DNA from: Chloroflexota bacterium
GTDB taxonomy: Bacteria > Chloroflexota > Anaerolineae > Aggregatilineales > Phototrophicaceae
Length of the DNA stretch: 39,050 bases
Assembly (NCBI GenBank): GCA_026713245.1
Contig: JAPOOU010000024.1
Span: forward strand, 1-39,050
Direction of reading: 5' to 3'
Under the pieces are notes generated by a model, which saw nothing but the letters and a program-made list of their open reading frames with translations, was not told the DNA's origin and ran no database searches. How positions within the stretch are numbered: position 1 is the stretch's first letter; each line of letters opens with the position of its first letter. Position numbers and translations under genes: made by a program. Shown here piece after piece: positions 1 to 39,050 of this stretch.

Positions 1-7
1 CGTAAGC

Positions 8-48
8 CTTCCCGTCGCATGAGCGACGCGGTTAACGTAAACAGGGGC
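8..48 (+). repeat. Copy 1 of a 41-bp motif also found upstream of the MNT gene
   Basis: By eye about 33 of 41 positions match the minus-strand sequence at 30595-30555. The shared core is CGTCGCATGAGCGA followed by GCGGTT. In one frame both copies encode RRMS(D/E)AV followed within a few residues by RG. This copy leads directly into the palindromic repeat at 43-112. I do not recognise the motif. It could be a mobile repeat, a conserved leader peptide, or the end of a dispersed gene family. Confidence 0.5.
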
Positions 49-112
49 GACCAATCTGGTCGCCCGCCGCCGCCGCGACTTGTAGATTCGGGCGACATGG
101 TATGTCGCCCCT
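43..112. repeat. Palindromic repeat, element A (two stem-loops)
   Basis: Two perfect hairpins lie in tandem. GGGCGACC (45-52) pairs with GGTCGCCC (58-65), and GGGCGACAT (90-98) pairs with ATGTCGCCC (102-110). An outer 9-bp inverted repeat AGGGGCGAC (43-51) / GTCGCCCCT (104-112) encloses both. Half-copies of the same arms reappear at 38838-38853 and 39038-39050, where another repeat separates them. This is a dispersed intergenic repeat with no coding evidence. Confidence 0.75.
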
Positions 113-138
113 ACAGATCGTTGCTTTGGCGAAATTTA

Positions 139-162
139 CATTACTTTATTGGTTCTACTGAG
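139..162 (-). repeat. Degenerate MITE-like terminal repeat
   Basis: Read on the minus strand, this stretch begins CTCAGTAGAACC and ends AAAGTAATG. It resembles the terminal inverted repeat of the element at 9331-9481, and also 5402-5420 and 18151-18174. It lies just downstream of the palindromes at 43-112, so the two together look like the right half of an old element copy whose left end may lie outside the window. The match is partial and judged by eye. The remaining sequence up to the ABC-F stop at 342 shows nothing else. Confidence 0.45.
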
Positions 163-341
163 GTAGTTGAAAGAAATTAGTAGGTACTATGAGAAGATCC
201 AAGGGAACAGGTTTTGGCAGGCAAGGGGTTAAATCTCGGAGTTGAAGCGCTGTGTCGGCGGTCAGTATCTACGCGACCTACAGGCCGCGCGCTGGTAAAG
301 AAAATATGGCGCGATTGCTCTGGGCGGGCGACCCAGGCCGT

Positions 342-2255
342 TCAATCCGCGAATTCGCCCCACTCGTCCAGCGCGACTTCAAGTTCCGCCTGGGTCTTCG
401 TATAAGCCTGGCCGAGCGCTCGCACGCTCTCGGCGTCGCCCGCCAAACTGGCGCTATGCAGTTGCCGGTTGATCTCGCTCAAGTCCGTTTCCAATTCGTC
501 AATCCTGGCTTCGAGCTCGGTCGCGCGCTTGGCAGCTTCGAAGGGGTTCAGTCCACGAATCTTGACGTTGACGTTTCCGCCTTTGGCGCCTCCGCTTACG
601 CGCGGAGCGCCGCCTTTCGCCCTGGCTTTTGCTCCCGCTGCGCGCATGCCCGCGCTGCGATCGCGGAGAAAGCCCTGATAATCGCCATCGTATATTGTCA
701 ACTTGCCAGCCGTCATCTCCCAGATCTGAGTCGCGAGCGCGTCCACGAGGTAGCGATCGTGGCTGACCAGCAGGATAGTGCCGGTAAAACTTTCCAGTAC
801 CGCCTGCAACACCTCCTGACTGTCGATATCCAGGTGGTTGGTCGGTTCATCCAGCAGAAGCAGATTAGCGCCGAGCAAGGTCAGCTTGGCCAAAGCCACG
901 CGACCCCGTTCGCCGCCGGACAGGCTCGCTATCGGTCGAAAGACGTCCTCATTGCTGAACATGAAACGACCCAAATAGTCGCGCGCGGCGGATATGGGCA
1001 TTTTCTTGGTCGCGCGGATCTCGTCGAGAATTGAGTTGTCGCGGTTGAGCTTTTCATGCGCTTGCGCGAAATATCCTATTTTCACCTTGGCGCCCAGCGT
1101 GACCCGCCCGCCCATTGGCGCCAGGTCGCCGGCGAGTGTTTTGAGCAAGGTCGATTTGCCGACGCCGTTGGGGCCAATGAGCGCGACAGTTTCGCCGCGA
1201 AGCACCAAGGCATCGGGAATCGTCATCAAGGGACTGTCGGTGTCATATCCGATGCGCAGATCTTCAGTCAAGAGCACTTGATCGCCACTGCGTAGATGGT
1301 CGCCCATTTCCAAAGACATTTTGCGGCGAAGCCGCGGGCCGCTTTCCAGGATTTTCCCCCGCTTACGCATGGTTTCGAGCTTTTTCAGACGCCCTTTTGC
1401 TTGCGCGGCGCCGCGGCTGCCCATGTGCCGGCGCACAAACTCCAGCTCTTTTTCGATGAATTGCTGCTGCCAGTAATACTCGTGCCGCAGGCTTTCTCGC
1501 TGCAAATCGCGTTGCTGGAGATATGCGCTGTAATTGCCGCGGTAGCTCAACAGGCGCTTGAATTCCAACTCCCAGATTGTCGCGGCGAAGCTATCCAGAA
1601 AATAGCGATCGTGGCTGACCGCCAGGACCGCGCCCCGGAAAGATTTCAGGTGATTCTCCAGCCATTCCACAGCCTGGATATCCAAATGGTTGGTCGGCTC
1701 GTCCAGCACCAGCAAATCCGGTTCTTCGAGCAGCAAGCGGCAAAGCAGGGCTCTGGTCTTCTGTCCGCCCGACAACTGTGGCAATGGCATGCCGTATTCG
1801 TCGCCGGTGAAACCCAGCCCGCTCAGGACCATCTTGATGCGCGTCTCGTATTCATAACCGCCGCGGCGCTCAAACTCGGTCTGCAAGCTGCCATAGCGCT
1901 CCAGCGCTTCATTGTAGTCATCCGGGCCCGCCAGTTGATCTTCCAGCGCCGTCAATTGGCCTTCCATGTCGCGCAGATCGGCAAAAGCCTCCAACTGTTC
2001 TTCCCACAAGCTATGCGCGCCCGCCAATTCCGGACGCTGAGGCAAATAGCCCAGCCGGATATTGCCAGCGACAGTCACGTTGCCCGATGTCGGCAGATCC
2101 AGACCAGCCAGAATGTCGATCAGCGATGTTTTGCCCGCGCCATTGGGACCGACCAAGCCAATACGAGCGCCTGCGGATATTGCCAGGCTGATATCGGTTA
2201 GGACTTCATCCGCGCCGTAGAATCGGCCCAGGTTGGTCGCGACGAGCAGGGACAT
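342..2255 (-). CDS. ABC-F family ATPase (two ATP-binding domains)
   Basis: This 637-residue soluble protein has two ABC ATPase domains and no membrane segment, as expected of ABC-F proteins (EttA/Uup/antibiotic-resistance type) that act on the ribosome. Domain 1 has Walker A GPNGAGKT (about 36-43), the signature LSGGQ (about 161-165) and LLVLDEPTNHLD. Domain 2 has GPNGVGKST, LSGGERGR and LLLLDEPTNHLD. The linker between them is long, basic and helical (QQQFIEKELEFVRRHMGS), as is usual for the tRNA-contacting interdomain arm. A C-terminal coiled coil (about 575-637) resembles the Uup/ABC-F C-terminal extension. The ATG start is the first residue of the domain. Which subfamily it belongs to, and whether it confers resistance, cannot be told from the sequence alone. 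Confidence 0.93.
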   Translation of the reverse strand: MSLLVATNLGRFYGADEVLTDISLAISAGARIGLVGPNGAGKTSLIDILAGLDLPTSGNVTVAGNIRLGYLPQRPELAGAHSLWEEQLEAFADLRDMEGQLTALEDQLAGPDDYNEALERYGSLQTEFERRGGYEYETRIKMVLSGLGFTGDEYGMPLPQLSGGQKTRALLCRLLLEEPDLLVLDEPTNHLDIQAVEWLENHLKSFRGAVLAVSHDRYFLDSFAATIWELEFKRLLSYRGNYSAYLQQRDLQRESLRHEYYWQQQFIEKELEFVRRHMGSRGAAQAKGRLKKLETMRKRGKILESGPRLRRKMSLEMGDHLRSGDQVLLTEDLRIGYDTDSPLMTIPDALVLRGETVALIGPNGVGKSTLLKTLAGDLAPMGGRVTLGAKVKIGYFAQAHEKLNRDNSILDEIRATKKMPISAARDYLGRFMFSNEDVFRPIASLSGGERGRVALAKLTLLGANLLLLDEPTNHLDIDSQEVLQAVLESFTGTILLVSHDRYLVDALATQIWEMTAGKLTIYDGDYQGFLRDRSAGMRAAGAKARAKGGAPRVSGGAKGGNVNVKIRGLNPFEAAKRATELEARIDELETDLSEINRQLHSASLAGDAESVRALGQAYTKTQAELEVALDEWGEFAD

Positions 2256-2755
2256 GATATTTCTCTACATACATGTGGACAAAACGACAGAAATTATATC
2301 ACGCGCGTCGGGTCAATTTAACGGTCGCTTGTTGCGGGAGTGTATCGAAGTCGGTTGAAACTGAGAACAACAGCCACATAACAGCCGGTGGAGGCGATCC
2401 ATCGGATCGCTGTTGAAATTCTACCCCATCCCCCGACCCCTTCCCCATTGCAATGGGGAAGGGGAGCTTAGTGAGCCGTTATGAGCCATTGTGGTCATAT
2501 GTTTTTTATGCGACAGTGACAGAGCATGGTCGCAAATCGTGATTTTCAACAGAGTCCAGCGAGTCGCCCCTAGCAGATCGTTGGTATTTTGGGTTAACAA
2601 TTTCATGTCGGAGACTGTCCAAAAGTAATTCAACCGAAATGGATTCACTACCCGCGCCGCAATTCCCTCGATTGGCGAGGCAAAACAGGATATAGTCCGT
2701 CCAGGTCAGAGTGCGTCAGCAACGATGCAACATTGACGATTCGCGGTCACGCTTC
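2256..2755. other. Intergenic region with a hairpin repeat
   Basis: About 500 bases lie between two divergent genes and must hold both promoters. The middle is occupied by a C-rich/G-rich palindromic repeat (2410-2470). No convincing open frame is present, and I could not pick out a confident -35/-10 pair. The 75-codon minus-strand frame at 2421-2648 runs through the palindrome and looks fortuitous. Confidence 0.5.
2437..2464. repeat. Perfect 28-bp palindrome within a dispersed C/G-rich repeat
   Basis: Positions 2437-2450 (CCCCTTCCCCATTG) are the exact reverse complement of 2451-2464. The preceding sequence (2410-2436, TGTTGAAAT then CCCCATCCCCCG) resembles the reverse complement of 39000-39030, so this is one member of the hairpin family also seen at 5441-5488, 18232-18315 and 38891-39020. 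Such a strong stem could act as a bidirectional terminator, but its dispersed nature argues for a repeat. Confidence 0.8.
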
Positions 2756-3928
2756 ATGAATCGACACGGCAAACACCTGATACTCTTCCTTTTCGTCGGC
2801 GTCTGCGCCTTGGTCGCAGCGCTGGCATCGCAATTCAGTTCGCCCCCTGCGCCCGCTCAATTCGTTATGGGCGAAAGCCGGTCAGCGACAGCATCGCCTT
2901 TTATCACAGTGAAATACCGTTTCGGTCGCGGTTATGTCGGCGGCGACTGGCAAGTCTACTTCAACGAGCCGGATGCCAGCGCGGACAAGTCGGACTACGG
3001 CGACGGCATAGACGGGCCGCTTGCCAGCGCGATTGACGCCGCCGAGAGCTCGCTGGATATCGCCGCCTTCGAGCTGAACAGCGAACTCATCTATGAGGCC
3101 GTCCTCGCAGCGCAGCGACGGGGCGTGACGGCGCGCATCGTGACGGACGACAGACACGGGTTGGAAGACGACTCGAATACAGCACTACGAGATCTACGAG
3201 CGGCGGGCGTGCCTGTCGTAGCAGACGATCGCAGTGGCTTGATGCATAACAAATTCATAATTATCGACGAGCGCGCCGTATGGACCGGCTCCTGGAATTA
3301 CACGCGCAACGGCACATACCGCAATAACAACAACGTCCTGGTATTGGAAAGCGCGCAAGTGGCTGCGGCCTACAAAGCCGAGTTCGACGAAATGTTCGAG
3401 CGGGGAGAGTTTGGAGCGCGCTCATCCGATGACGGCGTCATAAGCCTGGAGCAGGACCACGGCGAGATCAGCATCATCTTCGGCCCGGAAGCTGATGAAA
3501 TCGCAGCGCTGGAGGCGTCGATAAGAGCGGCGCGTTCCTCCATTCATTTCATGAGCTTCGTGTTCTCGCTCGATGAACTGGCGGACGCGATGATCGAAAA
3601 AATGACAGATCCGGACTTCGTCTTGCGCGGGGTCTTTGAAAAGCGCAACAGCAAGGCAAGCTGGAGCCAATTGCCTGGTCTGTATTGCGCCGGCGCCCAG
3701 GTGCGACAGGATGGCAATCGATACATCTTGCACCATAAAGTCATCATCATCGACGACGACACCGTCATCACCGGGTCATTCAATTTTTCCAATAGCGCCG
3801 CGCAAAACAATGATGAAAACATCGTAATCATCCGCGACCAGGTCATCGCGAGTCTCTACCTCGAGGAATGGCGCCGCGTCTGGAATAGCGCGCAGGAAGT
3901 GTCGCCGGGCGAAGTCAACTGCGACTAG
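2756..3928 (+). CDS. Secreted or membrane-anchored phospholipase D-like protein
   Basis: The protein has 390 residues from ATG 2756. An in-frame GTG at 2711 would put 15 charged residues ahead of the signal, so I prefer the ATG. The N-terminus MNRHGKH followed by LILFLFVGVCALVAALAS is a signal peptide or membrane anchor. Two HKD motifs mark the PLD superfamily: HNKFIIIDE followed by GSWN, and HHKVIIIDD followed by GSFNFS. Each gives the HxK(x)4D pattern plus the downstream Gly-Ser. Both half-sites are intact, so phosphodiesterase or nuclease activity is plausible (inference); many short bacterial members are endonuclease-like. It overlaps the convergent gene by 4 bp at a shared CTAG. Confidence 0.9.
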   Translation: MNRHGKHLILFLFVGVCALVAALASQFSSPPAPAQFVMGESRSATASPFITVKYRFGRGYVGGDWQVYFNEPDASADKSDYGDGIDGPLASAIDAAESSLDIAAFELNSELIYEAVLAAQRRGVTARIVTDDRHGLEDDSNTALRDLRAAGVPVVADDRSGLMHNKFIIIDERAVWTGSWNYTRNGTYRNNNNVLVLESAQVAAAYKAEFDEMFERGEFGARSSDDGVISLEQDHGEISIIFGPEADEIAALEASIRAARSSIHFMSFVFSLDELADAMIEKMTDPDFVLRGVFEKRNSKASWSQLPGLYCAGAQVRQDGNRYILHHKVIIIDDDTVITGSFNFSNSAAQNNDENIVIIRDQVIASLYLEEWRRVWNSAQEVSPGEVNCD

Positions 3929-4242
3929 GCGCGATCCTCTCGACATCGCCGCAAGCGCAGCGGCGATTTCCCGGGCTGGCGTTCGATTTCACCGCGCGCT
4001 TCCAAATCCAGTTGTACCGCCTTGCAATACCAGCGCAGGGAACCCGGCTTTGGAAAGAGCGACTTCGGCAGATCCTTTTCTTGCAGACAGGCGCGCACGC
4101 GTTCCTCCATCGTGGAAAAGAGCATCCACTCGTCAAGCGGCAGCGCGCTTAGCATCGCCTCGCGAATGATATGGTATTTGTCCGCCTTGAGGCTTTCTTG
4201 ATGGTCCGGATGATTGACATTTCGCGCTCTTATGCTTGTCAT
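3925..4242 (-). CDS. Small DUF6958-like protein of unknown function
   Basis: This is a 105-residue soluble protein starting at ATG 4242, behind GGAG about 10 nt upstream. A longer reading to 4359 would run into the end of pfkB and is not favoured. The sequence shows NVNHPDHQ, a helical EAMLSALP segment, LPKSLFPKPGSLRWYCKAVQLDLEARGEIER and a basic LRLRR tail. I recall this layout (short winged-helix-like protein with 'VQLDLEAKG.I.R') from the DUF6958 family, but that is from memory. It may be co-transcribed with pfkB, whose stop lies 62 bp upstream. Function unknown. Confidence 0.7.
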   Translation of the reverse strand: MTSIRARNVNHPDHQESLKADKYHIIREAMLSALPLDEWMLFSTMEERVRACLQEKDLPKSLFPKPGSLRWYCKAVQLDLEARGEIERQPGKSPLRLRRCREDRA

Positions 4243-4304
4243 CTTGCATTCTCCAACCTTCGGTCTTGGTTTAGTGATTGTTCCAGGTCCAATGTCCGCG
4301 GATC

Positions 4305-5234
4305 TCAGGCCGAATCCGAAATCCGCCTGTATAACTTGAAGGTGTCTTCCGCCCGACACAATTGCGTGCCCGCGGTCATGACGGCGGCGCTGCCCGCGGC
4401 AATGCCCAGGCGCAATACCTCCGGCAGATCCCAGCCCTGGGCCAGGCCCATGACCAGGCCCGCCACCATGCTATCGCCCGCCCCGACTTTGCTTTGCACT
4501 TTGACGATCGGCGCGCGCAAAAGCTGATATTCCTCAGCCGTGATCAGCGCCGCGCCGGCCGCGCCCATCGATACGACGATGACCTCTGACAGGCCTTCGG
4601 AGATCAGGCGGCGGGCGACGGTCACGATCCCCGCTTCGTCATGCAGTTTCTCGCCGGCGAACAGTTCCAGTTCGCGCAGATTTGGTTTCATCAGATAAAC
4701 GCCTTTGCCAAAGGCGCGATGCAAAGCCTCGCCTGCCGTATCGACAAGCACGCGGATTCCGTATTCGGCGGCATAGCGCGTGATCTCGCCGTAGAATTCG
4801 ACCGGGACGCCGGCCGGCAAGCTGCCGCTGGCGACGATGATATCCGGTTCGAGATTGAATACCGCTTCCAGGCAAGCGATCCATTCCTCCGCGCTCAGTT
4901 CCGGCCCCGGCATGGTGAAGCGATACTGCAGGGTCGAGCTCTCTTCGTAGACCACGAAGCTTTCGCGCGTGATGCCGGCGATGGGCACGGCGCGGCATTG
5001 AATGCCTTCGGCTTCCAGCAATTGGGTAAGCATGGCGCCGGTATGCCCGCCGGCAGCGTAAACGGCTGTGGATTCGCCATCGAGGAAGCGAATGGCGCGC
5101 GACACGTTAATGCCGCCGCCGCCTGGATGAAACGCCGGCGCGGCGCAGCGCAATTTGATTTCCGGCGCGACCGAGGCAATGCGCGTGCCAATATCCAGCG
5201 CCGGATTCATGGTGAGACTGACGATCTTGTCCAC
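4305..5234 (-). CDS. pfkB: 6-phosphofructokinase, PfkB (ribokinase) family
   Basis: Predicted to phosphorylate fructose 6-phosphate to fructose 1,6-bisphosphate with ATP in glycolysis. The protein aligns well from memory with E. coli PfkB: SLTMNPALD near the N-terminus, APEIKLRCAAPAFHPGGGGINVSRA, QYRFTMPGPELS, ASGSLPAGVP, MKPNLRELE, and the anion-hole/catalytic-Asp motif VGAGDSMVAG. I chose GTG 5234 (309 residues, the usual length). The longer frame to 5411 adds about 59 residues with no homology and reads through a dispersed repeat end at 5402-5420. A tagatose-6-phosphate or 1-phosphofructokinase role is possible, but the IKLRCxAP and GAGDSM context favours PfkB. Confidence 0.88.
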   Translation of the reverse strand: MDKIVSLTMNPALDIGTRIASVAPEIKLRCAAPAFHPGGGGINVSRAIRFLDGESTAVYAAGGHTGAMLTQLLEAEGIQCRAVPIAGITRESFVVYEESSTLQYRFTMPGPELSAEEWIACLEAVFNLEPDIIVASGSLPAGVPVEFYGEITRYAAEYGIRVLVDTAGEALHRAFGKGVYLMKPNLRELELFAGEKLHDEAGIVTVARRLISEGLSEVIVVSMGAAGAALITAEEYQLLRAPIVKVQSKVGAGDSMVAGLVMGLAQGWDLPEVLRLGIAAGSAAVMTAGTQLCRAEDTFKLYRRISDSA

Positions 5235-5401
5235 AATTGCTAGGGTCTTTCTGTTTGCGGCGCCAGCTAGTTTAGCGACTGAGAACTTGTTAAGCCAGAC
5301 TTGAATTCGGCGCTGAAAGCGCTGACGCGTTTTCAGGGACGCCCAGCTATCAGGCGCAAATCTGTCAGGCCAGGTTTTCATTGAATACAGAGAGCGCAGA
5401 A

Positions 5402-5486
5402 GTAAGACCAAGTAAGTAATAAGAGTTCGGAATGGCTCTATTCAACCCCACCCCCCGGCCCCCTCCCCGAAGCATCAGGGAGGGGG
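5402..5486. repeat. Composite repeat: MITE-like end plus C/G-rich hairpin
   Basis: Positions 5402-5420 (GTAAGACCAAGTAAGTAAT) match 9331-9349 at 17 of 19 bases, so this is a copy of the MITE-like terminal repeat. About 40 bp later CCCCCTCCC (5459-5467) pairs with GGGAGGGGG (5478-5486) around a 10-nt loop. The reverse complement of the right arm and loop recurs exactly at 18232-18249. A possible degraded right end lies near 5562-5575, but I am not confident of it. Confidence 0.65.
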
Positions 5487-5869
5487 AGCGCATTCGGCGG
5501 GACTAGGATTACATCCAGAACTTTCGCTACAATTGAGGTTTTTTCGCGTGATTTTGTTGGTACTGCTGAGTATAGATTTATTAGACGATTTCTCCGCCAA
5601 AATTCGCCGAAGAATAGCGAAGTCACAAGCAAATCATGGTTATTGGCTCCAAAACGATACGGTAGCAAGCCGAGTGCAAAGCTCAATCGATTTCTCGGCG
5701 CTGTCGGCGTACACGGTGCTTAAATCTGTGCATGTTTTCGCTAAGTCGCAGCGGATCTCGATTCAGGTTCGCATGCCCTGCAACAAGCGCGGCACGGGTT
5801 TCATTCAGGCGGATTTGGCATATAATTCGATCATTCCTAAGTCAATGCGAGACAAAAAGGGCCCTTTCG
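5487..5869. other. A/T-rich intergenic stretch, no gene seen
   Basis: About 380 bases lie between the hairpin repeat and the histidine phosphatase. Open frames cross it on both strands (for example 5533-5910 + and 5438-5686 -), but neither shows a recognisable domain or a convincing ribosome binding site. The plus-strand one runs into the phosphatase gene out of frame. The phosphatase promoter should be here. I see no clear motif. Confidence 0.4.
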
Positions 5870-6562
5870 ATGCAAGTCTATCTCATCCGGCACGCGCAAT
5901 CAGAAAATAATATCCTCAGCGAAGAAAACATTCACCGGCGCAAGGTGGACCCGGCGCTCACCGAAATGGGCTATCGCCAGCGAGATATCCTCGCGGACTT
6001 CCTGGCCAGGGCGAACAAGCCTGATGAGCGCTTCGAATTAAGTCATCTCTATACCAGCGCCATGTACCGCTCGCTGTTGACCGCGCAGCCTCTCGGCGTC
6101 GGGCTAAATCTACAGCCGCAAGTCTGGCCCGATCTTCACGAAAACGGCGGGATGTTCCAGCGGCAGAATGGCCGTACCAGCGGCTTCAATGGCATGACGC
6201 GATCGGCGATTCAAAGCGAGTTTCCCGATTACGGTCTGCCCGATTCGGTAAGCGAAAGCGGCTGGTATGATGCCGAATTGGGCATGGAGCCGGAGACGCA
6301 CAGCCTCTTCCGCGCGATCAAAGTGGCCAAGGCGCTGAGGGAGCGCGGGCACGTCGATGACGTGATCGCCCTGGTTTCGCACGCCGGATTCCTAGATATT
6401 TTGCTCAAGGCGATTTTCGATCAGTTGCCGTCCCGACCGCACACCATGCGCTACTACCATAACAATACGGCGATCACGCGGATCAACTATCAAGGATCGC
6501 GTCCTGTTTTGCATTACATGAACCGCGTGGAGCACTTGCCGCCGGAAATGCGCAGTTTTTGA
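5870..6562 (+). CDS. Histidine phosphatase / phosphoglycerate mutase-like protein
   Basis: A 230-residue protein of the histidine phosphatase superfamily. The N-terminal phosphohistidine motif is YLIRHAQSENN (RHG-like, the catalytic His followed by an A instead of G). TSAMYRSLLTAQPL carries the second Arg, and LVSHAGFLD is the C-terminal catalytic-His motif. The ATG at 5870 places RHAQ at residue 7, as in the family, behind AAGGG about 8 nt upstream. Frames extending further upstream lack homology. The substrate cannot be told; these enzymes hydrolyse diverse phosphomonoesters, and the insertion PDLHENGGMFQRQ between the motifs is typical of the non-mutase members. Genes follow in the order phosphatase, SDR, 25 bp apart, probably one transcript. 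Confidence 0.88.
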   Translation: MQVYLIRHAQSENNILSEENIHRRKVDPALTEMGYRQRDILADFLARANKPDERFELSHLYTSAMYRSLLTAQPLGVGLNLQPQVWPDLHENGGMFQRQNGRTSGFNGMTRSAIQSEFPDYGLPDSVSESGWYDAELGMEPETHSLFRAIKVAKALRERGHVDDVIALVSHAGFLDILLKAIFDQLPSRPHTMRYYHNNTAITRINYQGSRPVLHYMNRVEHLPPEMRSF

Positions 6563-6587
6563 CAGGTCGAGACCGGGGACGTGGAGA

Positions 6588-7340
6588 ATGCAACCGACGA
6601 CGCTTGAAGGGCAAGTCGCGCTGGTAACCGGCGGCGGGGGCGGGATCGGCAGCGCGATCTGCCGGCGCTTGGCCGCGGAAGGCGCTCGGGTAATCATCAC
6701 CTACCGCGGCGACGAAGCCAAGGCGCAAGCGGTGGCGGAAAGCCTGGAGGGCGGGGAGCATCTGGTCTTGCATGCGCCCGTGGACGATAGCGAGGCTTTA
6801 GGGCGCCTGGCGCAAGCCGTACAGGGGCGTTACGGACGTCTCGACATCCTGGTGAACAACGCCGGGATTACCGAGGCTGTGCCGCACGAGGATCTCGATG
6901 GTCTCGACGACGCGCTGATCGACCGCATCTTCCGGGTCAATTGGCGGGGCGCATTCGCTTCGATCCGGGCGCTGAAACCGCTACTGATGGCGGGAAATGG
7001 CGGGGCGGTGATCAATATATCGTCCATCGCCGGGCGCACCGGCGTCGGCAGTAATGTCGCCTATTGCGCCAGCAAAGCCGCCATGGACAGCATGACGCGG
7101 TCGCTTGCCCGGGCCCTGGCGCCACAGATTCGGGTGCTGTCAGTATCGCCGGGCTGGGTTAATGGCGAGTATGCGCGTCGAATGCCGCGCGCGCTACTGG
7201 CCGAGCAGGAAGCCAAGACGCCTTTGGCGCGGATCGCCGAGGCGGAAGATGTAGCGGAGGCGGTTTATGCCGCTATCGCTCATCTGCGCTTCAGCACCGG
7301 CGACATCCTTGCCGTCGATGGCGGGCGGCCCCTGGGTTGA
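6588..7340 (+). CDS. Short-chain dehydrogenase/reductase (FabG-like)
   Basis: A classical 250-residue SDR. It has the Rossmann motif VTGGGGGIGSAI (TGxxxGxG, about residues 14-21), NNAG, the catalytic Ser region INISSIAG, and the YCASK active site (YxxxK) followed by a standard C-terminal segment LSVSPGWVN. The C-terminus FSTGDILAVDGGRPLG is like FabG/3-oxoacyl reductases and glucose-dehydrogenase-type SDRs. The substrate is unknown. It starts at ATG 6588, GTGGAGA just upstream, and ends flush against the convergent glycosyltransferase gene (stop 7340 versus 7341). Confidence 0.9.
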   Translation: MQPTTLEGQVALVTGGGGGIGSAICRRLAAEGARVIITYRGDEAKAQAVAESLEGGEHLVLHAPVDDSEALGRLAQAVQGRYGRLDILVNNAGITEAVPHEDLDGLDDALIDRIFRVNWRGAFASIRALKPLLMAGNGGAVINISSIAGRTGVGSNVAYCASKAAMDSMTRSLARALAPQIRVLSVSPGWVNGEYARRMPRALLAEQEAKTPLARIAEAEDVAEAVYAAIAHLRFSTGDILAVDGGRPLG

Positions 7341-9203
7341 TCAGCCCGAATCGCTCGCGTTTTCCAGAATCACGGTCGCCAGTGTGAAGGCGCCTGAGCC
7401 GGATGTCGTCGGGATCTTGACCGGCTGCCCCGCTTCAAAATAGTAGACTTCAATGACGATTCGGTATTCGCCATCCGACCAGCCTTGGATCGATTCCAGT
7501 TCATGAGGCGAGAATACTGCTTCGCCAATACGCCAGTCCCTGGTCGGCTTTTGATTCAACTGTGGTTGGCTATCGTGCTGGGCGACCAGCAAGTCATTTT
7601 CATCCAAGAGCTTGACCGACACTGTAAAATCACGATCCAGCAGTGCCGCGCTCTCCCAAATCAGATCAAGGCGTAAGGGCATTTCTACGATTTTCGCGGT
7701 TTTCAGCAGCATACCATTGTCGAATTGAACCAGTGGCGGCTCATCAGCAAAGCGATTATAGCGATAGACATGCATGTCGATATCGCCGGTGGCGCCGCCG
7801 TCGTGCCTATGAAGGAAACTCGCCGTTCGCAGGAACCCCAATTCGCGCAACCAATTGAAGGCGCTTGGGTCATTCGACCAATGCATCAGCCAGACCGTAT
7901 CAAAGCGATATAGCAATTGCGGCAACCAGCTTTCATATGTTTCCGGGTAGAAATCGCGCCGGATCTTCAAAGACTCATAGCGGACGCCATCCGGCAGCAT
8001 CTTGCCGCCCGGCATCTCTCGCTTCAAATAATAGCCGAGCTGATAGTCGCCGCCGGCGATATCCGTCAGAACCAGATCGCCGGGGACGGCATAGCGCGCG
8101 GTCAAATCTGCAACTTCGCGCCACTTCGGCTTGACCCGATAGAAATCTACCTGGAAAGCGCCGTAGACCAGCAGCGCGATGATGAGCAGGTTGCGAATCG
8201 GCGGACGGACATTGCTCAGTCCCAGGGCCAGCAGCAAGGCGATGACCGGCGTCCAAAGCGTCAAGCGGCGCGGCTGCAAAAAGGGCAGGAACGCGTTGGC
8301 GACGAGGGTCAAGCAGAAGGGAAGGACCAGCCAAAGCAAGAGCAGCCAACTACTGCCTTCCCAGCGCAGGCGATATAGCTGCTCGCGACCGTAAACAACG
8401 GTGAAGCAGCCTAATAGCATCAGCGCGACAACCAACGCCCATTGCTCGGTAAAGAACTTGACCTGAATGTCTCGGATGACAGCGGGGGATAGATTGACCG
8501 ACCAATTGGCGCCGCCGTTGCCGACCTGATTCGTCCCGACCAATAGCAACCAGGGCGACAGCGCCAGCGCGGCAAATACAAGGCTGGACAAAGCCCGCCT
8601 GCGCTGCGCGCCGCGGAGACAGATCAGCGCGTAGAAGCCCTGGGCGACGCCGGCAAAGGCCGTGATGTAGTGCGTATAGACCATCAGCAGGGTGGAAAGC
8701 ATCCAGGAAAGACGGGCGGGCCTTCGCGATCGGCGTATCCAGCGCAAGAAGAAATACATGCTGCAAGTCACGAGAAAGACCAGCCAGGTATAGTGCCGCG
8801 CCTCCGCCGCCAGGAAGTTTTCGGCATCGGCCAGCGCCAGCATCAACATGGCAAGATAGGGCGCGCTCTGCCGCTGCCCGCGCGCGGCCACCGCTCTTTG
8901 CGCCATCACCTCCCGCGCCAGTTGAAAAATCAGCGCCAGACTGAGCATGGACGGCAGCACGGAGAACCAGCGCAGCCCCAGCTCGCTATGACCGGCGACT
9001 TCGCTCCACAAACGCAGCGCGACGAAATAGAGCGGCGGGTGTGTATCACGTGCCAGCGATGTCACGAGATCCGGGAAATGCGCGTGATAAAAGGCGTAAC
9101 CTTCGTCAACCCAGAAACTCTGCTCGTTGATATGCAGGATTCGACCCGCAGCGCCCAGAAGCAATATGAGTGTGATGACTGCCCAGCGTCTGTTTGAATA
9201 CAT
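7341..9203 (-). CDS. Membrane glycosyltransferase, GT39/PMT-like (GT-C fold)
   Basis: A 620-residue polytopic membrane protein. The first hydrophobic helix (about 9-25) is followed by the loop motif QSFWVDEGYAFY, with the acidic DE typical of the first periplasmic loop of GT-C lipid-linked sugar transferases. THPPLYFVALRLW is the second hallmark of PMT_2/ArnT-like proteins. Many further membrane helices run to about residue 360. The remaining C-terminal 260 residues form a soluble extracytoplasmic domain rich in W and Y. It likely transfers a sugar from a polyprenyl-phosphate donor to a lipid or protein on the outer face of the membrane. The acceptor is unknown and no partner genes adjoin it. 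Confidence 0.85.
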   Translation of the reverse strand: MYSNRRWAVITLILLLGAAGRILHINEQSFWVDEGYAFYHAHFPDLVTSLARDTHPPLYFVALRLWSEVAGHSELGLRWFSVLPSMLSLALIFQLAREVMAQRAVAARGQRQSAPYLAMLMLALADAENFLAAEARHYTWLVFLVTCSMYFFLRWIRRSRRPARLSWMLSTLLMVYTHYITAFAGVAQGFYALICLRGAQRRRALSSLVFAALALSPWLLLVGTNQVGNGGANWSVNLSPAVIRDIQVKFFTEQWALVVALMLLGCFTVVYGREQLYRLRWEGSSWLLLLWLVLPFCLTLVANAFLPFLQPRRLTLWTPVIALLLALGLSNVRPPIRNLLIIALLVYGAFQVDFYRVKPKWREVADLTARYAVPGDLVLTDIAGGDYQLGYYLKREMPGGKMLPDGVRYESLKIRRDFYPETYESWLPQLLYRFDTVWLMHWSNDPSAFNWLRELGFLRTASFLHRHDGGATGDIDMHVYRYNRFADEPPLVQFDNGMLLKTAKIVEMPLRLDLIWESAALLDRDFTVSVKLLDENDLLVAQHDSQPQLNQKPTRDWRIGEAVFSPHELESIQGWSDGEYRIVIEVYYFEAGQPVKIPTTSGSGAFTLATVILENASDSG

Positions 9204-9330
9204 CTCTTCGCAAGCGTCCCGCGATACGTGAATGGAATTATTCTAGCAAGGATTCCCCAGGAGTGGCGAATATCGCGAAAATCGTACTATTTGGGTTCAA
9301 GACCGGGGGATTTATCTCAGAGGCACAGAA

Positions 9331-9481
9331 GTAAGCGCAAGTAAGTAATGAGAATCATCAACGCGGAAGCACTGTAGGGGCGTTTCGGCGAAACGTCCGA
9401 AAACAGTTAAGGAAGAGACGGGCGGCACAGCGTGCCGCCCCTACAGTGCACGCATTTTTTGCACGACTTACTTGCGCTTAC
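9331..9481. mobile_element. 151-bp MITE-like element with nested inverted repeats
   Basis: Perfect 16-bp terminal inverted repeats: GTAAGCGCAAGTAAGT at 9331-9346 and its reverse complement at 9466-9481. Inside is a second perfect 12-bp inverted repeat, ACTGTAGGGGCG at 9371-9382 against 9436-9447. It encloses a CGTTTCG/CGAAACG hairpin and a perfect 9-bp stem, GGGCGGCAC (9420-9428) / GTGCCGCCC (9432-9440). It has no coding capacity. A second copy is at 21353-21512, with single ends at 139-162, 5402-5420 and 18151-18174. It could be mobilised by a transposase in trans, none of which is in this window. No clear target-site duplication is visible. Confidence 0.8.
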
Positions 9482-9575
9482 TGAGGATTTTCGGCCGAAC
9501 GGGTTGGTCGCCCGTGCCGATTTCGATATGATTATAGATGGAGTTTGACAGGTCTGAAGAAAAAGGGGCGAAACC

Positions 9576-11003
9576 ATGAGATATATTATCTTGGTACTGA
9601 TTTTCCTGATTAGCGCAGTCGCGACATGGGCGCATGACGACGAGCCGCATGACGAAAATGAGGCCGAGGCGACCGACTTCAGCGCCGTCGCGGTGCCAGA
9701 GAATCCCAGCTATCACGAGCATGTTCGTCCCATCCTGGAAGCGAGTTGCCTCGCTTGTCATGCCGACGGGCAGATCGCCGCTTACGCGCCCTTTACCAGC
9801 CAGGATGACGTGATATTTTTCGCCGATGATATCGCATTTCATGTCTCGGCTCGTTTGATGCCGCCCTGGATGCCCTCCGCCTTGAACATTCCCTTGAAAC
9901 ACGACCGCAGCCTTTCCGACGAGGAGATCGCAACCATCATCGCCTGGGCCGAGGGCGGCGCCCAAAGCGGCGACGAGGAAAGCTACCAGCCGCCAGCGGC
10001 AACATATGCCTTCCCCGAGCTGCGAGCCGATCTGACGCTGCAACTCGAACAGGCCTACGTGCCGGACGAAGACGCACAAGACGATTACCGCTGTTTCGCC
10101 TTCCCGCTGGAGATCGGATCGCCGAGTTTCATCACCGCCTATGAATTCATCCCCGACGTGCCCGAGATGGCGCATCACGGCATCGTCTATCTGCTCGACG
10201 AAGCCTTGGCGCCGGAAATCGCCGCGCGCGATTACGAAGATGGACGCCCCGGCTGGTCCTGCTATGGAAGCGCCGGATTGTCCAAAGGCGGCGATATTAT
10301 CGCGACCTGGACGCCAGGCACATTCGGCGTCCGTTACCCCGCGGGTACGGGTTATCGGATCAAACCGGGCGAGAGCATTGTCGTACAGCTGCACTACAAT
10401 CTGGGCACGACGCGCGCGCCCGACCGGACGCGGGTCCACCTGGAACTGGAATCGGATGACAGCGGACTTGAGGAGTTGATGACCCTGCCCTTAAGCGCGC
10501 CGGTCGAAATTCCCTGCCCCAGCGACATCGAAGGCCCGCAATGCCAGCGTGAAAACGCTATCAAGCGCATCGCCGAGTTGTACGGCGAAAAACTGTCAAA
10601 TCTGCCGGACAAGCGCTTGAAAGATTGCCGACAGACGCTGGCGGATTATGCCGAGAACACCGGCGAGCACGCCGTCACATATTGCGATTTCCCGTCGCCC
10701 TTCCCCTTTACCTTGACCCTCTACGGCGTACTGGGCCACATGCACGAACTAGGGCGCAGCTTCCGCATGGAACTCAACCCGGAGGGCGACAATCCCATCA
10801 TGCTGCTGGATATCCCGCGCTGGGATTTCCACTGGCAGGATCGCTATCAGTTCGTCGAGCCGGTGCAGGTCAACTTCGGGTCAGTCTTGCGCATGACCTG
10901 CGCCTGGGACAACAGACTGTCGGATGATCCGCGCTACGTGGTCTGGGGCGAGGGCACGGCCGACGAGATGTGCTTCGGCACGGTTATGATCAAGAAGCCC
11001 TAG
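9576..11003 (+). CDS. Heme c / copper type II monooxygenase-like fusion protein (secreted)
   Basis: A 475-residue exported protein. The signal peptide is about residues 1-19 (MRYIILVLIF then LISAVATWA). The N-terminal domain has a c-type heme site CLACH (58-62) with a possible axial Met in RLMPPWMP. The rest resembles the PHM/DBH-type copper ascorbate-dependent monooxygenase fold. MAHHGIVYLL matches the CuA His-His pair, VQLHYN the third CuA His, GHMHELGRSF the CuB HxH pair, and DEMCFG the CuB Met, so nearly all expected copper ligands are present in order. An oxidative hydroxylase or dealkylase, with electrons passing through the fused heme, is a reasonable inference. The ATG follows AAGGGG by about 8 nt. 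It converges with the sigma gene 11 bp away. Confidence 0.82.
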   Translation: MRYIILVLIFLISAVATWAHDDEPHDENEAEATDFSAVAVPENPSYHEHVRPILEASCLACHADGQIAAYAPFTSQDDVIFFADDIAFHVSARLMPPWMPSALNIPLKHDRSLSDEEIATIIAWAEGGAQSGDEESYQPPAATYAFPELRADLTLQLEQAYVPDEDAQDDYRCFAFPLEIGSPSFITAYEFIPDVPEMAHHGIVYLLDEALAPEIAARDYEDGRPGWSCYGSAGLSKGGDIIATWTPGTFGVRYPAGTGYRIKPGESIVVQLHYNLGTTRAPDRTRVHLELESDDSGLEELMTLPLSAPVEIPCPSDIEGPQCQRENAIKRIAELYGEKLSNLPDKRLKDCRQTLADYAENTGEHAVTYCDFPSPFPFTLTLYGVLGHMHELGRSFRMELNPEGDNPIMLLDIPRWDFHWQDRYQFVEPVQVNFGSVLRMTCAWDNRLSDDPRYVVWGEGTADEMCFGTVMIKKP

Positions 11004-11014
11004 TTCCCGGAGCG

Positions 11015-11668
11015 CTAGTTCCCGAACAGGTTCATCATGTAGTCGGTGGAGATGCCCTGGTTTTCCAGGTGCGTTTTGAGCTTGCGCCGGGCGTCGTGGA
11101 TCAGCTTGTAGAGCGCATTGCGGTTGGTGCCCATGCGCTCGGCTAACACGTCCATGGGAATGCCCTTGAGCGCAACAGCGACCAGCGCTTGATACTGCCG
11201 CTCGGTCAAGGACTCTTTCAGCGCCATTTCGATTCGCTCCAACACATCGTCGCGCTCGGCGACTTTTTCCGGCGTGGGCGGGGGCGGCGACGCCAGGCGA
11301 CTCGCCGACGGCAGCAGTTCGCCATCCGCCGTCAATTCGTCCAGGCTGAAGTCCTTGTAGCGCGCGCGGCGCAAATCGCTGATGGCCAGGCGCACCGCTA
11401 TTTTATTGGCCCAGGTCGTGAAGCGGCTCTCGCCGCGAAAATTTTCCAGGTTGTCCATCACGCGCAGAGTCGCGTCTTGCGCCAGGTCTTCCGCCATCTG
11501 CGCCAACTCCTGCGCCGCCAGTCCGCGCAGGTCGCTGCGGTCCTGGCTGAGGTAAAAATAGATGCTGCGCTGCAGACGTAGCCGCAGCTCCGCCAGCGCG
11601 TCGGTTTGCGCGGCGTCGCCCGCTCCGCGCAGCGCCGCGATCCATTGCTCGTTCGTGCGACCCGTCAT
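11015..11668 (-). CDS. ECF-type RNA polymerase sigma factor
   Basis: A 217-residue sigma-70 family protein. Region 2 is seen in LAQDATLRVMDNLENFRGESRFTTWANKIAVRLAISDLRRAR, with the FTTWxxxIAxxLAID-like core that melts the -10 element. Region 4 is at about residues 145-200, SLTERQYQALVAVALKGIPMDVLAERMGTNRNALYKLIHDARRKLK, a helix-turn-helix for -35 recognition. The gap between them (about 105-140) is short and proline-rich, with no sigma-3 domain, as in ECF factors. No anti-sigma gene is adjacent: the next gene on this strand is the distant glycosyltransferase. It is divergent from ftsH across a 234-bp shared control region (11669-11902). The start has a weak ribosome binding site. Confidence 0.88.
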   Translation of the reverse strand: MTGRTNEQWIAALRGAGDAAQTDALAELRLRLQRSIYFYLSQDRSDLRGLAAQELAQMAEDLAQDATLRVMDNLENFRGESRFTTWANKIAVRLAISDLRRARYKDFSLDELTADGELLPSASRLASPPPPTPEKVAERDDVLERIEMALKESLTERQYQALVAVALKGIPMDVLAERMGTNRNALYKLIHDARRKLKTHLENQGISTDYMMNLFGN

Positions 11669-11902
11669 ACAATACCGTTCAGTGGCTGTTTCATTAACCC
11701 GCTCATGATAGCGGATTATCGCTGATTATTCACTGGCGGAACGGCGAAAATCGCGCGATCCAGAACCGCGAAAGGCAACTTTCCGAAAACAGTCTGCCGG
11801 CAAATCGAAGGGATTTATCACCTTTTGCCCTGCGAGTGGGTCTATAGTAGTAGTAAAGAGGCGCAGTCTACGCGATCAGCTATCAAGAACGGAGTCTCAA
11901 CC

Positions 11903-13822
11903 ATGAGCAATCGACCCGATCCGCCCCGTCATGTGACCGAAGGCGGCAGGGATAACAAGAAGAATCAGGACGGCAACAAATCGCCCTTTGGCAACCCCAA
12001 TGCGCAACGCATGTGGATCATCCTCGGCATTATCGTGCTGGTCATGTTTTTGCTCGTCTTCAACGGACGCGGCGGACCCAACTTCACCGGCAGCTTGCCC
12101 ATTAACGAGTTGGCCTCGCATATTAGACAGGGGCGCGTCGAACGTATCGTTGAGCGCGGCGGCCACGACCTCTTCGTCACCTACACCGATGGCACAACAC
12201 AGACCGCCTATAAGGATTCATCGTCCAGCTTCTACGAATTGATGGACGCCCTGGACGTCTCGGGCGCGGCTTTGGAAAACCTGACCTTTGTGGCGCAGCC
12301 GGGCGACAACTCGCAGCAAATCATATTCCAGATTCTGCTCGGCGTGGTGCCGATTCTGATCATCGTCTGGTTCTTGTGGCGGATGATGCGTTCCATGCGC
12401 GCCGGCCAGGACCAAGCCATGAGTTTTGGACGGAGCAAGCCCCGGGTCTCGCGCGATATGGAACGCCCTCAAGTGACCTTCACCGATGTGGCGGGCGCGG
12501 AAGAAGCCAAGGAAGACCTGCAAGAGATTGTCGAGTTCTTGAAGGAGCCTGAGAAGTTCGTTCGCCTGGGCGCGCGCGTGCCCAAGGGCGTACTGATGGT
12601 TGGACCGCCCGGCACCGGCAAGACCTTGATGGCGCGCGCCGTGGCCGGGGAAGCGGGCGTGCCGTTTTTCAGCATATCCGGCTCGGAATTCGTCGAGATG
12701 TTCGTTGGCGTCGGCGCCAGCCGCGTCCGCGACCTGTTCGAGCGCGCCAAAGCGGAGGCGCCCGCGATCGTCTTCGTTGACGAGATTGACGCCGTCGGCC
12801 GGCACCGCGGCGCCGGCTTGGGCGGCGGGCACGACGAGCGCGAACAGACCCTGAATCAGATCCTGGTCGAGATGGACGGCTTCGACAACGACACCAATAT
12901 CATCATCATCGCCGCCACCAACCGTCCCGATATCCTGGATCCGGCGCTGCTGCGCCCGGGTCGTTTCGACCGCAAGGTGGTCATGGACAACCCCGATGTT
13001 AGAGGTCGCCAGGATATCTTGAAAGTGCATTCCCGCGGCAAGCCCCTGGGGGCGGATGTCGACGTGGAAGCGCTTGCCAAGATCACGGCCGGTTTCTCGG
13101 GCGCGGACCTGGAGAATCTGGTGAACGAGGCGGCGATCCTGGCCGCCCGACGCAATAAAAAGTCGATCGGCATGAGCGAGATGCAAGAATCAATGGAGCG
13201 CGTGGTCATGGGACCCGAGCGCCGCAGCCGTGTCATAACGCCTGAAGAGAAAGAAAAGGTCGCCTATCACGAAGCGGGGCACGCCTTGCTCTTCCACCTC
13301 CTGGAAAACACCAGCCCGGTGCACAAGATCACGATCGTGTCGCGCGGTCGCGCCGGCGGCTATGTGATGCCCCTGCCCTCCGGCGACGATATGCTGGTCA
13401 CGCGCGACAAATTCGAGGACGATATCGTGGCCGCCATGGGCGGGCGGGCCGCGGAAGAGATCATCTTCAACCAATTCACCACCGGCGCCAGCAACGACTT
13501 GCAGCAAGCAACCCGCATGGCCCGGGCCATGGTGACGCAGTTCGGCATGAGCGACCTGCTCGGTCCGCGCTCCTATGGCAATGGCCAGGGCGCCGTCTTC
13601 CTCGGCCGCGAAATCGCCGAACAGCGCGATTACAGCGAGCACTACGCGCAGCAGATTGACGATGAGGTCAAGCGCATCTTGCAGGCGGCCTATCAACGGG
13701 CGAAGGACATTCTGCTCGACCAGCGCGGCAAAATGGAAGAACTGGTCGAGATCCTCATCGAGCGCGAGACGCTCAACGCGGATGAGTTCGTCGAGATTGT
13801 CGACGGTCCGGCGGCTGCATAG
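11903..13822 (+). CDS. ftsH: ATP-dependent zinc metalloprotease FtsH
   Basis: Membrane-anchored AAA+ protease that degrades misfolded membrane proteins and short-lived regulators. It has 639 residues from ATG 11903, with GGAG at 11891; upstream in-frame codons add only a non-homologous tail. A charged N-terminal stretch precedes TM1 ([15 protein letters not shown]), the small extracytoplasmic domain, and TM2 ([15 protein letters not shown]). The AAA domain shows Walker A GPPGTGKT, Walker [12 protein letters not shown], the pore-loop-like [17 protein letters not shown], and the second region of homology [20 protein letters not shown]. The protease domain has the zinc-binding HEAGH and the distal ligand region [12 protein letters not shown]. 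All catalytic features are intact. A GC hairpin follows the stop. Confidence 0.98.
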
Positions 13823-13849
13823 GTACTAGCGCGCGTTGCCAATACGTAT

Positions 13850-13878
13850 GGGCGGCCTAGCGGGCCGCCCTGTCTTTG
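13850..13878 (+). terminator. Rho-independent-like terminator after ftsH
   Basis: GGGCGGCC (13850-13857) pairs perfectly with GGCCGCCC (13863-13870) around the loop TAGCG, and is followed by TGTCTTTGT. The short T run makes it a moderate terminator. It separates ftsH from the TIR cassette, which therefore probably has its own promoter or read-through supply. Confidence 0.6.
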
Positions 13879-13911
13879 TATCAAGCTGCGCTGATCGAGG
13901 GGAAAACACAA

Positions 13912-14367
13912 TTGTCCGAGAGACTATTGCATGTTGGAGAAGACAAATATGATGTGTTTCTGTCTCATGCTTCGGAGGACAAAGATGATATAGCGCGCCC
14001 GCTTGCGCTGGCGCTTCGGAGACGCGGGTTGCGAGTATGGTACGACGAGTTTGAATTGCGCATTGGCGACAATTTGGTCGCCAAGCTGAACGCGGGCATG
14101 AACACAAGTCGATTTGGCATTCTCGTATTGTCAAAAGACTTTTTTGGAAAGGATTGGACCGAATATGAATTGAACACGCTAGAGTCCTTGGCAGTAACTG
14201 AAGATTACATATTATTCCCAATTTGGCACAATATCTCGGTGGAAGAGCTTAGAGCTTACCGTGCATCGTTAGCTAACATCTTTGCTAGAAGCACAGCAAA
14301 CCATACAATTGAAGAGATCGCTATTGAGATTCATGAAATCATTCTCGAATCAAGTATGTTATACTAG
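13912..14367 (+). CDS. TIR domain protein
   Basis: A 151-residue protein that is almost entirely one TIR domain. Box 1 is KYDVFLSHASEDKDD. It is followed by LRVWYDEFELRIGDNL, SRFGILVLSKDFFGKDW and TEYELNTLESL. The Glu of W-TxYEL lies where the catalytic Glu of NAD-cleaving TIR enzymes sits, so NADase activity is plausible but not shown. I chose TTG 13912 because GAGGGG ends about 9 nt before it; a TTG at 13876 lies inside the terminator tail. No sensor domain is attached. The downstream gene, 32 bp away, carries a closely similar TIR domain fused to DUF1883. Base composition is visibly more A/T-rich than ftsH, suggesting transfer. Confidence 0.88.
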   Translation: MSERLLHVGEDKYDVFLSHASEDKDDIARPLALALRRRGLRVWYDEFELRIGDNLVAKLNAGMNTSRFGILVLSKDFFGKDWTEYELNTLESLAVTEDYILFPIWHNISVEELRAYRASLANIFARSTANHTIEEIAIEIHEIILESSMLY

Positions 14368-14399
14368 GCTCATAAACAGACAACATTGAGGCGATATCG

Positions 14400-15158
14400 G
14401 TGAAGTTTGTAAAGCATGATTTAGGGCAGCGGTCAGGCGGAGAAATTGTCGAAGTCATCTTGAAAGGCGATTCCGCTAACGTGCGCCTTATGGATAGCTC
14501 CAATTTCCAGTATTTTCGTAGCGGGCGCCGCCATCAATACATAGGCGGGCACGCCAAGCGATCGCCTGTACGGCTGCAGATACCAAGACCGGGGCACTGG
14601 TATGTAACAGTAGACTTAGGCGGATACAAGGGCAAAGTGAACTCCAGCGTACGCATGCTGCCAGGCAAGCTGCGTCCACTAGTTGAGACGCCGCTTTCCA
14701 CTATCCCTACATTATTAAGAGACGAACCTAACGTTACGTACGATGTATTCATATCACATGCATCAGAAGATAAAGATGAAGTGGTAAAGCCGTTGGCCAA
14801 TGCGCTTCTCGCAGGGGGACTTTCGGTATGGTATGACGACTTTGAACTTAAGATTGGCGACAGCTTACGCCGGAATATTGACCGAGGTATCACTTCCAGT
14901 CGCTTTGGTGTCGTTGTCCTGTCAAAGGCGTTCTTCAAAAAGGGATGGACCAATTACGAATTAGATGGACTGGTGACCAAAGCTCTAAGCGGGGATCAGG
15001 TGTTGCTTCCAGTTTGGCACAAGATTACAAAAGATGAGGTTGTTTCATATAGCGCGCCTCTTGCTGACAAGGTCGCTAGAAATACCAGCACTCAGACAGT
15101 GGAAGAGATAGCGGACGAAATAGTCGAAGTTGTTCAAGGCATACCAGTCGAAGTCTAA
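14400..15158 (+). CDS. DUF1883-TIR fusion protein
   Basis: A 252-residue two-domain protein. Residues 1-95 match what I know of DUF1883: KFVKHDLGQRSGGEIVEV, NVRLMDSSNFQYFRSGRRHQYIGGH, IPRPGHWYVTVDLGGYKG, a compact beta-rich domain often joined to TIR. Residues about 115-250 are a TIR domain: YDVFISHASEDKDE, LSVWYDDFELKIGDSL, SRFGVVVLSKAFFKKGW and TNYELDGL, with the probable catalytic Glu retained. The start is GTG 14400 with GAGG just upstream. The TIR part is clearly paralogous to the preceding gene, and the DUF1883 part to the following one. A sensor (DUF1883) plus NAD-consuming effector (TIR) is my inference. Confidence 0.88.
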   Translation: MKFVKHDLGQRSGGEIVEVILKGDSANVRLMDSSNFQYFRSGRRHQYIGGHAKRSPVRLQIPRPGHWYVTVDLGGYKGKVNSSVRMLPGKLRPLVETPLSTIPTLLRDEPNVTYDVFISHASEDKDEVVKPLANALLAGGLSVWYDDFELKIGDSLRRNIDRGITSSRFGVVVLSKAFFKKGWTNYELDGLVTKALSGDQVLLPVWHKITKDEVVSYSAPLADKVARNTSTQTVEEIADEIVEVVQGIPVEV

Positions 15159-15235
15159 GTTGTTCGAATGGCATCGGACAATCTCCTGCGGTACGCCACG
15201 TCTGTAGTTGCTCATCCAACACGAAGTTCTGAACG

Positions 15236-15517
15236 ACGCAATTCATAAAACATGACTTGGGACAGAGGACAGACGGAGATATGGTTGAGGTAAGTCTTAC
15301 GGCTGCCGCCAACGTTCGCTTGCTGGACAGCTCAAATTTACGGATGTACCGCTATGGGCAGAAATTCAAGTATATCGGCGGCCATTACAAGCATTCGCCT
15401 GTTCAGTTCGAGATTCCGCGCTCGGGGCACTGGTACGTCGTTGTCGACTTGGGCGGCCATACAGGAGAATTAGATTCGTCGATTCGAATGTTGTCCGGAG
15501 AAGCTCTGTCAGGCTGA
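15236..15517 (+). CDS. Stand-alone DUF1883 protein, start codon uncertain
   Basis: A one-domain paralog of the N-terminus of the preceding gene: FIKHDLGQRTDGDMVEVSL, NVRLLDSSNLRMYRYGQKFKYIGGH, IPRSGHWYVVVDLGGHTG, ending at LSGEALSG with no TIR part. The codon aligned with the initiator of the upstream paralog is ACG (15236-15238), one change from ATG, and a TGA precedes it at 15230-15232. ATA or TTG 15257 are the other possible starts; TTG 15257 would remove the first conserved residues. Differences from the paralog are largely at synonymous or conservative positions, so the protein was probably under selection for a long time. It is either translated from a poor start or a recently silenced gene. 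Confidence 0.6.
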   Translation, partial: TQFIKHDLGQRTDGDMVEVSLTAAANVRLLDSSNLRMYRYGQKFKYIGGHYKHSPVQFEIPRSGHWYVVVDLGGHTGELDSSIRMLSGEALSG

Positions 15518-15656
15518 AAAGACGAATTCAGATCCACGCACGAGTTAGATACACACTGGTTCAATGCCGTGTACTAAATCATACCTATAATAGTAGGCTA
15601 AACCGCCCGACAGCCAGTTCGGACTCTTGCATATATCAGAGAACTCGCTGGATTGC

Positions 15657-16685
15657 TCAAGTCACCCGATGACAACTCACATAATGATCCGGCCGCACCT
15701 CGATCAGGGGCGGATCCGGCTCTTGATGACAGAGGTCAAAGACCACCGGGCAGCGCGTGTTGAAGTTGCAGCCGGTAGGCGGATTGGCCGGGTTGGGCAG
15801 ATCACCCGAGATGATGATGCGCTGACGGCTTTCCTCCACTTGTGGATCGGGCACCGGCACCGCCGACAATAGCGCTTGCGTATAGGGATGCTGCGGGTTC
15901 TCGTATACTTCATCCACGGGACCCAGCTCGACGATCTTGCCCAGGTACATCACCGCCACGCGATTGCAGATATGCCGCACCATGCTCAGATCGTGCGCGA
16001 TGAAGAGATAAGTCAAGTTAAGCTCGTCTTGCAGCTCCTCCATCAAGTTGACCACCTGCGCCTGAATTGAAACATCCAGGGCCGAGATCGGCTCGTCGGC
16101 GACGATAAAGCTCGGCTCCAGCGCCAGCGCGCGGGCGATACCGATGCGTTGCCGCTGCCCGCCGGAGAATTCGTGCGGGTAGCGATTGATGAAGTACGGG
16201 TTGAGACCCACTTTCTCCATCAACGCTTCGACAAACTGCTGACGTTCTTTCTTGTTGCTGTAAATCTTGTGGATCTGCAGGGGTTCGCTGACAATGCTGC
16301 CGACAGTCATGCGCGGATTCAAGGAGGCAAAGGGATCCTGAAAGATGATTTGCATTCTCCGGCGCATTTGCCGCAATTCATTGCCGGTCATGGTGGACAG
16401 TTCTTGCCCCTCGAATTTGACAGTGCCTTCGGTGGGACGATACAACTGCAAGATCGTCCGACCGGTAGTGCTCTTGCCGCACCCGGATTCACCGACAAGT
16501 CCGAGCGTTTCTCCGCGAACGACATTGAAGCTGATGCCATCCACCGCGCGCACCGCCCCAACCTGGCGCTGAAATACGATGCCGGCGGAAATCGGGAAGT
16601 ACTTCTTCAGGTTGTTGACCTCGAGGATATAGTCGTCCTCCCGTTTTTCCTTGTCCATTGTCATGGTCATCGCTTCACTAGACAT
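15657..16685 (-). CDS. oppF: Oligopeptide ABC transporter ATP-binding protein (OppF-like)
   Basis: A 342-residue ATPase of the peptide/nickel importer family. It has Walker [10 protein letters not shown], the signature LSGGQ-like [15 protein letters not shown], Walker B FIVADEP, and the C-terminal extension with CNFNTRCP and CHQ cysteines typical of OppD/OppF/DppD/DppF (a cluster found to bind iron-sulfur in some members). The opening [12 protein letters not shown] is the usual OppF start. The ATG at 16685 overlaps the end of the upstream ATPase by 8 bp, with GAGGGGG about 10 nt before it, so translation is coupled. No permease or binding-protein genes are near, so the transport partners must lie elsewhere. 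Confidence 0.92.
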
Positions 16686-17697
16686 TTTGCGCTACCCCCT
16701 CGCGGATGTCGGCCCAACAAGACATAACGTGTGTGCCATCGCCATTGGAATCGGGCACCATCTCAAGCGGTGGCCGCTCGTCCCAACATCTTTGCAGCTC
16801 GAATTGCTCACGCACGTCGCAACGCGCGGCGAAGGGACAGCCGACTGGCTCATTGCGCATGTCCGGCGGCGAGCCTTCGATTTGAACCAGTTTTTCTTCG
16901 CCGCTGGAATCCAAACGCGGCAGCGAACCCAACAACCCTACCGTATACGGATGACGTGAATCGCCAAAAACTTCGTGCGAAGAGCCGGACTCCATAATGC
17001 GCCCGCCGTACATCACCTGGATGCGGTCGGCGATGCCAGCGACCACACCCAGATCATGCGTGATCCAGATCATCGCCATATTGAATTCGTCCTTCAGTTG
17101 TTTGACCAACTCGATTATCTGCGCCTGAATTGTGACATCCAGCGCGGTGGTTGGCTCGTCGGCGATCAAGAGCTTGGGGTTGCAGGACAGTCCCATAGCG
17201 ATCATCACGCGCTGGCGCATCCCGCCGGAGAATTGATGCGGATAGTCATCGAGCCGGCGATAGGCATCGGGAATACCGACCATATCGAGCAAGTCGGCGG
17301 CGCGCTTGCGCGACTGCGAGGTATTCATGCCCTCATGCAATTTCAGCGATTCCGTGATCTGCGTGCCGATGGTCAGCACCGGATTCAGCGAAGTCATGGG
17401 GTCCTGGAAGATCATGGCAATTTCCTTGCCCCGTATGAGCCGCATTTGATCGGGCTTCAGCTGCAGCAAATCTCGTCCCTCAAAGTTGACCGTGCCCGAT
17501 TCAACTTTGCCCGGCGGGCTGGGGATCAAACCCATGACAGCCAGGGAACTGACGCTCTTGCCGCTACCGCTTTCGCCAACGATGCCAAGCGTTTCGCCCT
17601 CTTCCAGGTCGTAGGACACGCCATTGACCGCGAAGACTGTACCTTCTTGTGTATAAAACCGGACAACGAGGTCCTTAACCTCAAGTATGACGCCCAA
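16678..17697 (-). CDS. oppD: Oligopeptide ABC transporter ATP-binding protein (OppD-like)
   Basis: A 339-residue partner ATPase. It has Walker [24 protein letters not shown], Walker [13 protein letters not shown], and the C-terminal [16 protein letters not shown] cysteine region. I chose TTG 17697 because GGAGGAAGG lies 7 nt before it. A TTG at 17721 would precede that Shine-Dalgarno site. The domain begins [29 protein letters not shown]. With the overlapping oppF it would form the heterodimeric motor of an oligopeptide, dipeptide or nickel importer. Unusually, no membrane or solute-binding genes accompany the pair here. Confidence 0.9.
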
Positions 17698-17721
17698 TGT
17701 CGCACCTTCCTCCCGCAACAA

Positions 17722-18150
17722 AATCTCTATGAAATAATTTCAGGTCAAGAGAGTTTGTCGAACAAAAGTCATCTCGCCGCAAGCATACCTTGAAACGATT
17801 GCTACAATCATACCAAATATATATCGCTTTTACCAATAAATCAGAAATCCATGCTGTATCGAAGTTGCTTGAATTAGATTATGACAGCAGTCAGATCGTC
17901 ATCTCACGCAGCGGCCTTGTGGGGGCAGCTCGGCGAGGTCGTTCGCCCCTTTGGCCCGGTATGTATTGGGCGACCGGATAGATCACTTCTTCAAACGGAT
18001 CTTATTGCGGTTGCCGGATATGTGGCGGAGATTCGACGCCGGGACGCAAGCATCTCAATCGAAATGGATACGCTTCCGGAATACCTGGGGCGCTAGCAAA
18101 CGCCGGTGATACAAACTCAGACGTGACCTAATCTAGGAGAATCCGGCGCC
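17722..18150. other. Low-information intergenic region
   Basis: More A/T-rich than the flanking genes. Short frames at 17790-17981 and 17881-18096 (+) show no known domain and no good ribosome binding site. Around 17915-17980, GGGGGCAGC, TCGTTCGCCCC and GGGCGACCGG look like worn remnants of the palindromic element family at 43-112. The oppDF promoter should lie here. I cannot call it. Confidence 0.35.
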
Positions 18151-18315
18151 CTCAGTAGGCCCAAGAAACTAATGCGAAGTGATTGCACCAATTGTGAGAA
18201 TTATGGATCTGATCCAGATCCCGGCAGAAGCGCTCCCCCTCCCTGATGCCTCGGGGTTTCCACCCCCCGTTTAGCGGGGGGATTGAGGGGGGGCTTAGGG
18301 CCGCGGGGTGGGGTT
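18151..18315. repeat. Composite repeat: MITE-like end plus double hairpin with G-runs
   Basis: 18151-18174 begins CTCAGTAGGCCCAAG and resembles the terminal repeat of the element at 9331-9481. 18232-18249 (GCTCCCCCTCCCTGATGC) is the exact reverse complement of bases in the hairpin at 5471-5488. A second hairpin follows, CCCCCC / GTTTAGC / GGGGGG at about 18267-18285. The tail to 18315 holds four further runs of three or more G with short spacers, and ends GGGGTGGGGTTGA, mirrored at 5441-5458. The sequence from 18316 to the epimerase stop at 18447 shows nothing further. Confidence 0.65.
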
Positions 18316-18446
18316 GACCAAGAGCATTTCCGACTTCTCTTTACTCACGCACACTTCCGCCAATGCCCTCTGCAGGTAAGTTCCTGCACAGCCCGCGCCA
18401 TGTGCTTGGCTAACGCGACTCCTGAAATCTGTGTCGGCCGTTTCAA

Positions 18447-19391
18447 TCAGCCTTGGGATCGATACCAATTGATAGTTTCGCGCAAGCCGGCCTGGAAGTC
18501 GGTCGTCGCGACAAAACCGAATTCGCGCTCGGCGCGGGAAACATCGAGCTTGCGGCGGGGTTGGCCATTGGGCTTGCTGGTATCCCAGCGCAACTCGCCG
18601 GCGTAACCCACTTCCTCAGCGATGATCCGCACCAGATCGCGGATGCTGATCTCGTAAGCGCTGCCGAGGTTGACCGGCTCGGGGCTATTGTAATGTTCGG
18701 CGGCCAGAACGATGCCGCGCGCCGCGTCCCGAACAAATAAGAATTCGCGTGTCGGCGAGCCATCGCCGAACAAGTTCACTGCGTCCTCGCCCTGCTCCAG
18801 AGCGTCCACCATTTTTCGGATCACATCGGGGATGACGTGCGCCGATTTGGCGTCAAATTTGTCGTGTGGACCGTACAGGTTGACCGGAAGCAGGTGAATC
18901 GCGTTGTAGCCGTATTCCTGCCGGTAGGCCTGGCTTTGAACCAGCAACATTTTCTTCGCCAAGCCATAGGGCGCGTTGGTCTCTTCCGGGTAGCCCTCCC
19001 AAAGATCGTCTTCTTTGAATGGGATCGGCGCGTATTTGGGATAGCTGCAAACGGTACCGACGCCGACAAATTTGTCCACGCGCGCGCGCCGCGCGCCCTC
19101 CAGCAAGAGCGTGCCCATCATGATGTTGTCATAGTAGAATAGCCCGGGGTGTTCGCGATTGATGCCGATGCCGCCGGCAGTCGCCGCCAAATGAATCACC
19201 ATGGTCGCCGCCGGATGATCGGCATACATGCCTTCGACATCGCTTGCCAGGCGCAGGTCGTAGCGGGCGCGGCGCGGTACGATGACATCGCCGGCCTCGT
19301 TCGCGCGCAGTTCTTCGACCACGTGCCGGCCGAGGAAACCAGCGCCGCCCGTCACAATCACAACCTGTTCGCGCCAAAACGTCTTTGTCAT
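18447..19391 (-). CDS. fcl: GDP-L-fucose synthase-like NAD-dependent epimerase/reductase
   Basis: A 314-residue extended SDR. The Rossmann motif is [12 protein letters not shown], the catalytic Ser lies in [11 protein letters not shown] and the Tyr/Lys in [57 protein letters not shown] and [10 protein letters not shown] are hallmarks of GDP-fucose synthase (GDP-4-keto-6-deoxymannose epimerase-reductase). The ATG at 19391 follows AGAGG by 7 nt; an upstream TTG (19406) is less likely. No gmd or other sugar-nucleotide genes are adjacent, so a related deoxysugar epimerase is possible, but the motif set fits Fcl closely. It may feed surface polysaccharide. Confidence 0.85.
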
Positions 19392-19597
19392 GCCACGCCC
19401 TCTCAAAAAATTCTGGACATGCTAGCCCCGGAAACTACGCAAGTATATCACTTGAATACAGCTTTACATGACCTTTTTCTTAGCGTATCGGCGCGCGGTT
19501 ATTCTTTCCTTCCCCGACGTTGCATACACATTTGAGCCGAGCAATTGTAAGATGACGAGCATTAACCGTCTGCGGAATTCACAAGAAAGGTAATCCC

Positions 19598-20050
19598 TTG
19601 GAACGCACACTGATAATCATAAAACCGGATGCGATGCAGCGCGGCCTGGCCGGCGAAATCATCAAACGCTTCGAGCAGCGCGGCTTGAAGATCATCGGCA
19701 TGAAGTTGCTGCGGCTCAGCAGACAACTGGCGGAAAAGCACTATGATGTGCACCGCGAACGGCCGTTTTTCGGGGGACTGGTGGATTACATCATTTCGGC
19801 GCCGGTGGTGGTAATGGCGCGGGAAGGCAGCGACGCGGTCCTGGCCGCGCGCGCGACCATCGGCGCGACCAAGCCGGCGGAAGCGGCGGCGGGCACGATC
19901 CGCGGCGACTTCGCGCTCGAGATCGGTCGCAACCTGGTGCATGGCTCGGACAGCGTCGAGAACGGCGTCATCGAAGTGGCGAATTTTTTCAGCGCGGACG
20001 AGCTTTGCGGCGGCTGGTCGCGGGATGTGGATGGCTGGGTTTTTGAGTAG
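19598..20050 (+). CDS. ndk: Nucleoside diphosphate kinase
   Basis: Transfers the gamma phosphate among nucleoside di- and triphosphates through a phosphohistidine. The 150-residue length is normal. It opens ERTLIIIKPDAMQRGL, with RPFFGGLVDYI, a basic GATKPAEAAAGTIRGDF and the active-site NLVHGSDS (His about 118) following. It ends with the Glu/Trp-rich tail usual in NDKs. The start is TTG 19598 behind AGAAAGG. It is followed with almost no gap by the ImmA-like gene. Confidence 0.97.
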   Translation: MERTLIIIKPDAMQRGLAGEIIKRFEQRGLKIIGMKLLRLSRQLAEKHYDVHRERPFFGGLVDYIISAPVVVMAREGSDAVLAARATIGATKPAEAAAGTIRGDFALEIGRNLVHGSDSVENGVIEVANFFSADELCGGWSRDVDGWVFE

Positions 20051-20062
20051 TTGGCGGGGTGC

Positions 20063-21205
20063 ATGAAGATGGCGATTGAGCGTATGCCGATAACGCCCGA
20101 GGTCTTGACCTGGGCGCGCGAGCGGGCGGGTTATGACGTCGATGAATTGCAGGAAGGCTATGCGCATTGGGAAAGCGGCCACAGCGCGCCAACCTATCTG
20201 GAGTTGGAGGCTTTGGCTGACCGCTTTGAGGTACCCACCGCCGTATTCTTCTTTCCAGAGCCGCCCGAATCGTCAGAGCTCAATCTTGAATTTCGCGCAC
20301 TGGGACCGGGTGCGTTCCAAACCCTCTCGCCCAGAATGCGCTTTCTGATGGAAAAGGCCCTTTATCGCAGTCGCAACCTCCAGTCTCTGTATGCAATCGG
20401 CAATGCGCCGAAGCGATTAATCGTCCATGACCTCCGAATCTCAGTCGACGACAGCCCTGAAGCGCTGGCTCGGCAAGTTCGAGACTATCTGGACATCTCC
20501 GTTGAAAAGCAATTCGAGTGGAGCAGTCGCGGCACATCGGCCGAGGAGTGGCGAGCTGCTCTGGCCAAGGTAGGAATCATGGTAACAGTTCTCGATTTTC
20601 GCCATGACGAATACCGGAGCTTTGCGCTATACGATCCGCGCTTCCCATTGATCTGTGTTTGCCGTTCAGAAGGTTTTTGGTCTGGCGGAGTGGTTACGAC
20701 CTGTCATTCGTTGATTCACCTGCTGTTTCATACCTGTGGATTGGACAGTCGCGACGATGCCTTTCTGGAGGGACTTGACGCCGAAAGCAGACAGATAGAA
20801 TTGCTCTGCAATCACGCTTCCGCCGAAATCGTCGCGCCGAGACTCGAACTAAAGAAAGTCTTGACCGGCCAAGTAGGTTCACGTGAAATAGCGGACATTA
20901 CTTCCAAACTTGCGCATCTATTCGGTGTCACTGGAAAATGGATGAACAACAGACTCTTGAAGCTGAACCTGGTTACGGAAAATGAGCATGAAGAAACACT
21001 AATGAGTTGGGAACGTCGGCCTGTAGGGGGAGGAGGAGGTTTACCGCCCCCTCCGGACATGTCCCTGATTGAGCTCGGGGAACCGTTTGTAAGACTGGCA
21101 TTCGAATGCTTCGACAGCGGGCAATTGGACGAAGACTCGTTGGCGGATTACCTCGAACTTGCCCCTCAATATTTCGACGATCTGCGTGATTTGCTGGGCA
21201 GGTAG
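20063..21205 (+). CDS. Xre/ImmA-IrrE family protein with degenerate metal site
   Basis: A 380-residue protein of the COG2856-like family (HTH plus ImmA/IrrE metallopeptidase domain). Residues about 1-60 are an Xre-type helix-turn-helix (TPEVLTWARERAGYDVDEL, TYLELEALADRFEVP), followed by VFFFPEPPE. The peptidase region should carry HExxH but reads TTCHSLIHLLFHTCG: both His remain and the catalytic Glu is Ser (TCG). IELLCNHASAEIVAP matches the downstream EAN.FAAELLMP segment. A VGGGGGLPPPPD linker lies near residues 325-336. ATG 20063 is preferred; ATG 20069, with GGGG 9 nt upstream, is possible. The stub of a DUF4411-like toxin gene follows, so this was probably the antitoxin. Confidence 0.85.
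   Translation: MKMAIERMPITPEVLTWARERAGYDVDELQEGYAHWESGHSAPTYLELEALADRFEVPTAVFFFPEPPESSELNLEFRALGPGAFQTLSPRMRFLMEKALYRSRNLQSLYAIGNAPKRLIVHDLRISVDDSPEALARQVRDYLDISVEKQFEWSSRGTSAEEWRAALAKVGIMVTVLDFRHDEYRSFALYDPRFPLICVCRSEGFWSGGVVTTCHSLIHLLFHTCGLDSRDDAFLEGLDAESRQIELLCNHASAEIVAPRLELKKVLTGQVGSREIADITSKLAHLFGVTGKWMNNRLLKLNLVTENEHEETLMSWERRPVGGGGGLPPPPDMSLIELGEPFVRLAFECFDSGQLDEDSLADYLELAPQYFDDLRDLLGR
21026..21060 (+). repeat. GC-rich imperfect palindrome inside the ImmA-like gene
   Basis: CTGTAGGGGGAGGAGG and, after TTTA, CCGCCCCCTCC encode the VGGGGGLPPPPD segment in frame. The first 9 bases CTGTAGGGG match the inner end of the MITE-like core (9372-9380). It may be a repeat fragment captured in frame. 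Confidence 0.4.
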
Positions 21206-21210
21206 TTCAG

Positions 21211-21353
21211 ATGCGATATGTGTTCGACACGTTATTCTACTCTCAGAACATTGGCAGTTACTGTCCGCATAGTTTTCCATGCATTGGGGAACGATTCAAA
21301 CAGCTTGTCGCTGACCGATGAATCACGTTCACACGCGAAGAAATCAACGAGCT
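21211..21353 (+). pseudogene. Truncated DUF4411-like (PIN-fold) toxin gene
   Basis: Starting 5 bp after the ImmA-like stop, ATG 21211 reads MRYVFDTLFYSQNIGSYCPH, then SFPCIGERFKQLVADR, then TGA at 21319-21321. It continues in the same frame as ITFTREEINEL to about 21353. From memory this matches the N-terminus of DUF4411/PIN-like proteins ('YVFD...YYP..FP..W..F..LV..G.I.S.RE..NEL'), which usually follow ImmA-type genes as toxins. The gene is broken twice: by an in-frame stop and by the MITE-like element that begins where the homology ends. Only about 47 codons of roughly 160 survive. Confidence 0.6.
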
Positions 21354-21512
21354 AAGTAGTCCCAAGAGAGTAATGAGAAGCTGTAAAAGCGACGAGTTGT
21401 AGGGGCGTTTCGCTGAAACGCCCGAAAACAGTTAGAGATAGAACGGGCGGCACAGCGTGCCGCCCCTACAGCATACACATTTTCGTTGCATGACTAACTT
21501 GGTATTACATAG
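21353..21512. mobile_element. Second copy of the MITE-like element
   Basis: The inner core (about 21398-21471, TGTAGGGGCGTTTCG through GGGCGGCACAGCGTGCCGCC to CCTACA) is nearly identical to 9372-9446. The outer ends are diverged but recognisable: 21353-21375 against 9329-9350, and 21487-21512 against 9461-9485. The left end coincides with the point where the toxin-gene remnant stops. The core is better conserved than the ends, so the two layers may have separate histories. It provides most of the gap before the thioredoxin gene. Confidence 0.7.
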
Positions 21513-21594
21513 AACCTTTGAACAAGAATGTTTGTTACATCTATCTTGTAGAGATCGCACAGCACGAATACCGGATCTTCTGAGATTCAAAACT

Positions 21595-22179
21595 ATGCAA
21601 CCCAAAAAGAGCCTCTCACCCGCCCTGCTACTCTTCCTGACGCTGCCACTCTTCGGCATATTCATCGCCCTGCTGATGATCTTCCTCGAAGACCGCAACG
21701 CGCCCGCCGCCCAGCCGACCTTCCAGCCCGCCCCACAGCGCAACGTCATCAGCTTCCAGGCCCCCGACTTCGAACTGCCGCTGCTGGACGGCCTGACGCT
21801 GGTCTCGCCGTCGGATTACGCCGGGCGGCCGCTATTCCTCAATTTCTGGGCGACCTGGTGCGCGCCCTGCGTCCGTGAACTGCCGGCATTTGAGGACTTC
21901 GTCGCCGCGCACGCTGATCAAGAGAACGGGCCAGCTTTGCTCACGATCAACCTGGGAGAGACCGCCGCGGAAATCACCGGCTTTTTGAAAGAAATTGGCC
22001 TGCGAAACTTGCCGGTAGCGATGGACATAAACCAGGTGGTCAAGCGCGACTACGGCGTACAGAACTTGCCCACGACCTTTGTGATCGACGGCAGCGGCAT
22101 GGTTCGCCATATGAAGCTGGGCGAGATGAAATACGAAGAAATGGGGCTCTACTTGCAGCAACTGGAAGATGAGTCGTGA
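21595..22179 (+). CDS. Membrane-anchored thioredoxin-like protein (TlpA/ResA type)
   Basis: A 194-residue protein from ATG 21595. MQPKKSLSPA is followed by a single hydrophobic anchor (about 11-31, LLLFLTLPLFGIFIALLMIF). The extracytoplasmic thioredoxin domain has APDFELPLLDG, FLNFWATWCAPCVRELPAF (redox CxxC WCAPC), and the cis-Pro loop NLPTTFVID. These features fit the ResA/CcmG/TlpA group that reduces apocytochrome c or other exported disulfides. A heme protein is encoded at 9576, but linkage is not close. A longer upstream frame reads into the repeat and is not used. Confidence 0.88.
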   Translation: MQPKKSLSPALLLFLTLPLFGIFIALLMIFLEDRNAPAAQPTFQPAPQRNVISFQAPDFELPLLDGLTLVSPSDYAGRPLFLNFWATWCAPCVRELPAFEDFVAAHADQENGPALLTINLGETAAEITGFLKEIGLRNLPVAMDINQVVKRDYGVQNLPTTFVIDGSGMVRHMKLGEMKYEEMGLYLQQLEDES

Positions 22180-22246
22180 AGGATAGACGCGCCCATGAGC
22201 CTCAAGGGACGAGAGCAAATCCGGTAACTATTGACGGGAGCGAGAC

Positions 22247-22999
22247 ATGCGCATTGAACTGAAGGGCAAGGTCGCTCTCGTTACCGGTTCGGCGCGTCGG
22301 ATCGGCCGCGCCATCGCGCTGGAACTGGCCGGGCAAGGCCTGAACATCCTCGTGCATTACCACCGCAGCGATCCGGCTCAAGTGCGCGATACCTTGCAGG
22401 AGATCAAGTCGCTGGGCGTGAATGCTTTTGCGGTCCGCGCCGACCTCAGCCAGCCCGAAGGCGTCGAGCGGCTCTTTGATGAGTTTCAAGAACGATTTGA
22501 TCGGCTGGACATTGTCGTGAACAACGCCGCGGTTTTCCAGCAGCGCAACTTTCTCGACGTATCCCTGGAAGATTGGGACCTGACTATGGCGCTTAACTTG
22601 CGGGCGCCTTTTCTGATTACCCAGCGCGCGGCCCTCATCATGCGAGAAAACCCCGCGCCGGGCGGGACGATCATCAACATCTGCGACGCCGGCGTTGACG
22701 GGCCCTGGACCAAGTACCCTCATCACGGCATCAGCAAATCCGGCTTGTGGATGCTAACGCAGGTCAGCGCGCTTTCGCTCGCCCCGGCAATTCGCGTCAA
22801 CGCGGTTGTTCCCGGCCCGGTGCTGAAGACGGACAGGCCGGATCTAACCGACGATGCCTGGGCGACAGTCGCTGAGCGTATCCCGCTGCAACGCACGGGC
22901 TCGGCCGGCGATGTGGCGCGGGCTGTCGTCTACCTGTGCCAGGAAGATCATATCAGTGGCGCCCTGCTTCACCTGACCGGCGGCGAGCACCTGACCTAA
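22247..22999 (+). CDS. Pteridine-reductase-like SDR with altered catalytic Tyr
   Basis: A 250-residue SDR starting at ATG 22247 behind GGGAGCGAG. The nucleotide motif VTGSARRIGRAIALELA is the TGxxxRxGR form of PTR1/FolM pteridine reductases, as is the catalytic Asp in INICDAG replacing the usual SDR Ser. The expected Tyr 13 residues later is His: PHHGISKSGLW gives HxxxK, read from CAC. The VNAVVPGPV and ITGG-like C-terminus (ALLHLTGGEHLT) are otherwise intact. It could be an active variant, using His or the nearby Tyr, or a non-reductase binder. It overlaps the convergent YitT gene by 4 bp. Confidence 0.85.
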   Translation: MRIELKGKVALVTGSARRIGRAIALELAGQGLNILVHYHRSDPAQVRDTLQEIKSLGVNAFAVRADLSQPEGVERLFDEFQERFDRLDIVVNNAAVFQQRNFLDVSLEDWDLTMALNLRAPFLITQRAALIMRENPAPGGTIINICDAGVDGPWTKYPHHGISKSGLWMLTQVSALSLAPAIRVNAVVPGPVLKTDRPDLTDDAWATVAERIPLQRTGSAGDVARAVVYLCQEDHISGALLHLTGGEHLT

Positions 23000-23868
23000 A
23001 GCGCGTCGCTGCGCACGCGCCGGAAACCGGCGCCGTAAGCGGCATGACCCATACCAATGACCATGAAGGCATTGGGGTCAACGCCGCTAATCTCTTCCTT
23101 CAGCTCGCGCACTTGCGACCGTCCAATCGTCACATAAAGCATCGTGCGTTCCGTCCCCGTGTACCGGCCCCGGATCGTCCAACTGGTGACGCCGCGCTGC
23201 AAGTTGGCGAAGACCAGCGCCGTAATCTCGTCCGGCTTGTCGGTGATGATCATGGCTGTGCGGATCACGCTGGGTCCTTCCAGAACATAATCGGTCGCCA
23301 TGCCGGCAATGAATAGCGCGATCGCCGCGTACAAGGCGCCTTCCCAGCCGTAGACCAGCCCGGCTCCAATCATGATGACGGCATCGGTGCAGAGGAATGT
23401 CGTGCTCATGGGAAAGCCATATCGCCGCTGCAAGATCAGCGCCAGCGTCGACGTACCGCCAAGCGTCGCGCCGGCGCGGAAAACCAAGCCGACTCCGACG
23501 CCGCCCAGCAATCCGCCGAACAAAGCGTTCAACATGCGGTCTCCGCTGATGCCTTCCCGCGGCACCAATGGCCCGAGCAAGTCAATCACCAGCGACAATA
23601 TCGCGATGATCACCACCGTACGCAGGATCACGCGCGAGCCATCGGGCAGCATTCTATAAGCCAGAGCCTGTATCGGGATGTTCAAGACGAAGATCATCAA
23701 GCCGACAGGCGTATCGAATAACTCGTTGAGAAGCGTCGACGCGCCCGCGAGGCCCGCCGGCGCGATATCCAGCGGCTGCAGGAAAACGATCAGCGACAGC
23801 GCGGCGGCAACGACGCCGACCAAGATCAAAACATAGCGAAAGACAAGATCGCGAAACGTTGTCAACAT
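22996..23868 (-). CDS. YitT family membrane protein (DUF161 plus DUF2179)
   Basis: A 290-residue protein with five or six hydrophobic helices in the first 210 residues (YVLILVGVVAAALSLIVFL; VGLMIFVLNIPIQALAY; TVVIIAILSLVIDLLG; LNALFGGLLGGVGVGLVF; YAAIALFIAGMATDYVL), with the YitT signature GGTSTLALILQRRYGFPMST. The C-terminal soluble DUF2179 domain (about 215-280) reads VIRTAMIITDKPDEI, GVTSWTIRGRYTGTERTMLYVTIGR. This layout defines YitT/YpjC/YqfU proteins of unknown transport function. ATG 23868 follows GGAG by about 9 nt. It is encoded opposite to its neighbours, with its own promoter region at about 23870-24050. Confidence 0.9.
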   Translation of the reverse strand: MLTTFRDLVFRYVLILVGVVAAALSLIVFLQPLDIAPAGLAGASTLLNELFDTPVGLMIFVLNIPIQALAYRMLPDGSRVILRTVVIIAILSLVIDLLGPLVPREGISGDRMLNALFGGLLGGVGVGLVFRAGATLGGTSTLALILQRRYGFPMSTTFLCTDAVIMIGAGLVYGWEGALYAAIALFIAGMATDYVLEGPSVIRTAMIITDKPDEITALVFANLQRGVTSWTIRGRYTGTERTMLYVTIGRSQVRELKEEISGVDPNAFMVIGMGHAAYGAGFRRVRSDAL

Positions 23869-24055
23869 GGGCGGCTCTCCTAATCCAGAACGCGCGAAGC
23901 AACGAAGGGAGTATTAGTCTTTCTCACATTATACCCCTGCGCCGCGTTCCGCAGGCCACTTGCGGGCGATCTCAATAGAAGCGCCACCTTGAGCTATGCT
24001 ATACTGATGGCTCGAATCTATTCCGCAATTTCGCCTGAATTGGAGTTGATTGCGT

Positions 24056-25120
24056 ATGCCATTAGTTGCTCACACGCCGCTGCCGAGTTTTGACCGTCTA
24101 AAACAGCGCGGCCAGGAAGTGCTGACGCTGGACCGCGCGTTGACGCAAGACATCCGCGAGCTGCATATCGGCCTGCTTAACATGATGCCGGATGCCGCGT
24201 TGGAGATTACCGAGCGGCAGTTCATGCGCCTGGTTGGCAACAGCAACCAGATCGCCCAATTCTATGTACACGTCTTTTCCGTGCCCGGTTTGGATCGCAG
24301 CCCGCAAACCGAAGCCTATATCGAAAAGTACTATACGTCTTTCGAGCAAGTCAAAAAGGATGGCCTGGACGCCCTGATTATTTCGGGCGCCAATGTCGCC
24401 AATCCCAGCCTCGACCAAGAGAACTTCTGGGGCCCATTGACCGAGGTCATCGAATGGGCGCGCCTAAACGTCACCTCGACGCTATGTTCTTGCCTGTCGA
24501 CCCACGCCCTCATGAAGTACTTTTATCAGATTGATCGCGTCAAACGAGACAGCAAGAAGTGGGGCGTCTTCGAGCATCGCGTCACACAACCCGCGCATCC
24601 GCTGCTGCGCGAGATCAACACGCGCTTTGATGTGCCGCATTCGCGCTGGAATTCCATCACGCGGGAGCAAATCGAGCGGGCCGGCTTGAGCCTGCTTATC
24701 CAGAGTTTTGATGGTGAGTTCCATATGGCCGTCAGCCCCGACCAACTGCGGATCGTATATTTTCAGGGGCATCCCGAATATGACATCAACAGCCTGCTGA
24801 AAGAGTACAAACGCGATCTCTCGCTCTACTTCGCCGGCAAGAACGAACAGCCGCCCTACCCGGAGAATTATTTCCCGCTGGAAGCGCGCGATATCGCAGA
24901 GCGCTACCTGCGACAAGCGCATCTTGCGCTGGAACGAGGCGCTGAACTGCCGGAATTCCCCGAGGATGACATGCTGCCCTATCTCGACAATACCTGGGGC
25001 GATACCGCCCGAGCGATCTTCAATAACTGGTTGGGCTCGGTATACCAGGTAACCAACGTCAAGCGCCACATTCCCTTCGATGAAGGGATTGATCCCGACA
25101 ATCCGCTAGGCATCTTATGA
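24056..25120 (+). CDS. metA: Homoserine O-succinyltransferase family protein (MetA-like)
   Basis: A 354-residue member of the MetA family, which acylates homoserine in methionine synthesis. The start is ATG 24056, with GGAG about 10 nt upstream. It opens HTPLPSFDRLKQRGQEVL, with LHIGLLNMMPDAALEITERQFMRLVG and FYVHVFSVPG typical of the fold. The acyl-carrying Cys is expected in TSTLCSCLSTHALMKYFY, and the His/Glu pair in YFQGHPEYD. Two places differ from the common type: GANVANPSLDQENFW rather than the usual GAPVE loop, and CLSTHA instead of CWGAQA, so the acyl donor preference is uncertain. It overlaps the hydrolase gene by ATGA. Confidence 0.85.
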   Translation: MPLVAHTPLPSFDRLKQRGQEVLTLDRALTQDIRELHIGLLNMMPDAALEITERQFMRLVGNSNQIAQFYVHVFSVPGLDRSPQTEAYIEKYYTSFEQVKKDGLDALIISGANVANPSLDQENFWGPLTEVIEWARLNVTSTLCSCLSTHALMKYFYQIDRVKRDSKKWGVFEHRVTQPAHPLLREINTRFDVPHSRWNSITREQIERAGLSLLIQSFDGEFHMAVSPDQLRIVYFQGHPEYDINSLLKEYKRDLSLYFAGKNEQPPYPENYFPLEARDIAERYLRQAHLALERGAELPEFPEDDMLPYLDNTWGDTARAIFNNWLGSVYQVTNVKRHIPFDEGIDPDNPLGIL

Positions 25121-25968
25121 ACGAGACGGAAACGACCCTGCTGACAGCCGAAGACTATTTGCTATTTCCCGCCGTCCAGCCCGATTTTCGCTACAGCTAC
25201 GGTGAGGACGCCCAGCAATTCGGCGAACTTTATCTACCCGCGTCAGCCCCGCCCCACCCGGTCATCATCTTGGTCCACGGCGGCGGCTACCGGGCCATGT
25301 ACGATTTGAAACCGATGGGGTCGGTGGCGCGAGCGCTGGCCGACGATGGCTTCGCCGTATGGAATATCGAGTATCGCCGGGCTGGCAATGGCGGCGAATT
25401 TCCTCACATGTTCCTGGACGTGGGCGCCGCCGCCGATCACTTGCGGCGGCTCGCCGACAGGCACAGTCTTGATCTGGATTCCGTCCTCACCGTCGGGCAT
25501 TCGGCCGGCGGCCATTTGGCTTTGTGGCTGGCGGGAAGGCACAAGGCGCCCCCGGCCAGTCCGCTATATGCGGCCGACAGTTTGCCAATCGCGGGCGCAG
25601 TCACTTTGGCCCCCATCGCCGATATAGGCTTCGCTGTTGAGAAAAAGCTTAGCAGCGATGCCTTGCTGCTTGTAATGGGTGGAAGCCCGGCGCTTGCCCC
25701 GGCAAACTACGACGCCGGTTCACCCAGTGAGCTGCTGCCGCTGGGAAGGCCGCAGGCGCATATTGTCGGGACGGAAGACGTCGGAATCATGAACAATGTC
25801 AAACACTACCTCGCGGCGGCCGCATCCGCCGGCGACCAGGCCCAATTGATCGAAGTACCGCGCGTCGGGCACTTCGAGATTGTCTCAACCGGCGCGCAAG
25901 CATTCCGTATCGTGCGCGAGACCATATCCAGCCTGCTCGCGATGATCAAAACTGGGACCGACGAATAG
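25117..25968 (+). CDS. Alpha/beta hydrolase (esterase / kynurenine-formamidase-like)
   Basis: A 283-residue alpha/beta hydrolase. The oxyanion-hole motif is VHGGGYRAMYD, and the nucleophile elbow GHSAGGHLALWL (Ser about 130). The catalytic His is probably in VPRVGHFEIV, and an acidic residue lies in the IVGTEDVGI region. HGGGYR and the small-cap architecture fit the BD-FAE/kynurenine formamidase and carboxylesterase branch. The overlap of 4 bp (ATGA) with metA implies co-translation, yet no obvious link to methionine synthesis is known to me. Confidence 0.88.
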   Translation: MNETETTLLTAEDYLLFPAVQPDFRYSYGEDAQQFGELYLPASAPPHPVIILVHGGGYRAMYDLKPMGSVARALADDGFAVWNIEYRRAGNGGEFPHMFLDVGAAADHLRRLADRHSLDLDSVLTVGHSAGGHLALWLAGRHKAPPASPLYAADSLPIAGAVTLAPIADIGFAVEKKLSSDALLLVMGGSPALAPANYDAGSPSELLPLGRPQAHIVGTEDVGIMNNVKHYLAAAASAGDQAQLIEVPRVGHFEIVSTGAQAFRIVRETISSLLAMIKTGTDE

Positions 25969-26016
25969 CCTGGAAACACGCAGACAAGCCCCATCTAGCG
26001 AAACGAGACTAAGCTC

Positions 26017-26427
26017 ATGATCAAGCAACTTGCCCACGTATGTATCGGCGCGGCCGACCTGGAGCGAACCGAGCGCTTCTATGTCGATCTGCTCGGTATG
26101 GAATTAGCGTTTGAATTCATGCGCGGCGGGGAGCGTATTGGCTTCTATCTTCGCGCGGGCGGGACGAGTTTTATCGAGGTCTTCGCCGAGCGCGAAAGCC
26201 TCAAGGATGGTCGAGCAAGCTTGAAACACTTCTGCCTGGAGGTCGAAGACCTCGACGCCCTTACTGCAAAACTGACCGCGCAAGGCGTCGAGGTATCCGC
26301 GAAAAAGTTCGGGGCGGATAACGCCTGGCAAGCCTGGATCACCGATCCCAATGGCCTGCGCATTGAACTTATGCAATATACTGAAGGCAGCGCTCAGTTC
26401 ACGGGCGAGGAGGTTGCGCTCGATTGA
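26017..26427 (+). CDS. Glyoxalase/VOC family protein
   Basis: A 136-residue vicinal-oxygen-chelate protein with two beta-alpha-beta-beta-beta repeats. The likely metal ligands are the His of LAHVCIGAADL, the Glu of FIEVFAE, the His of LKHFCLEVEDLD and the Glu of LRIELMQY. The pattern RFYVDLLGMELAFEF is the usual glyoxalase opening. The substrate cannot be told: it could be a lactoylglutathione-lyase-type isomerase, epimerase or dioxygenase. It follows the hydrolase in the same direction, 48 bp away, possibly in one operon with metA. Confidence 0.85.
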   Translation: MIKQLAHVCIGAADLERTERFYVDLLGMELAFEFMRGGERIGFYLRAGGTSFIEVFAERESLKDGRASLKHFCLEVEDLDALTAKLTAQGVEVSAKKFGADNAWQAWITDPNGLRIELMQYTEGSAQFTGEEVALD

Positions 26428-26518
26428 TGTACGATAAATGCCGCAAGACAATATGCAGCCTCGCTAAACTATTTCAACTAGAATAATGGATTTTGCCAAC
26501 TGATCAGAAGCGTTTAAT

Positions 26519-28627
26519 GTGACAGAAAATTCCGCGGCGGAAGGCGCCCGGCACGACCCCTTGGCTCAAGAAGAGTATTATGCCAGGACCGTTGTTGTCC
26601 CGGTGGGACGGCACGATACCGCTGCCGAGATGTTGAATTTGGCTGGCGAAATCGTGCATCCCAGCGAAGGGCTGGTGATCGCCTTGGTAATCTCGCTGGG
26701 GGACGTCGAAAAAACGACCAAGGTCAGCACTGCTCTCAGCCGGGTCATAGAGGACTTTGGCAAGAGCGACCGCGGCCATCGCGTGGAGCTGGTGACCGAG
26801 ATTGCGGTCAGCGTCTCGCGCGGGATCCTTGATGTGGCGCGCGAGCGAGGCGCTGATGTCATTATCCTGGGCGTGCAGCGATCAACTCGGCGGCAGGTCA
26901 AGTTAGGCACGGTGGTGGAAAATGTCATCGCGACCGCGCCATGCGGCGTATTGATCTATCGCAGTTCCTCATCGCCCGGCTTCAGCCGTGTGGTCATTCC
27001 CGTGGATGGCAGCCTGGCAGCCACAGCCGCCATCAGGCTGGGGCGCAGCATCGCGCTGCAGCACGAGATCCCGGTGCTGCAGACCACCGTACAGCATGGT
27101 TATCACTACAACCCGGACCATGAACGGTTGATCCACGACTACGAATCACGAAGTCCGGCCGAGATCGGGTATTCCAAGATAATCATCGCCGGGCGCGACC
27201 CGGGCGGCGAAATCGTCAGCCGCCTGACCGAAGACAATTTGCTGGTGATCGGTTTTTCTCAGAAATCGGACTTTGAGCGCCAGATCACCAATGACCTCAG
27301 CAATCAACTGCTCAATCAAGCGCCGGGACCGGTGATCTTGATTTCGCAGATCGAATGGCATCGTGGATTCCGCGGCGTTATCGAGCATGGCATGGCCCGG
27401 ATCAATCCTCAGTTGACCTTGGTCGAGCAGAACGAAATAATCTGGAGCGCGCAGAAATCGGCGCATAGCAACCTCGATTTCCTGGTGATGATCGTGCTCT
27501 CGGCGGCGCTGGCGACGCTGGGCTTGCTGACGAACAGCGCTGCCGTGATCATCGGCGCAATGCTGGTGGCGCCCTTGATGTCGCCCTTGTCGAGCTTTTC
27601 CGTAGGAATGGCGACCGGCATTCTTGATCTGACGCGTCGCGGGATCGTGACTTTAGTTCAAGGCGTTAGCCTGGCCCTATTGATTTCGATAGTGATGGGC
27701 GTCGTGCTGCCGATAGATACACCGACCGAAGAGATTCTGGCGCGGGGCAGCCCCAACCTGCTGGACGCCGCCATTGCCCTGGTGTCGGGTTTGGTGGCGG
27801 CCTATGCCACCGCGCGCAAGGGCATTCCCGCCGCGCTTGCCGGGGTCGCCATCGCCGCCGCGCTCATGCCGCCGCTTTGCACCATCGGCATCGGCATCGC
27901 CCTGCGCGATGTGAATTTGGCGCTGGGCGCCTCCCTGCTCTTCCTCGCCAATATTACCTTTATTATCGCCGCCGGCTATATCACTTTTCTTTGGCTGGGC
28001 ATGCACCCCGGCGAGAGCCGAGAGGGCGCCGGCTTAAAGCAGCCGCGCTTGTGGTGGATTGTGCTCTGTTTCATCACCGTAGCAGTGACAGGTGTATTCG
28101 CGCGCCTGGGTTCGCAAGCCATTGACGAATCGCATATCCGCGAGCGGCTGGAAACCGAGGTCTTTTCCGGCGCGACCGTGGTCGAATATCATGTCATCTC
28201 GTCGGTCCCGCTGGGCGTTCAGTTGATCGTGCAATCCGAAAAGCAAATCAAGACCGATGAAGTGGAATCGGCGCACCTGCTGATTAACGAACTCTATGGC
28301 GAGGATGTGGATGTCAAGGTGATCGCGCGGCAAGTCGTCCGCCCCACCACGCCCGTGAGCGCCGCGGTCGCTGCGATCCTGACGGAAATATTGCCGACAA
28401 CGCGCGTCGTCGATGTGATAGTGGAGAACGAAGGCGGTCTGATGATCAGCGCTACAATTCAAGATGTTGCGCCGCCGGCCAGCGCGGAGCTGGCGGAAAT
28501 CAAGCAGCGCCTGGGTGATTTGTCCGATGAAGTGGCGGAAATTGAAATCCTCTTTCAGCAGGTCATCCGCCTGGATGAACCGTCAACAGACATCCCTGAA
28601 CTCCCCGATCCCACGACGCAGCAATAG
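26519..28627 (+). CDS. UspA - DUF389 membrane fusion protein
   Basis: A 702-residue protein. Residues about 1-150 resemble a universal-stress (UspA) domain, with ARERGADVIILGVQRSTRRQ and CGVLIYRSS. A second Usp-like unit runs to about 290 (VVIPVDGSLAATAAIRLG; LLVIGFSQKSDFERQI; GPVILISQ). Residues about 315-540 are a DUF389 membrane region with several helices: FLVMIVLSAALATLGLLTNS, AVIIGAMLVAPLMSPLSSFS, GLVAAYATARKGIPAALAGV, MPPLCTIGIGIALRDVN. The C-terminal 160 residues are soluble. The start is GTG 26519. Nucleotide- or stress-regulated membrane function is inferred from the fused Usp domains; DUF389 itself has no established function. Confidence 0.87.
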   Translation: MTENSAAEGARHDPLAQEEYYARTVVVPVGRHDTAAEMLNLAGEIVHPSEGLVIALVISLGDVEKTTKVSTALSRVIEDFGKSDRGHRVELVTEIAVSVSRGILDVARERGADVIILGVQRSTRRQVKLGTVVENVIATAPCGVLIYRSSSSPGFSRVVIPVDGSLAATAAIRLGRSIALQHEIPVLQTTVQHGYHYNPDHERLIHDYESRSPAEIGYSKIIIAGRDPGGEIVSRLTEDNLLVIGFSQKSDFERQITNDLSNQLLNQAPGPVILISQIEWHRGFRGVIEHGMARINPQLTLVEQNEIIWSAQKSAHSNLDFLVMIVLSAALATLGLLTNSAAVIIGAMLVAPLMSPLSSFSVGMATGILDLTRRGIVTLVQGVSLALLISIVMGVVLPIDTPTEEILARGSPNLLDAAIALVSGLVAAYATARKGIPAALAGVAIAAALMPPLCTIGIGIALRDVNLALGASLLFLANITFIIAAGYITFLWLGMHPGESREGAGLKQPRLWWIVLCFITVAVTGVFARLGSQAIDESHIRERLETEVFSGATVVEYHVISSVPLGVQLIVQSEKQIKTDEVESAHLLINELYGEDVDVKVIARQVVRPTTPVSAAVAAILTEILPTTRVVDVIVENEGGLMISATIQDVAPPASAELAEIKQRLGDLSDEVAEIEILFQQVIRLDEPSTDIPELPDPTTQQ

Positions 28628-28675
28628 CGGCGCGAAGAAACGCGGGACAACCTCCAGCCTTGCCGGATTTGGCTC

Positions 28676-30220
28676 TTATCCTTGCCGATCAATGCCCGCC
28701 TGCAAGATGGCGTCGACGGTCTCGTCGCCGGTGGGCAGCCAGGCCGCTTTGACTTCGGCGCCGGCGTCCACCAGCAGCCGCACGCATGCGACATGATCGC
28801 CGCCGCTGAGCCAAGTGTGCTGTCTGCCATAGAAGCAAGTCGTCAGCGGCGTGCCGCCATAGCCGTTGAGCCACTTCAGCGGTGGATCGTCGTCCTCGCT
28901 TAACAAAAGGGCGACAACGTCGGCGTGCCCGTGGAAAGCCGCCCAATGCAAGGGCATCATGGCGTCATCATCGAAGATATGCAAGTTGAAACCCAGCGAC
29001 GCCATCAGCTTGACAACTTGGTGCTTGCCGGTCCAGGCCGCGTGCAGCAATTGCCGCTGATCGGCTTCCCCCAGTTGCGACACGATCTCGGGATTCGCGG
29101 CGGCGATCTCGCGCGCGGCCTCGGCCTCCCCGGCCGCGCAATATGCCAGCAGGCGCAGGTCGGGCGGACTCTGTTCTACCAGGTAGTCAAATATCTCCTC
29201 ATGTCCGTACTCGAGCGCTACTTGATGCGGGGACATGCCAGCGCCGGAAAAGGCGTAAACATATTGATGCGAACCGTCGGCCGTCGGCGCCAATTCGTAG
29301 CCCGCATGGTTGACGCGCGCGCGGATCGCATGCGGATACCGCTCCAGCGCCGCCTTGACCAATTCGAGTTCGCCAAGCAGTACCGCGGCAAAGATATCGA
29401 CGACCGCGCCGCGCTTGATCAATTCGCGAGCGGCATCGTGATCGCCCTCGCCCATTTTCCATTGCAGCGCTGTGCTTTCGTGATCATGATCGCGCGTTTC
29501 CAGATCCGCCCCACGCGCCAATAACCAATCCATGACCGCCGAATCCTTGGCATAATGCAGGGGCGTCTTGCCATCGCCGCCGCGCTGATTCACGATCGCC
29601 GGGTCATTCCCGTAAGCCTCGTTTAGCCAATCAAGCCAGCCCTGCTCGGCCGCCGCGTGAACGGTCACGGCTGCGCCTCGTGCGATCAAGGCCCCGGCAA
29701 GCTCCGCCGACGCCACTTCCAGCACGTGGAAATCCCCCGCCCACCATTGCGATTTGGCATTGATATCCGCGCCATGTTTGAGCAGCGCGTCGACCACATC
29801 GAGGTCATTTTTTGCGATTATCAACGCAGTCGATCCGAAATCGAAATGCGGATCGTCAAGGGTCTCGCGCAGTTCGGGATGCGCCTCCAGCAAGCGATCC
29901 AGCCCGGCCGCGTCGCGCGCGTATACCAATCGCTTCAATTGCTCCAGGGTATCTCCGTAATCGCTTTGCTTCAGCTTGACCGCCAGGCGCAAGTCGCCCC
30001 AGCTCTTCAGGCCGTATTCGCGGGCGATGACCGTCCGCGCGTCGTTGAGCGACAGGGGATATGCGGGCAGCTCATCGCCTTCGAGCTGACGGACCTGCGG
30101 CAAGTGTAGACGGACGCGGCTGATCGCTTCGTCGTCTTTGTCGAGGAAAAATTGTAGCAGCGACGCCGCTTTTTCCTCTTCCTGCGCTATATCGGGGTTT
30201 TCCGCTAATGTCTTTGGCAT
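28676..30220 (-). CDS. Ankyrin-repeat protein
   Basis: A 514-residue soluble protein. The first 80 residues have a motif common at the start of bacterial ankyrin proteins, LPAYPLSLNDARTVIAREYGLKSWGDLRL. From about 100 to 500 there are roughly nine ankyrin-like repeats, such as DLDVVDALLKHGADINAKS, DGKTPLHYAKDSAVMDWLLARGADLETRD, MMPLHWAAFHGHADVVALLLSED, and HVACVRLLVDAGAEVKAAW. Some repeats are shortened. There is no signal peptide or catalytic domain, so it probably binds proteins. The MNT gene lies only 14 bp upstream on the same strand, so the two may be co-transcribed. Confidence 0.9.
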   Translation of the reverse strand: MPKTLAENPDIAQEEEKAASLLQFFLDKDDEAISRVRLHLPQVRQLEGDELPAYPLSLNDARTVIAREYGLKSWGDLRLAVKLKQSDYGDTLEQLKRLVYARDAAGLDRLLEAHPELRETLDDPHFDFGSTALIIAKNDLDVVDALLKHGADINAKSQWWAGDFHVLEVASAELAGALIARGAAVTVHAAAEQGWLDWLNEAYGNDPAIVNQRGGDGKTPLHYAKDSAVMDWLLARGADLETRDHDHESTALQWKMGEGDHDAARELIKRGAVVDIFAAVLLGELELVKAALERYPHAIRARVNHAGYELAPTADGSHQYVYAFSGAGMSPHQVALEYGHEEIFDYLVEQSPPDLRLLAYCAAGEAEAAREIAAANPEIVSQLGEADQRQLLHAAWTGKHQVVKLMASLGFNLHIFDDDAMMPLHWAAFHGHADVVALLLSEDDDPPLKWLNGYGGTPLTTCFYGRQHTWLSGGDHVACVRLLVDAGAEVKAAWLPTGDETVDAILQAGIDRQG

Positions 30221-30234
30221 GGGTTTATATGCGG

Positions 30235-30543
30235 CTACGTCCTTGCATAAATCAGTTGAGAACTATCGATGACTTCTTGACGAAAATAGCGGCTCAGATC
30301 TTCGGGCGTTCGCAAATCTACCGGGCGCCCAATGATACGGCTTAGATCAATCTCCTGACCTGACATCGCAAGCAATCCAATACGAGCCCCAGGGACATAT
30401 TCCACCAACAGATCGATATCGCTGTCCACCGCGAGTTCGCCGCGCATTGCGGAGCCAAACAGAGATAGCCGCAAAATCGGTCGTCCCGAACAATAATCTC
30501 GGATATCTTCAAGCGGCAGGCTGACTGTAATCGCGTCATTCAC
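30235..30543 (-). CDS. MNT-domain minimal nucleotidyltransferase, orphan antitoxin-like
   Basis: A 102-residue polymerase-beta-fold nucleotidyltransferase. LRLSLFGSAMRGELAVDSDIDLLVEYV has the GSxxRG helix and the paired Asp of SDIDLLV that bind metal, and a later Asp is in PVDLRTPEDL. Such proteins normally pair with a HEPN (DUF86) toxin, which MNT antitoxins modify. Here no HEPN gene lies on either side; an ankyrin gene follows. It starts at GTG 30543, behind a short reading frame that overlaps it as GTGA. It may be a solitary antitoxin or serve another target. Confidence 0.82.
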   Translation of the reverse strand: MNDAITVSLPLEDIRDYCSGRPILRLSLFGSAMRGELAVDSDIDLLVEYVPGARIGLLAMSGQEIDLSRIIGRPVDLRTPEDLSRYFRQEVIDSSQLIYART

Positions 30544-30554
30544 GCGCCTGTCCT

Positions 30555-30595
30555 CCCCGGTATCTGTAAACCGCCTCGCTCATGCGACGAGTAGG
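30555..30595 (-). repeat. Copy 2 of the 41-bp motif (see 8-48)
   Basis: It lies directly upstream of the MNT gene and reads, on the minus strand, as a 20-codon frame MPTRRMSEAVYRYRGGQARE that stops within a few bases of the MNT start. The match with 8-48 is 26 of 30 in the first 30 positions. It might be a leader peptide that couples translation of the MNT gene, or a mobile repeat that landed here. No good ribosome binding site precedes its ATG, so expression is unproven. Confidence 0.4.
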
Positions 30596-30674
30596 CATTC
30601 TGTTTTGCGCGAGAGCGACATTCCTGGGACCCTGTTCGCTGCCGCCGAGTGACTACTTCAATTCTAATAAATGC

Positions 30675-31622
30675 TTAATCCGAACACAACACCCGCCGCA
30701 GCACATCGCCGTCGACATTGCCGCCGCTGACCAGGACCGCGGTCACAAGTCCGTCGCGCGGCAACACATCATGCAGCAGCGCCGCCACGCCGACCGCCCC
30801 GCCGCCTTCAGCCACCCAGCCTTGCGCCTCGATCATATAGCGCATGGCAGCGGCAATCTGTCCCTCGCCCACCAGCGCCACATCATCGACCAAGCGCCGC
30901 GTGATGGGCACGGTGATTGAACCCGGCTCAATCTCGCCGGAAAGCGCTTCCGCCAGCGTCTCCCAGACTTGCGGCTTGTCGCTGCCATGGAAGAGGTTAT
31001 GCATGGCCGGCGCCGACTCGGCATTGACGCCGATGACCTTGATATCCGGCTTCACGCCCTTGAGCGCCGTAGCGACGCCCGCGATCAATCCGCCGCCGCT
31101 TACCGGAACTGCCACACGCTCAACATCCGCCAATTGTTCAATAATCTCAAGGCCAATTGTGCCGGCGCCCGCGATCACATTCGCGTCGTTATAGGGTGAT
31201 ACCCAGGTAGCGCCCCCGGCTGCCCGGCGCAGCGCTTCGGCTTCGGCCTGGTCGTAGTTGTCGCCGAAAAGGATCGCCTCGGCCCCATATCGACGAACAT
31301 TGTCGATCTTTTTCTCGGGCGTGTTCGTCGGCATCAAGATTTGCGCCGAGGCCTCGGTCAGATGCGCGGCATAGGCGACCGCGCCGGCGTGATTGCCCGA
31401 CGATGCCGCGATGATTCCCCTGGCGCGCGCGGCATCATCGAGGGACAAGACGGCGTTGAGCGCGCCGCGGATCTTGAAGGAATGTGTTTTGTTGGCGTTT
31501 TCCAGCTTGAGCCAGACACTTTCGCCCAGCTTCGGCGCGGCTTCCAGCGGCGTCGGCTCAAGATACGGCCCCAGGCGCTGCCCGGCGCGGACGATGTCGC
31601 CCAAGGTAACGGGTTCAGGCAT
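30675..31622 (-). CDS. Threonine dehydratase-like PLP enzyme
   Basis: A 315-residue fold-type II PLP enzyme. The Schiff-base Lys is in KTHSFKIRGALN. SSGNHAGAVAYAA is the substrate loop, SGGGLIAGVA the phosphate-binding Gly loop, and the C-terminal LVSGGNVDGDVL carries the usual SGGN motif. There is no C-terminal ACT regulatory domain, so it resembles catabolic threonine/serine dehydratase, serine racemase or hydroxyaspartate dehydratase. Substrate choice among these is not readable here. The next gene ends 3 bp before this ATG on the same strand, so the two form an operon. Confidence 0.88.
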   Translation of the reverse strand: MPEPVTLGDIVRAGQRLGPYLEPTPLEAAPKLGESVWLKLENANKTHSFKIRGALNAVLSLDDAARARGIIAASSGNHAGAVAYAAHLTEASAQILMPTNTPEKKIDNVRRYGAEAILFGDNYDQAEAEALRRAAGGATWVSPYNDANVIAGAGTIGLEIIEQLADVERVAVPVSGGGLIAGVATALKGVKPDIKVIGVNAESAPAMHNLFHGSDKPQVWETLAEALSGEIEPGSITVPITRRLVDDVALVGEGQIAAAMRYMIEAQGWVAEGGGAVGVAALLHDVLPRDGLVTAVLVSGGNVDGDVLRRVLCSD

Positions 31623-31625
31623 GGC

Positions 31626-32522
31626 TCACAAACCGATACACCGCAGATAGTTGCGGTTGCGCGTCGCCGATTCCAGCGGCGTGCCCAAGCCGGGCAAGAC
31701 ATCCTGCTCAACCACGATCCAGCCGTCGTAACCGATAGCGTCCAGCTTGCGCAAAACGCCCGGAAAATCGACATCGCCCCTTCCCAATTCGGGGAAGATT
31801 CCGCGTCCAACCGAAGCCGGGCCGTCCCAGCCGTTTTGCCGCGATTGCGCGGCAACATCCGGGGCATGATCCTTGAAATGCACCAGCCAAATACGGTCGG
31901 CGAATGCTTCGATGTCGGCCAGCGGATCACCGCCGCCAAAAGCCCAATGCCCGCTGTCAAAGACCAGGCCCAGCGCCTCGCTGTCCGTCATTTCCATCAG
32001 GCGCGCGGTTTCGGCCGGCGTTTCCACCCAAGTGCCAATATGATGATGAAAGACGGTGCGCAATCCGGTCTCGTCCATCACGCGCCGCGCCACATAATTC
32101 GCGCCGCGAGCAAAGACAGCCCAGCCCGCCTCGTCCAAACCCATCTCCGGCGTGATGCGACCGGCATTGAGGGTGCGCGCCGGATCAGCATACGGATCGT
32201 TCCCGAGCACGATTTTGCATGTCTCGCCGCCGACCGCAGCCAGCAGTCTCGCGGTGCGCACACAATCGTCGGCGCTCTCTTGATGACGATCAGCGTCATG
32301 CAGATATACGCTCACCCAGGAAGCCAGCAGCGCCAGGCCCCGCCGCGCCAACTCTTCCCGCAACTGTGCCGGGTCGGTGGGCATAAATCCCCAATCGCCC
32401 AATTCGGTGCCGGCATAGCCGCTGCTTTCAATTTCATTGAGTACGCGCGCATAATCGTATCGCTCGCCTTCGATGTTCTCGATGACACCCCAGGAACAGG
32501 GCGCGTTCGCCACCCTTAACAT
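31626..32522 (-). CDS. Sugar phosphate isomerase/epimerase-like protein (IolE-type)
   Basis: A 298-residue TIM-barrel protein of the AP-endonuclease/xylose-isomerase-like group. The opening [11 protein letters not shown] and [14 protein letters not shown] are typical of IolE (inosose dehydratase) relatives. Candidate metal ligands lie in [24 protein letters not shown] and the final WIVVEQD. Two ATGs are adjacent; the second (32522) sits 5 nt from GGAGG and is preferred. No other inositol genes are present, so it more likely isomerises or dehydrates some other sugar derivative. It is the first gene of a pair with the dehydratase. Confidence 0.82.
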
Positions 32523-32732
32523 CATCGCCTCCGGAAACTTGCCCCAAGTCTGATCTCTATTGGCTTGTCATTTGCTATCGTAAATCTTGCCCTTTATGCG
32601 CCGCGCAAGTCTCTGGCGAGGCGCCAATCCGCGCTTGAGTATAACAGCTTTTGGGCTACAATGCGGGCAATTGTGCGGTTTTTCACCAATCCATATCGGT
32701 CCTGAATTGAAACGAAAGGGGCTCCTGGCAAG

Positions 32733-33824
32733 ATGCGCCAATTTGATCACAAACGCTTGTTTCTGCCCGGTCCCGTCGAAGTGCGCGAGGAGATCCTGCA
32801 TGCGCAAACCGCGTGGATGATCGGGCATCGCAGTACCGAGTTCGCGGAGCTGTTCGCCCGCTTGCAAAGCAAGCTGCGTCAGGCCTTTTTCACGGAAAGC
32901 CGCGTCTATGTCGGCGGATCTTCTGGCAGCGGTTTTTGGGAAGGCGCTTGCCGCAATGGCATCCGCGACGATCGCAAAGCGCTGCACCTGACCGGCGGCG
33001 CCTTCAGCGAACGCTGGGCGCAGATTAGCAGATCCAACGGCAAGGCCGTCGATTGCATCGACGTCGCCTGGGGCCGCGCCCATGCGCCGGAGATGGTCGC
33101 GGAAGCGCTGGAAAAAGACAGCTACGACGCCGTCTGCGTCGTGCACAACGAAACCAGCACCGGCGTCACCAATCCCATACAGGCGATCGGGCAAGTCATC
33201 AGTCGCTATCCCGATACCTTGTTTTTTGTCGATACCGTCAGCGGATTCCTGGGGACGGAGCTGCGCGTGGACGATTGGGGCATCGACATCGCGCTGACCT
33301 CGAGCCAGAAAGCCTTCGCCCTGCCGCCCGGGATCGCCTTCGCAGCCGTCAGCGATCGGGCGCTGGAACGCGCCAAGAGCATACCCAACCGCGGCTACTA
33401 TTTCGACTTCCTGACGCTGGAAAAATCCCTGCTGAAGAACAATACGCCCTCGACGCCGCCGGTCGCGCTGATGTTCGCGGCCGACCTGCAAATGGACCAG
33501 ATCCTGGCCGAGGGCATCGAGTCGCGCTGGGGACGTCATCAAGACATGCGCGACGCCACGCATCGCTGGGCGCTCGACCGCGGTTTCGGCCTCTTCGCCC
33601 AAGAAGGCTATCGCAGCAATACCGTCACCACCGTCGAAAACCTGCTCGGCATTGATGTCGACGCCATGGATCGTTTCATGCAGAAGGAAATCGGCTTCGC
33701 CATGGACAAGGGTTATGGGAAGATCAAGGGCAAGACCTTCCGCCTGCCGCACATGGGCGATGTGACGATGGATATGCTGATAGAAGTCCTGGACGGCATC
33801 GACGCCTTTATGGCTCTTGACTAA
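32733..33824 (+). CDS. Class V aminotransferase (serine-pyruvate / alanine-glyoxylate / phosphoserine type)
   Basis: A 363-residue PLP enzyme. The N-terminus KRLFLPGPVEVREEIL has the LPGP motif of alanine-glyoxylate and phosphoserine aminotransferases. VHNETSTGVTNPI and FFVDTVSGFLGTELRVDDWGIDIALTSSQKAFALPPG hold the cofactor Asp and the Schiff-base Lys (SSQKAF). Fused in one operon with a SerA-like dehydrogenase (TAATG overlap), it probably makes serine from 3-phosphohydroxypyruvate, as 'SerC-like' members do in several phyla, or amino-transfers glyoxylate. Operon context favours serine. The start is ATG 32733, with AAAGGGG upstream. Confidence 0.86.
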   Translation: MRQFDHKRLFLPGPVEVREEILHAQTAWMIGHRSTEFAELFARLQSKLRQAFFTESRVYVGGSSGSGFWEGACRNGIRDDRKALHLTGGAFSERWAQISRSNGKAVDCIDVAWGRAHAPEMVAEALEKDSYDAVCVVHNETSTGVTNPIQAIGQVISRYPDTLFFVDTVSGFLGTELRVDDWGIDIALTSSQKAFALPPGIAFAAVSDRALERAKSIPNRGYYFDFLTLEKSLLKNNTPSTPPVALMFAADLQMDQILAEGIESRWGRHQDMRDATHRWALDRGFGLFAQEGYRSNTVTTVENLLGIDVDAMDRFMQKEIGFAMDKGYGKIKGKTFRLPHMGDVTMDMLIEVLDGIDAFMALD

Positions 33825-33841
33825 TGCGGAGCGCTGCGAAC

Positions 33842-34807
33842 ATGAGCTTCCATGTACTGGTTCCCGACAACGTCCATCAAAAAGCGATTGACATCCTGCG
33901 CAACTGCGACCGGATTCGCGTATCCGCGCCGGGCAAGCTGGAACGCCCGGCCCTGCTCGACGCCGTAGCCGACGCCCATGCCATCATCATCCGCAGCGGC
34001 GTGAGGGCCGATGCCGAGTTAATTGAAGTCGCGTCGCAACTCAAAGCTATCGCGCGCGCCGGCGTCGGCGTCGACAATGTCGATCTTGCAGCGGCCAGCG
34101 CGGCGGGCATTGTCGTCATGAACACGCCGGGCGGCAACACGATCTCAACCGCCGAGCACAGCTTTGGCTTGATGATCGCCTTGTCCCGGCACATCCCGCA
34201 AGGGCATCAATCGCTGTTGGAAGGGCGTTGGGATCGCAAAGCATTCACCGGCGTCGAACTCAAAGGCAAGACCCTGGGCATCATCGGCCTGGGACGGATC
34301 GGGGGGGCCATCGCTACCCGCGCGGGGGCTTTCGAAATGAATGTCATCGCGCATGACCCCTATCTGCCGCCGCAAGTCGCTGCCGAGATCAACGTGCCGC
34401 TGCTTGAATTATCCGAGGTTTACGCCAACTCCGATTACTTGACGCTGCACGCCCTCGTGACCGACGATACGCGCGGCATGATCAACGCCGAATCGATCGC
34501 TATGATGAAAGACGGCATTCGCATCGTCAACGCGGCCCGCGGCGCGCTGATCAACTCGGCTGATTTGGCGGCTGCGCTCTCGAGCGGGGTGGTCGCGGGC
34601 GCCGCGCTCGACGTCTTTGAAGACGAACCCCCGCCGGCTGATCATCCCCTGATCGGCCATCCCAGGGTGATCCACACCCCGCATCTGGCGGCCAGCACCT
34701 CCGACGCCCAGGTGACCGTCGCGGTAGAAGCGGCGCAACTGATCGTCGATTTTCTGCTCGATGGTGTGGCGGCGAATGTCTGCAATCCCGAGGTAATGGC
34801 AGGCTAA
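33842..34807 (+). CDS. serA: D-3-phosphoglycerate dehydrogenase, short form (SerA-like)
   Basis: A 321-residue D-2-hydroxyacid dehydrogenase. It has RAGVGVDNVDL, the NAD loop TLGIIGLGRIGGAIATRAGAF, DYLTLHALVTDDTRGMI with INAARGALINSADL (substrate Arg), the catalytic-loop Glu in DVFEDEPPPADHPL, and the catalytic His in HTPHLAAST. It lacks the C-terminal ASB and ACT domains of long SerA, so it is not serine-feedback-regulated in the usual way. I prefer ATG 33842, with GGAG about 10 nt before it, over the ATG at 33824 that overlaps the aminotransferase stop. A glyoxylate or hydroxypyruvate reductase role cannot be excluded. Confidence 0.86.
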   Translation: MSFHVLVPDNVHQKAIDILRNCDRIRVSAPGKLERPALLDAVADAHAIIIRSGVRADAELIEVASQLKAIARAGVGVDNVDLAAASAAGIVVMNTPGGNTISTAEHSFGLMIALSRHIPQGHQSLLEGRWDRKAFTGVELKGKTLGIIGLGRIGGAIATRAGAFEMNVIAHDPYLPPQVAAEINVPLLELSEVYANSDYLTLHALVTDDTRGMINAESIAMMKDGIRIVNAARGALINSADLAAALSSGVVAGAALDVFEDEPPPADHPLIGHPRVIHTPHLAASTSDAQVTVAVEAAQLIVDFLLDGVAANVCNPEVMAG

Positions 34808-35376
34808 GTCTGCTCGAATGTTATGCCGCGATACACGTGGTCTAGCGGCAAGTCACAGCTCAGCATCGCCAGCGGAATGACAGCTTCGGGATCAGTGAAT
34901 GTTTGTGGCAGCCAGCCGGCATCCCCGCGTGTATACAGTTCAGCATTCAGTCGGTGCTGGTCAACGAGGAGGCAGGCTTCAATAGACGGCAGGGAGAAGT
35001 AGTAGCCAAGCTTGTCCGAGCGATCGCGCGCGATGCTGGAGGGCGATGTCACTTCCAGGACGAAGCAGGGATTCATCAAGTTATACTCGCTGGCATCCCG
35101 AAAGACGGGATTGCCGCGGATTACGGACAGGTCAGGATAGACATAGCGGGAAGGGCTGATTTGCACGCGCATACCTTGGTTACGCAAGGCATATCGTGAC
35201 AGATCGACCGCATTGCCTAATGCCAGGATAATGTTCATTATGATTTGGCTGTGCTTATTGCTGGCTCCCGTCATCTCAATGAGTTCTCCGTCGATGTACT
35301 CGTACCTGTGCTCCTGCTGCAATGCCCAAGCAAAGTAGTCTTCAACCGGCATGAGTTCTTTTGTCTGGATCGCCAT
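34804..35376 (-). CDS. Uma2 family (DUF820) putative restriction-like endonuclease
   Basis: A 190-residue protein of the Uma2 family, common in Chloroflexota and cyanobacteria. EHRYEYIDGELIEMTGAS opens the domain; VYPDLSVIRG (Asp) and PCFVLEVTSPSSIARDR (Glu) supply the PD-(D/E)xK-like core. The Lys of the core is not obvious. It ends VYRGITF. ATG 35376 has GAGG 7 nt before it; the longer frame to 35436 is not needed. Its cellular role is unknown; such genes are dispersed and often multicopy. Its 3' end overlaps convergently with serA by 4 bp. Confidence 0.88.
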   Translation of the reverse strand: MAIQTKELMPVEDYFAWALQQEHRYEYIDGELIEMTGASNKHSQIIMNIILALGNAVDLSRYALRNQGMRVQISPSRYVYPDLSVIRGNPVFRDASEYNLMNPCFVLEVTSPSSIARDRSDKLGYYFSLPSIEACLLVDQHRLNAELYTRGDAGWLPQTFTDPEAVIPLAMLSCDLPLDHVYRGITFEQT

Positions 35377-35456
35377 CTTCAACCTCAGCGCATCTCTTCT
35401 CGCCAACATTATAGCGCGCTCCGTCCCTTGTGTCATCGACAGCCAGGTCAGCCGCG

Positions 35457-36662
35457 TTAGGGCCGCGCGGGACTGCCGTCGGGCAGGCGCGTCTGCGTCC
35501 AGTCCTCGACGATGTCCTGGCAGGGATACTTCGCGGCCAGTTCTTCGTCGATGTCAATGCCCAGCCCGGGCTTGTCATTCGCATACAGGTAGCCATCCTC
35601 GACAACCGGCAAACCGGGGAAGATCGCGTAGTCAAGCTCGGAAGGCCGATACCATTCCTGTATCCCGAAATTGGGATGCCAGAGGTCCAGTTGCAAGTTG
35701 GCCGCGTGACCGACCGGCGAGGTATCGCTCGGTCCATGCCAGGCGGTTCGGACCCCGTACATGTCCGCGAAGATCGCCACATTGCGGGCCGGCGTAATGC
35801 CGCCCATTTGACTGATATGCATGCGGATGAAATCGATCAGGCGCTCTTGAATCAGCGTCTGCCATTCATGCGGATTGTTGAACAACTCTCCCATAGCCAG
35901 CGGCGTGGCGCACTGCGCGCGTATCATGCGGAACCATGCGATGTCTTCCGGCGCCAGCGCGTCTTCCAGGAAGAAGAGCTTGAACCCCTCGACGTCTTTG
36001 GCGAACTGCGCGGCCTGTATCGGCGCCAGGCGCTCATGGATATCGTGCAGCAATTCAACCTGATCGCCGATCTCTCCCCGCACAAACGCGATCATTTCCA
36101 GCGTGCGGCGCGCGTAGTCGCGCGGGTCGAAATAAGCGCCCGGCGGCGCGCCCTTCGGCTTGATCATGGGGCTGCCCTTGCCACCATATCCGCCCAGCTG
36201 CAGGCGAATGTATCGAAAGCCCCGTGCCATGTAGGCGCGGACGTTTTCAGCGACTTCTTCTTTTGAGCCGCCGTCGGCATGCACGTAAACATGCGCCGCC
36301 TCGCGCGATTTGCCGCCCAGCAAATCGTATACCGGCATGCCGGCGCGCTTGCCCTTGATATCCCACAAGGCTTGATCGACGCCGGAAATCGCGTTGTTCA
36401 GCACCGGACCGTTGCGCCAATAGCCGTGCGCCATCGACATATTCCAGATCTCTTCAATGCGGTCGACATCGCGACCGAGCAAAAAAGGTCTCAAATGGCG
36501 TTCGATGGCTGCCGCCACCGCGAAAATCCGCTGCGTGAACGTGGCGCATCCGAGGCCGTATAAGCCAGGCTCGGAAGTCGTGACTTTGACAATCGCCAGC
36601 CGCGACTTGCCCGGCTGCGTCAAAATGACCTGGACATCCGTAATCGTTACTGGTTTTGCCAT
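35457..36662 (-). CDS. RspA/ManD-type sugar-acid dehydratase (enolase superfamily)
   Basis: A 401-residue mandelate-racemase-like enzyme of the RspA / D-mannonate dehydratase group. It opens VQVILTQPGKSRLAIVKVTTSEPGLYGLGCAT with GYWRNGPVLNNAISGVDQALWDIKGKRAGMPVYDLLGG. The metal ligands are predicted in LLHDIHERLAP (Asp), FFLEDALAPED (Glu) and LAMGELFNNP (Glu), and the acid/base His in TAWHGPSDTSPVGHAANL. The C-terminus NFGIQEWYRPSE and GLGIDIDEELAAKYP is standard for the group. The start is ATG 36662; frames further upstream overlap the methyltransferase remnant and lack homology. The substrate may be mannonate or another aldonate. Confidence 0.9.
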   Translation of the reverse strand: MAKPVTITDVQVILTQPGKSRLAIVKVTTSEPGLYGLGCATFTQRIFAVAAAIERHLRPFLLGRDVDRIEEIWNMSMAHGYWRNGPVLNNAISGVDQALWDIKGKRAGMPVYDLLGGKSREAAHVYVHADGGSKEEVAENVRAYMARGFRYIRLQLGGYGGKGSPMIKPKGAPPGAYFDPRDYARRTLEMIAFVRGEIGDQVELLHDIHERLAPIQAAQFAKDVEGFKLFFLEDALAPEDIAWFRMIRAQCATPLAMGELFNNPHEWQTLIQERLIDFIRMHISQMGGITPARNVAIFADMYGVRTAWHGPSDTSPVGHAANLQLDLWHPNFGIQEWYRPSELDYAIFPGLPVVEDGYLYANDKPGLGIDIDEELAAKYPCQDIVEDWTQTRLPDGSPARP

Positions 36663-36964
36663 GGTAGCCTTGAGTTCATCTGTTTTATATCCCGGGCGAA
36701 ATTGACAACAGTAGCCAGCGGGCGTGTACGCGGGTCGCGCCCCAAGTCGTCGAGCGTCTCGGCGTCCTGGTCGCTCCATTTCCAGATGTCGACGAAGGCT
36801 TCCACCGGCTTGTGAGTCTTGTCTTTGCCTTTGAAGGGCAGGTTGTATTTAGAGTTGGAGTTGAAGGGCGGATCAAGGTAGATGATGTCAATGGAGCCGT
36901 CGGGCAAAGCCTCAGCGTCGTTCAGCACATCCAGGCAATCAGCGGCGAACACAACGCGATTCAT
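36647..36964 (-). pseudogene. Truncated DNA N6-adenine/N4-cytosine methyltransferase fragment
   Basis: An open reading frame of 105 codons from ATG 36964. MNRVVFAADCLDVLNDAEALPDGSIDIIYLDPPFNSNSKYN has the motif IV catalytic core DPPF of amino-methyltransferases, with WKWSDQDAETLDDLG after it. Full-length relatives are several hundred residues; here the frame ends at 36647, with the last residues (about NFARDIKQMNSRLPWQNQ) reading across the start of the ManD-like gene. Motifs I and the C-terminal domain are absent. It is best explained as the 5' stub of a gene deleted when its 3' part was replaced by the ManD gene junction. Expression is unknown. Confidence 0.7.
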
Positions 36965-36991
36965 GGCGCGATTGCGATGCTCCCTGGCTAG

Positions 36992-37207
36992 CTAGCCCAT
37001 AGATATCCAGTTGCCAACAACGGATAGTATCAAGCCGACTACCGCGATCTGAGTCGCTATCATCCACATGACGATTAACCGTGTTTGGCGTTCGAGGTCG
37101 GCTTTGGTAGCCAAGTGCGGACGCTCCGTTTCCAATGTAGTTTCCACTTTGCTTAGCCGTTCCAATATTGATGTGTGCTGACCTGTTGTATGCTCTACGC
37201 TAGACAT
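36992..37207 (-). CDS. Small coiled-coil membrane protein
   Basis: A 71-residue protein: a helical, charged N-terminal part (TSILERLSKVETTLETERPHLATKADLERQTRLIV), then one membrane helix, about 48-66 (MWMIATQIAVVGLILSVVG). The shape resembles DUF1640/haemolysin-XhlA-like small proteins. AGGA lies about 7 nt upstream of ATG 37207. No function can be assigned; it may be paired with the methyltransferase remnant or with the FAH gene next to it. Confidence 0.6.
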   Translation of the reverse strand: MSSVEHTTGQHTSILERLSKVETTLETERPHLATKADLERQTRLIVMWMIATQIAVVGLILSVVGNWISMG

Positions 37208-37240
37208 CGGCGATCCTGTGCTTATCCATTTCTGACTCGA

Positions 37241-38053
37241 TTATAACACCCGGCAACTGTTCGTCAACTTGCCGATGCCCGCGATCTCGACACTGACGAC
37301 ATCGCCGTCGCCCAGGAACTGCGGCGGTTTGGCCGCCTTGCCTACGCCGGATGGCGTGCCGGTCAGGATCATGTCGCCCGGATTCAGCGTGAAGGCCCGG
37401 GACAAGAATTCAATCAATACATCCACCTTGAAAATCATGTCCGCCGTTGAGCCGTTTTGCTTCTCGACGCCCTTCACTTTCGTCACTATCGTCAGGTCTT
37501 GCGGATCGGCGATGGCGTCCGCCGTGACGATACCGGGACCGATCGGGCAAAACGTGTCCAAGCCCTTGGCCCGGGCCCACTGCTTGTCGCGGGTCTGCAA
37601 ATCCCGCGCCGAGACGTCATTGGCGACAGTGTAGCCAAACACGTAATCAAGCGCGTCTTCCCGCGAGACCCGGCGCGCGGTCTTGCCCATGATTACCGCC
37701 AACTCGCCTTCCCAATCCACTTGCGCGGTCAAGTCGCCTTCCCATTCGATCACATCGCCATCGCCGATGACCGCGCTCGGCATAATCGCGAAGACCAGCG
37801 GCTCGGACGGCGCCTCGTTATTCAATTCGCGCGCGTGCTCCAAATAGTTGCGCCCGATCGCCAGGATCTTGCCCGGCCGCAGCGGGGGTAAGACGCGCGC
37901 CTCGGCCAAGACATCGCGCCCGCCGGCTGGCGCCGCGCCGACGCCGCCTTCGATCAAGGACAGCATGTCCGGCGCATCGACGCGACGAATACCTTCGCCA
38001 TCGTAGATGCCGACATACCTGTGACCATTCGCGCTGTAGCTAAGCAGTTTCAT
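37241..38053 (-). CDS. Fumarylacetoacetate hydrolase (FAH) family protein
   Basis: A 270-residue FAH-fold enzyme. KILAIGRNYLEHARELNNEAPSEPLVF is the family opening. The metal site is expected in DWEGELAVIMGKTARRV (ExE-like) and YTVANDVSARDLQTRDKQWARAKGLDTFCPIGP (Asp). It ends LTGTPSGVGKAAKPPQFLGDGDVVSVEIAGIG, as in FAH-type hydratases/decarboxylases of 2-keto acids. ATG 38053 lies a few bases after GGGAGGG; GTG 38068 is an alternative. It follows the ManD-like gene's strand. With ManD it may break down a sugar acid or aromatic-derived keto acid. Confidence 0.88.
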   Translation of the reverse strand: MKLLSYSANGHRYVGIYDGEGIRRVDAPDMLSLIEGGVGAAPAGGRDVLAEARVLPPLRPGKILAIGRNYLEHARELNNEAPSEPLVFAIMPSAVIGDGDVIEWEGDLTAQVDWEGELAVIMGKTARRVSREDALDYVFGYTVANDVSARDLQTRDKQWARAKGLDTFCPIGPGIVTADAIADPQDLTIVTKVKGVEKQNGSTADMIFKVDVLIEFLSRAFTLNPGDMILTGTPSGVGKAAKPPQFLGDGDVVSVEIAGIGKLTNSCRVL

Positions 38054-38158
38054 CCGCCCTCCCGTCACCCTGCGCTTTTATTCCGCCAAGTCTAGCAAAG
38101 CTGGTTAGATTCGACTAGCTACGCGTCGATTTCGCAACCGTTAGAATCCCCCGTCGCG

Positions 38159-38164
38159 TATAAT
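38159..38164 (+). promoter_or_regulatory. Possible -10 box of the lipoprotein gene
   Basis: TATAAT at 38159-38164 lies about 50 bp before the start at 38217. A matching -35 is not clear at the expected spacing, so this is a weak assignment. Confidence 0.35.
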
Positions 38165-38216
38165 CTGATAGAATAACGGCGTACGATACTCGTGCGCGAT
38201 ATTTGGGGGCAATATC

Positions 38217-38798
38217 TTGACGACGATCAGACTCGCCTGCGCGCTGATGCTGATCTTGACGATCGTCGCGGCTTGCAGCGATACCGGCAATACGTCCAGC
38301 GACGCATTATCCGCGCAGCGCCTATTGCCCAACCTGGCCGATTACGCCGCGACCGATGTCGATACCACCATCGACGGCGCTTTCGCCGCCGTGGGCGGCG
38401 CTGCCCTGGTGGGCGGACAAATCGGCATTACAGCGTTTGTCGCCAAAGCGGAACAGATCTTGCAGTGCTTCCAGGACCGGGGCGCCATCGCCGCCAAGTT
38501 CTATTCGCAGTCCGATCCGGATAATACGATTCCACAAGTAGGCGCCGTTCTGGTTATCAACCAGTCGCGCATCAATCAAGAAATGATCAATTGCGCGCTG
38601 GGCGGGCAGGAAGATTCCGCATCGGCGCAAAGCCTGAATATCGAGCCTTGCGCAAGCGCCGGCACCATAACCTACGAAGGCGATACCATCAGCTTCGTTT
38701 ACGCCGGTTCGCATCCCGATGTATGCGCCCTGTACCAGTTGCATTTTGAAAACCTGGCGCAGCAGAACAGCGCCGAAAGCGATGCGTCGGAAGGCTAA
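38217..38798 (+). CDS. Small lipoprotein of unknown function
   Basis: A 193-residue protein with a typical lipoprotein signal: MTTIRLACALMLILTIVAAC, where the Cys at about 20 in VAAC is the lipidation site. The start is TTG 38217, behind GGGGG about 7 nt upstream. The mature part contains VGGAALVGGQIGIT, AKAEQILQCFQDRG, and later Cys residues (INCALGG, IEPCASAG, PDVCALY) that might form disulfides. I recognise no domain. It ends ENLAQQNSAESDASEG. Confidence 0.75.
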   Translation: MTTIRLACALMLILTIVAACSDTGNTSSDALSAQRLLPNLADYAATDVDTTIDGAFAAVGGAALVGGQIGITAFVAKAEQILQCFQDRGAIAAKFYSQSDPDNTIPQVGAVLVINQSRINQEMINCALGGQEDSASAQSLNIEPCASAGTITYEGDTISFVYAGSHPDVCALYQLHFENLAQQNSAESDASEG

Positions 38799-38837
38799 GT
38801 AGAACCAGGACAGTAATGAACATTTTGAGGAACAGGT

Positions 38838-39050
38838 TTCGGGCGACATGGTAAAGTCTGTTGAAGAACCTCTTAAACCCCCACCCCAAACCCCTCCCTC
38901 ATAAAGAGGGAGGGGCTTTAACGGCTCAACAGCGGTCATAACGCGCCCCTTCCCTCCTTGTGGGAATCATCCCCCGTGAGGCGGGGGACCGAGGGGGCTC
39001 AGGGGCCGGGGGATGGGGGGTGTATTTCAACAGACTCAATCTGGTCGCCC
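38838..39050. repeat. Nested repeat: element B inside element A arms
   Basis: Left: TTCGGGCGACATGGTA (38838-38853) is identical to 87-102. Right: AATCTGGTCGCCC (39038-39050) is identical to 53-65. Between them an element with 11-bp inverted ends, AGTCTGTTGAA (38855-38865) and its reverse complement 39026-39036, contains a perfect 10-bp stem CCCCTCCCTC / GAGGGAGGGG (38891-38900, 38906-38915), a second hairpin CCCCCG / CGGGGG (38971-38976, 38982-38987), then a run of G-tracts to 39020. There is no gene in this stretch. The element may continue beyond the window. Confidence 0.7.

Follow-up and report, generated by a model that had tools for sequence, protein, structure and literature searches.

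TIR domains of the AbTIR type are described as active only when stacked head to tail, with an active site that spans two of them (PMC11364022), and a composite TIR active site has also been described for SpbK, the protein of Bacillus subtilis encoded on ICEBs1 (PMC12847820). In SpbK, an N-terminal domain (residues 1–94) is followed by a linker and a TIR NADase domain (residues 113–266) (PMC12847820); the N-terminal domain is reported to dock on the phage portal, to gather the TIR domains and to turn on NAD+ cleavage (PMC12847820; PMC11984713). The middle gene of the locus described here has a comparable build, with DUF1883 at residues 1–88, a linker and a TIR domain at about residues 113–246. 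It differs in that the N-terminal domain of SpbK is described as a four-helix bundle, whereas DUF1883 is modelled mostly as strands, and in that SpbK is one gene, whereas the present locus has the cis and trans forms side by side.

The AbTIR-type NADases (AbTIR, PdTIR and TcpB) are the closest solved sequences to the TIR domain of this middle gene (gene 2), in which the W-xxx-E motif is kept. The nearest structures are 7uwg and 7uxu (177 bits) and the AbTIR entry 8g83 (174 bits, E = 3e-50), and the virulence-type TIR TcpB is also among the nearest; however, in gene 2 these entries match nothing beyond the TIR part, and activity in the cassette is predicted. PADLOC matches on the DUF1883-TIR protein likewise reach only the TIR part (PDC-S66 and ThsB models). 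Thoeris, in which the TIR protein ThsB is paired with ThsA, resembles the cassette insofar as the ThsB models match the TIR parts of genes 1 and 2, but the cassette is without a ThsA-type gene; the STALD domain was found in 0 of 34 genomes and gave no match in the controls either.

Single genes for DUF1883-TIR proteins, known from other phyla and from plasmids, share the domain order of gene 2, and the fused TIRs of the genus studied here group with them and not with its solo TIRs. Loci outside the genus that match both domains do so at 51–69% identity (best segment). They differ in that no solo TIR of the genus clade and no split pair of TIR and DUF1883 genes was seen outside the genus, be it in the fetched loci, in the taxonomic order or in the sample of the phylum. 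The fusion is already listed as a domain architecture (PMC9153377), in keeping with the statement in the initial annotation of this DNA that such fusions exist. A split pair of TIR and DUF1883 genes was the subject of none of the papers that our literature search found, and none of those on DUF1883 assigns it a role in defence.

The three-gene cassette

The window is the whole stretch of 39,050 nucleotides that was analysed, from a Chloroflexota bacterium. Downstream of ftsH, three open reading frames follow one another on the plus strand and encode, in order, a TIR protein, a DUF1883-TIR fusion and a DUF1883 protein, all with Pfam matches over the cut-offs (26 bits, curated, for DUF1883, PF08980); the modules first read from the letters alone were thus correctly named. 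Both flanks are housekeeping, with a sigma factor and FtsH to the left and two oligopeptide ABC ATPases, an epimerase and a nucleoside diphosphate kinase to the right. The block had been called A/T-richer than ftsH; its G+C content is 47.9%, against a mean of 57.9% and a minimum of 47.3% in equal-size windows across the 39 kb. A terminator-like hairpin stands after ftsH on the plus strand (13850–13870; a nine-pair stem, eight pairs of which are G–C, then a T-rich tail), although the scan gave two such sites where shuffles lead one to expect 1.6, so that taken by itself the hairpin is weak evidence. Further to the right, at 20051–21202, a frame of 384 residues resembles a regulator of the XRE/ImmA type, with HSLIH where an HExxH motif would be expected; Pfam gave no match for it at 1e-4. 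Seven more TIR_2 matches occur elsewhere in the same genome, in C183, C70 (two), C216, C93, C293 and C130.

Gene 1 (13912–14367, plus strand) encodes a TIR domain alone, in 151 residues (TIR_2, 68.8 bits, over the curated cut-off). Its TTG start at 13912 is supported by a relative (L016, from genome G100) that has a stop codon immediately 5′ of the matching GTG. Gene 2 (14400–15158, plus strand) encodes 252 residues from a GTG start, and both of its domains score over the curated cut-offs: DUF1883 at 14400–14672 (residues 1–88, 106.7 bits) and TIR_2 at 14736–15137 (residues 116–210, 73.3 bits). The catalytic-type glutamate is residue 86 in gene 1 and residue 187 in gene 2, each in a W-xxx-E motif. 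Alignment of the window copy with the best 120 of 1005 database hits for the solo TIR, and with the best 120 of 7887 for the fused TIR, gave glutamate at this position in 121 of 121 rows in both cases. We predict from sequence that the TIR domains of genes 1 and 2 are NADase-type effectors, and as a prediction the earlier proposal of an NAD-depleting TIR effector with a DUF1883 partner is supported. Inspection by eye showed a signal peptide in none of the three proteins.

Gene 3 (about 15239–15517, plus strand; DUF1883, 92.3 bits) is less regular, its domain beginning without a usual start codon. There is no ATG, GTG or TTG between the stop at 15230–15232 and the domain; across the genus, ATG opens 15 of the 17 copies of solo DUF1883 and TTG one, and the window copy has none of these there. 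The earliest usual start in frame, a TTG at 15257, would cut strand 1 (residues 2–10) of the modelled fold (pLDDT 91.8; mostly strands). Gene 3 may therefore be failing in this genome, unless the assembly is in error.

States of the locus within the genus

The genus sample comprised 34 genomes, in which we denote the solo TIR by T, the solo DUF1883 by D and the fusion by DT. A solo TIR is present in 22 of them and DUF1883 in 23. At all 22 solo-TIR loci the TIR gene comes first and a DUF1883 gene lies downstream. The locus takes the form T-DT-D in six cases (G000, G128, G110, G103, G126 and G109), T-DT in another six (G108, G117, G119, G102, G100 and G123), T-D in nine (G111, G112, G130, G125, G101, G124, G113, G106 and G122) and T-D-D in one (G104). 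In G109 a contig break precedes D, which opens another contig beside oppF. The 23rd DUF1883 genome, G107, has a broken DUF1883 only, and the solo TIR has a 23rd match, a fragment at 41% in G129 (E = 1e-20). This fragment stands beside ftsH, with no usual start before the domain and with its C-terminal part missing.

The three-gene layout is real and shared, and it is one of four states of a TIR and DUF1883 locus, in which the fused middle gene comes and goes and the solo TIR is the constant member. The initial annotation had asked whether the three genes co-occur in other genomes; they do, both as the three-gene order, in six genomes of the genus with that of the window included, and, at all 22 loci, as a solo TIR with DUF1883 downstream of it. 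The suggestion that the stand-alone copies are accessory decoys for the fusion is not upheld, given a solo TIR that is constant in 22 of 22 loci beside a variable fusion that is missing from 10. The integrity of the TIR gene in related loci holds in part: the glutamate is kept, but the frame is broken at two of the 22 loci (G106 and G122, both T-D), where the solo TIR is frameshifted and DUF1883 is whole. At the ten fusion-free loci the solo TIR frame is unbroken in seven of the nine T-D loci and in the T-D-D locus. Because every one of the 22 solo TIRs adjoins a DUF1883 gene, and because the seven T-D loci with an unbroken TIR are fusion-free, the comparison suggests that DUF1883 need not be fused to a TIR domain to act. 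As a separate observation, the first solo DUF1883 of G104 (L103) opens like a fused copy (MKFVKHDLGQR) and then becomes more solo-like; it may be a recombinant of fused and solo copies.

A proposed mechanism

The reading that we prefer, and to which we give about an even chance, is that the cassette is a chromosomal anti-phage module in which DUF1883, fused or as a separate neighbour, is the predicted sensor or gatherer and TIR the predicted cleaver of NAD+. Infection would supply a phage-derived trigger, which DUF1883 would bind and thereby cluster the TIR domains. Head-to-tail contacts between these would complete a composite active site, as described for AbTIR and SpbK, and the loss of NAD+ would halt the infected cell. 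Where the locus is T-DT, assembly would start from the fused protein and be extended by the solo TIR; where it is T-D, the free DUF1883 would gather the TIR domains without a covalent link. Through recombination at a fixed site the parts would acquire renewed specificity. In favour of this reading are the occurrence of the two domains in both fused and split form, the pairing and the constant site at 22 of 22 loci, the invariant glutamate, the low dN/dS values, the restriction-type genes that share the gap in some sister species, the mosaic of module identities, the covariation of the solo TIR with the fused DUF1883 but not with the fused TIR, and the fused relatives on plasmids.

Expression of the DUF1883 genes

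An extended −10 promoter-like motif, TGTTATACT, lies before gene 2 on the plus strand (14357–14365) and overlaps the end of gene 1. The pattern TGnTAnAnT occurs 40–44 nt 5′ of the first DUF1883 start at 22 of 22 loci, against 0.38 expected from first-order resampling; the pattern was written after the spacers had been seen, and the constant distance is not part of it. It stands before the second DUF1883 in none of six cases and before the solo TIR in nine of 22. Because the motif precedes the first DUF1883 at every locus and the second at none, the DUF1883-bearing gene likely has a promoter of its own, and a second DUF1883 would be transcribed by read-through from the same promoter.

Occurrence beyond the genus

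A scan of one genome per species returned 46 loci. In ten of these (L012–L021) a solo TIR lies immediately 5′ of a fusion; they are members of the genus that are also among the 34, and not additional genomes. The remaining 36 comprise 32 with a fused gene and no second TIR in the fetched flanks (among them L042 and L054, with broken frames, and L039, from Chloroflexota), two with a TIR but no DUF1883 (L051 and L052), one with DUF1883 but no TIR (L057) and one T-D-D locus (L055), which is genus member G104. Within the taxonomic order of the window (154 genomes), the 23 genomes with DUF1883 all belong to the same genus, and the 120 genomes outside it have none; outside the genus the order holds a single match to the solo TIR (46%), within a longer frame (G131). 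In a sample of the phylum, DUF1883 occurs in eight of 400 genomes, that of the window included; it is fused to TIR in three, and in four other Chloroflexota genomes there is no TIR within the fetched stretch (that of G395 starts about 500 nt from the contig end).

These distributions, taken with the promoter-like motif, bear on the best-surviving of the alternatives, a toxin–antitoxin pair, which we judge improbable. The solo TIR would then be an always-active NADase, restrained by DUF1883 in its free or fused form and released when DUF1883 is lost. Such an arrangement would suit a solo TIR which, in the genus clade, is never without a DUF1883 gene (22 of 22), the two loci (G106 and G122) at which a frameshifted TIR stands beside a whole DUF1883, and the promoter-like motif that the first DUF1883 gene has at all 22 loci. 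It sits poorly with the six loci at which the solo TIR is partnered only by the fusion, whose own TIR is just as conserved and which would make an odd antitoxin, and with the fused genes outside the genus, all 32 of which are without a second TIR in their fetched flanks; nor would an antitoxin be looked for in the four Chloroflexota genomes where DUF1883 has no TIR in the fetched stretch.

DUF1883-TIR genes are found in several phyla, and fused relatives on plasmids amount to 114 records at a cover of at least 80%, many of them probably near-copies. Of five plasmid stretches fetched, the three enterobacterial ones (L199, L201 and L203) have a divergently oriented TIR-like gene of 204 residues next to DUF1883-TIR; the protein from L199 gave no match to gene 1 or 2, and two of these three stretches also have a transposase of the Tn3 family in the vicinity. 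The Polymorphobacter and Achromobacter plasmid stretches have no TIR-like neighbour beside DUF1883-TIR. A free DUF1883 gene is carried by the Pseudomonas phages vB_Pae_U8 and vB_Pae_U6 (L197, 5001–5267; L204, 501–767), where it is moron-like, lying on the opposite strand and adjoining a gene for the terminase small subunit or DNA packaging. It may serve as a viral counterpart or as part of a defence borne on a prophage. DUF1883 and TIR are also matched in separate parts of a single profile, PHROG 9211, and four IMG/VR contigs (L193–L196) encode a relative of DUF1883.

Descent, selection and apparent exchange of modules

In a tree of 66 TIR domains (midpoint rooting), the 22 solo TIRs, of which the two with a broken frame were entered as their larger fragment, form a single clade (100/100) separate from every fused TIR, and this support is unchanged when plasmid and phage TIRs are added. 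The 12 fused TIRs of the genus fall among those of other bacteria, with L039 (90/89), and are not strictly one clade. In the corresponding tree of 60 DUF1883 domains (midpoint rooting), the 17 solo copies form one clade (100/97) within the fused ones of the genus (29 rows, 99/83), and the fused DUF1883 of G110 adjoins it.

Selection was estimated as dN/dS by the NG86 method for pairs with dS of 0.05–1.5. The medians are 0.095 for the solo TIR (32 of 231 pairs), 0.065 for the fused TIR (11 of 66), 0.123 for the solo DUF1883 (31 of 136) and 0.055 for the fused DUF1883 (20 of 66), beside 0.086 for ftsH (210 of 210). By this measure all modules are under purifying selection and kept as proteins. 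It might be supposed that only the fusion works in defence, the solo TIR and solo DUF1883 being leftovers of tandem copies or tuners (decoys), an explanation that the initial annotation had put forward in part and that we hold to be quite unlikely. The fused gene is indeed the form present in other phyla, gene 3 of the window is without a usual start, and two solo TIRs are frameshifted; yet the ten fusion-free loci of the 22 keep both a solo TIR and a solo DUF1883, with the TIR unbroken in eight, and the solo modules form separate clades with the low dN/dS medians just given (0.095 and 0.123).

Six sister species (G000, G106, G110, G125, G126 and G128) were compared in 15 pairs. Five flanking genes are 88–96% identical at the DNA level in all 15 pairs, as is a sixth, the epimerase, in the ten pairs for which it was fetched, whereas the cassette modules range over 61–95%, varying by module. 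Between G000, the genome of the window, and G126 the solo TIR, fused DUF1883, fused TIR and solo DUF1883 are 89, 91, 73 and 89% identical, respectively, the TIR half of gene 2 thus varying separately from the other modules; between G126 and G128 the same modules are 69, 73, 92 and 73% identical. Sliding windows over eight chosen pairs show steps in identity at the module borders, including the linker inside the fused gene. Since the module identities are a mosaic and dN/dS is low, the comparison points to recombination with diverged alleles and not to fast change in place, and modules appear to have been swapped between species.

Correlations of module distances (ten comparisons, uncorrected p) link the solo TIR with the fused DUF1883 (r = 0.58, p = 0.0005, n = 12; r = 0.58, p = 0.0015 with ftsH removed) and, weakly, with the solo DUF1883 (r = 0.25, p = 0.04, n = 16). 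The first of these can be explained by linkage of neighbours. Distances of the solo TIR track neither those of the fused TIR (r = −0.09) nor those of ftsH (r = −0.08), and within the fused gene its DUF1883 and TIR halves show no covariation (r = −0.16). Distances of the fused DUF1883 correlate with those of the solo DUF1883 at r = 0.78 (n = 6), and those of the solo DUF1883 and ftsH at r = 0.27 (p = 0.015).

A fixed site between ftsH and the opp genes

At all 22 solo-TIR loci ftsH lies upstream of the cassette. In 19 of them the same contig carries the opp genes further downstream; G109 has these genes on the contig with its solo DUF1883, and in G100 and G124 the contig stops short of them. 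A match to ftsH was obtained in 34 of 34 genomes, that in G121 being a distant paralogue only. Among the 11 DUF1883-free genomes of the genus, the ftsH side was fetched for nine, and for G107 besides (G118, where the contig ends, and G121, with no close ftsH, were left out). Both flanks are present in six of the nine (G114, G129, G098, G105, G116 and G115), and in three of these six the gap between ftsH and opp holds methylase and restriction-type genes. In G114 there is a DNA methylase with a match to a type II restriction enzyme, in G129 the TIR fragment, an IceA-type ORF (which we take to be restriction-type) and a methylase, and in G098 a RelE-like ORF (27.2 bits, cut-off 27), a CfrBI-type restriction enzyme and a methylase. 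The gap contains a DUF4015-type ORF in G105 and G116 and one short ORF in G115, and other genes follow ftsH in G120, G127 and G099. Among the carriers, the ORFs searched include one of IceA type immediately after the cassette in G100 and an Mrr_N ORF in G101; on the left side of the sigma gene, G100 and G109 have distant matches to methylases. The methylase and restriction-type sets of the cassette-free sister species are three different ones (L170, 1136–2909; L173, 4457–5818; L176, 3462–6017). An IS4/5-type transposase ORF stands shortly after the solo DUF1883 of G128 (L086, 7555–8302).

Because restriction and methylase sets, together with IceA and Mrr_N ORFs, sit there, the gap looks like a defence slot that takes unrelated defence-type genes. 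The initial annotation had likened the block to a transferred defence island. Of this, the defence setting stands, because the gap holds restriction-modification genes in some sister species; recent transfer is not supported, since the cassette follows ftsH at every one of the 22 loci and its modules are under purifying selection, although alleles and modules within it look exchanged. Some record names suggest sponge samples, which presumably would favour a role in contact with an animal host. That the locus serves such contact, or ordinary NAD signalling, in place of anti-phage defence is the least probable of the explanations considered, for although virulence-type TcpB is among the nearest solved TIRs and one free DUF1883 protein, MrpB, is described with a non-defence role (PMC12393383), the same gap carries restriction-modification genes in some sister species, the patchy presence (22 of 34 genomes) and mosaic module identities are those of defence loci, and the three proteins show no signal peptide on inspection by eye.

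Implications

The anti-phage reading can be taken further, into a version that we offer tentatively and would not expect to hold in full. The locus would be a modular TIR immune locus with a DUF1883 sensor in both fused and free forms, its modules traded singly between species at a fixed defence slot; two old TIR lineages would join in a mixed filament seeded by the fused protein, and free DUF1883 genes of phages, such as the two from Pseudomonas, would be viral answers to it. The finding also points to a defence slot in a lineage that is represented here mostly by metagenome assemblies. With the same two modules fused, split or both, and with apparent swaps at their borders, the locus lets one ask which half senses, whether sensing can occur in trans and whether two TIR lineages co-assemble.
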